In this document: positions 1-61,785 of the stretch, piece by piece
How the letters are laid out: each line of letters opens with the position of its first letter
How positions within the stretch are numbered: the first letter of the stretch is position 1
Made by a program: the position numbers and the translations under genes
Assembly (NCBI GenBank): GCA_944389885.1
Contig: CALXNZ010000014.1
Location: 1-61,785 of the forward strand
DNA length: 61,785 nucleotides
Source of the DNA: an uncultured Opitutales bacterium
GTDB lineage: Bacteria; Verrucomicrobiota; Verrucomicrobiia; Opitutales; Intestinicryptomonadaceae
Direction: 5' to 3'
The notes under the pieces: generated by a model
Database searches by the model: none
What the model saw: only the letters and a program-made list of their open reading frames with translations
What the model was told of the DNA's origin: nothing

Positions 1-104
1 ATTGGGCATTGTAGAACATTTTTTATTCTCTTTGCCCTCTTTTTTTTCTCCCATTCCACAATCTTTGACGTAGAGCGGATTTTTCGCCCGCTGCGGCCTC
101 TTTT

Positions 105-1178
105 TTGCGATGCGAGTTCTTTGGTTATCGGGTTGCGGATCTACTTTTGACACTGTCGGTCTTGATACTGGTATGGCTATTGCAACACTACCTTGTTCCG
201 GTGGCTTTCAACCTGTTTTTATGGCGTTCCCTAAAAGTTCCGGATTCCGATAGAAAATCCGGGAAATATCTGCTATCAAGATTGCAGTCGCCACTGAGAT
301 GGCTGCTTATGACCACTGCGCTGTATGTAGCATTGGCGCTTTTATTGCATAATCCAAAGATTTTCGGGTATGTGGGGCGGCTGATAATAGGGACTGATAT
401 TTGTATAGCGTTTTGGGCCCTAACCATATTCATAGACGCGATATTTGGCATATTTAGCCAGAAGTTGGATATTCGATTCGCCGCGACGCGCAATCTTATG
501 GATATGGGGAGGAAGCTTGTAAAGTACTTTGTCCTTGCAATATGCGCGCTTGTGGTAATGGATAGTTTCGGCGTGAACATAAACGCCATAATTGCCTCAA
601 TGGGCATAGGCGGCGCGGCTTTGGCCTTTGCGTCTAAAGATACGATAGCAAATTTTTTTGGATCGGTGTCGCTGATAGCCGACAAGCCTTTTGTAGTGGG
701 GGATTGGATAATTTCCGACGGGGCCGAAGGAATAGTAGAAACCGTCGGATTGCGCTCGACCCGCGTGCGGGGTTTCGATAAAAGCGTCATTACAATACCA
801 AATTCAAAACTCGCAGATGCTGTCATTCAAAACCATTCCAAGCGCACTATGCGGAAGTCGGCTTTTACAATAGGCCTCACATATTCCACAACTCCGCAAA
901 AAATGAAGCAGCTACTCGAGGATATTCGGGAGCTATTGAAAAATAATCCGGACGTGGACAACGGAGTTATTCGAGTTAATTTTACCGGATTCGGAGATTC
1001 CTCACTCAACGTTTCGATAGTATTCTATACTTATGTATTGAACACATCTCAATATCTTAACGTTATGGATAATATTTATCTTGAAATCATGGAGGCGGTG
1101 GACAAACTCGGCTTGTCTTTCGCATTTCCGTCTCAATCCGTATATTTGGAAAATGTGTCGGAGTTGAAAAATTGTTAA
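105..1178 (+). CDS. MscS-family mechanosensitive channel
   Basis: Small-conductance mechanosensitive channel family protein of the inner membrane, releasing solutes on hypo-osmotic shock. About 357 aa. Hydrophobic segments lie near residues 10-30, 60-80, 90-115 and 140-160. They are followed by the typical MscS pore helix and beta domain, seen as MGIGGAALAFASKDTIANFF and then DKPFVVGDWI and a VRGFDKSVITIPNSKLAD stretch. A soluble C-terminal alpha/beta domain follows, ending normally. The first usable codon is a TTG at 105; the frame is closed at 66-68 (TGA), so the start is uncertain and no clear Shine-Dalgarno is visible. The 3' end touches the transposase fossil downstream. Family assignment is confident; ion specificity and gating cannot be read from the sequence. 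Confidence 0.9.
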   Translation: MRCEFFGYRVADLLLTLSVLILVWLLQHYLVPVAFNLFLWRSLKVPDSDRKSGKYLLSRLQSPLRWLLMTTALYVALALLLHNPKIFGYVGRLIIGTDICIAFWALTIFIDAIFGIFSQKLDIRFAATRNLMDMGRKLVKYFVLAICALVVMDSFGVNINAIIASMGIGGAALAFASKDTIANFFGSVSLIADKPFVVGDWIISDGAEGIVETVGLRSTRVRGFDKSVITIPNSKLADAVIQNHSKRTMRKSAFTIGLTYSTTPQKMKQLLEDIRELLKNNPDVDNGVIRVNFTGFGDSSLNVSIVFYTYVLNTSQYLNVMDNIYLEIMEAVDKLGLSFAFPSQSVYLENVSELKNC

Positions 1179-1417
1179 GTAAAAAATTAAGGAGTGAAAT
1201 ATACTTTGCACACCCATACACTTCTTACGAAAGAGGTCTCAATGAATACACAAATAGATTGTTGAGACAGTACTTTCCGAAGGGAATGGATTTGAGAAAA
1301 GCTACGGAAAGGGAACTAAAATTTGCATTGAATGAGATCAACTCTCGCCCCCGAAAGACACTAAATTGGAAAAGTCCAAGCGATTATCTTCACGAACTAA
1401 AGTGCGCCGCCCCCTAG
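1172..1417 (+). pseudogene. IS30-family transposase, C-terminal remnant
   Basis: Only the last ~80 residues of an IS30-type DDE transposase survive. The diagnostic block around residues 10-35 contains IYFAHPY, ERGLNEYTN and LLRQYFPKGMD, followed by NSRPRKTLNWKSP. The third catalytic acid, the Glu in RGLNE, is still present, but the two Asp residues and the helix-turn-helix half are gone. The open frame begins with a TTG inside the 3' end of the mscS gene, so it is not an independent gene. Its stop codon (1415-1417) sits in the middle of a 14-bp GC-rich palindrome (1409-1422). No intact inverted repeat or target duplication was seen. Confidence 0.8.
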
Positions 1418-1422
1418 GGGGC
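1409..1422. repeat. 14-bp perfect palindrome at the transposase remnant end
   Basis: GCCCCCTAGGGGGC is a perfect palindrome centred on the stop codon of the IS30 remnant. No T-tract follows, so it does not look like an intrinsic terminator. It may be part of the lost element's end or the palindromic target of the insertion; that is inference. Confidence 0.5.
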
Positions 1423-1549
1423 AATTAGTAAATGAATCAATAGCTTTAATCTTTACAAACAATCAACAATATCTAAAAACATCTACCGTCAGTTATGCAC
1501 TGGCGTTTTGAAAAAAGGTAATAAAAAAATCTAATAGAAATAAAGAAGC

Positions 1550-2656
1550 ATGATAAGAAAAATCCTACTCGCATTGTCCTTGACGGTATTTGTACTTTGT
1601 GCCGCTGAAGCTAAAATAAATCCTCTTATGCCAAAGCAAAACGCGGTGGTTTCACAACATAAAAAGCCCGTTGAGGATTTTCTGGCGGAAGCTTCCGATA
1701 AGCGGGTAAAACTTATGAGAGACGAGGATTTTAGAAAGAAACTCTCAAAAACAGCCCGGGATCCGGAACCTGTATTGTTTGTTTGGACGGCCGATTCCAA
1801 CGACGGCTTCATTCTTGAGCTATCAGAGAACAAAGATTTTAAAAATCCAATATCGGTATCCTCAAACGGCAATTCAGCGAGCGTTCCCAACCTGAAAATG
1901 GCTCGGAAGTATTTTTGGAGAGTTAAGACTTCGGACGGTTCCGACGTATCAAAAACGCGTACTTTTACAACCGCAGACGCCGCTCCGAGAATGATGACTG
2001 TGGCGGGCGTTAGAAATGTTAGAGATCTTGGCGGCAGAAAAGGGCTGAACGGCAAGCGCGTGCGTCAAAATCTAATATTCCGCGGAGCGGGCCTCAACGC
2101 AAACAGTAAAGACGGAATTAAGGCCGGGGCAAATACTATAAAGCCGGAAGGCGTAAAGTACATGAAAGATGTCTTGAAGATAAAGACGGATCTCGATCTT
2201 CGCAGTAAGAAAGAAGTCGCGGATATGTCCGGTTCGCCGCTTGGAAAAGATGTTAATTGGATAAACATATCTTCTTCCGGCTATGCGGGTTCCTTTGAAA
2301 AAGATGGCAAAGAGCGCTTTGTAAAAATGTTTAGGCTGTTTTGCGACGAGAAAAATTATCCGTTTTATGTGCATTGTATAGGCGGAGCCGACAGAACCGG
2401 TTCTTTGGCGTTTATACTCAACGCCATTCTCGGCGTTTCGGCCGACGAACTCGAAAAAGACTGGCAGGCGACTATTTTTGCCGACAGGAATATGGATTTT
2501 GTGGCGGAACCCCGCTATTTTAAGTTGGTGGAAGGCTTCGATTCTTTCGGTTCTAAAGATGAACCCTATTCTGTAAAAGTAGAAAGATATTTAAAATCCG
2601 GCGGCATAAGCGATGCCGAGATAGCCAAATTTAGAAGTATAATGCTTGAGAAATAA
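1550..2656 (+). CDS. Secreted tyrosine-protein phosphatase (Y_phosphatase3-like) with N-terminal Fn3-like domain
   Basis: Exported phosphatase, 368 aa. A signal peptide covers about residues 1-22 (hydrophobic core, then AAEAK). Residues ~75-142 look like a fibronectin-III-type beta domain (VWTADSN through YFWRVKTSDG to RTFTTADA). The C-terminal half is the catalytic domain of the IphP/Y_phosphatase3 family: VRNVRDLGGR near 154-163, RGAGL near 178 and the P-loop HCIGGADRTG with Cys276 and Arg282. These enzymes hydrolyse phosphotyrosine, phosphoserine or phosphoinositides; the substrate here is unknown. The next gene, another secreted Fn3-phosphatase, starts 18 nt after the stop, so the two probably form an operon. 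Start at the ATG at 1550 is supported by the signal peptide directly behind it. Confidence 0.88.
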   Translation: MIRKILLALSLTVFVLCAAEAKINPLMPKQNAVVSQHKKPVEDFLAEASDKRVKLMRDEDFRKKLSKTARDPEPVLFVWTADSNDGFILELSENKDFKNPISVSSNGNSASVPNLKMARKYFWRVKTSDGSDVSKTRTFTTADAAPRMMTVAGVRNVRDLGGRKGLNGKRVRQNLIFRGAGLNANSKDGIKAGANTIKPEGVKYMKDVLKIKTDLDLRSKKEVADMSGSPLGKDVNWINISSSGYAGSFEKDGKERFVKMFRLFCDEKNYPFYVHCIGGADRTGSLAFILNAILGVSADELEKDWQATIFADRNMDFVAEPRYFKLVEGFDSFGSKDEPYSVKVERYLKSGGISDAEIAKFRSIMLEK

Positions 2657-2674
2657 GTGATGAAGGAGGTAGGT

Positions 2675-3844
2675 ATGGCAAGGTTTTTGATTCCGATTTT
2701 CTTGATATTTGCAATTAATTCGGCGTCCGCCATATCTATAAAAAACGGTCCATACCTCACAAATCTTGGAGAAAATTCGGCTCAAATTGTTTGGACTACG
2801 GATTCTCCTGCCGTTTCTTGGGTTGAAATTGCCCCGGACGACGGCAGCCATTTCTACGCTTGCGAACGCAAAAAATATTTTGATTCTCCATTGGGAAAGA
2901 AACAAATAGGCTCCTTGCATCGCATAACCGTAGATGGCTTGGAAAAAGGGCGCACTTATAGATACAGAATATTCAGCAAGGAAGTTGTAAAAGTATTGCC
3001 CAACGGCAATGTCCATTATGGGGATACGGCTTCAAGCGACGTTTATAGAAAAGAGCCTTTGCGCTTCAAGACTGCGGATAATTCAATTAAGGAGCTCTCT
3101 TTCCTTGTGGTTAACGACATTCACGCCGATTATAAGCGCCTGGGAAACCTCATAAAGAACATAAAGAATTTTGATTTTCTGCTAATGAACGGCGACATGC
3201 TTAGCGATATGCGAAACCAGGAGCAGATATTTACGGGGTTCATGGATACGGTATGCGCTGCCACAAACGGAGAAATTCCAGTATTTATGGCGCGCGGCAA
3301 CCACGAGACCCGCGGCCCGTTTTCCGAAGAGTTCCTCGCTTATTTTCCGACCCCCACCGGCAAGCCATATTATTCCTTCCGCTTTGGTCCTGTATATTTT
3401 ATATTTCTTGACGGGGGAGAAGATAAGCCGGATTCGGATATTGAATATACCGATTTGGCGGATTTCGATAAATATAGAAGCGTTCAAGCCGATTGGTTGA
3501 AGGGCGTTGTGGAATCCCAAGAATTTAAATCCGCTCCGGTAAAACTGGTTATAACCCATATACCGCCTGCTGAGGGTTCTTGGCACGGGGCCATAGACGT
3601 CATGAGGAAATATCCGGAAATTTTAAACAACGCCGGCATAGATGTTATCATAAGCGGCCATCTGCATCGCCATCTTTACATTGAGGGAGGAAAAACGCCT
3701 TTTAAAATGCCCAATGTGGTCAATTCAAACATGGAGGCCGTTGAGGTACATATAGGCGCGGATTCGATAAAGTTGAGCTTTATAACTCCTGACGGGAAAA
3801 AAGCCAGAAATGATTTAGTTTTCACCCCTAATTCCGCTAAGTAG
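2675..3844 (+). CDS. Secreted metallophosphoesterase, purple acid phosphatase-like, with Fn3-type N-terminus
   Basis: Calcineurin-like phosphoesterase of 389 aa. The frame opens at GTG 2657, but a perfect AAGGAGG at 2663-2669 stands 5 nt before ATG 2675, which also begins the signal peptide, so 2675 is taken as the start. After the signal peptide a beta domain (NGPYLTNLGENSAQIVWTT) matches the N-terminal domain of purple acid phosphatases. The dinuclear metal site is complete: VVNDIHAD (DxH), MNGDMLSD (GD), ARGNHETRG (GNHE), VITHIPP and SGHLHRH (GHxH). It probably works in the periplasm or outside the cell on phosphomonoesters; the substrate is not known. Pairs with the phosphatase upstream. 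Confidence 0.9.
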   Translation: MARFLIPIFLIFAINSASAISIKNGPYLTNLGENSAQIVWTTDSPAVSWVEIAPDDGSHFYACERKKYFDSPLGKKQIGSLHRITVDGLEKGRTYRYRIFSKEVVKVLPNGNVHYGDTASSDVYRKEPLRFKTADNSIKELSFLVVNDIHADYKRLGNLIKNIKNFDFLLMNGDMLSDMRNQEQIFTGFMDTVCAATNGEIPVFMARGNHETRGPFSEEFLAYFPTPTGKPYYSFRFGPVYFIFLDGGEDKPDSDIEYTDLADFDKYRSVQADWLKGVVESQEFKSAPVKLVITHIPPAEGSWHGAIDVMRKYPEILNNAGIDVIISGHLHRHLYIEGGKTPFKMPNVVNSNMEAVEVHIGADSIKLSFITPDGKKARNDLVFTPNSAK

Positions 3845-3876
3845 GCAGGCAATATCGTAAACCTTGAGGTTTGCGG

Positions 3877-4719
3877 TCAATCTATTATTTTTAACTCAAA
3901 GCGCAACTCTTTGCGGAACATCTTGTGCAAGGCGGCGAGTATAAAAATCATGGAGCGCAGCCAGATTGGATTTGGAGATTTATTATATGCCCAATTCAAT
4001 TTCTTGCTGCTTATTCCTGCGGGAAATTTTGCGAATAGCAGCCTTACAAACTTCATTATGCGGGCATCATAACGCGTGCATAGGGAGCCGCAATTCGGAA
4101 GCGAGAGATCCTGGTTCTTTGCTGCCCATGACAGCCTCTCCTTTACAGGATTCGAGCTGAAAAGTTTTTTCGGGAATCTAAATATTGCCGAAACTATGAA
4201 TATCCCGTTTTTTTGCAGGGAACTTTTTCTGTGGGCAAGGTACAATTCCGATTTTTCGGCAAAGCAAAAATTTCCGTTGTCAAAATATTCGACAGATTCG
4301 AGAAAATCACTTATGGATTTGCCCTCGCGCGGGCCCGTTCCGGCATTCATAGCCAGCGCTCCGCCTACTTGGCATGGAGCCGAAGCCAGATAATACGGGG
4401 CGTCTCTGCCTTCCGCATACATCTTGTTCAGCAGCTCAAGCAGCTCTGTGGAGGAGGATACTTTGAACCTGTCTTCCCCTAAGCTTTCTATCATTTTGGG
4501 AAGAGAGTTTTTTATTATGAGGCTTCTTATATTCTTGCGCTTAAAAAAAATGTTGGAGCCGTTGCCGAGAACAAAAGTTGGAAGCCCTTTCTTCTTGGCG
4601 TAAGCGTACGCGGCCGAAAATGCTTGTGGGGATTTAATCTCAAAAAAGTCGCACTCGTGGTAGGTGCGAAAGCGGCTTAGGGCAGTTCCCTTGTATCTGG
4701 CGGGTTTTGCATCAGGCAT
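3877..4719 (-). CDS. murB: MurB-like UDP-N-acetylenolpyruvoylglucosamine reductase
   Basis: FAD-dependent reductase of the MurB family (280 aa), which makes UDP-MurNAc for peptidoglycan. Visible motifs: the FAD-binding LGNGSNIFF (~res 51-59), APCQVGGALAMNAGT (family PGxVGGAxxMNAG), a Ser in NCGSLC corresponding to the active-site serine region, and a C-terminal RFELKI resembling the family's terminal Glu strand. Several positions drift: PG is replaced by PC, the usual YR-S block reads HRKS, and the residues after the serine are atypical. It could be the housekeeping MurB of a divergent lineage or a paralogue. Overlaps purN upstream by 8 nt, implying co-transcription. Fold assignment is good; orthology is less certain. 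Confidence 0.75.
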   Translation of the reverse strand: MPDAKPARYKGTALSRFRTYHECDFFEIKSPQAFSAAYAYAKKKGLPTFVLGNGSNIFFKRKNIRSLIIKNSLPKMIESLGEDRFKVSSSTELLELLNKMYAEGRDAPYYLASAPCQVGGALAMNAGTGPREGKSISDFLESVEYFDNGNFCFAEKSELYLAHRKSSLQKNGIFIVSAIFRFPKKLFSSNPVKERLSWAAKNQDLSLPNCGSLCTRYDARIMKFVRLLFAKFPAGISSKKLNWAYNKSPNPIWLRSMIFILAALHKMFRKELRFELKIID

Positions 4720-5302
4720 TTTTTTGAAACTTCCCTGAACAGAAATCTGAGACGACCGAAATTAACAGGTTGTGTTCCGCCTCGTGCACTCTTGATTCAA
4801 TAGCCTGAAGAGTGTCAGAAGGAAGTATTTCGACGGCTTTTTGGGCTATGATTTTTCCCGCATCAAGCTCATTTGACACAAAATGGACAGTGCAGCCGCA
4901 TATTTTTACGCCGTATTCAAAAGCCTGTTTGATGGCGTCTTTCCCCTTAAAGGAGGGTAAAAGGCTGGGGTGTAGATTTATCATATTTCCTTGGAATGCC
5001 TCCACGAATGCAGGAGGAAGTATGCGCATAAAGCCCGCAAGCACGACGAGCTCCACATTGCGGGATTTCAAGAACTCTATATACTTTAGGCACGCCGTTT
5101 CAGAGATTTTAGCGCCTTGGTGTTCCGGAGGAATATAAACGTATTCCACCCCGTGGAGCTTGGCTTCCTCAAGGGCCGGCGCGTCAGGTTTGTCGCTTAT
5201 GAGGCATGCAAATTCTGCGTCGCGTAGGATACCGGATTCTTTCGCTTTAAATAGGGCCGCGGCATTGCTGCCTCTCCCGCTTGCTAATACTGCTATCTTC
5301 AT
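4712..5302 (-). CDS. purN: Phosphoribosylglycinamide formyltransferase
   Basis: GAR transformylase, third step of de novo purine synthesis: transfers formyl from 10-formyl-THF to GAR in the cytosol. At 196 aa it has the usual length. Visible: the N-terminal nucleotide-binding LASGRGSNA, VLAGFMRIL, the catalytic block INLHPSLLPSFKG (Asn and His) and HFVSNELDAGKII (Asp). The upstream gene's TGA overlaps its ATG (ATGA), and its own end overlaps the murB-like gene, so the three form one minus-strand transcription unit. Confidence 0.95.
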   Translation of the reverse strand: MKIAVLASGRGSNAAALFKAKESGILRDAEFACLISDKPDAPALEEAKLHGVEYVYIPPEHQGAKISETACLKYIEFLKSRNVELVVLAGFMRILPPAFVEAFQGNMINLHPSLLPSFKGKDAIKQAFEYGVKICGCTVHFVSNELDAGKIIAQKAVEILPSDTLQAIESRVHEAEHNLLISVVSDFCSGKFQKNA

Positions 5303-6012
5303 TTGTAAAAGATCGATTTGTTTATGAAAGGCACGTTTGCTTCCTTAAAGCGGGTGTCTAATTTTGAAAAAAGTTCAGAAATATTATCCACGCTTTTATC
5401 CGAATAATCTATGTTGGCATTTAAGTTCCAATACAGGGCGTCGCGGGAATTGGATATATCGCGATAGGAAATCCATTTTATCTTCACGGATACGTCGCTT
5501 AGAAAAATCGAACCGTTTTCTTCGTTTGCCGCCATTATGGGGCGTATTCCATCTATGAACTCCGAAAGATTGTATGTGTTATTATTTATGCGGATGCAGT
5601 TTAATTTTTCGATGTCCAAGGATATTGATATCAACTTTATTTTCCCGTTAAAAATCAGGTCCGAGGGCGATATTTGCATTTCAATGCGATTGGCGATTAT
5701 AAAGGGTTCGTTTTCAAAATTTAAATTTGAAGATATATTATGCACGTCGTAGGCGGAGGGGTTGTCGAGAATCACTCTGCTAATGGAGCATTTTCCGTTG
5801 TACAGATTAAAGAGTATAGAATCTGCGGACATATGAAATCCTGTTGCATCCGCGATAGCGCTTTTAAAGGCCGAAACCGCGATTAGCGAGTAGGCTGCAA
5901 AACCTATTGCGCCGATTGCGGCGGTTGTCATGATAGCGGAGAAGAGCAGGGAACCCAAACAGCCTAAAGGTTGTTCCTTAGCGAATTTAAATGCCCGATA
6001 TATAGACGACAT
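5299..6012 (-). CDS. AsmA-like inner-membrane-anchored protein
   Basis: Protein of 237 aa, not confidently identified. Residues ~15-50 form a strong membrane segment after a short basic N-terminus. The rest is predicted periplasmic and beta-rich, with alternating hydrophobic pattern (SISRVILDNPSAYDV, SPSDLIFNGKIKLISISLDIEKLNCI). This resembles the start of AsmA/DUF748-type proteins, which sit between the membranes and are linked to lipid transport or outer-membrane assembly. First gene of the unit with purN and the murB-like gene; the leader before its ATG is only ~35 nt from the htpG terminator. Function is inference from pattern only. Confidence 0.55.
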   Translation of the reverse strand: MSSIYRAFKFAKEQPLGCLGSLLFSAIMTTAAIGAIGFAAYSLIAVSAFKSAIADATGFHMSADSILFNLYNGKCSISRVILDNPSAYDVHNISSNLNFENEPFIIANRIEMQISPSDLIFNGKIKLISISLDIEKLNCIRINNNTYNLSEFIDGIRPIMAANEENGSIFLSDVSVKIKWISYRDISNSRDALYWNLNANIDYSDKSVDNISELFSKLDTRFKEANVPFINKSIFYK

Positions 6013-6049
6013 ACTTTCAAACTTTTTCTATTTGCGGGAAAATCGCAAT

Positions 6050-6088
6050 AAAAAACGCCGTCGATACAAAATAAGCGACGGCGTTTTT
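6050..6088 (-). terminator. Intrinsic terminator of htpG
   Basis: Perfect stem AACGCCGTCG / CGACGGCGTT with a 12-nt loop, flanked by A-rich and T-rich sides, so it could act in both directions. It begins ~15 nt after the htpG stop codon on the minus strand and separates htpG from the purN unit. Confidence 0.85.
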
Positions 6089-6102
6089 CAAGGAATGAAT
6101 AC

Positions 6103-7935
6103 TTAGGCTTTTATATGCGCGAGAATCTCGTTCATCCTCTTGGAAATTGAAAGCGGATTGTCGAGAATCCCAGCGGCCAAAAGCGCGTTGTCGTACAGCT
6201 GTTCAAGCACCAGCTTTGCCAGATTTTCATCGTCCTTGCGCAAACGGCAGAGATTTTTTATCACCGGGCTGCGGGGGTTTATCTCAAACTTTATTATTGG
6301 AGCGGGCATTTTTGAATCGGGATTCATCGCCCGCAGCATTGCCCGCATTTGCGGCGATATGCTGTCGGCGTTTAGCGCTGCGACAGGACTGTCCACAAGG
6401 CGTCCAGAGGTGAGAACTTCTGATATTTTTTCAGCCCCAAGCGCAGATTTTATCCATCCGCATAAAGATTCAATATCGTCTTTTGATATAGGTTCCCCCT
6501 CTTCTGCCGATTGGGGGATATCCGGCAGCTTTACGTCGGCGCTATCCGCAGGCATAAACGTCTTTCCTTCAAATTCTCCAAGACTGCCGGCTACAAACCC
6601 GTCCACTGGATCGTAGAAGTATAAAACTTCCAATCCGCGCGCTTTAAAGGCTTCCACATACGGGCCGTTCTCTATTGTTTCCCTGTCGCTTCCGGACGCG
6701 TAATATATCTCTTTCTGATCCGGCTTCATCCTTGACACATAATCTTGCAGGGAAGTAGATTTTCCGTCTTCAAATAGCGAGCTGTCAAAGCGCAGAAGTT
6801 TTGCGAGATCATTGCGGTGGTCGAAATCCATTGCAGCCCCCTCTTTTATGAATCTACCTATGCTTCCGTATATTTTTGCGTATTTTTCGGCATTCTTTGA
6901 GGCGATTTCCGACAAGTGCTTGACGAATCGTTTTAAGACGACGTTTCCAAGCTTTTTAGTAAGTCCGCTATCCTGCATGCTTTCGCGGGAAATATTAAGC
7001 GGGATATCCGAACTGTCTATTACGCCCCTGGCAAATCTCATCCATTCAGGAAACATGTCTTTTGGAGAGGCGTCTATGAGTACTTTTTTACAATACAAAC
7101 TTACTCCGCAATCTGTTTTTCCAAAACCGAGTCGTTCCGGATTCTCTGCGGGAACGTATATTAGGGCGTTTAATTCCACCGGGGCGTCGGCTTTAAAATG
7201 AAGCCAGTCTATGGGATCGGAATATGCGTGCGACTGAAATTTATAGAAGTCGCAGTATTGCTTGTCATCAAGTTCCGATTTCGATTTCAGCCAAATTGCC
7301 TGGCGGGTTTTTAGAGCCTCTCCGTTTAAAAATATCGGGAAATCCACATATGCGCTGTATTTTTCGAGAATTTCGCGTATGCGAGGGGCCTCCGAGAATT
7401 CTTTGTAATCCGGCTTCAAGGAAACTTCTATTTTTGTGCCCCGCTCCGGTTTATCGCATGGCTGAATCGTGAAATTTTCCGAGCCGTCGCAAGACCAGTG
7501 CAGGGGATCTCCGCCTTCGGATTTTGTAAAGACATCGACCTTGTCCGCCACCATGAATACGCTGTAAAAGCCTACTCCAAATTGCCCTATCAAATTTTCT
7601 CCAAGTTGGCCTTTGTTTTCCTTGAGGGCCTCGAGAAACTTCTTTGACCCGGAATGGGCGATTGTCCCCAGATTTTCAAGAAGCTCGGAGTTTGTCATGC
7701 CGACTCCGAAGTCTTCTATGGCAAAGGTGTTGGCGTCTTTATCGACGGTTATGGATATTTTTAGAGAGGATTCGTCTATCTCTTCCTTGTCGGATAATTT
7801 TTTGAAGCGGAGCTTTTCAGACGCGTCGGAGGCGTTGGAAACCAGCTCTCTGACAAAGATTTCCTTATCCGTATATAGTGAGTTTACAACTATATCCAGA
7901 ACTTGTTTTACTTCTGCTTTAAATTGGTATTCCAT
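6103..7935 (-). CDS. htpG: Molecular chaperone HtpG (Hsp90 family)
   Basis: Cytosolic ATP-dependent chaperone, 610 aa, typical for bacterial Hsp90. The frame opens 13 codons earlier (7974), but the family start is MEYQFKAEVKQVLD, so ATG 7935 is chosen. The N-terminal GHKL ATPase shows ELVSNASDASEKL, DFGVGMT and GQFGVGFYSVFMVADKV. The middle domain has LPLNISRE followed by MQDSG in place of the usual LQ. The C-terminal dimerisation region ends NPLSISKRMNEIL. A strong terminator follows. It is divergent from iorA, with 165 nt between the starts. No heat-shock inverted repeat (CIRCE) was seen there. Confidence 0.97.
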   Translation of the reverse strand: MEYQFKAEVKQVLDIVVNSLYTDKEIFVRELVSNASDASEKLRFKKLSDKEEIDESSLKISITVDKDANTFAIEDFGVGMTNSELLENLGTIAHSGSKKFLEALKENKGQLGENLIGQFGVGFYSVFMVADKVDVFTKSEGGDPLHWSCDGSENFTIQPCDKPERGTKIEVSLKPDYKEFSEAPRIREILEKYSAYVDFPIFLNGEALKTRQAIWLKSKSELDDKQYCDFYKFQSHAYSDPIDWLHFKADAPVELNALIYVPAENPERLGFGKTDCGVSLYCKKVLIDASPKDMFPEWMRFARGVIDSSDIPLNISRESMQDSGLTKKLGNVVLKRFVKHLSEIASKNAEKYAKIYGSIGRFIKEGAAMDFDHRNDLAKLLRFDSSLFEDGKSTSLQDYVSRMKPDQKEIYYASGSDRETIENGPYVEAFKARGLEVLYFYDPVDGFVAGSLGEFEGKTFMPADSADVKLPDIPQSAEEGEPISKDDIESLCGWIKSALGAEKISEVLTSGRLVDSPVAALNADSISPQMRAMLRAMNPDSKMPAPIIKFEINPRSPVIKNLCRLRKDDENLAKLVLEQLYDNALLAAGILDNPLSISKRMNEILAHIKA

Positions 7936-8100
7936 ATTCTTCACTAATTCTGTCAGTCGAAAATAATCGCGCAATTTTGCAAAAAGTTAAGGCGCGGGCA
8001 AACTATTTTTACTCTTTCAAAGCTTTTTAATTTCGACTCCAAAAAGCTAAAGGGAAATTTAGTGTTGCAGATTTGCATGCGTTTTTATTCAATTTAACCC

Positions 8101-9690
8101 ATGTCTGAAAAAAACAGGAAATTGTTGAGCGGGAATGAAGCCGTGGCTTTAGGCGCTCTCCATGCCGGTTGCGCGCTTGGAGTTGGCTATCCGGGAACTC
8201 CCTCGACGGAAATACTTGAAACTTTCTCATTCCTCGGCGGAAACGCGGAATGGGCCCCAAATGAAAAAGTCGCAGCAGAAGTGGCTCTCGGAGTGGCTTT
8301 CGCGGAGAGCTCATCGCTTGTGACTATGAAGCATGTCGGCTTTAATGTGGCTCAAGATCTTTTCTTTACGGCCGCATACAGCGGAATTCAGGGCGCTATG
8401 GTGGCGGTTGTCGCCGACGATCCCGGCATGGCTTCGAGCCAAAACGAACAGGATACGCGCTCATTGGCATTTGCCGGCGGGCTTCCTGTATTGGAGCCTT
8501 CTGATTCCCAGGAAGCTTACGATTTCACGCGCCTTGCCTTTGAACTGTCCCGCAAATGGGGCATACCTTTTATACTTAGAACAACAACTCGCATAGCCCA
8601 CAGCAATACGGTTGTAGAATTCGACGAATCGACGGCATCAAAACCCCCGCGGGCGAATTTTAACCGCGATATTCCTGCGCGGGTTATGGTGCCTGGGCAT
8701 GCTCGTCCGGCGCATTTGCGCCTGCGCAAGAAGCTTGCAGACATGCTGGAGTGGAATGAAAATTCCAATCTAAATACGGAAATTGACGGTGTCGGAAATG
8801 AATTGGGCATAATAGCCAGCGGAGTCGCCGCCCATCACGCTCGAGATGCGGCTCCAGATGCCGGAATATTCAGAGTCGGATTCTCAAATCCGCTTCCAGT
8901 GCGCTCCATTGCGGCTTTTGCTAAGAAATATAAACGCTGCATTGTTATGGAGGAAGGAGATCCTTACATGACAACTCTCCTTAAGGCCGCCGGATTAAAT
9001 ATCGAAGATAGGGCTGAAAAATGGCGCTTCGGAGAAATGAACGTGGACAAGGCCCGCGCGCAAATCGCCGGAAATCTCGAATTCCAAATGCCCGTCCTAA
9101 AAGCTCGTCCGCCGCAGTTATGCAAGGGGTGTCCGCATGTATTTAGCTTTGCGCCGCTGGTGGAGTTGGGCTGTATAGTCGCCGGGGATATAGGGTGCTA
9201 TACCTTGGCTGCCATGAAGCCTATAAGCGGCATGGACACTCAAATATGTATGGGCGCTTCAATCGGAATGGGATTGGGTATGCGCCATGTGCTGCCAGAT
9301 GAACAGGCCCGCAAAGTCGTGAGCGTAATAGGCGACAGCACATTTTTCCACAGCGGCTTGACCGGTATCGCCGAAATGGTTTACAATCCTCCCTCGACCG
9401 GGCATGTAGTAATAGTCGTCGACAACTCGACCACTGCTATGACAGGTCAACAGGAAAATCCCGGAACCGGTAGAAAACTCGACCATAGCCCGACAAATAA
9501 AATAGATATTCTCGCCGTGGCAAAAGCCATGGGAATTGCCAATGTCGCAGAATTCAACCCCGTTAGGGATTCCGCAAAATTTAAAGAATATCTTTCTGAA
9601 AAACTTAAAACCAACGAATTGACACTCATCGCCCTCAGACAGCCTTGCCTTTTGGCGGCTGCCAATTTGGCTAAAATGAAAAAGGCTTAA
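8101..9690 (+). CDS. iorA: Indolepyruvate:ferredoxin oxidoreductase alpha subunit, short form without C-terminal ferredoxin domain
   Basis: TPP-dependent oxidoreductase (529 aa) that decarboxylates aryl 2-oxoacids to aryl-CoA while reducing ferredoxin. N-terminal pyrimidine-binding domain: GYPGTPSTEI and APNEKVAAEVALG. Middle: CKGCPHVFSF and DIGCYTLA. The C-terminal TPP/Mg site has GDSTFFHSGLTG and VDNSTTAMTGQQ. Classical IorA continues for ~80 residues as a two-cluster [4Fe-4S] domain; here the protein stops right after LIALRQPCLLAA, the point where that domain would begin, and iorB starts 3 nt later. No cysteine-rich frame follows. No Shine-Dalgarno is obvious before the ATG. First gene of the iorA-iorB-paaK-ACT unit. 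Confidence 0.93.
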   Translation: MSEKNRKLLSGNEAVALGALHAGCALGVGYPGTPSTEILETFSFLGGNAEWAPNEKVAAEVALGVAFAESSSLVTMKHVGFNVAQDLFFTAAYSGIQGAMVAVVADDPGMASSQNEQDTRSLAFAGGLPVLEPSDSQEAYDFTRLAFELSRKWGIPFILRTTTRIAHSNTVVEFDESTASKPPRANFNRDIPARVMVPGHARPAHLRLRKKLADMLEWNENSNLNTEIDGVGNELGIIASGVAAHHARDAAPDAGIFRVGFSNPLPVRSIAAFAKKYKRCIVMEEGDPYMTTLLKAAGLNIEDRAEKWRFGEMNVDKARAQIAGNLEFQMPVLKARPPQLCKGCPHVFSFAPLVELGCIVAGDIGCYTLAAMKPISGMDTQICMGASIGMGLGMRHVLPDEQARKVVSVIGDSTFFHSGLTGIAEMVYNPPSTGHVVIVVDNSTTAMTGQQENPGTGRKLDHSPTNKIDILAVAKAMGIANVAEFNPVRDSAKFKEYLSEKLKTNELTLIALRQPCLLAAANLAKMKKA

Positions 9691-9693
9691 CCT

Positions 9694-10176
9694 ATGGATA
9701 GCGATTCCAAAATCACAAATATTAGGCTTGCCGGACTCGGAGGCATGGGAGTTTTGAAAGCTTCCCTCATATTGAGCGAACTCCTATTTGAACTCGGTTA
9801 TGACGTTAAAAAAGCCGAGGTTCACGGAATGTCTCAAAGGGGAGGCTCAATATCCAGCGACGTCCGCTTCGGGAAAAAAGTGGAGAGCCCGATGATACCT
9901 GAGGGGGAAGTGGATTTTCTCCTCTCCATGCAGCCTGAATGGTCGGATCCGCATATGGTCTCCATGGCGAATGGAGCGGTGCGCATCTCTCCGGAAGATT
10001 TTGATTCCTCGAAACTGCCATCTCAGAAATCACTCAATGTAGCAATGCTCGGCGTTCTGAGCAACTACTTCGATATTTCCGAGCAAAAGTGGCTTGATAC
10101 CCTAAAAAAATTTTTCCCCGAAAAACTGCACGAAGCCAACGAAATAGCTTTTAAATTGGGCAGAAAAGGAAAATAG
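9694..10176 (+). CDS. iorB: Indolepyruvate:ferredoxin oxidoreductase beta subunit
   Basis: Partner of IorA, member of the gamma/POR domain family (160 aa; usual ~190). The signature is the N-terminal LAGLGGMGVLKAS loop plus KKAEVHGMSQRGGSISSDVRFG, matching the family's E-HGMSQRGG block. It starts 3 nt after the iorA stop and is followed after 6 nt by paaK, so assembly with IorA and coordinated synthesis are expected. The C-terminus is somewhat shorter than in archaeal enzymes, consistent with a compact variant of the complex. Confidence 0.93.
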   Translation: MDSDSKITNIRLAGLGGMGVLKASLILSELLFELGYDVKKAEVHGMSQRGGSISSDVRFGKKVESPMIPEGEVDFLLSMQPEWSDPHMVSMANGAVRISPEDFDSSKLPSQKSLNVAMLGVLSNYFDISEQKWLDTLKKFFPEKLHEANEIAFKLGRKGK

Positions 10177-10182
10177 ACGTCT

Positions 10183-11514
10183 ATGGCACAGAATTGGAAT
10201 GACAAAAACGGAGATTTCCATCCGGCGAGCGCAATGGATTTCCTTCCAGTTGAAGAACTCCGCCGAATACAGTCTCAAAGGCTGGTGGCTCTCGTAAAAC
10301 ACGCGTACGATAACGTTCCCCTGCATAGAAAACGCATGGACGAGCTCGGCGTAAAACCGGAGGACATAAAGTCGATTGACGACATCGTAAAACTTCCCTT
10401 TACTCAGAAAACCGACCTGCGCGACACCTATCCTTACGGAATGTTTGCCGTGCCAATGGGCGAGATTGTAAGACTGCACGCTTCCAGCGGCACCACGGGA
10501 AAGCCGATAGTTGTCGGATATACAGAGGAAGATATGGAAGTTTGGAACGCCTCGGTGATGCGCTGCCTTTTGATGTTCGGCGTGCGCAGGGGCGATTTCA
10601 TACAAAATTCTTTCGGATACGGCCTTTTTACCGGCGGACTCGGACTTCATGGCGGCGCTGAAAAATTGGGCTGCACCGTAATTCCGGCTTCCGGGGGAAA
10701 CACGGAAAGACAGCTCATGATTATGCGCGATTTTGGGGCCACTGTTGTATCGTGCACTCCAAGCTACTTTGTGCACGTAATAGAGGAATCCCACAAATAC
10801 GGAATCGACATGAAAAAGCTGCCCTTGCGCATAGGTGTATTTGGAGCGGAGCCGTGGTCGGAAAAAATGCGCAGATTTGTGCAGGATAACACGAACATGG
10901 AGGCTTTCGATATTTACGGATTGTCTGAAATAGCCGGGCCAGGAGTCGGCGGAGAATGTCCCGAACACAACGGGATACATATTCTTGAAGACAACTTTTA
11001 TCCGGAGATTCTCGATCCTGAAACCGGAAAACCGCTTCCGGACGGGGAGGTCGGCGAGCTCGTAATTACCACGCTCGCAAAACGAGCCATGCCTATATTG
11101 CGTTATCGGACGCACGACCTTACGTCGATAATTGCGGAAAAATGTCCCTGCGGCAGAACTGTCCGCAGAATAAGGCGCATAGAACGCCGCAGCGACGATA
11201 TGTTTATCATACGCGGCGTGAACGTGTTCCCGTCACAAATAGAAGCGGCTCTCATGCGCGTCGAGGAAAGTACGCCGCATTATCGCATTCTATTGGAGCG
11301 CAAAAAAGATCTCGATACGGTGACCGTGGAAGTGGAAGTTTCTGAAAGCACTTTCTCCGACGGAGTTTCCCAGCTGGAAAACGTGCGGAAGAGGATTCAG
11401 GCTTCCATAATGAACATAGTGGGAATCCGCATTGAAGTGCGCATAGTGGAACCCCATAAGATAGCGCGTTCCGAAGGCAAAGTGAAACGAGTGTTCGACT
11501 ATCGCAACATTTAA
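10183..11514 (+). CDS. paaK: Phenylacetate-CoA ligase
   Basis: AMP-forming aryl-acetate CoA ligase, 443 aa (usual 430-440). Motifs: the P-loop HASSGTTGKPIVVGYT (~res 104-119), YGLSEIAGPGVGGEC (adenylate-binding), RYRTHDLTSI, and C-terminal RRSDDMFIIRGVNVFPSQIE with the acyl-activating lysine region near the end (ARSEGKVKRV). In this context it activates phenylacetate or indoleacetate, or works in reverse with IorAB to gain ATP from aryl-CoA made from aromatic amino acids. Downstream ACT protein begins 16 nt later. Confidence 0.95.
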   Translation: MAQNWNDKNGDFHPASAMDFLPVEELRRIQSQRLVALVKHAYDNVPLHRKRMDELGVKPEDIKSIDDIVKLPFTQKTDLRDTYPYGMFAVPMGEIVRLHASSGTTGKPIVVGYTEEDMEVWNASVMRCLLMFGVRRGDFIQNSFGYGLFTGGLGLHGGAEKLGCTVIPASGGNTERQLMIMRDFGATVVSCTPSYFVHVIEESHKYGIDMKKLPLRIGVFGAEPWSEKMRRFVQDNTNMEAFDIYGLSEIAGPGVGGECPEHNGIHILEDNFYPEILDPETGKPLPDGEVGELVITTLAKRAMPILRYRTHDLTSIIAEKCPCGRTVRRIRRIERRSDDMFIIRGVNVFPSQIEAALMRVEESTPHYRILLERKKDLDTVTVEVEVSESTFSDGVSQLENVRKRIQASIMNIVGIRIEVRIVEPHKIARSEGKVKRVFDYRNI

Positions 11515-11530
11515 ATACAAGGAGGTTAAA

Positions 11531-11941
11531 ATGAGACTTAAACAAATATCCGTATTTTTGGAAAATACTCCCGGCCATCTCGAAAAGGTTTGCCAAGCGC
11601 TGGCGGACGGAAACATCAACCTTAGCACAATCACAATCGCCGAAACAAGGGACTACGGGATAGTGAGGGCAATCGTCGACAAACCCGAAGAAGCGGAGAA
11701 AATTCTTAGGGATAAGGGGTTCTTCGCGAAACTGGTGGACGTTCTGGCTGTGGAGGTGAGCGATACCCCCGGCTCGCTCTCCAAAATACTTTCCCGCGCG
11801 GCAATGGCGGGAATCAATATAGAATATATGTACGCCATGACAAGGCCTATGCATGACAATCCCGTAATGATTATGGCGGTGAAAAATATAGACGCAGCAG
11901 AGTCCATACTCTCGGAAAGCGCAAAAGCGCCTCTGGTTTAA
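11531..11941 (+). CDS. ACT-domain protein (tandem ACT)
   Basis: Small protein of 136 aa made of two ACT domains: residues ~3-65 (ISVFLENTPGHLEKVCQALA, where an ACT Gly follows the strand) and ~70-130 (LAVEVSDTPGSLSKILSRAA). ACT domains bind amino acids and act as sensors. A copy beside iorAB and paaK is a recurrent arrangement and suggests aromatic amino acid sensing; that role is inferred. A perfect AAGGAGG at 11519-11525 lies 5 nt before the ATG, making this the best-equipped start in the operon. The next gene starts 1 nt after its stop. Confidence 0.9.
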   Translation: MRLKQISVFLENTPGHLEKVCQALADGNINLSTITIAETRDYGIVRAIVDKPEEAEKILRDKGFFAKLVDVLAVEVSDTPGSLSKILSRAAMAGINIEYMYAMTRPMHDNPVMIMAVKNIDAAESILSESAKAPLV

Positions 11942-11942
11942 A

Positions 11943-12488
11943 ATGAAGAAAAACGCAGAGTTTGAAGCTTTAAAATTGAAGATATCGCGCCGGATATTTT
12001 TTGTATTTGTCGCGCTTTCTCTGGCCGCCCTCGCGTATATCAATATGACCAGCGGCGAAGACATAAAGCTCATAGCAAACCAGTTCCCGGAATTGTCCGT
12101 CGCGGGGCGCAAAGCCCTAATTACAAGTTATAAGATTCTTCTTTCTGCAGGATTGATATTTTTCGACATAATCCTTGTGGGGCCCTTTGCATATCTAAGT
12201 TATTTCAGCGAGCATATAAAGCCTCGGGCGGGGCATGTAATAAACTATCTGAGCTTTTTTGATTTGGGAATTTTGCTTGGGTGCATTTTTACCGTGCTTT
12301 GGGGCGGGGCGCATTTTGTAGTGGCAAATTCCGTATCGGCTCAGCCGCGCAATCTCCTCGGCGTCGGAACTTTGTTTTATATAATTTTGGGGGCGTTTGC
12401 GCTCTGGTGCGTCCTTTGCCTCTTGAAAACTTACACATATACGGCGTACCAGCGCAAAGAATTAAAAAAATACATGATTATGTTTTAA
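11943..12488 (+). CDS. Hypothetical inner membrane protein, four predicted TM segments
   Basis: Unrecognised 181-aa protein with about four membrane segments: ~18-36, ~66-88, ~104-125 and ~140-160, and charged ends (KKNAEFEALKLK at the front, YQRKELKKY at the back). It starts 1 nt after the ACT gene, so it is the last gene of the ior-paaK unit. It might serve transport or simply be co-transcribed; nothing in the sequence decides. Its 3' end overlaps the convergent ogt gene by 4 nt. Confidence 0.65.
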   Translation: MKKNAEFEALKLKISRRIFFVFVALSLAALAYINMTSGEDIKLIANQFPELSVAGRKALITSYKILLSAGLIFFDIILVGPFAYLSYFSEHIKPRAGHVINYLSFFDLGILLGCIFTVLWGGAHFVVANSVSAQPRNLLGVGTLFYIILGAFALWCVLCLLKTYTYTAYQRKELKKYMIMF

Positions 12489-12952
12489 TATTCCGTCGCC
12501 GATTTTTCGAGGTCTATAAGAAATTTCTTAACCGCGATACCTCCGGCGAATCCTCCAAGCTTTCCGTTCGCGGCAACTATTCTGTGGCAAGGCAGCATTA
12601 TGGCAATGGGGTTCTTGTGCAGGGCGCCCGCAACAGCGCGGCAGGATTTTGGCTCGCCAATCCTTTTGGCCAATTCTCCATAAGTTATCGTTTCACCGTA
12701 TTCCACTTTTGCCAGCTCTCTCCATACCTTCTTTTGGAAAGGCGTACCGTCAGGGGATATTTTTGTGTGAAATTTCTTTAGCCTCCCAGAAAAATATTCT
12801 TCAAGCTCTTTTATTGCGCCTAATGCGCATGGGTCGGAAATACTGCCGATTGCTCTTTTATCGAAAGATGAAAATTTTATGAATTTTACGGCCCCTTTTT
12901 CTATGCCGATTTTTATCGGGAGTCTTAATGAATTTGGAAAATATACGTCCAT
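12485..12952 (-). CDS. ogt: Methylated-DNA-protein-cysteine methyltransferase
   Basis: DNA repair protein that moves the methyl group from O6-methylguanine to its own cysteine. It has 155 aa, the single-domain Ogt size. The active site reads MLPCHRIVAANG with the acceptor Cys; GETITYGELAKRIG and the C-terminal LGGFAGGIAVKKFLIDLE complete the DNA-binding domain. Convergent with the membrane protein gene, sharing 4 nt at the ends. No Ada-type N-terminal regulator domain. Confidence 0.95.
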   Translation of the reverse strand: MDVYFPNSLRLPIKIGIEKGAVKFIKFSSFDKRAIGSISDPCALGAIKELEEYFSGRLKKFHTKISPDGTPFQKKVWRELAKVEYGETITYGELAKRIGEPKSCRAVAGALHKNPIAIMLPCHRIVAANGKLGGFAGGIAVKKFLIDLEKSATEY

Positions 12953-13161
12953 CGCTCCTATTATGCATTTTGGCGGACTGATTTAAAGGATTTTTATCCG
13001 TTATCTAAATCTTTCATTAAAATAATTTTTAATCCTATTTAGTATTTATAATATTTCTATTAAATAAAAACTTTACAAAATAATTATTTATAATAAATTT
13101 TGAGCCGAAAATTGAGGAGTATATTCCGAGGAAGAATTTCAAAATTTAATCTTATTGCACA

Positions 13162-13326
13162 ATGTTTTCCGGAAAGAGAATAGCGCGATATGCGGGCATG
13201 GAATTCGATGAATTCATGAACCGCGTCTTGTATAATGGAATGGACGATGTAGATTCGCGTATCGAAAATGGCTCGTCTGCGTGTGAATCCGATAATGACG
13301 AAACAGCGGAAGGCAGCGAAAAATAA
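13162..13326 (+). CDS. Small hypothetical protein, 54 aa
   Basis: Open frame MFSGKRIARYAGM... ending DNDETAEGSEK. The N-terminal half is basic/hydrophobic and could form a short helix; the C-terminal half is very acidic. It lies alone in an AT-rich interval between ogt and the phosphatase-like gene. The base composition of the frame is richer in GC than the flanks, which supports coding, but there is no clear Shine-Dalgarno and no recognised family. Confidence 0.4.
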   Translation: MFSGKRIARYAGMEFDEFMNRVLYNGMDDVDSRIENGSSACESDNDETAEGSEK

Positions 13327-13473
13327 GATGTAAATGCGCTATTTTGCTCTATAATGCCCTTTCACATTGATTAGCGGGATTGCATTCTTTGGCAGCAAAT
13401 TATTTTTGTGCAAATTTTTAGATTTTGTTAGAATTTTGTTTTAAAGAAGGTATCGTGTATAAAAATTTTCCCT

Positions 13474-14646
13474 ATGAAAATGCGATGCGTATATATGCTA
13501 ATAAGCTCTCTCGGTTGGGATTTTGCCGAGGAGAGCTCATTTATGCAAAGCGAGCTTCCATTTAGATATTCCATAAAGCCGCAAATCGGTTCGCCTTTGA
13601 CTGTGCATTCAACGGCCCTGTCCGGAGAAACTCCATGCGCGCACGGGCGCAACGGCGAATTTTATTATGATTCCGGGAGTTGCCCGCTCAAAATTTTTAA
13701 ATGTGTAAAATATCTCTTCGGAGCGGGGCTCCACCCGAAATGCCTTTTCAACACACATGCGGCCAGACGTGTATTATCGCGAGCTTTTTCTAAGAGGGCG
13801 GGGTATTCTGAACTTTTTAATACATATTATGCCCCCTTTGAAAAACTTTCCTTCTTTAGCTCGTCAAGGAAGACCGACATATTATCCGCCAATGGGCTTT
13901 CTCCCGCGAGAAACTTGCGCGATGTTTTGGAAGCTTCCGGATTGAATTTCCATATATTGCAAAAATCTGGCTTTAATGCTGAAACTTTGCGAGAGGCGAC
14001 AGATATTATATCTTCGGGGTCGGATTTTACATTCCTCTACATCGGTGGCAGCCCAGAAAATTCAACGCGAGCCAGCTCGTGCGCGAAATCTATCTCTAAG
14101 CGTTTGGAAATCTGCGGAGATTTTGCGGGAAATATTGTCAAAACTTTAAAATCCAAATATCATGGCGATTGGAGTTTCACATTGTTTTCGGATTTCGGCG
14201 TTCTGCCGTCTAAAGTATTGTTCGACGCGGCCGCGGTATTGAAAAAATTGCCGCTGAAGTTCGGCTTCGATTTCTTGTACTTCATCGAGCCTGATATGTT
14301 GAGATTTTGGTATCCCAACCATTCGGCGGCTTCTATTGTCCGCAAAGCCTTTGGGGATTGTGCGGATATGGGATTCTTCTTGTCTGATTTAGACAAGGAA
14401 GAAAACGGCATAAACTCTCTTTTTGGAGACGATGTCTTTGTGGTAAACGACGGCGTGCAGCTGTCTCCATCATGGATATCCAAAAAACCTTTGGAGGCTG
14501 TGCGCGGCTATTCCACTTCGGCTTCAAACGCCTTTTTATTATCTTCAAAAAAACCTTCTTTTGTCCCTACGCGCACGTCGGACATTTTCAAGTTAATGAA
14601 ATCGGATATAGACTCTATTTGCCGAAGCAATAGCGATTCTATTTAA
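13474..14646 (+). CDS. Divergent alkaline-phosphatase-superfamily protein, probably catalytically altered
   Basis: 390-aa protein without signal peptide. Its order of blocks follows the type I phosphodiesterase/nucleotide pyrophosphatase branch. An N-terminal LISSLGWDFAEES is followed by HSTALSGETPCAHGRNGEFYY (family STxxTGxxPxxHG). Later come FTFLYIGGSP, then TLFSDFGVLP where the family has SDHG, then FIEPDMLRFWYPN (family DSTMxRFW), and near the end AVRGYSTS where the family has MHGY. Two of the histidine metal ligands are therefore replaced (His to Phe and His to Arg). Enzymatic activity is doubtful; it may bind a ligand or have been repurposed. Family placement rests on motif order, not on strong identity. 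Confidence 0.55.
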   Translation: MKMRCVYMLISSLGWDFAEESSFMQSELPFRYSIKPQIGSPLTVHSTALSGETPCAHGRNGEFYYDSGSCPLKIFKCVKYLFGAGLHPKCLFNTHAARRVLSRAFSKRAGYSELFNTYYAPFEKLSFFSSSRKTDILSANGLSPARNLRDVLEASGLNFHILQKSGFNAETLREATDIISSGSDFTFLYIGGSPENSTRASSCAKSISKRLEICGDFAGNIVKTLKSKYHGDWSFTLFSDFGVLPSKVLFDAAAVLKKLPLKFGFDFLYFIEPDMLRFWYPNHSAASIVRKAFGDCADMGFFLSDLDKEENGINSLFGDDVFVVNDGVQLSPSWISKKPLEAVRGYSTSASNAFLLSSKKPSFVPTRTSDIFKLMKSDIDSICRSNSDSI

Positions 14647-14721
14647 CCGTATTTTGCGCGGGAATATTTGTCTCGGAAACGCCGCTTAGAAAACCCGCAA
14701 ATCGCCGATTTATAAGCAGGA

Positions 14722-15477
14722 TTAAATCATGGGGATTACGACGGGTTGCCCGTCTAAAATCTCCAATTTTACGGGAATTCCATAGACGTCTTCTATACAT
14801 TTGGCGGTAATCGTTGCCTTGTCGCCGCAAGAGTGTATTCTACGGTTTTTTAAAGTTATAAATTTGTCGCAGTATCGCAGGGCGAGGGTTATGTCGTGTA
14901 TTGCCATTATTACGGTTATTTTGTGCGCCCTGGCAATATCTGACACCAAAGCGAGAGTTTCGTGTTGGTTTCTGAGATCGAGATTGCTTGTGGGTTCGTC
15001 GAGTAAAAGTATTTTTGGGTTTTGGCACAAGGCCCGCGCAAGCATAATTTTTTGAAGTTCTCCGCCGCTTAGATCCGAGACATAGCGGTCGGCCATATTT
15101 TCAAGTCCCATTTTTTTGAAAATCTCGCGGCAAATATCATGGTCCGAATTAGACGGAGAAATGCCCATGTACGGCTTGCGCCCGAGCAAAACAGTGTCGT
15201 ATACAGTCATGCGTGGGGCGGAATTTTTTTGGGCCACAAAGGCTATGTTGCGGGCAATGTCTTTGGGGTTCATTGAAGATGCCGACTTTCCGTCTATATA
15301 TATGGTATCGTTTCCCGAGGGCAAAATACCGTTTAGGCATTTGAGCAGGGTGCTCTTACCCGCGCCATTGTTTCCAAGTATAGCCGCTCTTTCTCCGCCT
15401 TCCAAAGAAAATCCTATATCTTCCAATATCAGTCGGCCGCATCTGTATTTAAAATTTAAATGTTTTGTTATTATCAT
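14722..15477 (-). CDS. ABC transporter ATP-binding protein (FecE/BtuD type)
   Basis: Cytosolic ATPase of a metal-chelate/corrinoid importer, 251 aa. Walker A LGNNGAGKSTLL (~34-45), signature LSGGELQKI, Walker B ILLLDEPTSNLDL and the H-loop IMAIHDITLAL are all intact. Its ATG overlaps the permease stop by 4 nt. Last gene of the methyltransferase-FmdE-SBP-permease-ATPase operon. The substrate could be a siderophore-like chelate, cobalamin or another metallophore. Confidence 0.93.
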   Translation of the reverse strand: MIITKHLNFKYRCGRLILEDIGFSLEGGERAAILGNNGAGKSTLLKCLNGILPSGNDTIYIDGKSASSMNPKDIARNIAFVAQKNSAPRMTVYDTVLLGRKPYMGISPSNSDHDICREIFKKMGLENMADRYVSDLSGGELQKIMLARALCQNPKILLLDEPTSNLDLRNQHETLALVSDIARAHKITVIMAIHDITLALRYCDKFITLKNRRIHSCGDKATITAKCIEDVYGIPVKLEILDGQPVVIPMI

Positions 15478-16520
15478 CTAAACTTTCCTCCGGACGCCAA
15501 AAGGTATAGAAAAATCGGAGCCCCGAGCAGGGAGGTGATGGCCCCTATGGGCAGTGTTATCGGGGAGGCGATAGTTCTTGCGGCGACATCGCTTAAAGTG
15601 AGCAGGGCGGCTCCCGTCATGGCTGAGGCGGGCAGCAGGTATCCGTATGCGCTTCCCACGAATTTTCTGGCTATATGCGGAGCGACGAGTCCCACAAAAT
15701 TTATTATGCCCACAAATGAAACTATTACTGCCGCAGCCATGGAACATAACATTAACATGCAAAGTCTGAAAGAGTCAACCGGAATGCCGAGGCTATGGGC
15801 TGTTTGGTCCCCATATTCGAGGGCGTTCAAATTCCATCTTTGAAACATGCATGCCGATGCAAGAATCAATACTATGCCCGCTATTATTGAGGTTTCCTTC
15901 CATGCCGTCCTACCGAGATCTCCGAAAGTCCAAAACACCACAGATGCCACGCTTATTTCATCGGCAAAATATTGGAGCATTGCGGTGGCCCCCGCGAATA
16001 GCGCGCTCAGTCCAACGCCGCAAAGTATCATCGCCTCGGGGCTTACGCTCCTAAATTTTGACAGCCCCAATATGGTTAGTGCCGACGTTGTGCTGCCTAT
16101 AAAAGCGCATATGGCGATAACCGCTGGATTGTCGAAAGTAGGCAGATTTGCCCCGCTTTGGAAGCCGGCTCCCAATACGATTATGGCAAATGCCGCGCCG
16201 AAGGCGGCTCCTTGCGATATCCCGAGAGTGGAGGCCGAGGCAAGGGGATTGCGCAATACGCACTGCAAAATACAACCGGCTACACCGAGTCCCGCTCCTC
16301 CGAATACCGCTGTTAGCAGGCGCGGAAGTCGGATTTCCCTTACTATTAGAATGTCGCGTTCCGGCGCCGCGCCGAGTATGGCTTGTACCGTGTCTATAAT
16401 GCCCAAATCCGAAGCTCCGGATACTATCGATACAAATGCGCAAATACAGAGTCCTATAAATAGCACGATTAGAAATACGAGCTTTCTTTTTTCAGATGAA
16501 CGCAGTTTCTTGGGATTCAT
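15474..16520 (-). CDS. ABC transporter permease, FecCD family
   Basis: Inner-membrane permease of the BtuC/FecCD family, 348 aa with roughly ten TM helices. Family blocks: AVFGGAGLGVAGCILQCVLRNPLASASTLGIS and, near the C-terminus, FVGLVAPHIARKFVG (coupling region to the ATPase), followed by PITLPIGAITSLLGAPIFLYLL. It lies 6 nt after the substrate-binding protein gene. Together with the ATPase it should form a homodimeric importer. Confidence 0.94.
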   Translation of the reverse strand: MNPKKLRSSEKRKLVFLIVLFIGLCICAFVSIVSGASDLGIIDTVQAILGAAPERDILIVREIRLPRLLTAVFGGAGLGVAGCILQCVLRNPLASASTLGISQGAAFGAAFAIIVLGAGFQSGANLPTFDNPAVIAICAFIGSTTSALTILGLSKFRSVSPEAMILCGVGLSALFAGATAMLQYFADEISVASVVFWTFGDLGRTAWKETSIIAGIVLILASACMFQRWNLNALEYGDQTAHSLGIPVDSFRLCMLMLCSMAAAVIVSFVGIINFVGLVAPHIARKFVGSAYGYLLPASAMTGAALLTLSDVAARTIASPITLPIGAITSLLGAPIFLYLLASGGKFR

Positions 16521-16526
16521 TAAACG

Positions 16527-17615
16527 CTAAAATTCTATTTTCTTAAATTCGTATCCTTGTTTTTTCAAGTCGCCATATAAGCGTACTCCGAGAAAATGCC
16601 CGAAAATTTCGTCGGTTTTTGAGGCGATGTCAACGTCGGAAAATTCCTCGGGATAAATTATAGAGCCTATGTAGTAGGCGTTTGCTATTGCCATTTCGGT
16701 GTTTGTGGCTCCAAATCTAAACGCAACGTTTGAATAAACCCTGTTTTTGCGCACAGCTGTCAGCATCTTGAATATTTCTGGGCGCTTTGAGTAGAGCTCA
16801 TATATTAGCCGCATGTTATTTATTTCAAGAAATATATATTGCGGGTCCCACTTCAGTATTTGTTCTATATCAACGTCGAATGCCCCGTCGCGTCCAAGTT
16901 CATCGACAACGTTTTTCACTGCTGCGGCTTCAAAAGGCGGGTATTTGCCTTCTGTACCTTCAAATCCATGTGCGCCCTTAAATGATATTCCTCCGACGTA
17001 TGCGGTCGGTCTATCTGAATCCTTCACATTCGCTATTCTGCGCTTTAGGTCTCGCTCGAGCGATTTTATATATTCAGACAATTCTTTGCACGATTTTTGC
17101 TTCCCGAGAGTTTCTCCCACAATCGTCAGAGCTGTATGGACATCGTCCCCGAACATTCCCTCGGGTATGGGTATGCAAACTACGGGTATGTTCATTCTTT
17201 TCTGCATCGCGGAGGCTATAGATGGCGGATTTGTGGTTATTATAACATCGGGATTTAACGCCAGTATTGATTCCTCGTTGGGAACTCCGTTTCTGCCTAT
17301 TATTGGAAGCTTGGAAAATACTTCGCGGTTTGCGTAGCTAAAGCATTTCGACGGCGGGCATTTACCCTCGCCGTCCTCAACGCCGACTATTTTGTCGATT
17401 CCTCCGGCATATACCGCATAACGCAGGGCTCCGGCTCCGACGCACACAGCCCTTTCAACCTCGCGAGGAATATTGACAATCCTTCCGGCCGCGTCTTTTA
17501 TGGTCCGCCCGTCTGATCTGCGCTGCCTTAGCCCTTCGTCGTTCCTGCTGCACGCAGATGCCGCAAGAAATATAAACAATAGAAATGTTAGAGAAAATTT
17601 TAGATGTTTTCGCAT
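16527..17615 (-). CDS. Periplasmic substrate-binding lipoprotein of FecB/BtuF type
   Basis: 362-aa binding protein. The frame runs upstream to 17732, but that extension overlaps fmdE-like coding sequence; ATG 17615 begins a lipoprotein signal (MRKHLKF... with LAASAC, lipobox Cys near residue 21) and is 1 nt past the upstream stop. The body is a class III binding protein: TIKDAAGRIVNIPREVERAV, then LNPDVIITT. The block GISFKGAHGFEGTEGKYPPF resembles binding proteins found in anaerobes beside FmdE-like genes. Ligand unknown. Confidence 0.88.
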   Translation of the reverse strand: MRKHLKFSLTFLLFIFLAASACSRNDEGLRQRRSDGRTIKDAAGRIVNIPREVERAVCVGAGALRYAVYAGGIDKIVGVEDGEGKCPPSKCFSYANREVFSKLPIIGRNGVPNEESILALNPDVIITTNPPSIASAMQKRMNIPVVCIPIPEGMFGDDVHTALTIVGETLGKQKSCKELSEYIKSLERDLKRRIANVKDSDRPTAYVGGISFKGAHGFEGTEGKYPPFEAAAVKNVVDELGRDGAFDVDIEQILKWDPQYIFLEINNMRLIYELYSKRPEIFKMLTAVRKNRVYSNVAFRFGATNTEMAIANAYYIGSIIYPEEFSDVDIASKTDEIFGHFLGVRLYGDLKKQGYEFKKIEF

Positions 17616-17616
17616 A

Positions 17617-18180
17617 TTAAATATTCTCCGAATCTCGTAATATGCGGTAGCATTCCGCGCATACAAGTTTGCCGCCATATAGGCGGATGCAGCTTTCGGC
17701 AGAGTATTCAAGGCAACGTTCGCATCTGGCATTCCGAAATATCTTAGCCCTGCGCGGAACGGCTATGTTAGGTTCCGAATACTTGAAAAGCGAGCGGATA
17801 GGCGTAGCTAAAATTATATTTTTGCGCTCTTCTTTAGGGGTTGAATCAAAATTTACATTGAGGCATATTCTCAAGGATTTTTGTGATTCCCTGTCGAAGA
17901 AAGAAAATGCCTGTTTGCCTACATTGTTTACAAACAGGGTGCCGCTGCCCAAAGTGCATCCCAGAATTGATTGGATAGCGTCTATGCTGCACGAGTCGTT
18001 TTCGGCTACGCATACAATCTTTTCTTTTAAAGTTGAGTTTGGAACTTGCGAATCCGACAAATTTAAATTCCAGAATTCCGCGAGAGCTTCGCATGCCTTT
18101 ACGCCTATCGCCAATCCTCCGCAAACATGCCCGTGGAAAGCGGACGCTTTTTCCATCAGTTTTTCTGTTGTATTTGTCAT
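17617..18180 (-). CDS. FmdE-family protein with C-terminal zinc ribbon
   Basis: 187-aa protein related to subunit E of formylmethanofuran dehydrogenase loci. The N-terminal signature is FHGHVCGGLAIGVKA (family FHGHxCPG; the Pro is Gly here), followed by CSIDAIQSILGCTLGSGTL, with conserved cysteines suggesting metal binding. The C-terminal ~45 residues form a four-Cys zinc ribbon (CERC ... CAEC). Bacteria lack the methanogenesis enzyme, so another role connected to metal uptake is likely; the adjacent FecBCD-type importer supports this. ATGA overlap with the upstream methyltransferase gene, 1 nt to the binding protein gene. Confidence 0.85.
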   Translation of the reverse strand: MTNTTEKLMEKASAFHGHVCGGLAIGVKACEALAEFWNLNLSDSQVPNSTLKEKIVCVAENDSCSIDAIQSILGCTLGSGTLFVNNVGKQAFSFFDRESQKSLRICLNVNFDSTPKEERKNIILATPIRSLFKYSEPNIAVPRRAKIFRNARCERCLEYSAESCIRLYGGKLVCAECYRILRDSENI

Positions 18181-18995
18181 GGCAAAATATTTTCCCTATT
18201 TTTGCTCCATATTAAAGTAAATGTTAAAGTAGATACGGCATTTTCTATCTTCCCAAATTTTGCAAGGCTATCTATTGCCTTTTTAATTTCGCGCTTTTCC
18301 GATTCGGACAGTATTTCGTCCATGGAAAGGCGCGATACGTAAAAGCCAAATGCGTATTCAGTGTCGAATTCGTCGATGCGGTTCTCTCTCCTATATTCTA
18401 TGCCCGGCAACAAATCCAGCTCCCTAAGCTTCTTGAAGGCGTATTCAAAAGTGTTTTTCATGTCAAACTTTTGAGGTTTGTTCAGGACATCGTTTCTCAA
18501 AAAGTCCAATACGAAGTCCTGCCTATATAAAGGTGCAGTGCATATGCCCCAATTTCTTCCCGCCGACAACATCTTGTCGAAATCCTCAGGAGACCGTATT
18601 GCGGCGGTCATATTTGCAAAGACCAAGTCGAATTTATTATGCCAACCAATATCGGATATAGAGAGATTGTGCCAATCGGTTAATTTAAAGTCGATATTTG
18701 TTCGCTTATTCTTAAGAGAAGCGGCTTCGGCGCATGCCAGCATTTCAGAAGATATGTCTGTGGCAGTAAGTTTCTTGCATTTTGAGGATAGCGCGACGGA
18801 GTATCTGCCCGCGCCGCAACCTATATCGAGGACAGTTGAGTCCTTTGAGAGCATCGAATATTTTGATATTCTGCGCAAAAGCCGGTCGCTTTTCCACGAT
18901 GGTACAGGGCGGAGGGCAAAACGTTCGGCTTGTGAATCCCAGAAGCTTCTGGCGGACGCCGATGTGGCCTTGATTTCTTCTATATTATCGGACAT
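18177..18995 (-). CDS. Class I SAM-dependent methyltransferase
   Basis: 272-aa methyltransferase. The SAM-binding motif I is VLDIGCGAGRYSVAL, followed by ATDISSEML and a DLVFANMTAAI post-motif. The C-terminal half (residues ~150-272) is a cap-like extension. First gene of the FmdE/FecBCD operon and coupled to fmdE by a 4-nt overlap. A methyltransferase at this position suggests modification of a small molecule or metallophore; the substrate cannot be read from the sequence. Confidence 0.85.
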   Translation of the reverse strand: MSDNIEEIKATSASARSFWDSQAERFALRPVPSWKSDRLLRRISKYSMLSKDSTVLDIGCGAGRYSVALSSKCKKLTATDISSEMLACAEAASLKNKRTNIDFKLTDWHNLSISDIGWHNKFDLVFANMTAAIRSPEDFDKMLSAGRNWGICTAPLYRQDFVLDFLRNDVLNKPQKFDMKNTFEYAFKKLRELDLLPGIEYRRENRIDEFDTEYAFGFYVSRLSMDEILSESEKREIKKAIDSLAKFGKIENAVSTLTFTLIWSKNRENILP

Positions 18996-19064
18996 CTTTA
19001 TGTTTTATCGTTGAAACTAAAAATTTTGCTATTTGCACTGCCGCGTTGATTGCTTTTTAACGCG

Positions 19065-20561
19065 CTACTTGTTTACACTGTTGTCGAGCCATTTTTGCCA
19101 CGTGCCGGCCTCTTTTGCAGCCGTCCATGGAACTTTATTCAACCATGAAGTGTCGCGGCCGAGTGCGCGGAAGTCTCCGTCTTTTTCAAGCTCGTTTTGC
19201 AGGCGTTTTTTTAATTCGTCTGCAATATTTGCATATTTTGGATTCGATATTAGATTGTCGAGGCATTCCGGGTCGTTCTCAATGTCAAAAAGCTGGTATT
19301 CGGGGCGTTTCCCAAAACTCCAGTTATAGTATTTGTCGAAATTTGAAAGGAGTAAAGTTTTTGTAGGGCCGTTATCGCAATTCCTAAAGGAAGTCTCGGG
19401 CGTCCCGACGGGCCATGATTCGGGTTCGTAGTTGTGCACAAGCAAAAACTTTTCGGTTCTTATCGCGCACACGGGGTATCCCGCGTTGTTGGGGCGCCCT
19501 AAATCGTGGCGTTCCTTGCCAACAAGCATAAATTGATCGGACGGAGATTCCGGATTTTCCTCCTTTAGCAAGGAGAGAAAACTTTTGCCTGTCATCTGGG
19601 GGTGTTTTTCTACCCCGGCCAACTCAAGGAAGGTAGGCGCGAAATCCCTCACGTTTACAAACGTGTTTTCTGTGCGCGGCTTGGGAATATTTTTGCCCCA
19701 GCGTATGGCTAAAGGCACGTTGTAGCCATGTTCGTAAATCTGCCCTTTCACTCTGGGGAAAGGCATGCCGTGGTCGGAAGTATAAACTATCAAAGTGTTG
19801 TCAAGCTCGCCAATGTCTTTGAGATAATCGAGAACCTTTTTTACATGGGAATCCATGTATTCGGCTTCGTATGCGTAGTCGAGCATATCTCCGCGGACGA
19901 TGTCGTGATTTGGATAATATTTTGGAACCTCTACACTCTTTAAAGATTTCCCGCTGCGTTCCCCAACTCCGTCCTCGTAAGGCCTGTGCGGCTCAAAGAA
20001 ACCAATCCAGAAACAGAACGGCTTCCCCTTGGGGCGGTTCTTCATAAAGTGTTCGATAAAATTGCGGGAATAATCGTTTGTATGAATGTATTTTGCGGGG
20101 GCTGTTGTCTTGAACTTATTATAAGCCTTCCCGGCGGGGTTGTTTTTGCGGCCGGCCGATTTATAGTCACCCGGCCCCCAGCCTTTGCCGGTATAGCCGA
20201 CATAATATCCGTTTTCTTCAAGAATGTCGGGATATGTCACAAACTCTTTTGGCCACGGGCCGAAATGTTGAATGCCCTCCTTTAACTGCCAAGTATTTCG
20301 TCCGGTGGTTATACTTGCCCTACAAGGCGCGCATTTGGGGTTTGATGTAAAGCAATTATTAAACAAAATTCCCTCCGAAGCGACTCTATCGAAAGTGGGC
20401 ATATTAATCCAGCCGCCTGTTCCATAGGATTTTGCGTGCTTACCCCAATCGTCGGCTATTATGAAGAGAATATTGTTTCTTTTAGTCTGGTTATCCTTAG
20501 CTTGAGCGCAAAGCGCAAATGGTATGGCAAAGAAAACAATAAATAAATAAGACAATTTCAT
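19065..20561 (-). CDS. Secreted sulfatase (S1 family), heparan/N-sulfatase-like
   Basis: 498-aa exported sulfatase. Signal peptide ~1-20 (IPFALCAQA). Metal site IIADDWG (Asp37, Asp38). The formylglycine signature is CAPCR at 77-81, embedded in CAPCRASITTGRNTW, so Cys77 must be converted by an anaerobic maturase not seen in this window. Later YTSDHGMPFPRVKGQ carries further metal ligands. The sequence layout resembles N-sulfoglucosamine sulfohydrolase-type enzymes; exact specificity is not provable. Divergently transcribed from a second sulfatase with 70 nt between the starts. Confidence 0.93.
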   Translation of the reverse strand: MKLSYLFIVFFAIPFALCAQAKDNQTKRNNILFIIADDWGKHAKSYGTGGWINMPTFDRVASEGILFNNCFTSNPKCAPCRASITTGRNTWQLKEGIQHFGPWPKEFVTYPDILEENGYYVGYTGKGWGPGDYKSAGRKNNPAGKAYNKFKTTAPAKYIHTNDYSRNFIEHFMKNRPKGKPFCFWIGFFEPHRPYEDGVGERSGKSLKSVEVPKYYPNHDIVRGDMLDYAYEAEYMDSHVKKVLDYLKDIGELDNTLIVYTSDHGMPFPRVKGQIYEHGYNVPLAIRWGKNIPKPRTENTFVNVRDFAPTFLELAGVEKHPQMTGKSFLSLLKEENPESPSDQFMLVGKERHDLGRPNNAGYPVCAIRTEKFLLVHNYEPESWPVGTPETSFRNCDNGPTKTLLLSNFDKYYNWSFGKRPEYQLFDIENDPECLDNLISNPKYANIADELKKRLQNELEKDGDFRALGRDTSWLNKVPWTAAKEAGTWQKWLDNSVNK

Positions 20562-20631
20562 GATGCGCCTCCGCTCAGATTTGACAGGTTTAACTCTTGA
20601 CCGAATTACCCATTTCTGGCAAGTTAAAACT

Positions 20632-22179
20632 ATGTTCCGCGCTTTCCTCTCTCTGCAAATTCTCTTTTGCTTTCAAATGCTTATGGCGGATCGTCCCAAC
20701 ATTCTCTACATAATGACGGACGATCATAGTTATCAGACTTACGCCGCGTACGGCGGCCCCCTTAAAGACATTGTCAAAACGCCAAACCTCGACAGCATTG
20801 CCAACGAAGGCATGCGTTTCGACAGATGTTATGTCACAAACTCCCTGTGCGGCCCATCGAGAGCCACAATTCTGACAGGCAAACATAGCCATGCAAACGG
20901 CTTTTACGCAAATTCTCGAGGACAGGTGTTCGACGGTAGCCAGACGACATTCCCAAAGGTTTTGCAGGCAAACGGCTATCAGACGGCATTGGTCGGGAAA
21001 TGGCATCTTGTGAGCCACCCAACTGGATTCGATTTTTGGGAGATACAGCAGGGACAGGGCCTTTATTACAATCCCATATTCATAGGCATGGACGGCAAAA
21101 AATTTCGCAGGCAGGGATACAATTCAGATTTAGTTGTCGATAGGGCCTTGTGGTGGTTGAAGAAAAAGAGGGATCCTTCAAAACCATTTATGCTTATGGT
21201 CCATTTTAAGGGCGTACATTCGGAATGGCATCCGGCCCTGAGGCACGCAAATATGTACGACAATGTAAAATTTCCCCTACCCGAGACCTTCTATGACGAC
21301 TATAAAACGCGTGGATCGGCCGCGCGCAATCAAGAAATGACAATAGCCAAACATATGGAGGATTACCGCCTTATACTCGACGCTCCTCCAAATTCTATGT
21401 CGCCCGAAGAAAAACAAATTTGGCGCGAGAAATTCGCGGAAAAGGACGCAAAATTTCTGGAGGGAAATCCGTCGGGAAAAGAGCTTATTGAACGCAAATA
21501 TCAACGCTATATGCAGAATTATTGCGCTACTCTTGCAGGCGTTGACGAAAACGTAGGCAGATTGTTGGACTTTCTAAAACAAAATGGCTTAGACGAAAAT
21601 ACCGTTGTAATTTACACCTCCGACCAAGGCTTCTATATGGGGGAGCACGGCTGGTTCGACAAGCGCTTCATGTATGAAGAAAGCTTTAGGACCCCTTTGG
21701 CCATACGTTGGAAAGGTGTCGTAAAGCCAAATTCAAAAACAGACGCCCTCGTTCAAAATCTCGATTTTGCGGAAACTATTCTTGATATAGCGGGTTGTCC
21801 AATACCCGAGGAAATGCAGGGAATAAGTTTTAAGGCTATTTTGCAGAGTGACGGGAAAGTTCCCTCAGATTGGAGAAAGTCGCTTTATTACCATTATTAC
21901 GAATGGCCCGCCATACATATGGTCATGCGACATGACGGCGTTATAATGGGCAGCGAAAAACTCTTGGAATTTTATCCGATAGGGGAGCGCGAATACTACG
22001 ACTTGTCCGACGACCCGAACGAGCTTAACAATCGCATATCCGATCCTTCCAAAGCTAAAAGGGGTGAAATTCTCTCGAAAGAATTAAAGCGCTTGCGCGA
22101 ATTTTACAAAGTCCCGGAAGCGGACAAATATGAACCCGAGCTCTTGAAATCCGCTCTTAAAGAGAAATACGGCAAGTAA
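20632..22179 (+). CDS. Secreted sulfatase (S1 family)
   Basis: 515-aa sulfatase. The frame opens at 20560, but ATG 20632 starts a clean signal peptide (MFRAFLSLQILFCFQ, cleavage near LMADR), so this start is chosen. Metal site IMTDDHS (Asp30-Asp31); formylglycine signature CGPSR at 73-77 within CGPSRATILTGKHSH; YTSDQGFYMGEHGWFDKR is the second metal/sulfate block. The C-terminal EREYYDLSDDPNELNN is typical of the S1 family. Divergent from the other sulfatase and followed 52 nt later by a secreted esterase, together a small sulfated-glycan locus. Confidence 0.95.
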   Translation: MFRAFLSLQILFCFQMLMADRPNILYIMTDDHSYQTYAAYGGPLKDIVKTPNLDSIANEGMRFDRCYVTNSLCGPSRATILTGKHSHANGFYANSRGQVFDGSQTTFPKVLQANGYQTALVGKWHLVSHPTGFDFWEIQQGQGLYYNPIFIGMDGKKFRRQGYNSDLVVDRALWWLKKKRDPSKPFMLMVHFKGVHSEWHPALRHANMYDNVKFPLPETFYDDYKTRGSAARNQEMTIAKHMEDYRLILDAPPNSMSPEEKQIWREKFAEKDAKFLEGNPSGKELIERKYQRYMQNYCATLAGVDENVGRLLDFLKQNGLDENTVVIYTSDQGFYMGEHGWFDKRFMYEESFRTPLAIRWKGVVKPNSKTDALVQNLDFAETILDIAGCPIPEEMQGISFKAILQSDGKVPSDWRKSLYYHYYEWPAIHMVMRHDGVIMGSEKLLEFYPIGEREYYDLSDDPNELNNRISDPSKAKRGEILSKELKRLREFYKVPEADKYEPELLKSALKEKYGK

Positions 22180-22231
22180 TATCGCTTTCGGAATATTTTC
22201 AAAATTCAGCGCATGAATTAAAAAATCCATT

Positions 22232-23965
22232 ATGAAAAATTTCTTGGCGGCTTTGTTTGCGGTTTGCGGCCTTTTCAATGCCTATGCGGCAAACGGGAAA
22301 GTCCTTGAGAAAGATATGTTTCCCCTCACGGAGGATTCTTCCGTAAAAGAGGGTGTGGCATACGGGGAATGGATTGAGACAAAATTCGCGGATTCTAAAA
22401 TCTTTCCCGGCACGGAGCGCAAAGTATGGGTTTATGTTCCCGCAGAATACGACGGCAAGAGCAAAGCCTGCGTAGTTGTATTGCAAGACGGCCCGCTATA
22501 CCATATCGGAAATGTCATTTCAAATCTCCTGTCGAAAAATGAAATTCCGATGATGATAGCTGTTGCGTCTTCTCCGGGCGTAGTTAAAGGCGTAAACGAT
22601 GCCGATTCTCCGCGTGCAAACCGAACGTTGGAATACGACACTCCGTCTCCGCGCTTTGCTGATTTTATCGTTTCCGAGTTGCTCCCGTTTGTCGAAACTC
22701 TTCGTACAAAAGACGGCAGGAACATAATTCTTTCCCACAGCGGGAACGATAGAATGATTACCGGTTTTAGCTCTGGAGCCGCGGCCGCATTTAACGCGGC
22801 ATGGGCGTGCCCATGGGAATTTTCACGCGTATTTACCGGAGCGGGATCTTTTACTGGTTTGCGTGGGTCTTTTGCAAACGCCACTTTGGTTCACAAAACC
22901 GAGCCCAAGCCTTTAAGGATTTTTCTCCAAAGTGGCTCGCGCGATATGTGGACCTGTTTTGGGGATTGGTGGAGCGCAAATCAATCTATGGTGAGGGCAT
23001 TGGAGTTTGCAGGCTACGATTTTAAATTTACATTCGGAGAGGCGAGCCATGCCCCATTTCAGGCAAATATGCTCACTCCGGAGGTAATGCGCTATTTGTG
23101 GAAAGATTGGCCGAATCCAATAAAAGCTTCGCAAAACAGCAGAAACCATGTTTTGAAAAGCGTATTGCTCAAAGGCGAGTCCTTCGTTAAAATCGCGGAA
23201 AATGCGGGGGGCTGCTGGCTTGTTATGGGAGGGGATTCTTCGCTCATATTGGCAAATGGAAAATCGGCAAAATTGCTCGCGGGAACCGACTATTCAAGCT
23301 TGTCGGCCGGTATAATCGCGAGGGGAAAAAACTCCGATTTAATCCTTCAGGACGGCGTTTTAAAGATAAGGCATAACCAGAAATTTTTTGAGGTTGCAAA
23401 AAATATAAAATACGCAAAAGCCATCGCTCTCAAGGCCGGGTATTTTTACGCGCTGCTGTCAAAGAATGGCGAGGAAAAAAGCTCTTTGGTTAAAATAACG
23501 CATACGGGCGACATCGCCGTATTGGACGGCAATGCGGTGTCCGACGGGGCTGTCGCGGTGTCGGCGAACGAGAACTGGCTCTATGTGTTTGATTCTGGCA
23601 CCAGAAGGGGATATAACTACAAAATTCTCGCAGATGGAGCCGTTGACTACAAGCAGGAGTTTTTCTTTTTGCATGTGCCGGATCAATATGATTCTACTCT
23701 TGCGGCTTCTGCGGTATGCGACGATGGGGGGCTCACATATGTGGCTACTTCAGCCGGCATTCAAATTTGCGATTACAATGGTAGATCTGCGGCTATTTTG
23801 GAATTGCCCGAAGGTGAGCGGCCTTTGATCTTGGCTTTTGGCGGCGAAAATATGTCGGAATTATACGTTCTGGGGGACAGGGGCAATATATTTAAGCGAA
23901 AGACAAAGGCAAGCGGAGCTTCCGCCTTTACAAAATTGCCGAAAATAAGGGTAGGGGCGGGATAA
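22232..23965 (+). CDS. Secreted CE1-like esterase fused to an SMP-30/gluconolactonase-type beta-propeller
   Basis: 577-aa exported protein. Signal peptide ~1-20. Residues ~60-300 are an alpha/beta hydrolase of the Fes/CE1 type: oxyanion region VVVLQDGPLY, nucleophile Ser180 in GFSSG, acid in LQSGSRDMW, and His in GEASHAPF. Residues ~320-577 consist of repeated beta strands (WLVMGGDSSLILANG, NSDLILQDGVLKI, YVFDSGTRRGYNY, LTYVATSAGIQICDY), consistent with an SMP-30-like propeller. Such fusions are common in Planctomycetes and Verrucomicrobia. Probable job: removing ester groups (acetyl, feruloyl or sugar lactone chemistry) from glycans attacked by the neighbouring sulfatases. Confidence 0.82.
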   Translation: MKNFLAALFAVCGLFNAYAANGKVLEKDMFPLTEDSSVKEGVAYGEWIETKFADSKIFPGTERKVWVYVPAEYDGKSKACVVVLQDGPLYHIGNVISNLLSKNEIPMMIAVASSPGVVKGVNDADSPRANRTLEYDTPSPRFADFIVSELLPFVETLRTKDGRNIILSHSGNDRMITGFSSGAAAAFNAAWACPWEFSRVFTGAGSFTGLRGSFANATLVHKTEPKPLRIFLQSGSRDMWTCFGDWWSANQSMVRALEFAGYDFKFTFGEASHAPFQANMLTPEVMRYLWKDWPNPIKASQNSRNHVLKSVLLKGESFVKIAENAGGCWLVMGGDSSLILANGKSAKLLAGTDYSSLSAGIIARGKNSDLILQDGVLKIRHNQKFFEVAKNIKYAKAIALKAGYFYALLSKNGEEKSSLVKITHTGDIAVLDGNAVSDGAVAVSANENWLYVFDSGTRRGYNYKILADGAVDYKQEFFFLHVPDQYDSTLAASAVCDDGGLTYVATSAGIQICDYNGRSAAILELPEGERPLILAFGGENMSELYVLGDRGNIFKRKTKASGASAFTKLPKIRVGAG

Positions 23966-24047
23966 TATCGAAAAACCTTTACTGAACTGGAATAGCCGCT
24001 CTTTATAATTTACCCGACGCCGGGCGCGCTCGCATATTTAAATAGGG

Positions 24048-26141
24048 CTATTTTTTGTCTCCAGTAAAATAGGCGCGCACGTTTAGGTATTGGTTTGCGT
24101 TTAAGGGGTCTGTTTCTATTGCCTTATCGATGGCTTTTATGGCTTCATCGGTCTTGCCCATTCTAAAGAGGGCAACAGAGAGATTGTACCATGCCCTTGA
24201 AAACTTAGGATCGAGCTTTATCGTGGATTCAAGTTCTTTTACGGTATTTTCCATATCCCCAAGCTCTCCGTACATGAGGGCGAGCGCGTATGCTATTTCT
24301 GCCGATTCTGGATAACGCATGCGGGAGTCTTTTAGAAAGTTAGCGGCTTCCTCGGAGAATCCCGCTTTGAATACCATTATTGCAATCTCTCGTTCGAGGG
24401 CGGGATTGCCGGATTCGAGTCTTAAAGCCGATTTCGCAAGATCTGCGGCCTCGCGAAAACGTCCTTCTCTAAGGGCAAAGTCTGCGCGTTTTAAGAGTCC
24501 GAGAGGCCTGTCGGAATTAAAATCGAGATATTCTGCGAGCTCGGAATATTGTATAGATTTTGTGTCGAGATTGCCGCCGAGTGCGAATGCGGAGTCTATG
24601 CGAACTAATTTAGAAGGGTCGGAGAGCGATTTCCCCAAAATCTCGAGACTGTCCGGAAGGGGAGAGATAGCCATTATTGCCGCAGAACGCACAAGCGGGC
24701 TTGTTGATTCTGCCATTTTTAGGATTTTCTCCTTTACGCTGTTATCGGCAATCCATGGGCTTAAAAGAGATATCAGTGTGGCTTGCCAAGCGTAATTTTC
24801 CTCCAACTCCAACAAGCGCATCAGCTCAGATTTCAAAGCGGGACTCGCCTCTCCCGAATGGGCTTTGTAAACCGCTATAGAGCGGGCGCGCTTCCTAAGA
24901 AAGCGCGGAGTGCCGTAATTCTTCTCAAAGCTTTCTATGAGCCAGTCCAAATCCCTTTCCGGCTTGTCGGAGTCTATCTTTTGGTGGCATTGAGAGCAGG
25001 CATTTGGTATGCCTATTTCCCGCGTTAATACGGGATCCGGAGACGTAAATCCGTGGTCGAATCTTTCATCGCGGCCCATATAAGTCGTTTTGGGCATATG
25101 GCAGTTTACGCATAAATTTCCGGAGTTATCTCCGTGAAATGAGTGTTCGTTTGGGACTATGGTGGGGGCGCCCTTAAAGTTCTTTGCGGCTGGAGCGTGG
25201 CACATTAGACACAACTCGTTGTTGGCGGCCGGACGGGGGGTCTTTAGCGAATGGGGATCGTGGCAGTCAGTGCATGTGAGGCCGGCGATGTACTGGCGGC
25301 ACATCATAAACGACGAAAATACAAAATCCTCCTCCTTTACCTTACCGTCGGCATAATATGCGCCGCTTATCGTTGGCAGGGCCGGGCGGAATGAGTTAAA
25401 GTAGTCGTCGCCGACTTTGAATTTGTCGGCGTCAAGCTGTTCGCGTCTGCTGTGGCATGACGCACACGATTGCATTCTCATCTCTTTGGTAGGCCGCTTT
25501 GAGAGTATTGGAAGATTTGGTTGTTTGCAATCCTTCGGCAGGGCTTGATGGCATTGCAGGCAGCTTATGCCTTGCATTGCAAATTTGCTCTCATAAGAGT
25601 CGCCTTTTGCATCGTAATTCTTATAGAAGCCCGTCATATGGCAATAGGCGCAATTGGAGTTCCAGTTCATTCCCTTCGCCAACCAATGCCCCCATTCTCC
25701 CTCGAGGCGTTTTTCATCGCCGAACACGTTAAACAATTCGTCGCTTTTGGGATCGTATGCTATGGGGAAAACTTGAAATGCGCCGCGCTCCCTCTCCACA
25801 ATATATTGGACAAGAGGTTCTACTCCAAGAGCCATTACGGCAGTGTAGATTTTTTTTGATGCGGTATTTTTGTCTTCTACGGATATAATGAAAGAGCCTT
25901 CGGATTTGTAAAATTCGTATTTTTGCAGACCTTGCGCATAGGTTCTTCCGTCAAACGGCTTGGAATCTTTGGCGTCGGACAAATAACGGTTCGCGTAGGT
26001 ATGGTGCAGGGCTTTTGGCGAATTTAGGCACAACATTGTCTCATGCGCATGACATTCGGCGCAATTCATTGCGATTGATTTCGCATGCAGTGTTGGCGGT
26101 ATGAATGCCGCAATCAAAAAGCTTGAAATATAAAGGCGCAT
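24048..26141 (-). CDS. Secreted octaheme cytochrome c with HEAT-like and TPR repeats
   Basis: 697-aa exported protein. Signal peptide ~1-20. Eight CXXCH heme motifs occupy the first ~390 residues: CAECH, CAYCH, CLQCH, CASCH, CTDCH, CLMCH, CVNCH and CSQCH. The arrangement resembles the cytochrome c554/multiheme Cytochrome_C7-like group. Residues ~440-540 show HEAT-like helical repeats (SPLVRSAAIMAISPL, SKLVRIDSAFALGG); residues ~560-690 contain TPRs (AEIAYALALMYGELGDMENTVKELE, SRAWYNLSVALFRMGKTDEAIK). Periplasmic electron transfer with a protein docking platform is likely. Maturation genes are not in this window. Convergent with the esterase, 82 nt between ends. Confidence 0.9.
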   Translation of the reverse strand: MRLYISSFLIAAFIPPTLHAKSIAMNCAECHAHETMLCLNSPKALHHTYANRYLSDAKDSKPFDGRTYAQGLQKYEFYKSEGSFIISVEDKNTASKKIYTAVMALGVEPLVQYIVERERGAFQVFPIAYDPKSDELFNVFGDEKRLEGEWGHWLAKGMNWNSNCAYCHMTGFYKNYDAKGDSYESKFAMQGISCLQCHQALPKDCKQPNLPILSKRPTKEMRMQSCASCHSRREQLDADKFKVGDDYFNSFRPALPTISGAYYADGKVKEEDFVFSSFMMCRQYIAGLTCTDCHDPHSLKTPRPAANNELCLMCHAPAAKNFKGAPTIVPNEHSFHGDNSGNLCVNCHMPKTTYMGRDERFDHGFTSPDPVLTREIGIPNACSQCHQKIDSDKPERDLDWLIESFEKNYGTPRFLRKRARSIAVYKAHSGEASPALKSELMRLLELEENYAWQATLISLLSPWIADNSVKEKILKMAESTSPLVRSAAIMAISPLPDSLEILGKSLSDPSKLVRIDSAFALGGNLDTKSIQYSELAEYLDFNSDRPLGLLKRADFALREGRFREAADLAKSALRLESGNPALEREIAIMVFKAGFSEEAANFLKDSRMRYPESAEIAYALALMYGELGDMENTVKELESTIKLDPKFSRAWYNLSVALFRMGKTDEAIKAIDKAIETDPLNANQYLNVRAYFTGDKK

Positions 26142-26262
26142 TTTCCCCTATTAAAATCCGAAAAATACATTCATCAATATTTAACTAAAACTTAACGCCA
26201 TAGTTTCAAAGTTTGATTTACATTGGGAATAAAATTTTTCGTCTGCATGGGAGGACGATTTT

Positions 26263-26280
26263 TGGGGGCTTGCTCCCCCA
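26263..26280. other. GC-rich hairpin between tolC-like and cytochrome genes
   Basis: TGGGGG / CCCCCA stem with 6-nt loop in the 218-nt interval 26142-26359. It lies ~80 nt after the stop of the efflux outer-membrane gene. On the minus strand the stem is followed by A residues rather than T, so termination is doubtful. Nothing else was recognised in the interval. Confidence 0.4.
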
Positions 26281-26359
26281 TAATTGCGCAATATTCGCGT
26301 TTGCCGCATATTCCTTTTCGGGCTTGTTTTATGGGAACTTGGATGTGGCTTAAGAGAAA

Positions 26360-27715
26360 TTACGGAGTGCCGCCGGTGAGGTAGGAAATTGTCGCGAGGG
26401 CGTCTTGCCAATCGTACTTTGCCGAAACCGCATCGGCCTGGGCGGAAGTGTATGAAACTTGGGCGTCCGTACGCTCGAGGGACGAAGCTTTGCCGACATT
26501 AAAACGTTCCGTAACCAAATCGAGATTTTCTTTTGCCACTTTTGCTGAAGCCAGCGCAACTTCATAGCGCTTTTTTGATTCTTTGAGATTTAATAGTGCC
26601 GTTGTAAGTTCGGCGTATGCGTTTTGTTCGTATTCCGAAATTTTGCTCCTGGCGCTTCTGAGTTCTGCTACGGCTTGTTTTATGGCATTTATATTGCTAT
26701 TACCGTTGAAAATATTTTGCGCAATTTCAGCTCCTCCGGACACATTCCATATTGCGGGCCAACCCGATGAGAGTCCGGACGCAAGCGCTTCTGCGTTTAA
26801 GCTTATGGTTGGGTATAAATTAGCGATTTGTTCGTCTATATAGGAGCTTGCCCCCTTTGCGTTTGCGTAAAGAACTCCGAGGGAGGGGTCGTTTTTCCTC
26901 AAAATGTCCATCAGCTGTTCGAGGCTCAAGTTTGTATCGGGCATCATGCCGTCCCCGGTTTTAAAGTCTATATTTTGGTCAAATCCAAGGGCTTTTATTA
27001 AATTTGCCTCGGCGATACGGATATTGTTGGAGGTCGTAATCTGTTCAAGAACCGATGAGTCGTAGTCGACCCTGGCTTTTGAGCAGTCGTATTTTGTCCC
27101 TTTTCCATGTTCGTATTTTGCCAGCATGTGGTCTAAGTGCTCTTTGTATTGGGCCACCGCTTGTTCGGCTACGGTATTTAGTTCTATGGCGCGTTTTAAT
27201 TCAAAAAACGCCTGCCTCAGCCTATATATCGTATCGAGTTCTGCGAGTATCAATTCCTTTTCGGCGGCAATCACATTTTGTATTTGCCGGGCCACTTTTG
27301 CATCTGTCTTTCCAAAATCGTATATTAAGAGCTCGAAATCTATGCCGCCGTATCCGTTGCCCTTCATTTTTCCGCTTTGTCCGCGTTTCACCGTATTTTG
27401 CGTACTCTCCTCAAATCCAAGATTCGCGTCTATCACGGGTAGGTAGTCCGATTTTACTATTTTCAATTCCAGCTGGGCGGATATGAGATTTTGTCGGGCC
27501 TGAAATATTGTCGGGCTTGCCGCAAGCGCGAAATCTTCGAGGTCCTTTAGCGAATATACTCCTCCAGATTTCATTCCGATTTCTTCCGGTTTAACCGTGC
27601 GTTCGCCGGGCATCATGGAGTTTTCGCTTTGCGCCTCCCTGGCTTCTTCCACCGTTTGGCATGAAGCGCAAAAGAACACGCATATTAGAAAAAAATATGG
27701 GAATATGTCTTTCAT
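26360..27715 (-). CDS. TolC-family outer membrane efflux lipoprotein
   Basis: 451-aa outer-membrane factor. The frame opens at 27781, but ATG 27715 starts a lipoprotein signal (MKDIFPYFFLICVFFCASC, Cys19) and its ATGA overlaps the RND stop. Two related halves with long helices follow, as in the OEP family: FALAASPTIFQARQNLISAQLELKI... and AKGASSYIDEQIANLYPTISL. It would form the exit duct of the RND pump upstream. Unlike the pump and adaptor genes, its frame is uninterrupted, so it may still be made, perhaps serving other pumps; upstream translation stops could reduce its expression by polarity. Confidence 0.9.
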   Translation of the reverse strand: MKDIFPYFFLICVFFCASCQTVEEAREAQSENSMMPGERTVKPEEIGMKSGGVYSLKDLEDFALAASPTIFQARQNLISAQLELKIVKSDYLPVIDANLGFEESTQNTVKRGQSGKMKGNGYGGIDFELLIYDFGKTDAKVARQIQNVIAAEKELILAELDTIYRLRQAFFELKRAIELNTVAEQAVAQYKEHLDHMLAKYEHGKGTKYDCSKARVDYDSSVLEQITTSNNIRIAEANLIKALGFDQNIDFKTGDGMMPDTNLSLEQLMDILRKNDPSLGVLYANAKGASSYIDEQIANLYPTISLNAEALASGLSSGWPAIWNVSGGAEIAQNIFNGNSNINAIKQAVAELRSARSKISEYEQNAYAELTTALLNLKESKKRYEVALASAKVAKENLDLVTERFNVGKASSLERTDAQVSYTSAQADAVSAKYDWQDALATISYLTGGTP

Positions 27716-30700
27716 CGCATCTTTATCCCCATCTTTGTATTTGAATATTCGCGTACGGTTTGCACGAGGGTGTAGAGGCATGGGGTCATTATTATTCCGA
27801 GGATTGTTGCCATCAACATTCCGGAAAATGTTGTTATGCCTATCGCCCTGCGGCTTGCCGCCCCCGCGCCTGTTGCGACAACAAGGGGAAGCACTCCGAA
27901 TACGAACGACAACGCCGTCATCATTACAGCCCTGAAACGCTGTCTGGCTCCGCTTACGGCCGATTCATATATTGGTACCCCCGCCTCGCGCTCCTGCTTT
28001 GAAAATTCAACCATTAGAATGGCGTTTTTTGCGGTGAGTCCCACAAGCATTACCATGCCGAGCTGGGCGTATATGCTGAACGATTCACCCGTAATCAGCA
28101 ATCCTATTAGCGCGCCAAGAATGGGAGTCGCCACCGTCATCATAATGGGCACGGGAATTGTCCAACTCTCGTATTGAGCCACAAGGAATAAGTAGGCAAA
28201 CAATATTGCAAGAGCCATAAGCGATACTATCTTATTTTCGTTTTGTTTTTCCTGATAGCTCATGTTTGTCCATGCGATGTCGTATCCGAATGGAAGCTTT
28301 ATGTTTTCTATCTTATCCATAATCTCTCCGCTTGAGACACTTGAGTCTATCATTACGTTTACGTCCGTAGAGAGAAGCTTGTTATACATGCTTATTTGTT
28401 TGGGAGCAGCCCCGTATTTTGCGTTGGCAACCGTACCCATGGGGGTCATTTCTCCATCGTAGGTTTGAATTTGCAATTCCATGAGATCTTCAAGGGTGGA
28501 ACGCATATCTTTTTCAGCCTGCATATTTACTTCAAATACGTCTCCAAGAATGTTGAAATCGTTTATGTAATAAGAGGCTATGTTGCTTTGGAGGGTTGAG
28601 AATATAGAACTTACTGGAATTCCGAGCAATTCGGCTTTTTCCCTGTCTATTTCTACGGAGAACTGCGGAATTTCTCCGGAATTTGAGCTCATAGCCGTAG
28701 CCACTCCAGGCATCGATGATATTTCAGCCGCCAATTTTTTCGCATTTTCCATAATTTCCCGCGTGGACACTTCTCCCGAAGCCGTCAGCGAAAATGAAAT
28801 TCCGCCCGTAATGCCGAGCCCCATGATTGCCGGGGGCGTAAATGCCATAACGCTTGCTTCCGGTATCCTTTTAGCGCCATCTTGAATCTGCTTTACTATG
28901 CTGTATATCGACAATTCCGGTGTCTTGCGCACGCTCCAGTCTTCAAGTTCAACTATGGCCATAGCTACGTTTTCGCCGTTGCCGTTTATCATTCCGTGCC
29001 CGTTGACGGTCATGTAGTTTTTTATTCCGCCAATTTTAGACACAATGCTTTCAAATTTTTTTGTGGCGCTTTCGGTTCTCGCCAGCGATGCGCCGGGCGG
29101 CAGCTCTATTTCGCACATTATCGAGCCTTTGTCTTCAGTAGGTATGAACGATGACCGAATATAACCAAATAATATGTACGAAATACCGGATATCGCGCAA
29201 AAAATTAAAAAGGTTAGTGGTATGCGCTTCGCAAAAATTCCGACAATTCCTGTATATATATCGCGGCTTTTATTTATAAGAAAGTTTACCGGGGCGAATA
29301 TGCGTTTTTCCGATGCGTTTGCATTCCTCAACATTATCGCGCATAGGGCAGGGCTTAATGTTAATGCCACGAGCGTAGATATGGATAGGGCAACGCACAT
29401 AGTTACGGCGAATTGCGTGTATATTTCTCCAACCATTCCGCCATAAAAGGCGAGCGGCACATAGCATGCTATCGTAACGAGCGTCGTGGCTATTACGGCT
29501 CCCGTTATCTGTTTCATCGATTTTATGCTCGCGCTCTTTGAGTCGAGCTTGTCGCGTTGCATCACAGACTGGCAGTTTTCAACCACGACTATTGCATCGT
29601 CAACGAGCGAGCCTATAACTAAAATCAATCCGAACATCGTCAGAAGATTTATGCTGTATCCCAGCGCGTACATCGCCGTAAACGTGCCCACGAGAGAAAT
29701 AGGTATTGCAACCGCGGGAATTATTGTGGCTCTCCAGTCTTGTAAAAATAAATATGTTATCAATACGACAAGTGCGAGGGCCGAGAGAAGCGTCACCACT
29801 ATTTCTCTCATGGAAATTTCTATGAATTTGGTTGGGTCGTAGGCTGTTTCCCAAGATACGCCTTCGGGGAAGTTTCTGGATAGGCGCTTCAATTCGGCTT
29901 TTACCGCGTTTACGGTATTTAGAGCGTTGGCGTCGGTTGTTTTAAATACTCCGAGCCCGACGGAGCTTTTCCCGTTGTATCTACAACTGGACGCGTAGGA
30001 ATCCGCTCCGAGTTCCACGCGGGCTATGTCTTTTAGGCGGAGAATGTTTCCGTCCGAGTCGTTTTTAATTATTATGTTTTCAAATTCCTCTTGTGTTTTT
30101 AATCTGCCCTTTATATCCACTTTGAATTACACGAAGTCGTTTCCCCCTTCGGAGCCGACCATGCCGGCTGCGGCTTGGATATTTTGACTCTCTACGGCGC
30201 TTTTTATGTCGTCGGTGGATATTCCCAATCCCCCCATTCTAATCGGATCTATCCATATCCGCATGGAAAAGGTCATGCCCCCGAATACGTCGGCTGCGGA
30301 CACGCCGTCTATGCGGCTGATTGCGTCGGCTATCGTAGTGGAGGCGTAGTTGTTGAGCTCCAGCTCCGACATATGTGAACCGTCAGTCATAAGTTGGAAC
30401 ATCGCCAGCAAATCTCCCGTACGCTTGCGAACGTTAACTCCGGTTCGCTGCACTTCGCTTGGCAGTTTGGCCTCGGAACGTTTCACTGCGTTTTGGACCT
30501 CCACCATTGCGATGTCGGAATTTGTTCCGGTCTTGAATGTCAACGAACATGAGTAAGATCCGGTGTTGGAGCATTCAGAGTCGAAATACAATAGGTTTTC
30601 AAGGCCGTTCAATTCAGATTCTAATACAAGAGCTACGGTGTCGCGCAAAACTTCCGCGCTGGCTCCGCTGTATGTGGCGCTGACCCTTATCTGCGGCGGA

Positions 30701-30819
30701 GATATCTCCGGATAATCGGCAACCGGAAGTTTTGTTATGGTTAGCGACCCCGTAATTACAAGCAGCAGGCTTATTACGGCCGCGAACCTCGGGTGTTCTA
30801 TAAAAAATTTGGAAAACAT
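27712..30819 (-). pseudogene. RND efflux pump (AcrB/HAE1 type), interrupted by an in-frame TAA
   Basis: Full-length 1036-codon RND transporter frame with a single TAA stop at codon 231 (30129-30127). Codons before and after it are in the same frame and match the family without gap: ...EGGNDFV, stop, FKVDIKGRLKTQEEF... The family commonly has Gln here, so CAA to TAA is the simplest cause. All other features are intact: TM4 SLVDDAIVVVEN with the Asp pair, TM10 GLTAKNAILMVEF with the Lys, periplasmic porter and docking domains. Start ATG 30819 overlaps the adaptor's stop by 1 nt. Two separate shorter reading frames (30822-30127 and 30120-27712) arise from the stop. Probably non-functional, unless read through or a sequencing error. 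Confidence 0.85.
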
Positions 30820-31923
30820 CAATCGACCTGTTTTAATGCTTTTACTTTGACATTTTCGATGACCTTATGGACGCCGTCGCTAACAATGCGTTCCCCCTCC
30901 TTTAATCCGGAGTTTATGAATTATTTTTCCCCCCTCCGAACGCCCGAGTTCGACATTTCTGCGCCGCGGGATATCGTTGCCGTCGAGAACGAAAACGTAT
31001 GGGGAGTCGTCGTCGTACATTATGGAGCTCGTGGGTACGGAGACTTTTTCTATGCCGTCGCGATTTCTGAGATATACGGCAACTGTATTATTGGGAAGCA
31101 AGCGCGATTTGGCGTTTTTGAATTTTGCAAACACTTGAATGGTATCTGTTGTTTTTACGGCCTCGTTATTTATAAACTCAATCTCCCCGTCGCTTTCATA
31201 GAAGCTTCCGTCGGCAAGTTTTAAACGCACTATGCATTTATTCTTCAATCCTTCAAAATCTGAAAAATTATTTAGATAGTCTTTCGTACTCATCGAGAAT
31301 TTTACCCGAATGGGATCGAGCTGTACTATTGTCGCCAAAACTCCGGACGAGGGCGTGATATAATTTCCCTCCGTGTAGTTGGTTTGGCCTATAACTCCGG
31401 ATATCGGGGAGTATATTTTGCAATGCTTGTAATCATCTTCTGATAAGATTATGTCGGCCTGCGCTCCGAGAAGGGACGCTTGATAGGATTTATATTGGCT
31501 TAGAGCGCTTTCCATTTCGTCCTTTGTGGAAACCCCTTTTTTAAAAAGTTCGTTTGTGCGCTCATAATCGTTTTTCGCGTATAATAATTTGGCTTCGTAT
31601 TCGGCTATGCGGGCTTGGTCGCTTTTGAAAGCGGCTTCGTATCTGGTATCGTCGAAGGTGTATAGGAGATGGCCCTTTTCAACGAAATCTCCTTCGGAAA
31701 ACCCGACATCGAGAAGATCGGCAGATATTCTCGATGTAATATTAACCGTAGAAATGGGGACGACCCGCCCCGTGTATCTATATTCGTCTATTTCTCTTGA
31801 TAATATGGCTGTGGTTTCCGGCACGGATATTTAGGCGCGTTTGGCGCGGCGTTCGGCGCGGCTTGGAAGTTGGAATGAAGCGAGCGGCATCAATGCGGAA
31901 ATTATGAAAATAGTTCTCTTCAT
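30819..31923 (-). pseudogene. RND adaptor (membrane fusion protein), broken by a nonsense codon and a frameshift
   Basis: The ATG at 31923 overlaps the marR stop (ATGA) and begins a signal peptide (MKRTIFIISALMPLASF). After 30 codons the frame hits TAA at 31833-31831, then continues in the same frame with ISVPETTAILSREIDEY and the usual HlyD/AcrA body: barrel-sandwich EGDFVEKGHLLYTFDDTRYE, helical hairpin, YSPISGVIGQTNYTEGNY. Near the C-terminus one extra base at about 30918 shifts the frame. Removing it restores IINSGLKEGERIVSDGVHKV through KALKQVD and a TGA that overlaps the RND start by one base. Without that repair the frame ends early as GGGTHC. Two independent lesions indicate decay. 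Confidence 0.85.
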
Positions 31924-32384
31924 AGCAGATCCTTATTCAGATTCTTATGCAAGGCGTTCATTATTCTAAATAGCGACTTTCTATCGCCTTTAGGGATTCT
32001 TGTGATTGCAGGGAAAAAGTACTCTTGGCTGATTTTACGAATCCTGTTGTTTAGGTTTTCCAGTTTTTTTGTGGGGTATATTACAATATTTCTTGAATCT
32101 TCATCGGAGCGGATCTTCCTTAGATACCCCCGTTTTATAAGCCTTGATATAGACTGCGATGCGAGGCTTTTAGATATGCCGAACTCCTGTATCATTTTTT
32201 TCAGCATTGTGCCATTGGGGTTCTTGTCCACATAGTGAAGAATTTCTATTTGCGACAAAGTAAGCCCTCTAAGGCGGCGGTTGTCCTTGTATGCCACAAA
32301 GCGCCTCATCTTTTCCGAGCAAATATGCAGTATTTCGCATATATCGGAAGGGGAGGGGTTCTTTTCATTTATATCTATTGGCAT
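31920..32384 (-). CDS. MarR-family transcriptional regulator
   Basis: 154-aa winged-helix repressor, first gene of the efflux operon. The DNA-binding core is LTLSQIEILHYVDKNPNGTMLKKMIQEFGISKSLASQSISRLIKRGYLRKIRSDEDSRN in family order, with helix-turn-helix near residues 70-92 and the wing DEDSRN. Long terminal helices would form the dimer. Two 18-bp palindromes lie directly upstream and are the likely binding sites, so the gene is probably autorepressed. Its stop overlaps the adaptor's ATG. Confidence 0.92.
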   Translation of the reverse strand: MPIDINEKNPSPSDICEILHICSEKMRRFVAYKDNRRLRGLTLSQIEILHYVDKNPNGTMLKKMIQEFGISKSLASQSISRLIKRGYLRKIRSDEDSRNIVIYPTKKLENLNNRIRKISQEYFFPAITRIPKGDRKSLFRIMNALHKNLNKDLL

Positions 32385-32387
32385 ATT

Positions 32388-32405
32388 AGTTTACTGCGAT
32401 AAACT
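32388..32405. promoter_or_regulatory. Operator O1 of the MarR regulator
   Basis: AGTTTACTGCGATAAACT: 6-bp arms AGTTTA/TAAACT, just upstream of the marR ATG (32384) and overlapping where the -10/start region would be. Same arm sequence as O2. Confidence 0.7.
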
Positions 32406-32419
32406 TTTTTAATTTTATA

Positions 32420-32425
32420 TGTCAA
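32420..32425 (-). promoter_or_regulatory. Probable -35 element of the marR-efflux promoter
   Basis: Minus strand reads TTGACA, a perfect sigma-70 -35 box, placed between O2 and O1. About 16-17 nt downstream the sequence enters O1 (TTTATC/TTATCG), a poor -10, so the exact -10 is uncertain. Confidence 0.5.
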
Positions 32426-32431
32426 CGAAAA

Positions 32432-32449
32432 AGTTTATCTAAATAAACT
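32432..32449. promoter_or_regulatory. Operator O2 of the MarR regulator
   Basis: AGTTTATCTAAATAAACT: arms AGTTTAT/ATAAACT, 44 bp centre to centre from O1 (about four helical turns), upstream of the -35 box. Rest of 32385-32658 shows no gene. Confidence 0.7.
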
Positions 32450-32658
32450 AATTTGATTAGACGCGATTTTCTAACAATAGTTTCGCGGAATTTTCTGAAT
32501 TACCGCAATGATTCAATCAGATATTCCCCAGAGTAAGCGGAACGGCAAAATTTGCATGGCGGATTGAATGCAAAAAGCGATTTTCTGCTGGAAAAATTCC
32601 TGCTGTAATGTGGCGGGAGTTTTCAAATAAGTATTTTTGAAGGCAATCAAGCATTTGT

Positions 32659-34470
32659 TCAATTCCATTTTATGCTTGCGGCCGCAGGATTTTCTTTTGC
32701 GATGCCTATGCTGCCGTCGGGATATCTTACGCCTACGCTTTTGCCGAGTTTCCAGAAAGGAACCCCGTTTTCGTCCTCAACATATTGCTGCAAAAAATAT
32801 CGAGGGGCGTCTTTGCCGAATATTTCGCTGTAATATGCGTCGTCGAGGCTGGACACGCAGTAGGTTATCCTGTCGGTTCTGTAAGGCTTATCCGTGATCC
32901 ATTCAGTGCCCTCCAATTTTATCGCGGCTTTGCCGTTGCGTACTATTTCGAGGGATACTTTGCCTTTTTGCATCGGGGTCTTGAAAACTTCGATATCGCC
33001 CTTTCCTTTGGCGATTCCTATAATCTTTCCGTTCACTTTTATCTTGGCGGGGCTTTTGAGATAAGTGACAACGTTTATTAGGTCGTCGCTTTCCGGCGGG
33101 AAGAAGGGGTTTATTTCCCTGCTTTTGGCGTCGACATAGATATTGTACGGAGAGGGAACTACGTCGGATTTATATTTCTTGTAGGCCAACACTGCAAACT
33201 CGTCCTTGTTTTTTTCGGGGTTTCCAGTCCATATATTCTTGTAGTGGTTAAAGAGAACGGAGAATCCGAAATTATGGTTTAGCTCCGGAGCTATATGGTG
33301 CCCTTCGGGGTAGTCGTTGTAAGTTATGTAGCTTATGATGGGGGTGTCGGTCTTTAATACGCGATTCAAATAGTTTATGAAGACATCTGTCACTCCCATT
33401 CTATAATAATCGCGCTCCACATCTTCAATTTTCAACTTTTTTATATCGCGCAGAAAGTGGTACATTTTATAATTATATTTTCCTGGCGGATATAATTTTG
33501 AGCCGTAATAGTCGGCATATACGGGTTGGGAGAATGTTCTTTTTTTCTGCTTACATTCTTTTGAGAACTCCATCAATTCTTTTTCATTATATAAATTTGA
33601 CGTCCAATGCCACACCGCCGGAAAATATTCCAACATCTTGCTCATATATTTTTTGTTATCTGTCTTGCGCAGTGTGTGAATATAAGCGGTATCTACACCT
33701 ATTTTATAGCTGAGTTTTTCGTATGCGTACGCCAAATGAGAAACAAATTCGTCGAGGTTTTTCTCCCAGTTTTTCGTGGAGTCCGTCATATGGTCTCCAG
33801 CCCAAATGTATGTCAGAAAGCGTCCGTCTGGGGTCCGCATCCAATTCGGGTGGTCTATCCCAACTTTCTGTATAAGCGATTTCAAGTGTGTTGCAAACAC
33901 GTCCACCTTCTGGTCTTCAGGAATTCCGCGCGGAGGATTGCATAGGCATAAAGACAGCTTGAAATCTGGAGCATACTTTGCGGCGGCTTCAAAAAACGAT
34001 GCTATCAAATCGTTATACATTTCCGCGAAAGCGGGGCTGGGGGGATATGGATAGAAAAATTGGAAGCCGTCTATACCGAGCTTTTTTGCCGTTTTAATAT
34101 GGAACAGCGCGGCGTCTATGTTGGATTTGTCGTAGTTGAAATAATAATCGGTGGCCAATACTTGGGAGGCTCCGCCGAGGTGTTTAGTTAGGCCGTCGGG
34201 TGAAAAGTCCTCGTAAGTTATCATGCGTTCCCGCATAGGGCCCTCCTTCCTCACCCACATATTTGTCATGAAATGCGCCAATACTATTTTTTTGTCCACC
34301 ACCGGCAGATTTAAGACGGGTCTATTGGGTTTATGAAACTTTTCGTAAGATGGCAAATCCTCGGGATTTAAAGTTTTTGTTTTTGCGATGCTTTCTTCCG
34401 AGTGCAATGAAATACATGCAAAAAATGATGATATGAGAAATATTGCGCATCTAAATTTTCTTAGACTCAT
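32659..34470 (-). CDS. Secreted glycoside hydrolase-like protein (GH71/GH99-like)
   Basis: 603-aa exported protein. Signal peptide ~1-23 (FACISLHSEE). The N-terminal two thirds look like a GH71/GH99-type barrel: VLAHFMTNMWV, then AALFHIKTAKKLGIDGFQFFYPYPP (family AxxxGIDGF), LSLCLCNPP, RFLTYIWAGDHMT, SYITYNDYPEGHHIAPE. Residues ~480-530 add a beta-rich accessory domain (INVVTYLKSPAKIKVNGKIIG). GH71 enzymes cut alpha-1,3-glucan, GH99 cut alpha-mannans; this protein is too divergent to assign a substrate. Monocistronic in appearance. Confidence 0.7.
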   Translation of the reverse strand: MSLRKFRCAIFLISSFFACISLHSEESIAKTKTLNPEDLPSYEKFHKPNRPVLNLPVVDKKIVLAHFMTNMWVRKEGPMRERMITYEDFSPDGLTKHLGGASQVLATDYYFNYDKSNIDAALFHIKTAKKLGIDGFQFFYPYPPSPAFAEMYNDLIASFFEAAAKYAPDFKLSLCLCNPPRGIPEDQKVDVFATHLKSLIQKVGIDHPNWMRTPDGRFLTYIWAGDHMTDSTKNWEKNLDEFVSHLAYAYEKLSYKIGVDTAYIHTLRKTDNKKYMSKMLEYFPAVWHWTSNLYNEKELMEFSKECKQKKRTFSQPVYADYYGSKLYPPGKYNYKMYHFLRDIKKLKIEDVERDYYRMGVTDVFINYLNRVLKTDTPIISYITYNDYPEGHHIAPELNHNFGFSVLFNHYKNIWTGNPEKNKDEFAVLAYKKYKSDVVPSPYNIYVDAKSREINPFFPPESDDLINVVTYLKSPAKIKVNGKIIGIAKGKGDIEVFKTPMQKGKVSLEIVRNGKAAIKLEGTEWITDKPYRTDRITYCVSSLDDAYYSEIFGKDAPRYFLQQYVEDENGVPFWKLGKSVGVRYPDGSIGIAKENPAAASIKWN

Positions 34471-35607
34471 ATTTTTGTATTGTTAATGAGTTGGCGTAAT
34501 TTTAGTTATTTTATTTAACAACGTAATTTTTTAAGGAAAGTTTCCAATATAATTCTTAATTTTAAGGTTTTCCAAAGTTCTTATATACTTGTCTTGAATT
34601 TAAGTTTTAACTCTGGGGGAATTAATTGCGGATTGCAAACAGCTACTTTCTTTCAACTAAAAGCGCGGAGTATATTTGTAGCGCGAAAATCTTTTTGCGT
34701 CTCCATACGAAATATATTCATGTTGAGATACATCTAAAAAATAGCGGGGGAGGGGGATATCCCACATTCATGATAGTTATGTTCTTTATAATATTTGCGC
34801 GGAAATTTGCGTAAGTTTGAATGAGGACATCGTTTATCCAAGTACTCTTAAATCGGTGTCGCCGCACAGGCTTTCACATTCAGCCAACAATGTTCGTCCT
34901 GCAGAATCTTCAATAAGTTCTGATGGCGGAGAATTTGAGGTCTAATAGGGGTTTTAAGAAGGAAGGATAGTGACGGCAAGTGGCATAGAAAAGTAGGGGG
35001 TAATCTCATAGCCAGATTTTTCTCAAAAACAATGTATAAAACAAGGGAGAGTCCTCTTTTTGCCGGGGACACTGCCGAAACCAAGCCCGTCACATCCGAA
35101 ACGCCGACTCCAAGAGAGACTCTCTTGAATGAGAAATCAGAAAATAATTCAGAAACTTAAGTAATCTTGCCATCTATATTGCGGTATTTTCCGCGTTTTT
35201 TTGGCCTTACCGTTTGATAAAGGGAATGTTTCATCGACCCCTACGATACCTGCTGGCATTGCTCGTTCGTTTCTCGAGGTTTGAATGCTCAATATCGATT
35301 TGCGGAAGAGTAATTCGATTTGCCGATATAATTCGAGCGGCAGCGCGGGCTTTACTGTCCAATAGAAAGGGATTGATTGGCTGCTTCTATATTATTATTA
35401 GCAACTTACAATGATGTATCTCTGTGTCTGCTCTTGCTATATTTACATTTTAACGTATTTTTGTTTCTATTATTAAAAAATATTCTTTTTTGTTTGATTA
35501 ATCTACGTCAGTAGCAATATTATTTGTTTTGATATAATATATATAATATATTCTAATTTTTTCATATTTATGTACGATATAAATAAAAATAGACCTCAGG
35601 TTCTCTT
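34471..35607. other. Gene-poor interval with possible gene fossils
   Basis: 1.1 kb without a convincing gene. At 34948-35160 the plus strand keeps an open stretch (includes NLIARFFSKTMYKTRESPLF and ends NEKSENNSET) without a start and preceded by stops in frame, as in the tail of a dead gene; I do not recognise it. At 35250-35350 the minus strand holds a short protein-like stretch (ARIISANRITLPQIDI). 35470-35600 is extremely AT-rich and likely the promoter of the pentapeptide protein. No RNA gene, repeat or IS end recognised. Confidence 0.5.
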
Positions 35608-36786
35608 ATGAAAAATTCTATTTTGCCAAAAATCTTATGCTTATTCCTTTGCGAAGGAACTTTTACTTATGCGTCGGTAGATTATCATGACGAAAATGTA
35701 AGTAGTTTCGATTTTACTGATCCCGAATATAATTCTTATGATTTCTCCGGCTCCAATTTCTCCGGAGTGACTGCTACAGCCACCACTTTTTCATCACTCC
35801 CAGTTAAGCGCAATTATTCTAATTCAAATTTTTCTTCCGCAAATCTGAAAGAGGCGATTTTTAATTATGCGGATCTTTCAAATGTTGTTTTTACATCGTC
35901 TATTCTTTACGATGCTTATTTTATTTCGGCGGTGTTGAGTGGCGTTGATTTTTCAGGCGCAGATGTTCGTCGCGTAGATTTTTCCGATACAACCCAGTAT
36001 GGATTTACCGCCAGTCAATTATATTCTACGCAGACTTATGCCCAAGGCGATTTACAATACATGAGCTTTCAGGGAAATTTAATGAGCGATTGGAATTTTA
36101 GCTCCAAGGACTTGACTCGCACAGATTTCTCCTTCTCATCCCTTGTAAATTCAGATTTGCGAAATGCAACTCTCACTAATTCCATATTCTATAGCACAGT
36201 TCTCAGCGGTGTGGATTTTCGAGGCGCAACGGGTTTGTCTTTCAGCAATTGCACTACAACTAATACGATTCTCGCCGACGGATCGATATCTGGGGGAAGT
36301 TTAAATCTTTCTGGTAGCGATTCTTTGTTTATTGTGCGCCCTTCGGATACTTCCGCTGTTAAAGTCACAGCGTCAGGAGGGGTGACTGATGGGGCATCGC
36401 TTGTATTTAGGGATATATCATCTTCTTCTAATAATGCAGAAATATTGGTTTCTGGAAATAATGTGGAATTAAACTTGTCCCAAGCTTCCATAGAAGTCTA
36501 TTTTTCAGAGGATTTTGCTCCTACAGAATCAATTTTTATAACATTGGCAGAATCTTCGGACGGAGCGACAATCGTTGTGAGCGGACTTGATAAAAGTAAT
36601 GTGAAACTTTTCAATTTTGATGGGACTCCATTTGAAGGATCTTGGGATCTGTCGGCTTCGGAAAATTCTGTAGAATTGTCGGTTTACATCCCTGAATCTG
36701 CAATGTGGTCGATATTGCCCTTGTCCATTCTGCTCTGCGTGATTACTTTATCGGGTGTATTTAAAACGTTCTTTCGCGAAGAATAA
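35608..36786 (+). CDS. Secreted pentapeptide-repeat protein with PEP-CTERM-like anchor
   Basis: 392-aa protein. Signal peptide ~1-22. Residues ~45-220 carry degenerate pentapeptide repeats: SNFSSANLKEAIFNYADL, GVDFSGADVRRVDFS, LTRTDFSFSSLVNSDLRNATLTNSIF, GVDFRGATG. An embedded ASQLYSTQTYAQGDLQYMSF block resembles repeats in planctomycete/verrucomicrobial PEP-CTERM proteins. The C-terminus shows YIPESAMW, a hydrophobic helix and basic-aromatic end (KTFFREE), fitting exosortase sorting except that PEP reads PES. Likely surface or extracellular matrix protein. The upstream region is very AT-rich, and codon use is more AT-rich than neighbours. Confidence 0.75.
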   Translation: MKNSILPKILCLFLCEGTFTYASVDYHDENVSSFDFTDPEYNSYDFSGSNFSGVTATATTFSSLPVKRNYSNSNFSSANLKEAIFNYADLSNVVFTSSILYDAYFISAVLSGVDFSGADVRRVDFSDTTQYGFTASQLYSTQTYAQGDLQYMSFQGNLMSDWNFSSKDLTRTDFSFSSLVNSDLRNATLTNSIFYSTVLSGVDFRGATGLSFSNCTTTNTILADGSISGGSLNLSGSDSLFIVRPSDTSAVKVTASGGVTDGASLVFRDISSSSNNAEILVSGNNVELNLSQASIEVYFSEDFAPTESIFITLAESSDGATIVVSGLDKSNVKLFNFDGTPFEGSWDLSASENSVELSVYIPESAMWSILPLSILLCVITLSGVFKTFFREE

Positions 36787-36859
36787 CAATTCTTTGGTAT
36801 TTTTTATGAGGACGGTAATTTTTCCGTTGTAAGTTGAAGATAAGCAAGCATCTATACTA

Positions 36860-37810
36860 TTATATCTTTATGTACCTGGCTGGTGAGTTCCCGGTTTGAC
36901 GTTTAAATGCCTTTGAAAACGCAAATCTATCTGCGTATCCTAATGTATTGGCCGTCTCTTTTATACTTTTACCGGCTTCCAACATGCGCTTAGCTTCTGT
37001 CATTTTTGAGTTTAGTATATGCTTGGCGAAGGTGTTCCCATAAATTTTCATACATATTCTGTCGAGCATGTTCACGGAGATTCCGAGTGATTTTGCGGCT
37101 TCCTTTGCCGCCAGAAATGAGGGATTCGGCAAACTTTGGCAGAACCTTTTTACTCTTTCTTCCAAGTTTCCCCCTTCAAATAATTCTCTATGCAGCAGCC
37201 TTCTGATTAGTTCAGCGTATAAATCGATATTTTCAAACGAACGTCTCTTGTTGTACACTTCGCGCATACATATTTTTACAAGTCCATATAAGTCTTCTAA
37301 ACATTTTGCCATACGCATCTCAATCTTCTTGCCTATTATACCGTTCCATTCTTTGGATTTTTTTAAATGAAACCATAAAGTTATCCATTCCGAGTTGTTC
37401 TTCATCTCGTATTCGGAATCCGAAGGAATTATCATTATCATTCCCGGCTTTAATAGATGCTCCTTGCGCCCTATTATTACATTTGCTTCTCCAGATATAG
37501 TATATATCAAAAAATGAAATTTCTGCCGGTATCTGTGGGTATAAAAATTGGCGGAAAGTCTATTTATTGCCGCATGCAATATACCGCGCCTTTCAAATAT
37601 CGACACAGGATAAGCGGGCGGCGCCGATATTGGAGAATCGAGACTATCTCCTGTAAGATTTAAATGCTTCGGCACTGTCGGCTTTATGAGCGAATGTTCT
37701 TCGGACCCTTTTGTCCAAAATTGCAATGATTCGTCGCTTTTCCTCTCCCAAAGATATATAGAATTCTTTGGAGAAAGCGATTCAAGAGGTTTGCTTGTCG
37801 ATTTTTTCAT
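36860..37810 (-). CDS. AraC-family transcriptional regulator
   Basis: 316-aa regulator. The N-terminal part (~res 75-150) is a cupin-like sensor: FHFLIYTISGEANVIIGRKEHLLKPGMIMIIPSD. The C-terminal ~100 residues are two helix-turn-helices: AAKEAAKSLGISVNMLDRICMKIYG, and SIKETANTLGYADRFAFSKAFKRQTGNSPARY, the AraC signature. Divergent from the GH101/DUF5696-like gene (180 nt between starts), so it probably activates that gene in response to a sugar. Confidence 0.92.
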   Translation of the reverse strand: MKKSTSKPLESLSPKNSIYLWERKSDESLQFWTKGSEEHSLIKPTVPKHLNLTGDSLDSPISAPPAYPVSIFERRGILHAAINRLSANFYTHRYRQKFHFLIYTISGEANVIIGRKEHLLKPGMIMIIPSDSEYEMKNNSEWITLWFHLKKSKEWNGIIGKKIEMRMAKCLEDLYGLVKICMREVYNKRRSFENIDLYAELIRRLLHRELFEGGNLEERVKRFCQSLPNPSFLAAKEAAKSLGISVNMLDRICMKIYGNTFAKHILNSKMTEAKRMLEAGKSIKETANTLGYADRFAFSKAFKRQTGNSPARYIKI

Positions 37811-37990
37811 GAGTTTATGTCTTTTATTTTAAAAAATGTCTAAAATTTTAAATTGCAACTCGCTTTATCTTTTAATATGATTCTTCCAATGCTGTTGTTC
37901 TGATGCGCGGGATACTCATCTTGCCGAGATCGACATAGGGGGGCGGCGATATGCCGCGGACGAATAATGGGAAATTTTAATGGAGGTTTT

Positions 37991-39808
37991 ATGTTAAAAA
38001 TTGCGGCGGCTATCTGCGCCTTGCTTTGCGCTACTTGCATTTTAATGGGGGAGGCTGTCACTTTGCGCACGGTCTATCTCGACGGGCGTACAGATATGAA
38101 ATCCATGAATCTGGAAAATGTTTCCGATTCGCTAAAACGCCTCATAGTCCGCAGGGAGGACATAGCCGAAAATATCAGATTTATAGACGTGATACCATCT
38201 TTTGCCCCGGCTAAAAAAGGCGACGATGGCTATTGGATACACGCCCGCGGAACATATGGGAAATTTGACAAAGATTCCGGGAGATATTCCATGCGCCGCC
38301 AAGTCATTCCAGTTTGGGGCATGAAGACTCCCTCTGTCGCGTTTTGGGCCAATGTGCGCACATATAGGTTTGATTATTTATTCTGCGTGTCCGTAAAAGA
38401 CGGAATTTATGAAGTCTATGCGCGCTTTGACATCGAGAATATGCGCAAATGGTTTGATCCATACCAGGACTTAATAGTCGATTTCAACTTTCTCAGCGGC
38501 GATGACGCCAATTATAGCGGAATGGGAAGGGGATACCGCAAGTTCCAACTCGATAACGGCAAAGTCCGCACCATAAAGGACAGAATATCAGAATATCCGG
38601 AACTCGACTATCTTTGCGATTCAATGGTGGTTAGAATACAAACCCATGCGGCAAAACCGATAGTCGAAAAAATGACAGATTTTACTCCGGAAACTGAATT
38701 GCCGGTTGTGGTGCATATGCCATTTGGGGTCGCTGAGGAGTTCGTACAGGCGCTCAAAGATTCGGGAATCGATAAACTTACAATATGCTCCGCGGGCTGG
38801 AATTATGGAGGATACGACGGTCGCACCCCGCAACATCTGCCTGTTTGCGCGGAAGCCGAAGGCGAAGAGGGATTGCGCAGATTCATAAAGAGGACCCGCG
38901 ATATCGGGTTCCAAATCACGGCGCATGCAACAAATACGGATTCATACAAGGTCTCGCCCATGTGGAGCGAGTCGTATGTCGGCAAGCGGCGCGACGGCTC
39001 GCTTGATTCAGGAGGGGGCCTTTGGGCCGGCGGCAAAGCTTACAATGTATGCCAAAAGGCCTCGTGGAATGCTTGGGTCCCTAAGGAACTTGAAGACATG
39101 CGGGCTCTTGGATTCGGAGGGCCACATTATATAGACGTGTATTCGGCCACTTATCCGAATCGTTGTTGCGACAAAAACCACCCGGCTACTCCTGAAGTAA
39201 TGGCCGAGTATCAGAATAAAATATTGGAGCGCTCTAAGCGGATTTTTGGAGGAGCTGCAAGCGAAGCCGGCTTTGACCATGTAGCCGGCAATATTGATTA
39301 TATAAATTATGTCGATAGAGTGATGAAAGAGTATTCCGAGCATCCGGAGCGCTATCCTTTAGTTTCAGGCGTATATCCGCTTTGGGAAATAGTGTATCAC
39401 GGCATAATATTGTATAATCCCGATCGGCTTACGCAAAACCATACCCGCGGCAAATGCCTATACAAGCTTGAGAAGAGCGGGGATCCCAGGTGGATGGAAG
39501 GCGACGGCATTGAAGACCCGAAAGTCGCCCTTAAAATAATAGAATTTGGCGGTCGCCCAATCTTTTATACATATAAATTTGCGGATGTGCCCCGCATAAA
39601 AAAAGCCTTTGACGAATTTGTCCCGGTGCGCAGGCTCCAGAGAGAGTTGATGGAGTCCCACGAGGAAATTTCTAAAGATGTGTTTCTTGTAAAATATTCC
39701 GATGGGACGGAGATTGTCTGTAATTATACTGACACTCCTTTTAAATACAGGGGAAAAAGTATAAAGAGCCTTTCATATGGGATATGCGAAGACTCAAATC
39801 GGAAATAA
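37991..39808 (+). CDS. Secreted putative glycosidase, GH101/DUF5696-like
   Basis: 605-aa exported protein. ATG 37991 is chosen over 37967 because GGAGG (37982-37986) lies just before it and the signal peptide MLKIAAAICALLCATCILMG begins there. A beta-rich N-terminal domain is followed (~res 235-500) by a barrel-like region: PVVVHMPFGVAEEFVQALKDSGIDKLTICSAGWNYGG, then FIKRTRDIGFQITAHATNTD, GFGGPHYIDVY, ASEAGFDHVAGNIDY. This order resembles GH101/DUF5696 enzymes acting on mucin-type O-glycans, but no catalytic pair can be assigned with certainty. Likely controlled by the divergent AraC gene. Confidence 0.65.
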   Translation: MLKIAAAICALLCATCILMGEAVTLRTVYLDGRTDMKSMNLENVSDSLKRLIVRREDIAENIRFIDVIPSFAPAKKGDDGYWIHARGTYGKFDKDSGRYSMRRQVIPVWGMKTPSVAFWANVRTYRFDYLFCVSVKDGIYEVYARFDIENMRKWFDPYQDLIVDFNFLSGDDANYSGMGRGYRKFQLDNGKVRTIKDRISEYPELDYLCDSMVVRIQTHAAKPIVEKMTDFTPETELPVVVHMPFGVAEEFVQALKDSGIDKLTICSAGWNYGGYDGRTPQHLPVCAEAEGEEGLRRFIKRTRDIGFQITAHATNTDSYKVSPMWSESYVGKRRDGSLDSGGGLWAGGKAYNVCQKASWNAWVPKELEDMRALGFGGPHYIDVYSATYPNRCCDKNHPATPEVMAEYQNKILERSKRIFGGAASEAGFDHVAGNIDYINYVDRVMKEYSEHPERYPLVSGVYPLWEIVYHGIILYNPDRLTQNHTRGKCLYKLEKSGDPRWMEGDGIEDPKVALKIIEFGGRPIFYTYKFADVPRIKKAFDEFVPVRRLQRELMESHEEISKDVFLVKYSDGTEIVCNYTDTPFKYRGKSIKSLSYGICEDSNRK

Positions 39809-39832
39809 TGCGCATAGGGCAAAACAAGCATT

Positions 39833-40759
39833 TTAAAATTTTTTATCGATTTTGCCTTTCCCGCTGTATTCGCCGAAAATTTTTGAGATATTATCATATT
39901 TGAAGGCGAATCCGCTCTCTAAAAGGCGAACGGGCTTCGCCGAAACGTCGCTTAAGAGTACCTCTTTGGCAAATTCTCCGCCGAATATTTTTAGTATAAA
40001 CTCAGGAATGCGAATGCTTATAAAGGAGCCGCAAGCCCTTGATATTGCATGTGTCAGTGAAAAATTGTCAGTCGTATCGGGAGATGTAAAATTTACAGCT
40101 CCGGATAAAGCGCCGTTTTCTATGGCGAATTCGCATGCCCGGCAGAGATCTTCAAGGCTTATCCACGATATTCTTCTCTTGCCTCCTCCCAGCATTACGG
40201 ACACTCCGTATTTCGCCACATGGATTTGCTTTCCCAAAGCGCCTCCTGAAAAGTCGAATACGAGCCCAAAGCGCATATTGACCACTCTTGCTCCGGCGCA
40301 TTTGGCGGAGCTTGTAGAGTTTTCCCATTCGCGGCATACCTCCGCAAGGAATCCGTTCCCGCATTTTGATTCTTCATCTACGTCTCCAGCAGCGTTGTCG
40401 CCGTAGTAGCCAACCGCCGATGCGCATAAGAAAACTCTATCACCAGGGGACGGCAGCTTTGAAATTGCATCGGATAGTAGCGATGCCGATTGGGTGCGGC
40501 TTTCCAAAATCTTGCGCTTTTTACTTTTATTCCAGTATCCGAAAATATTTTCCCCGCTAAGGCATATTATGTATTTAAACGGTTCTAAATCTTTAGGGTT
40601 TAAGGTTCTCGTTTCGGGGTTCCAGTATATGCCTTTGCCGTCGCTTTTGCGGGTGAGAAGGCGGACGTCGTACCCGTTTTTGCTTAAAAAGTTTTTTAAG
40701 GCGTCTCCGACGAACCCTCCGCCTCCGGCGATAAGTATCGATTTGTTGTTAATCATCAT
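39833..40759 (-). CDS. TIGR01777-family NAD(P)-binding epimerase (YfcH-like)
   Basis: 308-aa extended short-chain dehydrogenase. Rossmann motif IAGGGGFVGDAL, family block CLSGENIFGYWNKSKKRKILESR, CASAVGYYGD (Tyr active-site region), NMRFGLVF and RRISWISLEDL. Substrate unknown; often linked to envelope or cell division in other bacteria. Its ATG overlaps the lipocalin stop by 4 nt: last gene of the uvsE-blc-epimerase unit. Confidence 0.92.
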   Translation of the reverse strand: MMINNKSILIAGGGGFVGDALKNFLSKNGYDVRLLTRKSDGKGIYWNPETRTLNPKDLEPFKYIICLSGENIFGYWNKSKKRKILESRTQSASLLSDAISKLPSPGDRVFLCASAVGYYGDNAAGDVDEESKCGNGFLAEVCREWENSTSSAKCAGARVVNMRFGLVFDFSGGALGKQIHVAKYGVSVMLGGGKRRISWISLEDLCRACEFAIENGALSGAVNFTSPDTTDNFSLTHAISRACGSFISIRIPEFILKIFGGEFAKEVLLSDVSAKPVRLLESGFAFKYDNISKIFGEYSGKGKIDKKF

Positions 40760-41271
40760 TTTGTCTCCGCCTTTTGTGTGTATATAAATTTTGAAGTATC
40801 GTATCCGCGTGACTTTGCCAGATTGAGTATTTTATTTAGGGTTTCTTCCGGGAGCGATGGTTTGCGGGATAATATCCAAAGATATTCCGGAGAAGAGCTG
40901 CCGACGAGCGCCCATTGGTAATTCGGGTCGAGTTCGAGAATTAAATAGTCGGAATAAAAAGGATAGAAAAATGTGACTCTAAGTTTGGATTCATCTTTCT
41001 TCGAGGGCATATAAGCGCTCCCCTTAGACATTTTTTCGTTGCCTTCCGAATCGGTGCCAAAATTTTGCACGGTTATAACATCTCCATTTAAAGAGTATAT
41101 TGCGCGCGGAGAGTGCAGCCCGCGTTCGAATCTGTTTTCAAAGCGGGCTATTTCAAACCATTCTCCGAGATAGCGCGATATATCTACGCCCTTTGCTGTT
41201 TGTATTTTATCCGTATTTGAGGAAACGCACCCGCAGAGCAGGGCCAATAGTGTCGCATAGATTATTCTCAT
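40756..41271 (-). CDS. blc: Blc-type outer membrane lipoprotein (lipocalin)
   Basis: 171-aa lipocalin. Lipoprotein signal ending LLCGC (Cys15). The lipocalin motif is ISRYLGEWFEIARFENRFERGL (GxW), then TVQNFGTDSEG and LILELDPNYQWALVGSSSPEYLWILSRKP. Binds lysophospholipids or fatty acids and helps membrane repair. ATGA overlaps on both sides put it in one operon with UvsE and the epimerase, perhaps a damage-response grouping. Confidence 0.93.
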   Translation of the reverse strand: MRIIYATLLALLCGCVSSNTDKIQTAKGVDISRYLGEWFEIARFENRFERGLHSPRAIYSLNGDVITVQNFGTDSEGNEKMSKGSAYMPSKKDESKLRVTFFYPFYSDYLILELDPNYQWALVGSSSPEYLWILSRKPSLPEETLNKILNLAKSRGYDTSKFIYTQKAETK

Positions 41272-42161
41272 AGCCTTTTTAAGAGTTTGATTATTGCCAG
41301 GTCTTTTGATTTAGCTTCTATCATACAATAGTATGAAAATCCAAGCTTTGGAGGAAGTTTTACACAAAAATCAGAGTGGCTGCGCGGCTTGGCGTCTGAA
41401 AACGATTCCGAATAATGAAATATCGGAATGTGCTTTTCCCAGGTTTTTTGCGCTATTCCCGCAGCTTTTTTCATGGCGATTCCGCCGCTGTTGCAACGGT
41501 GGTGTAAAAAATCGAACGCTATTGGAATTGAATATTTTTTTAGAAATTTTTCAAGATTGGAAACGTTCCAATGGCCTTTGTCTTCATTCTCTATCACAAG
41601 TCTTGCGCGGGCGGAATCGCTTAAAAGCGAAAGCCCATTTTCAAAATTCTCTCTGAATTTAAAAGAATTTGGCGCGGTGTTGATATGTATGTTTATCGGA
41701 TATGATTTTGTCGCCGGAATTCCCATAATATCCAGTATTTCGGCGTTAAAATTTATATCGGCGGCCGAATTCTTCCGAACTGCCGAATTTTGGGAGGCTA
41801 TGACTATGAATTGGGAAGGGTGGAAAGATAATCCCAAATTGTTGTCGAGCGCGATTTTTCCGGATTCGCGCAAAGATTTCTTTATTTTGGCGGAGGCAGA
41901 TAATTTATTAAATTCAAGATTTAGGGCAGGGTGGGTTATCAGCGGAAATATGTCGGAAGGAATCCTGTATCTGGCTATTCCCAATTCTACGCAACGGCGC
42001 AAAATTTTATTTAAGACTTCCGCATTGTGCAGGCATAGCTCGGCAAGCTTTTTTGAGGCTTTGCGCCTGTCTTGTGAAATAAAGCTTTTATAAGTCATAT
42101 GCCTATATGCTATCCCTTCGGCTTTTAAAGTTAAAGAGATGCAGCAAAGCCCTAATCTTAT
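41268..42161 (-). CDS. uvsE: UV damage endonuclease UvsE
   Basis: UVDE-type TIM-barrel endonuclease that nicks 5' of UV photoproducts. The first ATG is at 42098, giving 276 aa, but this protein would lack strand 1. In-frame codons upstream encode IRLGLCCISLTLKAEG, matching the family's conserved start, and the first stop lies at about 42173. No ATG, GTG or TTG is in that extension; an ATA at 42161 is the only plausible start, or the gene lost its start. Other motifs: YRIPSDIFPLITHP, LSFHPSQFIVIAS, INIHINTAPNSF, LVIENEDKGHW, FDFLHHRCN, HYSESF with metal-binding His/Glu. Confidence 0.85.
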   Translation of the reverse strand: MRLGLCCISLTLKAEGIAYRHMTYKSFISQDRRKASKKLAELCLHNAEVLNKILRRCVELGIARYRIPSDIFPLITHPALNLEFNKLSASAKIKKSLRESGKIALDNNLGLSFHPSQFIVIASQNSAVRKNSAADINFNAEILDIMGIPATKSYPINIHINTAPNSFKFRENFENGLSLLSDSARARLVIENEDKGHWNVSNLEKFLKKYSIPIAFDFLHHRCNSGGIAMKKAAGIAQKTWEKHIPIFHYSESFSDAKPRSHSDFCVKLPPKLGFSYYCMIEAKSKDLAIIKLLKRL

Positions 42162-42230
42162 ATGTGAACCATGCTTTTATATCGGCTATTATCCCGTTTT
42201 TCATAGAAGGCAGCCTTGAATTATAAAATA

Positions 42231-42258
42231 AAGCCCGAACGAAATCCGTTCGGGCTGC
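42231..42258 (-). terminator. Intrinsic terminator of glyS
   Basis: Stem AGCCCGAAC / GTTCGGGCT with a 7-nt loop; on the minus strand it is followed by TTATTTT. It begins ~30 nt after the glycyl-tRNA synthetase stop. Confidence 0.85.
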
Positions 42259-42288
42259 AAAGTGCGGGTGTGCTTTGAGGAAACCTTA

Positions 42289-43803
42289 CTACATTTTGAA
42301 TCCGTCGATTTGCTCGGATAGATATGGTATCAATTCGGCTTCGCTCAAGCGTATTTGCTTTGTTGTGTCGCGGTCGCGCAGGGTCACTGAGCCGTTCCCG
42401 TCTATCGTTTCAAAGTCTATTGTAATTCCAAAAGGAGTGCCTATTTCGTCCTGCCGGCGATAACGGCGACCTATTGCGCCGGCGGCATCAAAGAAGACAT
42501 TCCAACGGCGGCGGAGATTTTTATAAATGGACATTGCCCGGTCGTATATTTCAGGCTTATTCTTTACCAGTGGGAATACTGCGGCCTTGTATGGGGCAAC
42601 TCTCGGGCTAAACTTTAACATTATGCGCTTTTCAGGAGTCCCCTTGTCGTTTGGAACTTCGTCCTCGGTGTAGGCGGCCGTCAATACTGCCAACAGCGCC
42701 CTGTCGACGCCCAGCGACGGCTCGATGACGTGCGGCAGATACTTTTCTTTGCGGGTTTCGTCGAAATATTCGAGCGTTTTCCCGGAGGCGTTTTGATGCT
42801 GTGTAAGGTCGAAATTCCCGCGGACGGCTATTCCTTGCAACTCCTGTATCCCGTGAGGGAAATGGAATGTTATATCGGTGCAAGCCTTAGCGTAATGGGC
42901 GAGTTTTTCCTTGGGGTGCACGTCTTCGGCGAGGGCGTCGGCCGGAATGCCTATTGAAACGAACCATGCTTTGAAAGCGTCAATCCATTCGCGGTGCATT
43001 TTTTGCCAATCGTCGTATGGAGATATAAAATACTCTATCTCCATTTGCTCGAATTCCCTGCTGCGGAATATAAAATTGCGAGGGGTTATTTCATTGCGGA
43101 AAGCTTTGCCGATTTGGGCTATGCCAAACGGAACTTTCACCCTTGAAGTGTCGAGCACATTCTTGAAGTCGGCGAATATCCCCTGGGCGGTTTCGGGGCG
43201 AAGATATGCTATTGCAGTTTCGTCGCGGAGGGCGCCAACATAGGTTTGAAACATCAAATTGAAGTCGCGGGGAGGGGTCAAAGAGCCTGCATTGCCGGTC
43301 GCGGGGGAGGGAATAAGCTCGTACTGGTCGGGCTTGGCGTCCATATAATTTTTTAAGACTACGGGTTCAAGCTCGCCTTGTTTTGCAAGCTTGCGCTTCA
43401 ATTCGTGGGCTTTTTTTTCAGCGTCCGCCTGCATGTTTTCGTCTTCAAGCGTGCTCACGTATCCTATTGTTTCCCCGTTTACCTTGACTTCCGCAAAAAA
43501 TATTTGGTCGGCCCTAAAACGGAGTTTAGACTCTTTGCAATCCACCATTGGATCGGAGAATCCTGCAACGTGTCCCGACGCCTTCCACACGTCCGGGTGC
43601 ATTATTATCGAGGCGTCGAGCCCCACGATGTCGTCTCTGCCGTGGACAAAATCATTCCACCACGCTTGTTTTATGTTGTTCTTCAGTTCGACCCCAAGCG
43701 GACCGAAATCGAAAAATCCGTTAAATCCGCCGTAGATTTCCGACGAGCGATAAATAAATCCCCTGCGTTTGCAGAGGCCTTCCAATGTTGCCATGTCGAC
43801 CAT
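42289..43803 (-). CDS. glyS: Glycyl-tRNA synthetase, single-chain (eukaryotic/archaeal-like) type
   Basis: Class II synthetase charging tRNA-Gly, 504 aa, of the alpha2 type rather than the glyQ/glyS two-subunit enzyme. Motifs: N-terminal [25 protein letters not shown]; motif 2 region [44 protein letters not shown] (motif 3). The C-terminal anticodon domain is present ([22 protein letters not shown]). Ends at a strong terminator; transcribed alone. Confidence 0.97.
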
Positions 43804-43910
43804 AGTGCGAAAAATTTTAATTAAACCCCCACCGTATTCTCGAAACTTCCCTTTGTCAACGCTCTAATCTTTGCTTGCATTACAATATGCCTTTCTTATT
43901 CATCTGAAGT

Positions 43911-44873
43911 ATGAAGCGAATTTTCATATTCTTCCTGCTATCTTTTGCGCTTTTATTGCAGGCAAAAGAAGTCAAAGTTTTAACGATTGGCAATAGCTTT
44001 GCGCAGAGTTTAGATAAATATTTGGAAAGGGTGGTTGAATCGGTTCCAGATTGCAAGGTGGTTCTTGGCAGGGCGAATCTACCCGGTTGTTCCCTTGAGC
44101 GGCATTATAAAAATTTATGCATGGAGGAAGCAGATTCCAATGTAAAATGCTACAATAGGCCTGATTGGAAGAATGAAGCTCCGAGACTCAAAGAGGCTAT
44201 TCAAAGCAAAAAATGGGATATCGTGACTTTGCAACAGGCTTCTCCGCTGAGCTGGAGGCCCGAAACATATAGACCATATGCCGCGCGTTTAAAAAAGTAC
44301 GTCCATACATATCTGCCCGATGCGGAAATCGTTGTGCATCAAACGTGGTCGTACAGGATAGACGACAACAGGCTCACCGATTCAAATCCGAACGGAGAGT
44401 GGAAAATAGACCAATTTTCAATGTATAAGCGGGCAAAAGCCTGCTACCAGAATATGGCTGAAGAACTCAATGCCCGCGTGATACCAATGGGGGACGCCGT
44501 ATGGAATTACCGACGTATGTATAAGGGCCCGCCTTTTGTAGCCCCTACTCCCGAACAAATTAAAGCTCTCAAATATCCCGAGACGATTTCCGATATAGGA
44601 GATGTCGTGGGGGCTTCGGGTTGGAAAAAAGGAAAAAACGGAGAGCGAAAATTTAATCGCGACACCATACATCTAAACGACAGGGGCAAATATCTGCAAG
44701 CCTGCGTATGGTTCGGGTTCCTTTTTGAAAAGAGCCCCATGCTGATAAAGTTTAAACCCGACTATATGTCTGACGAAGAGGCTGAATTTATTAAAAGGGT
44801 TGCCGAGGAAACTTTAAAAAATACTGACATGCCTGTCCGCAAAAAGCCCGTCGGAATGCATAGACAGATGTGA
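43911..44873 (+). CDS. Secreted SGNH-hydrolase-like protein (DUF4886)
   Basis: 320-aa exported protein. Signal peptide ~1-18. VLTIGNSFAQSLD is the block I of SGNH/DUF4886 proteins (Ser in GNS); WDIVTLQQASPLSW gives block III-like residues, and RDTIHLNDRGKYL contains the DxxH-type block V. Such proteins remove ester groups from sugars; the actual substrate is not known. Stands alone, 108 nt from the divergent glyS start. Confidence 0.85.
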   Translation: MKRIFIFFLLSFALLLQAKEVKVLTIGNSFAQSLDKYLERVVESVPDCKVVLGRANLPGCSLERHYKNLCMEEADSNVKCYNRPDWKNEAPRLKEAIQSKKWDIVTLQQASPLSWRPETYRPYAARLKKYVHTYLPDAEIVVHQTWSYRIDDNRLTDSNPNGEWKIDQFSMYKRAKACYQNMAEELNARVIPMGDAVWNYRRMYKGPPFVAPTPEQIKALKYPETISDIGDVVGASGWKKGKNGERKFNRDTIHLNDRGKYLQACVWFGFLFEKSPMLIKFKPDYMSDEEAEFIKRVAEETLKNTDMPVRKKPVGMHRQM

Positions 44874-44918
44874 TTTTCCAATGCGCGCCGTGCGATAAAT
44901 CTAAAACATTATGCACTT

Positions 44919-45944
44919 TTAGAAAAATATTTTGGCGCGCAATGTCCAAAACATGTGCACTGGGTGTTTTTGCCCGTTGAATTCTGCCGTTCTCAGGGTC
45001 CAGTTAAGGTCGAGCTGAAAATCTTTATAACGCGACGATATCCCGGCCATTGCCTCTCCCACCAACCATTTCGGGGTGACGGAACGGCTGTCTGCAAATG
45101 TGTTTCCGTCGAGAGTGATGTCGTACCCCACAAAGCGCGCGCATCCTCCTCCGTAGATAAAGCAATGCCATTGCGGCCTGCCATTCTCCGATACCCATTC
45201 AGCGTCCGCGGCGGAGGCTCCTTCAATCCGTGTAGGAGTGAAATTATAGGGAATATTGAATCCGAGCCTCCAAAACGCTCCTATTTGAGCCTGAGTTAGG
45301 AAATTTCCTAAGTCCGCCCCTATGTTTAGCAGGGCGTCGGTTTGAAACGAGCTTGTTAGATTCTCCCTGAAAATCCGCTCGGAATGCAGATATGCGATAT
45401 CTATGGCAGGTTCGTTCTTTATTTGATACCCCCAACCGTATGGATAATCGGCTCCTATTAGAGAGTGGTAGAATTTTTGAGTGTCTTCGGCGAGGGAGAT
45501 GGGTCCGACCACACCTATGTTGACAGCGAGCGAATCGAGGCGATTCTCAGAGGCGAGATTTGCTCCGGCTCCTATGTATAGCCAACCCGCGTATGGCCTG
45601 TCATCGGCAGGTGGATTCGACGCATGTATGCTTGTGGGCGTATACATATTCTGTCCCAGGCATACGGTTTGACTTGCTTGCCTGCCGTCTATCCCGCAAA
45701 AGCGCAAAAGCATGAATTGAAGTTTTGAGGCGATAAAATCGTCGCCCGATTCCGTATAGAGCAATTTTAAGCCGTTTGTGTAATAGCGGTCTGAAAAATA
45801 TATGTCGTTTTCGACAAAGAAAGAAATGCTTTGAGCCTTATCATCGTCTTGATTTTTCAAATTCGGTTGTTCGTTGGCGCATACCGCTTCCATTTCAAAA
45901 ATAAGCAAAGCGGCGATTGACAAGATTCTAAAAGTTTTCATCAT
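44919..45944 (-). CDS. lpxR: Lipid A deacylase LpxR-family outer membrane protein
   Basis: 341-aa beta-barrel protein. Signal peptide ~1-23. FFVENDIYFSDRYYTNGLKLLYT matches the LpxR start (family ENDxFxxTDRYYTNG), followed by RPYAGWLYIGAG, and the strands end with an aromatic residue (C-terminal KIFF), as in outer membrane barrels. LpxR removes the 3'-acyloxyacyl group of lipid A, so the organism is expected to have LPS. Divergent from rsmD with only 9 nt between starts. Confidence 0.88.
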   Translation of the reverse strand: MMKTFRILSIAALLIFEMEAVCANEQPNLKNQDDDKAQSISFFVENDIYFSDRYYTNGLKLLYTESGDDFIASKLQFMLLRFCGIDGRQASQTVCLGQNMYTPTSIHASNPPADDRPYAGWLYIGAGANLASENRLDSLAVNIGVVGPISLAEDTQKFYHSLIGADYPYGWGYQIKNEPAIDIAYLHSERIFRENLTSSFQTDALLNIGADLGNFLTQAQIGAFWRLGFNIPYNFTPTRIEGASAADAEWVSENGRPQWHCFIYGGGCARFVGYDITLDGNTFADSRSVTPKWLVGEAMAGISSRYKDFQLDLNWTLRTAEFNGQKHPVHMFWTLRAKIFF

Positions 45945-45953
45945 ATTCGAAGA

Positions 45954-46559
45954 ATGAGGATTACGTCGGGCAATGCAAGAGGAATCGTTTTGGATTCTCC
46001 AAGGGGCAGGCTTACCAGGCCTGCCACGGATTTCGCCAGACAGGCTATATTTTCGTCCCTGGGAGATTTTGTCTGCGGAACGTCGGTTTTGGATATATTT
46101 GCCGGAACAGGGGCTTACGGCTTGGAGGCTTTGAGCAGAGGCGCGCGTGAAGCCGTATTCGTGGAGCGGGACAGACAGGCTCTAACTTCTCTTAAAAGGA
46201 ATGCAGATTCGGTCTTGAATGCAATTCGGGCGGCGGGCAATGAGGCTAAAATAAAGATTCTTCCCATCGATTCTTTTGCATTGCCCCTTAGATTTAACAA
46301 TGAACTTAAATTCGATTTGATATTTGCGGATCCGCCGTATGAAATGCTTAGAAATTTCGATACTGCGATAAAAATATTGAACCTTATAGGCAATTTTCTA
46401 TCGCCTGAAGGTATCGCAGTTTTGGAGGCGCCTTCCGAATTTGAACTTTTTTCGGGAAAAGGTGTCTTAAATTTTGAACTTACACAAATTAGGCGGCTCG
46501 GCAAGAAATCGAAGGGCAAGCCTACTCAATTATTGATTTCTCTTAAGGAAAATGACTGA
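45954..46559 (+). CDS. rsmD: 16S rRNA (guanine(966)-N2)-methyltransferase RsmD
   Basis: 201-aa rRNA methyltransferase. MRITSGNARGIVLDSP start, RPATDFARQAIFSSLGD, SAM motif VLDIFAGTGAYGLEALSRGA, VERDRQAL and the catalytic FADPPYEML (DPPY). Modifies G966 of 16S rRNA during 30S assembly. Overlaps the next gene by 8 nt, suggesting coupled translation with the PilT-like ATPase. Confidence 0.96.
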   Translation: MRITSGNARGIVLDSPRGRLTRPATDFARQAIFSSLGDFVCGTSVLDIFAGTGAYGLEALSRGAREAVFVERDRQALTSLKRNADSVLNAIRAAGNEAKIKILPIDSFALPLRFNNELKFDLIFADPPYEMLRNFDTAIKILNLIGNFLSPEGIAVLEAPSEFELFSGKGVLNFELTQIRRLGKKSKGKPTQLLISLKEND

Positions 46560-47655
46560 TTTCGACACTCTAATAAAAACGGCAGTCGAGAAGGGGGCTA
46601 CCGATATTCATATATCAAGTTCGATTCCTCCACGCATGCGCGTGAACGAGGAACTCTTGCCGATGAGAATAGGAGAGCCGCTCGATTTTGCTCTGATTAC
46701 CTCTCAAATACAGGGTTGCCTCGACGAAGTCTTGAGAAGAAAAGTCGAGCGCAGCCTCGCAAACTTTGAAGACGTAGATTTCTCTTTTACAATACCGTCG
46801 GTGACCCGTGTGCGCGCCAATATGTACACGAGTACTTCAGGGCGCAACATAGCATTGCGCTTAATACCTCTCAGGCGTATGACATGCGACCAAATAGGGA
46901 TTCCCGACCCTGTATGCCAAATAACCGATAAGGCGAGCGGGCTTTTCATAGTGACAGGGCCTAACGGCGCCGGTAAAACTTCCACCCTCGCGGCTCTCAT
47001 AGACCGCATGAACGAAACCCGCAACATACATATACTAACTCTTGAAGACCCGGTAGAATATGTATTCGAGAGCAAGAAAGCCCTTATAAACCAGCGTGAA
47101 ATAGGCACGCATTCTCCCGATTTCGCCCATGCGTTGCGCTCGAGCGTTAGAGAAAATCCGGACGTGCTTATCCTCGGGGAAATGAGGGATCTCGATGCAA
47201 CAAGAGCCGCCCTTGAATTGGCGGAAACGGGGCATCTCGTCTTCGCAACTTTGCATACGCGCACCTCAATTTCTACTGTCGATAGGCTCATAAGCCTTTT
47301 CCCCGCCGACGAACAGCCGCTTGTCCGCAATATGATAGCCGGAACTTTGCTCGGGGTTCTCGCTCAAGTCTTAATGGCGAGAAACGGCGGAGGATTGGTT
47401 CCCGCCTTTGAATTGCTTTTGTCAACGCCTGCTGTGCGAAACCTAATCAGAGAACAAAGGCTCGCCCAGATTGAGACAGTCATACAGACCTCGTCGAATA
47501 TAGGCATGATAAAGTTAGAAGATTACATGATGAAGCTCGTAGAAAGAGGTATCGTGTCCCCGCGCGAGGCCCTGTCTAAGACTTTCGACAGAAACGCACT
47601 CTTGGAGCGCATGAAAAGCGATCCGCGTTTTGCTTCCCTCGCCAGCGGAAGATAG
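46552..47655 (+). CDS. pilT: PilT-like type IV pilus retraction ATPase
   Basis: 367-aa secretion/twitching ATPase. N-terminal PAS-like domain with ATDIHISSSIPPRMRVN; Walker A GPNGAGKT at 136-143 (family usually GPTGSGKS); Asp box ILTLEDPVEYVF; Walker B VLILGEMRDLDATRAALELAETGHLVFATLHT; C-terminal IAGTLLGVLAQVL. PilT depolymerises pili for twitching, DNA uptake or adhesion. No pilin genes nearby. A PilU-type paralogue is also possible. Confidence 0.92.
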   Translation: MTDFDTLIKTAVEKGATDIHISSSIPPRMRVNEELLPMRIGEPLDFALITSQIQGCLDEVLRRKVERSLANFEDVDFSFTIPSVTRVRANMYTSTSGRNIALRLIPLRRMTCDQIGIPDPVCQITDKASGLFIVTGPNGAGKTSTLAALIDRMNETRNIHILTLEDPVEYVFESKKALINQREIGTHSPDFAHALRSSVRENPDVLILGEMRDLDATRAALELAETGHLVFATLHTRTSISTVDRLISLFPADEQPLVRNMIAGTLLGVLAQVLMARNGGGLVPAFELLLSTPAVRNLIREQRLAQIETVIQTSSNIGMIKLEDYMMKLVERGIVSPREALSKTFDRNALLERMKSDPRFASLASGR

Positions 47656-47658
47656 CTT

Positions 47659-48681
47659 TTATACAGCCATATTCTTTACGGAATCCCTGATCTTTAATTC
47701 AAGGTCGAATATCTTATTTATGCGCGGAGAATCGGGATTCTGCAGTCTGTGAAGTATGGAGAGCGCCCCGACTTCGCCGAGCATTGATGTATCGGTGTGC
47801 ACCGTCGAAAGCTGCGGATTGCAACGGGTTGACATCATGACGTCGTCAAATCCGAAAAAACTGATATCGTCGGGAACCCTTATGCCTTTGGATTGAACAA
47901 GGCTCATCAAAAATGTCGTGATGTTGTCGTTGGCCCCCATTATTGCGGTCGGAATTTTTTTTGACGAAAGCAGGGCCTCCAATTCGCGGGCCGCCCCCTG
48001 TTTATCCTCAAGCTGGTTGTGCACGCGGCATACCGCAGGGTCGAGCCCGAATTCGGCGACGGCGTCCAAGAATCCGAGTGCGCGCATATTGGAGTTGTAG
48101 TCGTCATTGCCGTATAAAAAATATTCTATATGGCGATGGCCCATTGATATGAGATAAGATGTGGCGTCGCGGCTGGCTTTTCTGCCGTTTGTGCTTATGC
48201 TGTCCACATTAGGCATGTACGAATCGAGCATGAGCGTGGGAATCTCCCATTTTAGAATATTTTGCAGGGCGCGCTTGGGCATTCCTCCGAGAATAATCAT
48301 GGCGTCGGCTTTTCCTTTCATCACGAATGAGGGAATTTGATCGGACTCCACTTGCGCCTTTGTATATTCTGAAAGTAAAAGTTCGTAGCCGTTTTTAGAA
48401 AGGGTCTTTTGCAAAGACAGCATTATTGATATATGAAATTCGCTGTCGAAAATGTCCGCATTCGGGGGATAGAATAGCAAGCCTATAGTCTCAGTCCTCC
48501 CAGTCCGTAAATTCCTTCCTGACGCATTTGAAATATAACGCTTGGCGTTTACAACTTTCATCACCCGTTTCCGCGTAGCTTCGCTAAAAAAACGCGAATT
48601 GTTGTTTAAAACGTTGGATACTGTTGAAATCGAACAACCGGCAAGCTTGGCTATCGTCCTTATTGAAGTTTTTTTCGCCAT
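47659..48681 (-). CDS. LacI-family transcriptional regulator
   Basis: 340-aa regulator. N-terminal helix-turn-helix SIRTIAKLAGCSISTVSNVLN (~5-25) with hinge GRNLRTGRTETIGLLFYPP, followed by a periplasmic-binding-protein-like sensor domain (AMIILGGMP, DDISFFGFDDVMMSTRCNPQLSTVHTD). Divergent from the GH92 gene by 108 nt and probably controlling it in response to a mannose-related sugar. Confidence 0.95.
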   Translation of the reverse strand: MAKKTSIRTIAKLAGCSISTVSNVLNNNSRFFSEATRKRVMKVVNAKRYISNASGRNLRTGRTETIGLLFYPPNADIFDSEFHISIMLSLQKTLSKNGYELLLSEYTKAQVESDQIPSFVMKGKADAMIILGGMPKRALQNILKWEIPTLMLDSYMPNVDSISTNGRKASRDATSYLISMGHRHIEYFLYGNDDYNSNMRALGFLDAVAEFGLDPAVCRVHNQLEDKQGAARELEALLSSKKIPTAIMGANDNITTFLMSLVQSKGIRVPDDISFFGFDDVMMSTRCNPQLSTVHTDTSMLGEVGALSILHRLQNPDSPRINKIFDLELKIRDSVKNMAV

Positions 48682-48764
48682 GCTGCCAACTTTCTTATTT
48701 TCCGATACTTTCTACAACTAAATTATTTCGTTTTGCCGTATTGTTTTTTCTTGAAATTTTTACA

Positions 48765-48778
48765 TCAAACGTTTTAGT
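48765..48778. promoter_or_regulatory. Candidate LacI-type operator before the GH92 gene
   Basis: TCAAACGTTTTAGT-like palindrome with central CG (core AAACGTTT at 48767-48774), the usual shape of LacI operators, 12-25 nt before the GH92 ATG. Position would block the GH92 promoter or ribosome binding. Only one such site was seen in the shared region. Confidence 0.5.
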
Positions 48779-48789
48779 AAGCTAAGTGT

Positions 48790-51018
48790 ATGAGAAACCG
48801 AAAGTTTTGGAGAGGTGTCAGGTTTTATTTTACATGCTTAACCTTGGTTTTCACTGCGGCATTTTCTTTGGCGGAGTCCAAAAAAGAACCTGTTGATTGG
48901 GTTGACACACGCATCGGAGGCGTAAGCCATCTACTCGTGCCGTGCAAGCAGACCTTGCAGCTGCCAAATTCTATGATGAGGTCTAACCCCGAGAAATTTG
49001 ATGCGGCCGCGATAGTTTTGGAGGGATTGCCGTTTTTTACGCACGCCCATCGTTGGGGGTCACCCTTGCGTTTTAATGTTTATTGCGGAGAGCGCAAAGA
49101 TAATTGGTTCATAGACAACGAAAAATCAACGCCGTATTCATACGACGTGGTTCTGACCGATTCCAATATAAATGTATCCTATGCCGTGGGCGAGAAAGCG
49201 GCATTGTATTCTTTGGATTTCTCAAAATCGTCAAATTTGCCGAAAATTCTTGAATTTAGCTCAAAAGAAAGCATCGGCGATGTTTCTTTAAAGGGGGATT
49301 CTCTTGAATTTTCCTATGCGATAGGGAGAGTAAAGGCCTATGTGAGAGCGGAATTCTCGGTCTTGCCTGAAAAGATTGAAAATGCGGAAAAGAAAATTTT
49401 GCTGATTTTCGGACCAGAAAATAATCTTTGTATGCGCTATGCGGTATCATTTATAAGTTTTGAGAAAGCCCGCATGAGTTTGAAGGAGATAAATGGTTTC
49501 GATATGGCTGCACTGCGCAAAAAGGGAAGGGAAGCGTGGAATAAGGCTCTCTCCATAGTAAAGATAAATATGGCGGATTCCGTCCAGAAAACGGTTTTTT
49601 ACACATCGTTTTGGCGAACCTTTGAGCGCCCCGCGAATTTCGACGAACATGGCGAATATTTTAATTTTTACAAAGGCGCTCCCGAAAAATCATTAGAGGG
49701 AAAATATTTTTATACAGACGATTGGTCTTGGGATACGTACAGGACCTCCCATCCTTTGCGCGCGCTGCTGATGCCCGATACGGAACGGCTATGTCTGGAA
49801 AGCATATTGCGTTACGCTTCGGCGCACCCAAATGGCTGGCTGCCTAAATTTGTGTCGGTGAACCGCGAATACCCGGCTATGAACGGCAACCACATATACG
49901 CCTCTTTTCTCGACGCGCATCTCAAAGGAGTAAAAGGCCTGAATCTTGAAAATTTAATGAAGCACGCCATAAAGACGGTTTCAGAGAAAACATTGCTTGC
50001 TGATACCGACGGTCCTGCAGGGGAATTGTCTAAATTTTATACTGAGCGCGGTTTTGTGCCAGCCATATCAAAGCCGGAGGAGGAAAATTGTCCGGAAGTG
50101 GCTTCAGGACGGTTTAGGCGTCAAAGCGTAAGCGTCTCTACGGCGTTGGCTTATGACGATTGGTGCATAGGGCGCATAGCTCAAATACAGGGTGATGCGG
50201 AAAATGCCGACAAGTTTCTTGCCAGAGGCCGGAATTACAAAAAGCTTTTCGATACAGATTCAAAATTCTTTCTTCCCAAAGATTCCAACGGAAAATTTAT
50301 AAAACTCTCGCCGGCAGAGTTGAGAGGTGAAAAAGGGGAAGGGCGCAATCTGTACTACACAGAAAATAACGCCTATGTCTATCGTTTTGACGCAGAACAC
50401 GCCATGGGGGAACTACTCGAAATGTTCGGGGGCCGAAAGGCTCTTGAAAAGGCTTTAGACGAAACTTTTTCCGCGACTGTAAAAACCGTAAAATACGTTT
50501 ACTTTGCCGGATTGCCCGATCACACAGCAATAGTAGGCGGCTATTCTATGTCGAACGAGCCCGCCTTCAGGATTCCTTATTTATACAACTTGGCGGGAGC
50601 CCCATGGAAAACCCAGCGCATGCTCAGGCATCTGATGGATACATTTTTCAGAGATGATATAATGGGGATTCCCGGGGACGAGGACGGCGGGGCAATGTGC
50701 GCGTTTGTCGTATTTACCCAGCTCGGTTTTTATCCCGTAAATATAGGATTCCCATACTACGAGTTTGGAACTCCCTTCCTTGAAGACGTAGAGGTGTCAT
50801 TTGAAAACGGACATAAACTTAGGATTCTGGCAAAGGGAGCTTCTTCGGAAAATAAATATGTGAAATCCATAAAAATAGACGGCAAAATTTGGCCCCATTA
50901 CTGGATATCGCACGAGATGCTCACTAATGCAAAACTCTTGGAATTTGAAATGTCGCCTGTGCCTTGTATGAACGCTTATGACAGTGAGCCGGCTCCTTAT
51001 ATGTTGAACTCCGATTAG
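48790..51018 (+). CDS. Secreted GH92-family alpha-mannosidase, divergent
   Basis: 742-aa exported protein. Signal peptide ~10-28. The GH92 opening DWVDTRIGG is present, then a beta-sandwich domain and an (alpha/alpha)6 domain with FYTDDWSWDTYRTSHP, GWLPKF, and the C-terminal family block MSNEPAFRIPYLYNLAGAPWKTQ and GIPGDEDGGAMCAFVVFTQLGFYPV. Canonical GH92 reads GNEPSHH and GNDDxGQMSAW at these places, so substrate-binding residues differ although the acidic pair is kept. GH92 are Ca-dependent exo-alpha-mannosidases acting on N-glycans. Likely LacI-regulated. Confidence 0.88.
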   Translation: MRNRKFWRGVRFYFTCLTLVFTAAFSLAESKKEPVDWVDTRIGGVSHLLVPCKQTLQLPNSMMRSNPEKFDAAAIVLEGLPFFTHAHRWGSPLRFNVYCGERKDNWFIDNEKSTPYSYDVVLTDSNINVSYAVGEKAALYSLDFSKSSNLPKILEFSSKESIGDVSLKGDSLEFSYAIGRVKAYVRAEFSVLPEKIENAEKKILLIFGPENNLCMRYAVSFISFEKARMSLKEINGFDMAALRKKGREAWNKALSIVKINMADSVQKTVFYTSFWRTFERPANFDEHGEYFNFYKGAPEKSLEGKYFYTDDWSWDTYRTSHPLRALLMPDTERLCLESILRYASAHPNGWLPKFVSVNREYPAMNGNHIYASFLDAHLKGVKGLNLENLMKHAIKTVSEKTLLADTDGPAGELSKFYTERGFVPAISKPEEENCPEVASGRFRRQSVSVSTALAYDDWCIGRIAQIQGDAENADKFLARGRNYKKLFDTDSKFFLPKDSNGKFIKLSPAELRGEKGEGRNLYYTENNAYVYRFDAEHAMGELLEMFGGRKALEKALDETFSATVKTVKYVYFAGLPDHTAIVGGYSMSNEPAFRIPYLYNLAGAPWKTQRMLRHLMDTFFRDDIMGIPGDEDGGAMCAFVVFTQLGFYPVNIGFPYYEFGTPFLEDVEVSFENGHKLRILAKGASSENKYVKSIKIDGKIWPHYWISHEMLTNAKLLEFEMSPVPCMNAYDSEPAPYMLNSD

Positions 51019-51152
51019 ATCAGTTAATAAAATATTTTTAACTGCCTTGGCATTATTTCATAACTCCGATTTACTTGTGTTGTTTTTTTACATTGGCTAT
51101 TGACATTCTTATAGTTATATGTTTGTTTATTCATCGTAGAAGACAATGAATT

Positions 51153-52919
51153 ATGATAAGTAGATTCTTTGTAAGGAGTTTTCTGTTTGCCTTATTGTCC
51201 GTTGGCGGATTTGTAGCGTATGCAAATACTCTCATTTGGAATTCCGGAGCTTATACAGGGGATTGGGGTGACCCATCAAGTTGGCAGTCGGGGGCCGTTC
51301 CTGAAATTGGTGATGAAGCGTTTGTAAGATATTCCGGCAACGCCAAAGTGACCGACGAAAGACAGGTAGGCGGATTGCTCATAGGGTGCGATGCCTCCCA
51401 ACAAAACGCAATGGGGACAGTGACAATCCTTGAAGGCGGCAATTTGGAAGTATCCAAAGTATTCCACATGGGGGGTAGAATCACCGAGGGCAGTAATACC
51501 GGCAAGGGTATTCTCAATATAGATGGCGGCACCTTCAGCGTAAATGTAAACAGCACTTCATTTGTTTTGGGCGTGACTGAGGGAAGTACTGCGGAAATAA
51601 ACGTAAATTCCGGAGAGCTCAACCTCAATACTAATGGAGATTTGGTCTTTGGCGGAAACGGCGGCTGGGACAACCTTACCTATATGCAGCAAGGGGGCAT
51701 TGCCAATATAGGCTCGCTTAATGCCATTACCCACATCAATGCTGCTGTCGGCATTATCGGCGGCACCATGAATGTCTCTTCAAGGGACATTAGCTGGATA
51801 AATCTCGGCGATAACGTATCGACATCTTTCACTGTAAGCGGCGGCAATCTCAATTTTAGCACACCGCTCTATTCATACGATAGCAATATCCTTCTTTCGG
51901 ATAATGGCACTATATCTTTTTCCGGAAATAACGCCACTCTCGGCGAAAGCAACGACTCAAGAACCACGATTACCATTATGGGCGGGGTCTTTAACGCTTC
52001 CCCCGCTACAGAGATACAAGCGGCGAACGCAACTGTGAATATTTCCGGCGGACGGGCGATATTTAGCACGGAACGCGTTATGTTTGGCGCAAAACAAGGC
52101 AATTATTTCCAAATGAATGTTTCCGGCGGAGATGTGATTCTTGGCGGAGAAAATACGGCTTATATATATTTTGGCACAAGAACTGCAACCTATACCGGCG
52201 GGAAAGTCGAGTTTGTGCAAACCGGCGGAAATATAACCGCAAGCACGATAATAGGTTCAGGGAACGGACTTTTCTTTAACTCCGTAAATGTCGGTACTAC
52301 TGCTGATACTGTGGCAACATTTAAATTCCTCGGGGGAACATTTTCCTATACCGCCGGTTCGGCAGCCATTTATTTGGGTGATTCCGGAACATCTCACAAG
52401 ACTTCAACGCAGCTCATATTCGGAAAGTCCGCAAATGTTAATTTCGATACTGAAATGGTATGGAGAAAAGACGCCCAAATTGTTTTCGCCCTTGACGGCG
52501 TGCAATTTGATTCGGATAAAAATTCCGATTACAATCCCTTTAATCTCAGGACGCTAACGCTTCAACCCGGAGATGGTGGCATTATTGAGGGCCAAATATA
52601 TTTTATTCTCGATGCCGCGGGGCTGGGGTCTCAAGAAAATCTGGTTTCTGGAGACGTCGTTCAAATTGCCCTGATGAATTTTACCTCCGGCTCTACTACC
52701 CACCCCTTAGCTTCAAGCATAAATGCTCTTATAGCCAATTCAAAAATTCAAAATGTTAACTCCTCTCTTTGGGAGGACGTTTATCTTTCATACGATTATC
52801 CAGCGGGAACCATTTTTTTCAACGGAACCTATATCCCGGAACCTTCGGATTTTGCCGCGGCTTTCGGAATTTTGGCCTTCTTTGCAGCAGCTTTCCGCGC
52901 ATACAAAAAAGGTAGATAG
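51153..52919 (+). CDS. Secreted beta-helix-like PEP-CTERM protein
   Basis: 588-aa surface protein. Signal peptide ~1-24; then LIWNSGAYTGDWGDPSSWQSGAVPEIGDEAFV, the typical opening of autotransporter-passenger-like proteins, and Gly/Asn/Thr-rich repeats (GTVTILEGGNLEVS, GILNIDGGTFSVN, AEINVNSGELNLN, TINVSGG-like turns) predicted to form a long beta-helix. Ends YIPEPSDFAAAFGILAFFAAAFRAYKKGR in order: PEP motif, hydrophobic helix, basic tail, the exosortase sorting signal. No barrel domain. Function likely adhesion or extracellular matrix. Followed by a strong terminator. The 134-nt gap upstream holds an AT-rich inverted repeat (CAGTTAA/TTAACTG, 51021-51044). Confidence 0.85.
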   Translation: MISRFFVRSFLFALLSVGGFVAYANTLIWNSGAYTGDWGDPSSWQSGAVPEIGDEAFVRYSGNAKVTDERQVGGLLIGCDASQQNAMGTVTILEGGNLEVSKVFHMGGRITEGSNTGKGILNIDGGTFSVNVNSTSFVLGVTEGSTAEINVNSGELNLNTNGDLVFGGNGGWDNLTYMQQGGIANIGSLNAITHINAAVGIIGGTMNVSSRDISWINLGDNVSTSFTVSGGNLNFSTPLYSYDSNILLSDNGTISFSGNNATLGESNDSRTTITIMGGVFNASPATEIQAANATVNISGGRAIFSTERVMFGAKQGNYFQMNVSGGDVILGGENTAYIYFGTRTATYTGGKVEFVQTGGNITASTIIGSGNGLFFNSVNVGTTADTVATFKFLGGTFSYTAGSAAIYLGDSGTSHKTSTQLIFGKSANVNFDTEMVWRKDAQIVFALDGVQFDSDKNSDYNPFNLRTLTLQPGDGGIIEGQIYFILDAAGLGSQENLVSGDVVQIALMNFTSGSTTHPLASSINALIANSKIQNVNSSLWEDVYLSYDYPAGTIFFNGTYIPEPSDFAAAFGILAFFAAAFRAYKKGR

Positions 52920-52940
52920 CTTCTGTTCTCTTTAATTTTT

Positions 52941-52968
52941 AAGGCGTGCCGTCGGCACGCCTTTTTTT
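52941..52968 (+). terminator. Intrinsic terminator of the PEP-CTERM gene
   Basis: AAGGCGTGCC-GTC-GGCACGCCTT stem followed by a T7 run; 21 nt after the stop codon. Confidence 0.93.
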
Positions 52969-53000
52969 GAAATCAATAAGTCGATTGCCCTCGTAAAAGG

Positions 53001-53933
53001 TCAGCCTTTCATCTTCTTCAAAACATTATCCAGGCTTGCAAATGATTGGGCTCCGTTCTTGGTGACCGATAATGCGGCTGCGGCGTTTGCCATTTTTATC
53101 GCCATATCTATATCTCCGTAAATTTTTAGGCCGGCCATGAAAGAACCTGTGAAGCAGTCTCCGGCTCCAACGGTATCTATTGGGCGGACAGAATGGGCAG
53201 GATAGCGTTTTTCAATTTTTCCCGATATTAAAAGGCAGCCGCGCGCCCCGAGAGTTATAATAACATTTTTTATGCCTTTATCCAGAAGGGCGGCTGCGGC
53301 TTTTTTCATGTCGGTGAATCCGCGCATTATTTGCATTATCTCTATCTCGTTGGCCACTATAATATCTATATTATTTAAAATCTCGTCGGGTAGGAGACAG
53401 GCTGGAGAAGCTTTGAGGATAGTTGTACAGTTGCAGGATTTTGCTATATTTAATCCAGCAGATACCGTTTCAAGAGTATTTTCGAGTTGAAAGGCAACAT
53501 GGGTGTATTTTTTAAAATCCACATTTTTTAGGTCGTCTGGAGAGAGCATGAGATTTGCTCCAGGAGCGACGGTTATTATATTTTCACCTTCCTTTACGAC
53601 CGTAATTATCGCGACTCCTGTATGGGCGTTGTCGAATACTTTTATAAGGCTTGTGTCTACGCCCAATTCCTTGAGATATTTCATGTATTCGTCGCCCATT
53701 GAATCTTTCCCTATTCCCGCGCAAAGGGATACTTTAGGGAATAATATGTGGGCGGCAATTGCTTGGTTCGCGCCTTTTCCCCCGGCGTTTTGATTAAAAG
53801 TTCCGCCTAAAAGTGTTTCTCCCAGACGAGGCATTCTGCGCGTCTTTATGGACAGATCCATATTCATGCTCCCTATTACAAGTAGGTCTCCCGGAGTTGC
53901 CTGTGGTGTCTTATTTTTAGATGTAATAGCCAT
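53001..53933 (-). CDS. rbsK: Ribokinase (PfkB family)
   Basis: 310-aa sugar kinase phosphorylating ribose to ribose 5-phosphate. Family motifs: GSMNMDLSIKTRRMPRLGET, GGTFNQNAGGKGANQAIAA (signature 1), the signature 2 DTVGAGDCFTGSFMAGL with catalytic Asp, and ITLGARGCLL. A 13-residue N-terminal extension precedes VIGSMNMD. Convergent with the PEP-CTERM gene. Other PfkB substrates (e.g. deoxyribose) cannot be excluded. Confidence 0.93.
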   Translation of the reverse strand: MAITSKNKTPQATPGDLLVIGSMNMDLSIKTRRMPRLGETLLGGTFNQNAGGKGANQAIAAHILFPKVSLCAGIGKDSMGDEYMKYLKELGVDTSLIKVFDNAHTGVAIITVVKEGENIITVAPGANLMLSPDDLKNVDFKKYTHVAFQLENTLETVSAGLNIAKSCNCTTILKASPACLLPDEILNNIDIIVANEIEIMQIMRGFTDMKKAAAALLDKGIKNVIITLGARGCLLISGKIEKRYPAHSVRPIDTVGAGDCFTGSFMAGLKIYGDIDMAIKMANAAAALSVTKNGAQSFASLDNVLKKMKG

Positions 53934-54084
53934 AATTTTATCTCCGAATTCTCTATAATATTATGATGGTATATATGGCAAGAAATATTAGCGAAATTTT
54001 TTGCTTGAATTGGAGGCGGGTTTTTTTACAGGTTAATAGCAAGTTCTTTTACTTTAGGGGGCCCTGTTGCGCAGGGTTTGCCTA

Positions 54085-54240
54085 TTCCCCACACAAACGG
54101 AAATCCGTGAAAATCGGATGCGGTCGCGCCGCTGTGAGGCGTGTGACTTCAATGCAATGCCACTGCGAAAATTTGCGGGAAGGCGCATTGAATAGGAATC
54201 GAAGAAATTCCGTCACGCCAAGCCAGAAGACGTGTGTTTG
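54085..54240 (+). ncRNA. Cobalamin (B12) riboswitch upstream of nrdD
   Basis: Contains the conserved core in order: GGAAATCCGTGAAAATCGG (P3-P4 region), CGGTCGCGCCGCTGTGAGG, GCCACTGCG with GCGGGAAGGCG, and the B12 box AAGCCAGAAGACG (54220-54232). P1 pairs CACAC (54090-54094) with GTGTG (54232-54236). It ends ~160 nt before the nrdD start; that stretch can form a GC hairpin GCGCGGG/CCCGCGC (54348-54354 with 54367-54373) 26 nt before the ATG, a candidate expression platform. Binding of adenosylcobalamin should reduce nrdDG expression. The rest of 53934-54084 holds only the rbsK promoter and a CCCTG/CAGGG hairpin. Confidence 0.92.
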
Positions 54241-54399
54241 AGGAATAAAATTCACATAGCTCTCGCGTAAAAGGGTATTTGAATTGCGTCGTTGTGGTGC
54301 CGCAGCTTAGTTTGCGGTTTCTGTGGCATGTTTTCATATCTTTGCATGCGCGGGCTTAACGCAGTTCCCGCGCGCAACGGGGACATTGGAAAATATGCA

Positions 54400-56556
54400 A
54401 TGTACTCTAAAATCAAATTCTCTAAAATTGTAAAACGCAACGGGGAAGTTCGAGACTTCAATCCGGAAAAAATTGAAAACGCAATATTTAAGGCAATGAG
54501 GGCGATAGGCTCTCCGGATCGCAAGGCTGCTTCGGATATTTGCCAAAAAGTTTTGGCAATAATCTCGCTAAAATGTCCGCCGGAGAAGAATCCTACGGTG
54601 GAATGCGTACAGGATATCGTTGAACAGGCTATATTTGACAGCGGAAATTTCGCTTTGCTGAAAGCGTTTTTGATTTATCGGCACCAGCATGCCCAGATTA
54701 GAAATTTTAAGGAAAATTTTTCAAATGTGGATTCTGTAGATGACTATCTTTCAGAAGCCGATTGGAAAGTAAAGGAAAGCGCAAATTCGGCGTATTCACT
54801 GCAGGGATTAAATCAACACATTTCATCTAAGGTGACGTCACAGTATTGGTTGTCCAAACTTTATTCGGAGACCGTTTCAAACGCGCACGATTCCGGCGAC
54901 ATACATATCCACGATCTCGGTTTTTTAAGTGTTTACTGCGTCGGCTGGGATTTGCAAGACCTCCTGTCAACCGGGTTCAAAGGCGTGGCGGGTAAAGCGC
55001 AAGCGGCTCCCCCAAGGCATCTGCGAACCGCTCTTGGACAGATAGTAAACTTCTTCTATACAATGCAAGGCGAGGCGGCCGGAGCCCAGGCGTTCTCAAA
55101 TTTCGATACTCTTCTTGCCCCATACGTCAGATATGACAAGCTGTCCTATGAGCAGGTGCGTCAATGCTTTCAAGAATTTCTCTTTAATCTAAACGTTCCC
55201 ACGCGTGTCGGCTTTCAGACTCCATTTACGAATATTACAATGGACTTGAAAGTGCCGGATTTTATGAGAGGGCAGCCCGTTGTTTATGCCGGAGAGATTA
55301 TGCGCGATACATATGGCGCCTTTCAAGAGGAAATGAATCTTGTAAACATGGCATTTGCCGAGCTTATGTATGAAGGGGACGCTTCCGGCAGTTTATTTTC
55401 CTTCCCAATTCCCACATACAATATAACCCGCGATTTTGAATGGGATAATCCGGTTTACGAACCTATATGGAAAATGACGGCAAAATATGGAATACCGTAC
55501 TTTTCAAATTTTGTAAATTCGGATATGGATCCCGAAGACGTCCGCAGTATGTGCTGCCGTTTAAGGCTCGACAAGCGCGAACTTGCCAAGCGCGGAGGCG
55601 GATTGTTCGCCTCAAACCCGCTCACCGGTTCCGTCGGGGTCGTGACTATTAACATGGCCAGGCTCGGGTACCTCTCAGACTGCAAAAAAAATTTTTACGA
55701 GCGCTTGCGAAAGTTGATGGAAATAGCAAAAGAGAGTCTTGAAGTAAAGCGCAAGACTATAGAACTCTATACCGATAAGGGGCTATATCCATATTCAAAG
55801 TTTTATCTGCGCAACTTGCGCTGCCGTTTTGGACAATATTGGAAAAATCATTTTTCCACTATCGGAATTAACGGCATGAACGAGTGTTGCATGAATTTTC
55901 TCGGATTGCCCATATCGCATCCCGATTCCATTGATTTTTCGCGGGAGGTTATGTTGTTTATGCGCTCCGTCCTCGAAGAATTTCAGCGCGAGACTGGAAA
56001 TATATACAACCTTGAAGCAACACCGGCAGAGAGCGCGGCTTACCGGTTCGCTTTGTTAGATACCCGGAAATATCGGGATATAATCGTTGCGAACCAGTCG
56101 GATTTCTTGCGCGGGGCGAAACCATATTATACAAATTCCTCGCAACTTCCGGTAAATCACACCGACGACCTGTTTGAAGCCTTGCGCATTCAGGATTCTC
56201 TACAGACACTCTATACCGGAGGGACTGTATTCCATGTATTCACCGGAGAAAGCGCCATGACTTGCAAAGCGGCAAGAAATATGGTGCGCAAAGTCTGCGA
56301 GAATTTTAAGCTTCCATATATAACCCTATCTCCGTCGTTCAGCGTATGTCCGAATCACGGATATATTTCAGGCGAACATTTTGCATGCCCAAAATGCGGA
56401 GAAAGGAGTGAAGTATATAGCAGGATAGTGGGATACATGCGCCCCGTATCGCAATGGAACGAAGGCAAGCGCCGGGAATTTATGGACAGGGCCCACTTTG
56501 ATAAGAGCGTACTGGATTGTTCAAATTCTAAGAGGGCGGAGAGCTTATGCGTATAG
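54400..56556 (+). CDS. nrdD: Anaerobic ribonucleoside-triphosphate reductase
   Basis: Class III glycyl-radical reductase making dNTPs from NTPs without oxygen. 718 aa when started at ATG 54400, where the protein opens with an ATP-cone (KFSKIVKRNGEVRDFNPEKIENAIFKAM); the frame extends to 54292 but that leader is not family-like. Motifs: SGDIHIHDLG, GMNECCMNFLGLP (thiyl radical region), Zn site CPNHGY... CPKCGE, and the glycyl radical loop RIVGYMRPVSQW with Gly near the C-terminus. Under a B12 riboswitch. Overlaps nrdG by 10 nt. Confidence 0.96.
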   Translation: MYSKIKFSKIVKRNGEVRDFNPEKIENAIFKAMRAIGSPDRKAASDICQKVLAIISLKCPPEKNPTVECVQDIVEQAIFDSGNFALLKAFLIYRHQHAQIRNFKENFSNVDSVDDYLSEADWKVKESANSAYSLQGLNQHISSKVTSQYWLSKLYSETVSNAHDSGDIHIHDLGFLSVYCVGWDLQDLLSTGFKGVAGKAQAAPPRHLRTALGQIVNFFYTMQGEAAGAQAFSNFDTLLAPYVRYDKLSYEQVRQCFQEFLFNLNVPTRVGFQTPFTNITMDLKVPDFMRGQPVVYAGEIMRDTYGAFQEEMNLVNMAFAELMYEGDASGSLFSFPIPTYNITRDFEWDNPVYEPIWKMTAKYGIPYFSNFVNSDMDPEDVRSMCCRLRLDKRELAKRGGGLFASNPLTGSVGVVTINMARLGYLSDCKKNFYERLRKLMEIAKESLEVKRKTIELYTDKGLYPYSKFYLRNLRCRFGQYWKNHFSTIGINGMNECCMNFLGLPISHPDSIDFSREVMLFMRSVLEEFQRETGNIYNLEATPAESAAYRFALLDTRKYRDIIVANQSDFLRGAKPYYTNSSQLPVNHTDDLFEALRIQDSLQTLYTGGTVFHVFTGESAMTCKAARNMVRKVCENFKLPYITLSPSFSVCPNHGYISGEHFACPKCGERSEVYSRIVGYMRPVSQWNEGKRREFMDRAHFDKSVLDCSNSKRAESLCV

Positions 56557-57197
56557 GCGGGTTTATAAAGCAGAGTCTTGTCGATTGGGACGGCAGGCTC
56601 TGCGCTGTCATATTTACGCGCTCCTGCAACCTGCGCTGCTTCTATTGCCACAATCCGACCCTCGTATTGCCTAATCTTTTCCACGAGGAAAGCGATATTG
56701 ATGCTGGGGATATTCTGGAATATTTATCAAGGCGCGCAAGCTTTCTCGACGGGGTGGTAATTACGGGGGGAGAACCTACCGTGCAATCCGATATAGCCGA
56801 GTTTATCGCTAAGATAAAATCAATGGATTATGCTGTAAAGCTCGATACGAACGGGACGAATCCCGATATTTTAAGAAGTTTAACGCGCGATTCTTTGTTG
56901 GATTTTGTGGCAATGGACATAAAACACGAATTGGACTTCGCGAAATATTCTTCCATATCTAAGGGCATATCGCGCGCTTGTTTTGAGAAAATTCTTGAGA
57001 GCGTCGCCATATTGGAACAGAAAAACATTCCATTTGTTTTCAGGACAACTGTCGTTCCGGGAATTCATTCCAAGGAGTCAATAGAGCGTCTAAAAAGGCG
57101 TTTTCCTGGCATTCTGCTTCAGAATTACAGATCTGAATTTGAAACTCTTAAAGACGCCGTTCATGCGCTTCATCAGATGAAAAGTCAAAGCATTTAG
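56547..57197 (+). CDS. nrdG: Anaerobic RNR-activating protein (radical SAM)
   Basis: 216-aa radical SAM enzyme that installs the glycyl radical on NrdD. The cluster motif CNLRCFYC (C27, C31, C34) is preceded by FIKQSLVDWDGRLCAVIFT; then VITGGEPTVQ. Starts 10 nt inside the nrdD end, ensuring stoichiometric synthesis. The region shared with pyruvate formate-lyase activases makes them similar, but the position fixes the role. Confidence 0.95.
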   Translation: MRIGGFIKQSLVDWDGRLCAVIFTRSCNLRCFYCHNPTLVLPNLFHEESDIDAGDILEYLSRRASFLDGVVITGGEPTVQSDIAEFIAKIKSMDYAVKLDTNGTNPDILRSLTRDSLLDFVAMDIKHELDFAKYSSISKGISRACFEKILESVAILEQKNIPFVFRTTVVPGIHSKESIERLKRRFPGILLQNYRSEFETLKDAVHALHQMKSQSI

Positions 57198-57230
57198 AAG
57201 AGCAGGGCGGAACTGGGGAGCCCTTAGGCT

Positions 57231-58685
57231 TTAGTTCTCAACCATAGATTTTAGGATTTTGGCAATGTCGGTATTATCTATTTTGCCGGTGAAGAAGTTT
57301 GCGCCTTTACCGTACGCGCTTGTGGTTATATTTTGAGAAGAGTGTCCGGTGCGCGTCCAGCGGGCTCCGGATCTTCTCGCGAAACAATCCATTACGGCTT
57401 CAACAAAGGGTCTCTTGAATTTCTTATAGGTTTCGTATTTGTTGTCGCGCATTTCTTTTTGGCTCATTTTTATATTGGCGTTCTCTCTCTTTTTGAATTC
57501 GGCCACAAAACATCTTTCGAGTACGTCCAATTCACCCTCGCTGAGCGTCATGGTGTCGGAGGGATCTCCCCTCATCTGCAGTCCGAATTTCTCGCTTAAA
57601 AGATTTTCGCAATCTTCCAATGAGAATTTTTCGCCCTTGCGTTTAGAAAGCTCTTTTAGGGCCTTTTTAAATTCATTGGAATGCCCTTTTTTAGAGTCGG
57701 CCAATAATGGATTGACCGCGTCGGAATTTATCGCCTGCAAGCCTCCTGTTTCATGGTCGGCCGTGACAACCACAAGAGTTTCTTCCGAATGTCGTTTTGC
57801 AAATTCCATTGCCGCGCGAACGGCATCGTCAAAATCTATCATTTCTGAAATGAAGCCCGCGATATCGTTTTGGTGGCAAAACCAATCTATTTGGGAGCCC
57901 TCGCACATTATGAAAAATCCGTTGGGGTTGTCCAATAGAAGAATTCCCTTGCGGACGAGATCCGCAAGAACTGGAGAATTGTTTTCAGCATCGCGGCTTA
58001 TGCGCGGACGCATTGCTTCCCATTTAGATTCGCAAACCAAAACTTTCCCGCACGGCGCGGAAAGATTCTTAAACGCCTCATGGTCGCCCACTACTACTTT
58101 ATATCCATTCTCTTCCGCCAGGGCAAAAATGTCTTTTCCGTTTTTTTTCTTATCTTTGCACGCGAGAAATCCGCCTCCCGCAAAGTAATCGAATTTAGAA
58201 TTCAAGGCTTCCAAGGCGATTTCAAACATTTCCGATCTGGAATTTTGATGCGCGTAAAATGCGGCAGGAGTGGCGTGGTTCAACTGCGACGTAGCAATTA
58301 TGCCGACTTTCTTACCGTTCTTTTTTGCGGCTGTCGCGACAGATTCGAGAGGTTTGCCGTCCGCGGATAGTCCTAATATTCCGTTATTTGTTTTTTCTCC
58401 ACAAGCTATGGCGGTTCCTGCCGCGGCGCTATCGGTTGTATCCGAATCTGCGGAGTGGGTCGTAGTATCGGATTTATATGGCAGGGAGTTCATCACGGTT
58501 GGCCCCAGTTTTTTTACAATAAAATATCTCTCGGTTATTTCGCGCTGGGCCTTACCCATTCCGTCTCCTATAAAGAGAAAGACATACTTTACATGCGGAA
58601 TTTTTTCTTCGGAAAATAGGCAATAGGGCTTGAATAAGCAGACTAATAATAGAAGGAAAACGCAAAAATTTTTTAGAATTTTCAT
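57231..58685 (-). CDS. phoA: Secreted alkaline phosphatase
   Basis: 484-aa periplasmic enzyme releasing phosphate from monoesters. Signal peptide ~1-24; metal Asp41 in FIGDGMGK; nucleophile Ser86 in DTTDSAAAGTA; VTADHETGGL and, at the C-terminus, RWTRTGHSSQN (Zn His). All catalytic ligands appear present, unlike the divergent phosphatase-like protein at 13474. No Pho box was recognised in the 159-nt upstream interval, which is AT-rich. Confidence 0.95.
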   Translation of the reverse strand: MKILKNFCVFLLLLVCLFKPYCLFSEEKIPHVKYVFLFIGDGMGKAQREITERYFIVKKLGPTVMNSLPYKSDTTTHSADSDTTDSAAAGTAIACGEKTNNGILGLSADGKPLESVATAAKKNGKKVGIIATSQLNHATPAAFYAHQNSRSEMFEIALEALNSKFDYFAGGGFLACKDKKKNGKDIFALAEENGYKVVVGDHEAFKNLSAPCGKVLVCESKWEAMRPRISRDAENNSPVLADLVRKGILLLDNPNGFFIMCEGSQIDWFCHQNDIAGFISEMIDFDDAVRAAMEFAKRHSEETLVVVTADHETGGLQAINSDAVNPLLADSKKGHSNEFKKALKELSKRKGEKFSLEDCENLLSEKFGLQMRGDPSDTMTLSEGELDVLERCFVAEFKKRENANIKMSQKEMRDNKYETYKKFKRPFVEAVMDCFARRSGARWTRTGHSSQNITTSAYGKGANFFTGKIDNTDIAKILKSMVEN

Positions 58686-58844
58686 TATTGATTTCTAAAT
58701 AATCAGAGCTTTTTTATGTCAACACGAAATTGTGTGATTTTTTAGTCAGAGTTGTTAATTTATTGTTAATGAAAATACTTTAGTATCTATAACTTAATCA
58801 CTTAGCGATGAATGCCGCAAAAATTCAAGGTTCCCGGATTTAGA

Positions 58845-59435
58845 TTATAAAATCCCGTTGTCGGCAAACATTTTTGCGTACATTGCGGCTTTTTTTTCGA
58901 TGGACATAGGGTAGGCCCGCGAACTTGACGGCATTCTATAAAGCGTAATATCGCGCTTATCGGCGATGGCAATTTTGACGGGTTGTCCGGTGAGCGGCAA
59001 ATTTATAGCCAAAGCTTTAGATAAAATCTCGGCGGATTTTCCGCCCGTGGAGACTATGAGATTGCATTTAGGAAGTTTAACCAGAACTTCCTTAATATTT
59101 ATGCTCGCTTTCACTTTAAGATCGGCGTCGGAGGCCGTGCCTTTTAAGCGGACGGCTTCAGCCACAGTATCGCCGAGGGCTATTCCTTTCTCTTTGAGAA
59201 ATCTTATTATAGCTTCCCTATCAAATGCTTTTTTCCCTTTGATTACGAACTTGTCTCTATCTCCAAAAAATACGATTCCGAATATTCTCCACATATCGTT
59301 TTGGAAATTAGGATAATAAAATTCCATAGACCACCTCTTGCGGGAAGGCGGAAAACTTCCGAGCATAAGCATTCGCGCGCCTTTTGGGAAAAAAGGTTTT
59401 AACGGGTGCTCTTCCGCTATTTCGTCCATTGTCAA
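58845..59435 (-). CDS. Uracil-DNA glycosylase superfamily protein (hypoxanthine-DNA glycosylase-like)
   Basis: 196-aa protein. MLMLGSFPPSRKRWSMEFYYPNFQNDMWRIFG corresponds to the GSFPS/FYYxxPxNxFW blocks of family 6 hypoxanthine/uracil glycosylases; IVSTGGKSAEIL and RMPSSSRAYP are the second block. Expected to remove deaminated bases from DNA. The catalytic Asp/Asn identity is not clear. Next to the AspT-type transporter; transcribed toward alkaline phosphatase. Confidence 0.8.
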   Translation of the reverse strand: MTMDEIAEEHPLKPFFPKGARMLMLGSFPPSRKRWSMEFYYPNFQNDMWRIFGIVFFGDRDKFVIKGKKAFDREAIIRFLKEKGIALGDTVAEAVRLKGTASDADLKVKASINIKEVLVKLPKCNLIVSTGGKSAEILSKALAINLPLTGQPVKIAIADKRDITLYRMPSSSRAYPMSIEKKAAMYAKMFADNGIL

Positions 59436-59467
59436 TTATGTATCTCCTGTAAAGAGCGAGTGTAATT

Positions 59468-61126
59468 TTAGATGAAATAGATAATCAAAAGTTGTGCCGA
59501 CAAAACCCTCATAAACATAGACAGCGGATACACTGTTGCATAGCCAACAGACGGCATATCGTTTCCGGCGGAAGCGTTTCCGTATGCGAGGGCAGGGGGA
59601 TTTGTCGTGGCCCCTGCCAGAACGCCGATTAGCGTGTAATAGTCAAATTTCATGAAAATCCTGCCGATTAGAGCCGTGCAAAGAATGGGCAATAATGTTA
59701 TTATTGCTCCGTATAGTATCCACATATATCCCCCGCCGTCTATTATCGTGCGCACGAAATCCTGTCCCGCGCCAAGTCCCACACTCGCCAGAAACAGGGC
59801 TATTCCGATTTCGCGCACCATGAGATTGGCGCTTACGGTAGTGTAAGTGACCATTTTAAATTTTGGGCCGAATCGGCTGATGAGTATTGATACTATTAGA
59901 GGTCCGGCAGCCAATCCAAGCTTTATTGGCTGGGGAATTCCGGGGAGCTCAAAAGGTATTGAGCCCGCGAGAACGCCTAAAGATATCCCGAGAAAAATCG
60001 GGATAAGATTTGGTTGGCGGAGCTTTAACATTGAATTGCCAAGTATTTTTTCCACATTCTTAAGGGCGCTTGACGTGCCAACGGCTGTGACCCTGTCGCC
60101 CATTTGCAATTCAAGATCCGCATGCGCCACCAGATCTATTCCGGCGCGGTTTACACGGGTTATGTTGAAGGAAAATCCGCCGTAAAGGCCAAGCTTGCCG
60201 AGTGTCTTGCCGTTTATTTCCGGATTGGTAATCATAACGCGCCGCGCTTCAAGTTCAGTATCGAGCTTTTGCCACTCCATTTCTATCTGCTGGCCTATAA
60301 ATGCCTTTAAAAAGTCGGCGTCTTTAGAGTCATACACCACCAGGACTTTATCGTTGTTTTCAAGTTTTGTCTCTGATGAGGGTATCAGGATTTTCCCGTC
60401 TTGCTTGCGGACTCTCGAAATTACAAAATGCCTGTCGGCCAATGTTATGACGTCTTCGATGAGTTTGCCGCATATCGCCGGATTTTTTACCTCCAGAGTC
60501 ATGCGTTGAGCTCCGGTTTTTAATCCTTCGCGACGTTTTATTTCTTTAATTTCTTTTTCGTCGTTAATTTTAAATGCCCATTTTATAGCTATGAAAGAGA
60601 GAATTACGCCGAGAACTCCGAGCGGATATGCGACAGCGTATCCGAGGGCTATTGATGCGTCAGATTTTCCCGTAATGTCGAAAAAGGTCTGCTGAGCGGC
60701 TCCCAATCCGGGAGTATTTGTGACGGCTCCGGACATAACTCCGACCATTGTCGACATTGGGACCCCGCTTGCAAAATGTATTGCAAAGGTGGTGATGATA
60801 GTCAGGGCTACGGCGATAATGGCCAATGAATTCATGCGCATTCCAAGTCTTTTAAAGGAGGAAAAGAAACTTGGCCCAACTTGCAGCCCTATAGAGTACA
60901 CAAATAACACCAATCCGAATTCCTTAACGAAATTGAGGATTTCAGGTTGAACGAGCATGCCTGAATGGCTTGCTACTATTCCTACAAACAGTATCCACGT
61001 TATTCCGAGAGATATTCCGCCAATCTTCAATCTGCCGAGTATGACGCCTGCAGTTATGACTACCGCAAATACAAGTATACAGTGCGCTATTCCAGTTCCA
61101 AATAACAGATTTTGAAGCCAGTCCAT
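59468..61126 (-). CDS. AspT/YidE/YbjL-type transporter with two TrkA-C domains
   Basis: 552-aa inner membrane protein of the aspartate:alanine-antiporter family. Two homologous membrane halves, each ~5 helices: residues ~10-190 with VMSGAVTNTPGLGAAQQ and ~370-552 with LAGATTNPPALAYGN and SVGYATVYPLSMFMRVL. Between them (~205-370) are two RCK_C/TrkA-C domains (FVISRVRKQDGKILIPSSETKLENNDKVLVV; INGKTLGKLGLYGG). Substrate is probably a dicarboxylic amino acid; not certain. Starts at an ATG 350 nt from the tRNAs. Confidence 0.92.
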   Translation of the reverse strand: MDWLQNLLFGTGIAHCILVFAVVITAGVILGRLKIGGISLGITWILFVGIVASHSGMLVQPEILNFVKEFGLVLFVYSIGLQVGPSFFSSFKRLGMRMNSLAIIAVALTIITTFAIHFASGVPMSTMVGVMSGAVTNTPGLGAAQQTFFDITGKSDASIALGYAVAYPLGVLGVILSFIAIKWAFKINDEKEIKEIKRREGLKTGAQRMTLEVKNPAICGKLIEDVITLADRHFVISRVRKQDGKILIPSSETKLENNDKVLVVYDSKDADFLKAFIGQQIEMEWQKLDTELEARRVMITNPEINGKTLGKLGLYGGFSFNITRVNRAGIDLVAHADLELQMGDRVTAVGTSSALKNVEKILGNSMLKLRQPNLIPIFLGISLGVLAGSIPFELPGIPQPIKLGLAAGPLIVSILISRFGPKFKMVTYTTVSANLMVREIGIALFLASVGLGAGQDFVRTIIDGGGYMWILYGAIITLLPILCTALIGRIFMKFDYYTLIGVLAGATTNPPALAYGNASAGNDMPSVGYATVYPLSMFMRVLSAQLLIIYFI

Positions 61127-61194
61127 ATAAATATCTAAAAATAGGATTTTCTCATTCGTTCGCGATAACTGCGTTTTAGATAGTCAAATTTGAA

Positions 61195-61239
61195 CTTTGG
61201 GCAATTTGAATCAATCTTTTTTTTTGAGATTGCCCAAAG
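61195..61239. repeat. 11-bp inverted repeat, stem-loop
   Basis: CTTTGGGCAAT / ATTGCCCAAAG, separated by 23 nt rich in T, about 70 nt upstream of the transporter start. Together with the adjacent 10-bp palindrome it may be an operator or the 5' UTR hairpin of the transporter mRNA. Confidence 0.6.
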
Positions 61240-61414
61240 GAGCTTTCAGATTTTTTCGTGTTGAATAGCAAGTTATTTTTATTTGTTGGGGCTCGTTCAG
61301 AAGTGAAGGGGAAGGTAGGGGTGGGGCTATTAGTCTTTTGAACTATATGACATTGAATTGTCGTGGGATATAGGAATTTTGGAAGTTGATTTTTATGCCG
61401 GCGAAAAATTTTCC

Positions 61415-61446
61415 TTGATAAAGGCATGAAAATCCGCATATATAAG
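61415..61446 (+). promoter_or_regulatory. Probable sigma-70 promoter of the tRNA pair
   Basis: TTGATA (61415-61420), 18-nt spacer, TATATA (61439-61444, or TATAAG at 61441-61446 with 20-nt spacing); start of transcription expected near 61452, ~25 nt before the first tRNA. Confidence 0.5.
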
Positions 61447-61476
61447 CGACTTTACCAAAATGGCAGGTAGAAATCT

Positions 61477-61552
61477 GGGGGCGTAGCTCAGCGGATAGAG
61501 CAGCGGTTTTCTAAACCGTTGGTCGAGGGTTCGAGTCCCCCCGCCCCTACCA
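61477..61552 (+). tRNA. tRNA-Arg (anticodon TCT)
   Basis: 76-nt cloverleaf: acceptor GGGGGCG/CGCCCCT (first pair G-U), D arm GCTC...GAGC, anticodon stem GCGGT/ACCGT with loop TTTCTAA (anticodon TCT, reads AGA), T arm with TTCGAGT, discriminator A and encoded CCA. Confidence 0.95.
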
Positions 61553-61562
61553 TTGTGGGAAC

Positions 61563-61638
61563 GGGGCCGTAGCTCAGTTGGAAGAGCGCTAGAATCGCAC
61601 TCTAGAGGTCGTGAGTTCGAACCTCATCGGCTCCACCA
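61563..61638 (+). tRNA. tRNA-Ala (anticodon CGC)
   Basis: 76-nt cloverleaf 10 nt after tRNA-Arg: acceptor GGGGCCG/CGGCTCC carrying the G3-U70 pair that defines alanine identity; anticodon stem CTAGA/TCTAG with loop ATCGCAC (anticodon CGC, reads GCG); T loop TTCGAAC; A73 and encoded CCA. Co-transcribed with tRNA-Arg. Confidence 0.95.
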
Positions 61639-61672
61639 TTATAAGTGGCTTTATTGGACATATGGACAACAC

Positions 61673-61744
61673 TTTGGGTCAACACCAAAGGTTGTGGAAT
61701 AGGTTGATTTTGGGTCAACACCAAAGGTTGTGGAATAGGTTGAT
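61673..61744. repeat. 36-bp unit repeated twice in tandem
   Basis: Two identical 36-bp copies (61673-61708 and 61709-61744), beginning TTTGGGTCAACACC and ending GGAATAGGTTGAT, directly joined. Inside each, CAAC and GTTG arms flank an ACCAAAGGT core. It follows the tRNA-Ala gene by 34 nt. The window ends 41 nt later, so further copies beyond that point are not visible. Confidence 0.85.
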
Positions 61745-61785
61745 TTTTTAGATTTGTCTTTCATAGTTTCACCCCGCATTCTACA

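What the first reader, a model, noticed from the sequence alone, without database searches (positions are those of the whole stretch)
27712..31923. Efflux operon in the act of decay: adaptor and RND pump broken, regulator and TolC intact
Seen: MFP has a TAA at codon 31 and a one-base insertion near 30918; RND has one TAA at codon 231, with flanking codons in frame and matching the family. All gene junctions (ATGA or one-base overlaps) are preserved, so the loss is recent. Inferred: the pump became costly or useless in the present niche, or the genome assembly carries errors. The TAA codons fit Gln (CAA) sites, so C-to-T transitions explain both nonsense changes.
Basis: seen in the sequence. 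Interest (0 to 1): 0.65.

Follow-up and report, generated by a model that had tools for sequence, protein, structure and literature searches.

The report
Recently broken drug-efflux pump operon
In an uncultured Opitutales bacterium, the adaptor and pump genes of one of five RND efflux systems carry several inactivating mutations while the neighbouring repressor and outer-membrane channel are intact, which is ordinary, recent gene loss.

Summary
The operon is marR–MFP–RND–tolC on the minus strand. Orthologous operons in related MAGs show that the RND TAA (30127–30129) sits at a codon that is Gln in all five close orthologs covering it; the gene otherwise has their exact length. The MFP TAA at codon 31 (31831–31833) lies in a variable linker, so a former CAA is only one option there. 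The MFP frameshift lies in the G6A5 tract (30924–30934), not at 30918.

Genome-wide miscalling is unlikely: the other four RND genes and 26 ABC-transporter, 11 OEP and 6 sulfatase matches have no stops. TAA ends 113 of 223 long genes, so it is not recoded. Changes at conserved sites in the unread RND part are no more frequent than in intact orthologs; three stops suggest about 2–3% neutral divergence since loss. A related genome (G007) is broken in the same two genes by different, homopolymer-slip lesions.

Verdict: a probably real, recent, perhaps recurrent pseudogenization of a dispensable pump. Raw reads could not be checked.

The parts
31920..32384 (-). MarR-family regulator, 154 aa, intact
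   Evidence: Pfam MarR_2 E 1.9e-12; same position and similar length (147-167 aa) in G012, G014, G016, G007
32386..32445 (.). likely promoter/operator: GATAAACTTTTT ... AAAAAGTTTATC inverted repeat (12-nt arms, 18-nt spacer) with a TTGACA in the spacer
   Evidence: TTGAC(A/T) and TAAACT-like half-sites also upstream of marR in G012, G014, G016, G007; function inferred
30819..31923 (-). MFP (HlyD/AcrA-type adaptor) pseudogene: TAA 31831-31833, frameshift in 30924-30934, TAA 30921-30923 in the frame used by relatives
27712..30819 (-). RND (AcrB/HAE-1 type) pseudogene, one in-frame TAA at 30127-30129, otherwise full length (3108 nt as in four intact orthologs)
26360..27715 (-). TolC-type outer-membrane factor, about 451 aa, intact
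   Evidence: Pfam OEP E 8e-57, two repeats; orthologs of about 455-470 aa

Best explanation
This is a genuine and recent loss of one of five RND efflux systems in this Opitutales lineage. Shown in the sequence: the adaptor's signal peptide is cut off from the rest by a stop at codon 31 and its C-terminus is altered by a frameshift with a hidden stop behind it; the pump is cut at codon 231 of 1035. Inferred: the adaptor cannot be exported, the pump yields at most a short N-terminal fragment, and no tripartite pump is assembled; MarR and TolC persist because little time has passed and possibly because TolC still serves another pump.
For: Intact orthologous genes in G005, G014, G016 and G002 and intact pieces in G012. 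Lesions aligned against them. Four other RND genes in the genome read through 1046-1100 aa with no stop; 26 ABC_tran, 11 OEP and 6 sulfatase matches have none. In a 461-kb sample only this RND gene showed a convincing internal stop. Changes at positions at least 95% conserved: 9 after the stop in the window against 7, 8, 8 and 10 in intact orthologs; dN to outgroups is about equal to that of G012. Neutral divergence implied by three stops is about 1.8-2.8% (95% range about 0.4-8%). G007 is independently broken in both MFP and RND by one-base homopolymer indels.
Against: No reads, RNA or same-species genomes could be examined; the genome is probably a metagenome assembly (inference: 27 contigs, relatives are MAGs), so a consensus of mixed strains is possible. 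The ORF survey cannot see small C-terminal frameshifts elsewhere, so the background rate of frameshifts is only bounded by the family searches.
Confidence: 0.83

Rival explanations
1. Assembly or consensus artefact: sequencing errors or a mix of strains in the metagenome placed the stops and the extra base there; the living cell has an intact pump.
For: The frameshift lies in a homopolymer tract (G6A5); the assembly is probably a MAG; reads are not available.
Against: Four lesions fall within about 1.7 kb of two adjacent genes, while all other RND, ABC, OEP and sulfatase matches are clean and the 461-kb sample shows no other convincing in-frame stop. Three of the lesions are stop codons rather than indels.
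Confidence: 0.12
2. Slippage-driven on/off switching: short homopolymers in MFP and RND make reversible frameshifts, as reported for mtrC in Neisseria (PMC7431566).
For: The window MFP frameshift is in G6A5; G007 lesions are in a C run (RND) and an A run (MFP).
Against: The tracts are short (4-6 nt), and the window also has three nonsense codons that slippage cannot reverse.
Confidence: 0.03
3. The genes are still translated in full by stop readthrough or reassigned TAA, or work as a split pump through restart at the GTG that follows each stop.
For: Two TAAs sit at Gln sites; a GTG lies within 6 nt after both the RND and the codon-31 stops.
Against: TAA terminates 113 of 223 long genes; a restart in MFP would lack the signal peptide and would still meet the frameshift; no close ortholog is split at these sites.
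Confidence: 0.02

Closest known systems
AcrAB-TolC / MexAB-OprM / CmeABC type HAE-1 RND tripartite efflux operon
   Same: MFP-RND-OMF gene order; the part of RND after the stop matches CmeB and AcrB over its whole length (E about 1e-172 and 1e-171), with the VDDAI and AKNAI motifs present
   Different: Adaptor and pump are broken here; the regulator is MarR-type, while AcrR and CmeR are TetR-type (own knowledge)
mtrC loss-of-function alleles in Neisseria gonorrhoeae and N. meningitidis (PMC7431566)
   Same: Inactivation of the adaptor gene of an RND pump, arising repeatedly, mostly by slippage in a short repeat
   Different: There it is population-level and linked to niche and drug susceptibility; here several stops make the loss look permanent, the pump gene is broken too, and no niche data exist

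Membership tests
HAE-1 RND efflux operon (by descent) | ACR_tran domain over its full length | tested here: met
   Pfam PF00873 positions 1-221 in the N part and 230-1020 in the C part; whole-genome hit 1-1020 with one stop
HAE-1 RND efflux operon (by descent) | Adjacent MFP and OMF genes arranged as one transcription unit | tested here: met
   Gene order and overlapping junctions; order conserved in relatives; co-transcription itself not tested
Functional RND pump | Uninterrupted adaptor and pump reading frames | tested here: not met
Pseudogene by recent decay | Disabling lesions absent from orthologs | tested here: met
Pseudogene by recent decay | Little loss of constraint outside the lesions | tested here: met
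Pseudogene by recent decay | Lesions present in reads or in other strains of the species | not testable with these tools
   No reads and no same-species genome were available; the closest relative, G012, is about 75% identical in DNA
Stop-codon reassignment (TAA = Gln) | TAA not used to end genes | tested here: not met
   TAA is the commonest stop, 113 of 223 long genes
Phase-variable gene | Reversible repeat-length change as the only lesion | tested here: not met
   Three nonsense codons besides the tract

The most novel reading that the evidence does not exclude
This accessory pump is repeatedly inactivated and lost in this Opitutales family because its activity is harmful in their habitat, so that marR and tolC are kept while adaptor and pump are knocked out by parallel mutations (window and G007).
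Probability: 0.12. Interest if true: 0.4.

Novelty: new member of a known kind. Interest (0 to 1): 0.17.

Why it matters
It is a clean example of efflux loss caught early in an uncultured lineage, with a second independent break in a related genome. It could help to ask which pumps are dispensable in such bacteria, but it changes no general picture.

Tried and rejected
TAA = Gln recoding: rejected, since TAA is the main stop. Genome-wide decay or a poor assembly: not supported. A split pump by restart at GTG: rejected, since the adaptor would have no signal peptide and a second lesion remains. dN/dS by branch: dS is saturated, so only relative dN and conserved-site counts were used. Consensus promoter and terminator scan: no more hits than in shuffles.

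Full report
Observation. The operon lies on the minus strand: marR 32384-31920, MFP from 31923, RND 30819-27712, tolC 27715-26360. Pfam recognises MarR, an HlyD-type adaptor, ACR_tran on both sides of the RND stop, and two OEP repeats. Among solved structures the RND part is closest in sequence to CmeB and AcrB.

Relatives. The window lies in a 2.21-Mb, 27-contig genome. Orthologs of the RND at about 70-87% identity occur in G002, G005, G007, G012, G014 and G016; the other genomes of the genus gave only more distant relatives of about 40% or less, so the operon is patchy. Operon regions were fetched and read. MarR precedes the MFP in G012, G014, G016 and G007; no MarR gene was seen at that place in G005 and G002.

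Lesions. RND: the window and four orthologs have exactly 3108 nt; the only lesion is TAA at 30127-30129, where five orthologs have CAG (four) or CAA (one). In 80 wider homologs the site is most often Gln (37), otherwise Glu, Asn, Ser, Thr or Tyr. MFP: the TAA at codon 31 lies between signal peptide and mature domain, in a stretch that varies in length and sequence among relatives, so its origin is open. Near the 3' end DNA alignment puts the one-base excess in the G6A5 tract 30924-30934; behind it, in the frame that relatives use, a third TAA lies at 30921-30923 where all six orthologs and 58 of 73 wider homologs have Gln.

Is it an error? In the same genome the other four RND genes (1046-1100 aa) have no stops, nor do 26 ABC_tran, 11 OEP and 6 sulfatase matches. 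In 461 kb of sampled sequence one other in-frame stop between coding-like stretches was flagged (L145, 9416), and it looks like a normal gene boundary. TAA ends 113 of 223 long genes, so it is not reassigned. Reads are not available, so artefact is unlikely but not excluded.

How old? dS to all relatives is saturated, but dN from the window to outgroups is about the same as from G012 to outgroups. At 249 positions conserved in at least 95% of 76 wider homologs, the window departs at 9 sites after the stop, intact orthologs at 7, 8, 8 and 10. Three stops in about 4.2 kb suggest 1.8-2.8% neutral divergence since constraint ended, with a wide range of about 0.4-8%. This is a rough figure that assumes unconstrained substitution.

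Recurrence. G007 has the same operon broken in the same two genes by different lesions: one extra base in a C run in RND and one missing base in an A run near the MFP start. G007 is only 80% complete in 140 contigs, so this too needs reads.

Why keep marR and tolC? Little time has passed. In addition, the pump on contig 1 (173799-176909) has an adaptor but no outer-membrane factor beside it, so a shared TolC is possible; this is inference. The upstream inverted repeat that may serve as MarR operator is intact.

Comparison. Loss of an RND adaptor by repeated frameshift is documented for mtrC of Neisseria (PMC7431566). The present case is a further example of known biology, so interest is low.

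Noticed in passing
window 54039-57197 (+): Cobalamin riboswitch (Rfam RF00174, 68.6 bits) directly upstream of two genes that look like an anaerobic class III ribonucleotide reductase and its activase (by eye, no family search): a B12-sensing switch before a B12-independent enzyme.
   Followed up: partly
L040 (G007 contig 41): Orthologous operon independently broken in MFP and RND by one-base homopolymer indels; its proteins are closest to those of the other genus (G014/G016), suggesting transfer or misbinning.
   Followed up: partly
L044 2577-6949 (G000 contig 1): MFP-RND pair without an adjacent outer-membrane factor; may borrow a TolC.
   Followed up: no
L072: A Desulfovibrio piger contig (NZ_JABAFY010000048.1) carries an RND 56% identical to the window's, otherwise found mostly in Lentisphaeria-type MAGs; transfer or contamination.
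   Followed up: no
G005 contig 38, G006 contig 150, G003 contig 14; L074: Other RND genes in related genomes also show one internal stop each.
   Followed up: no
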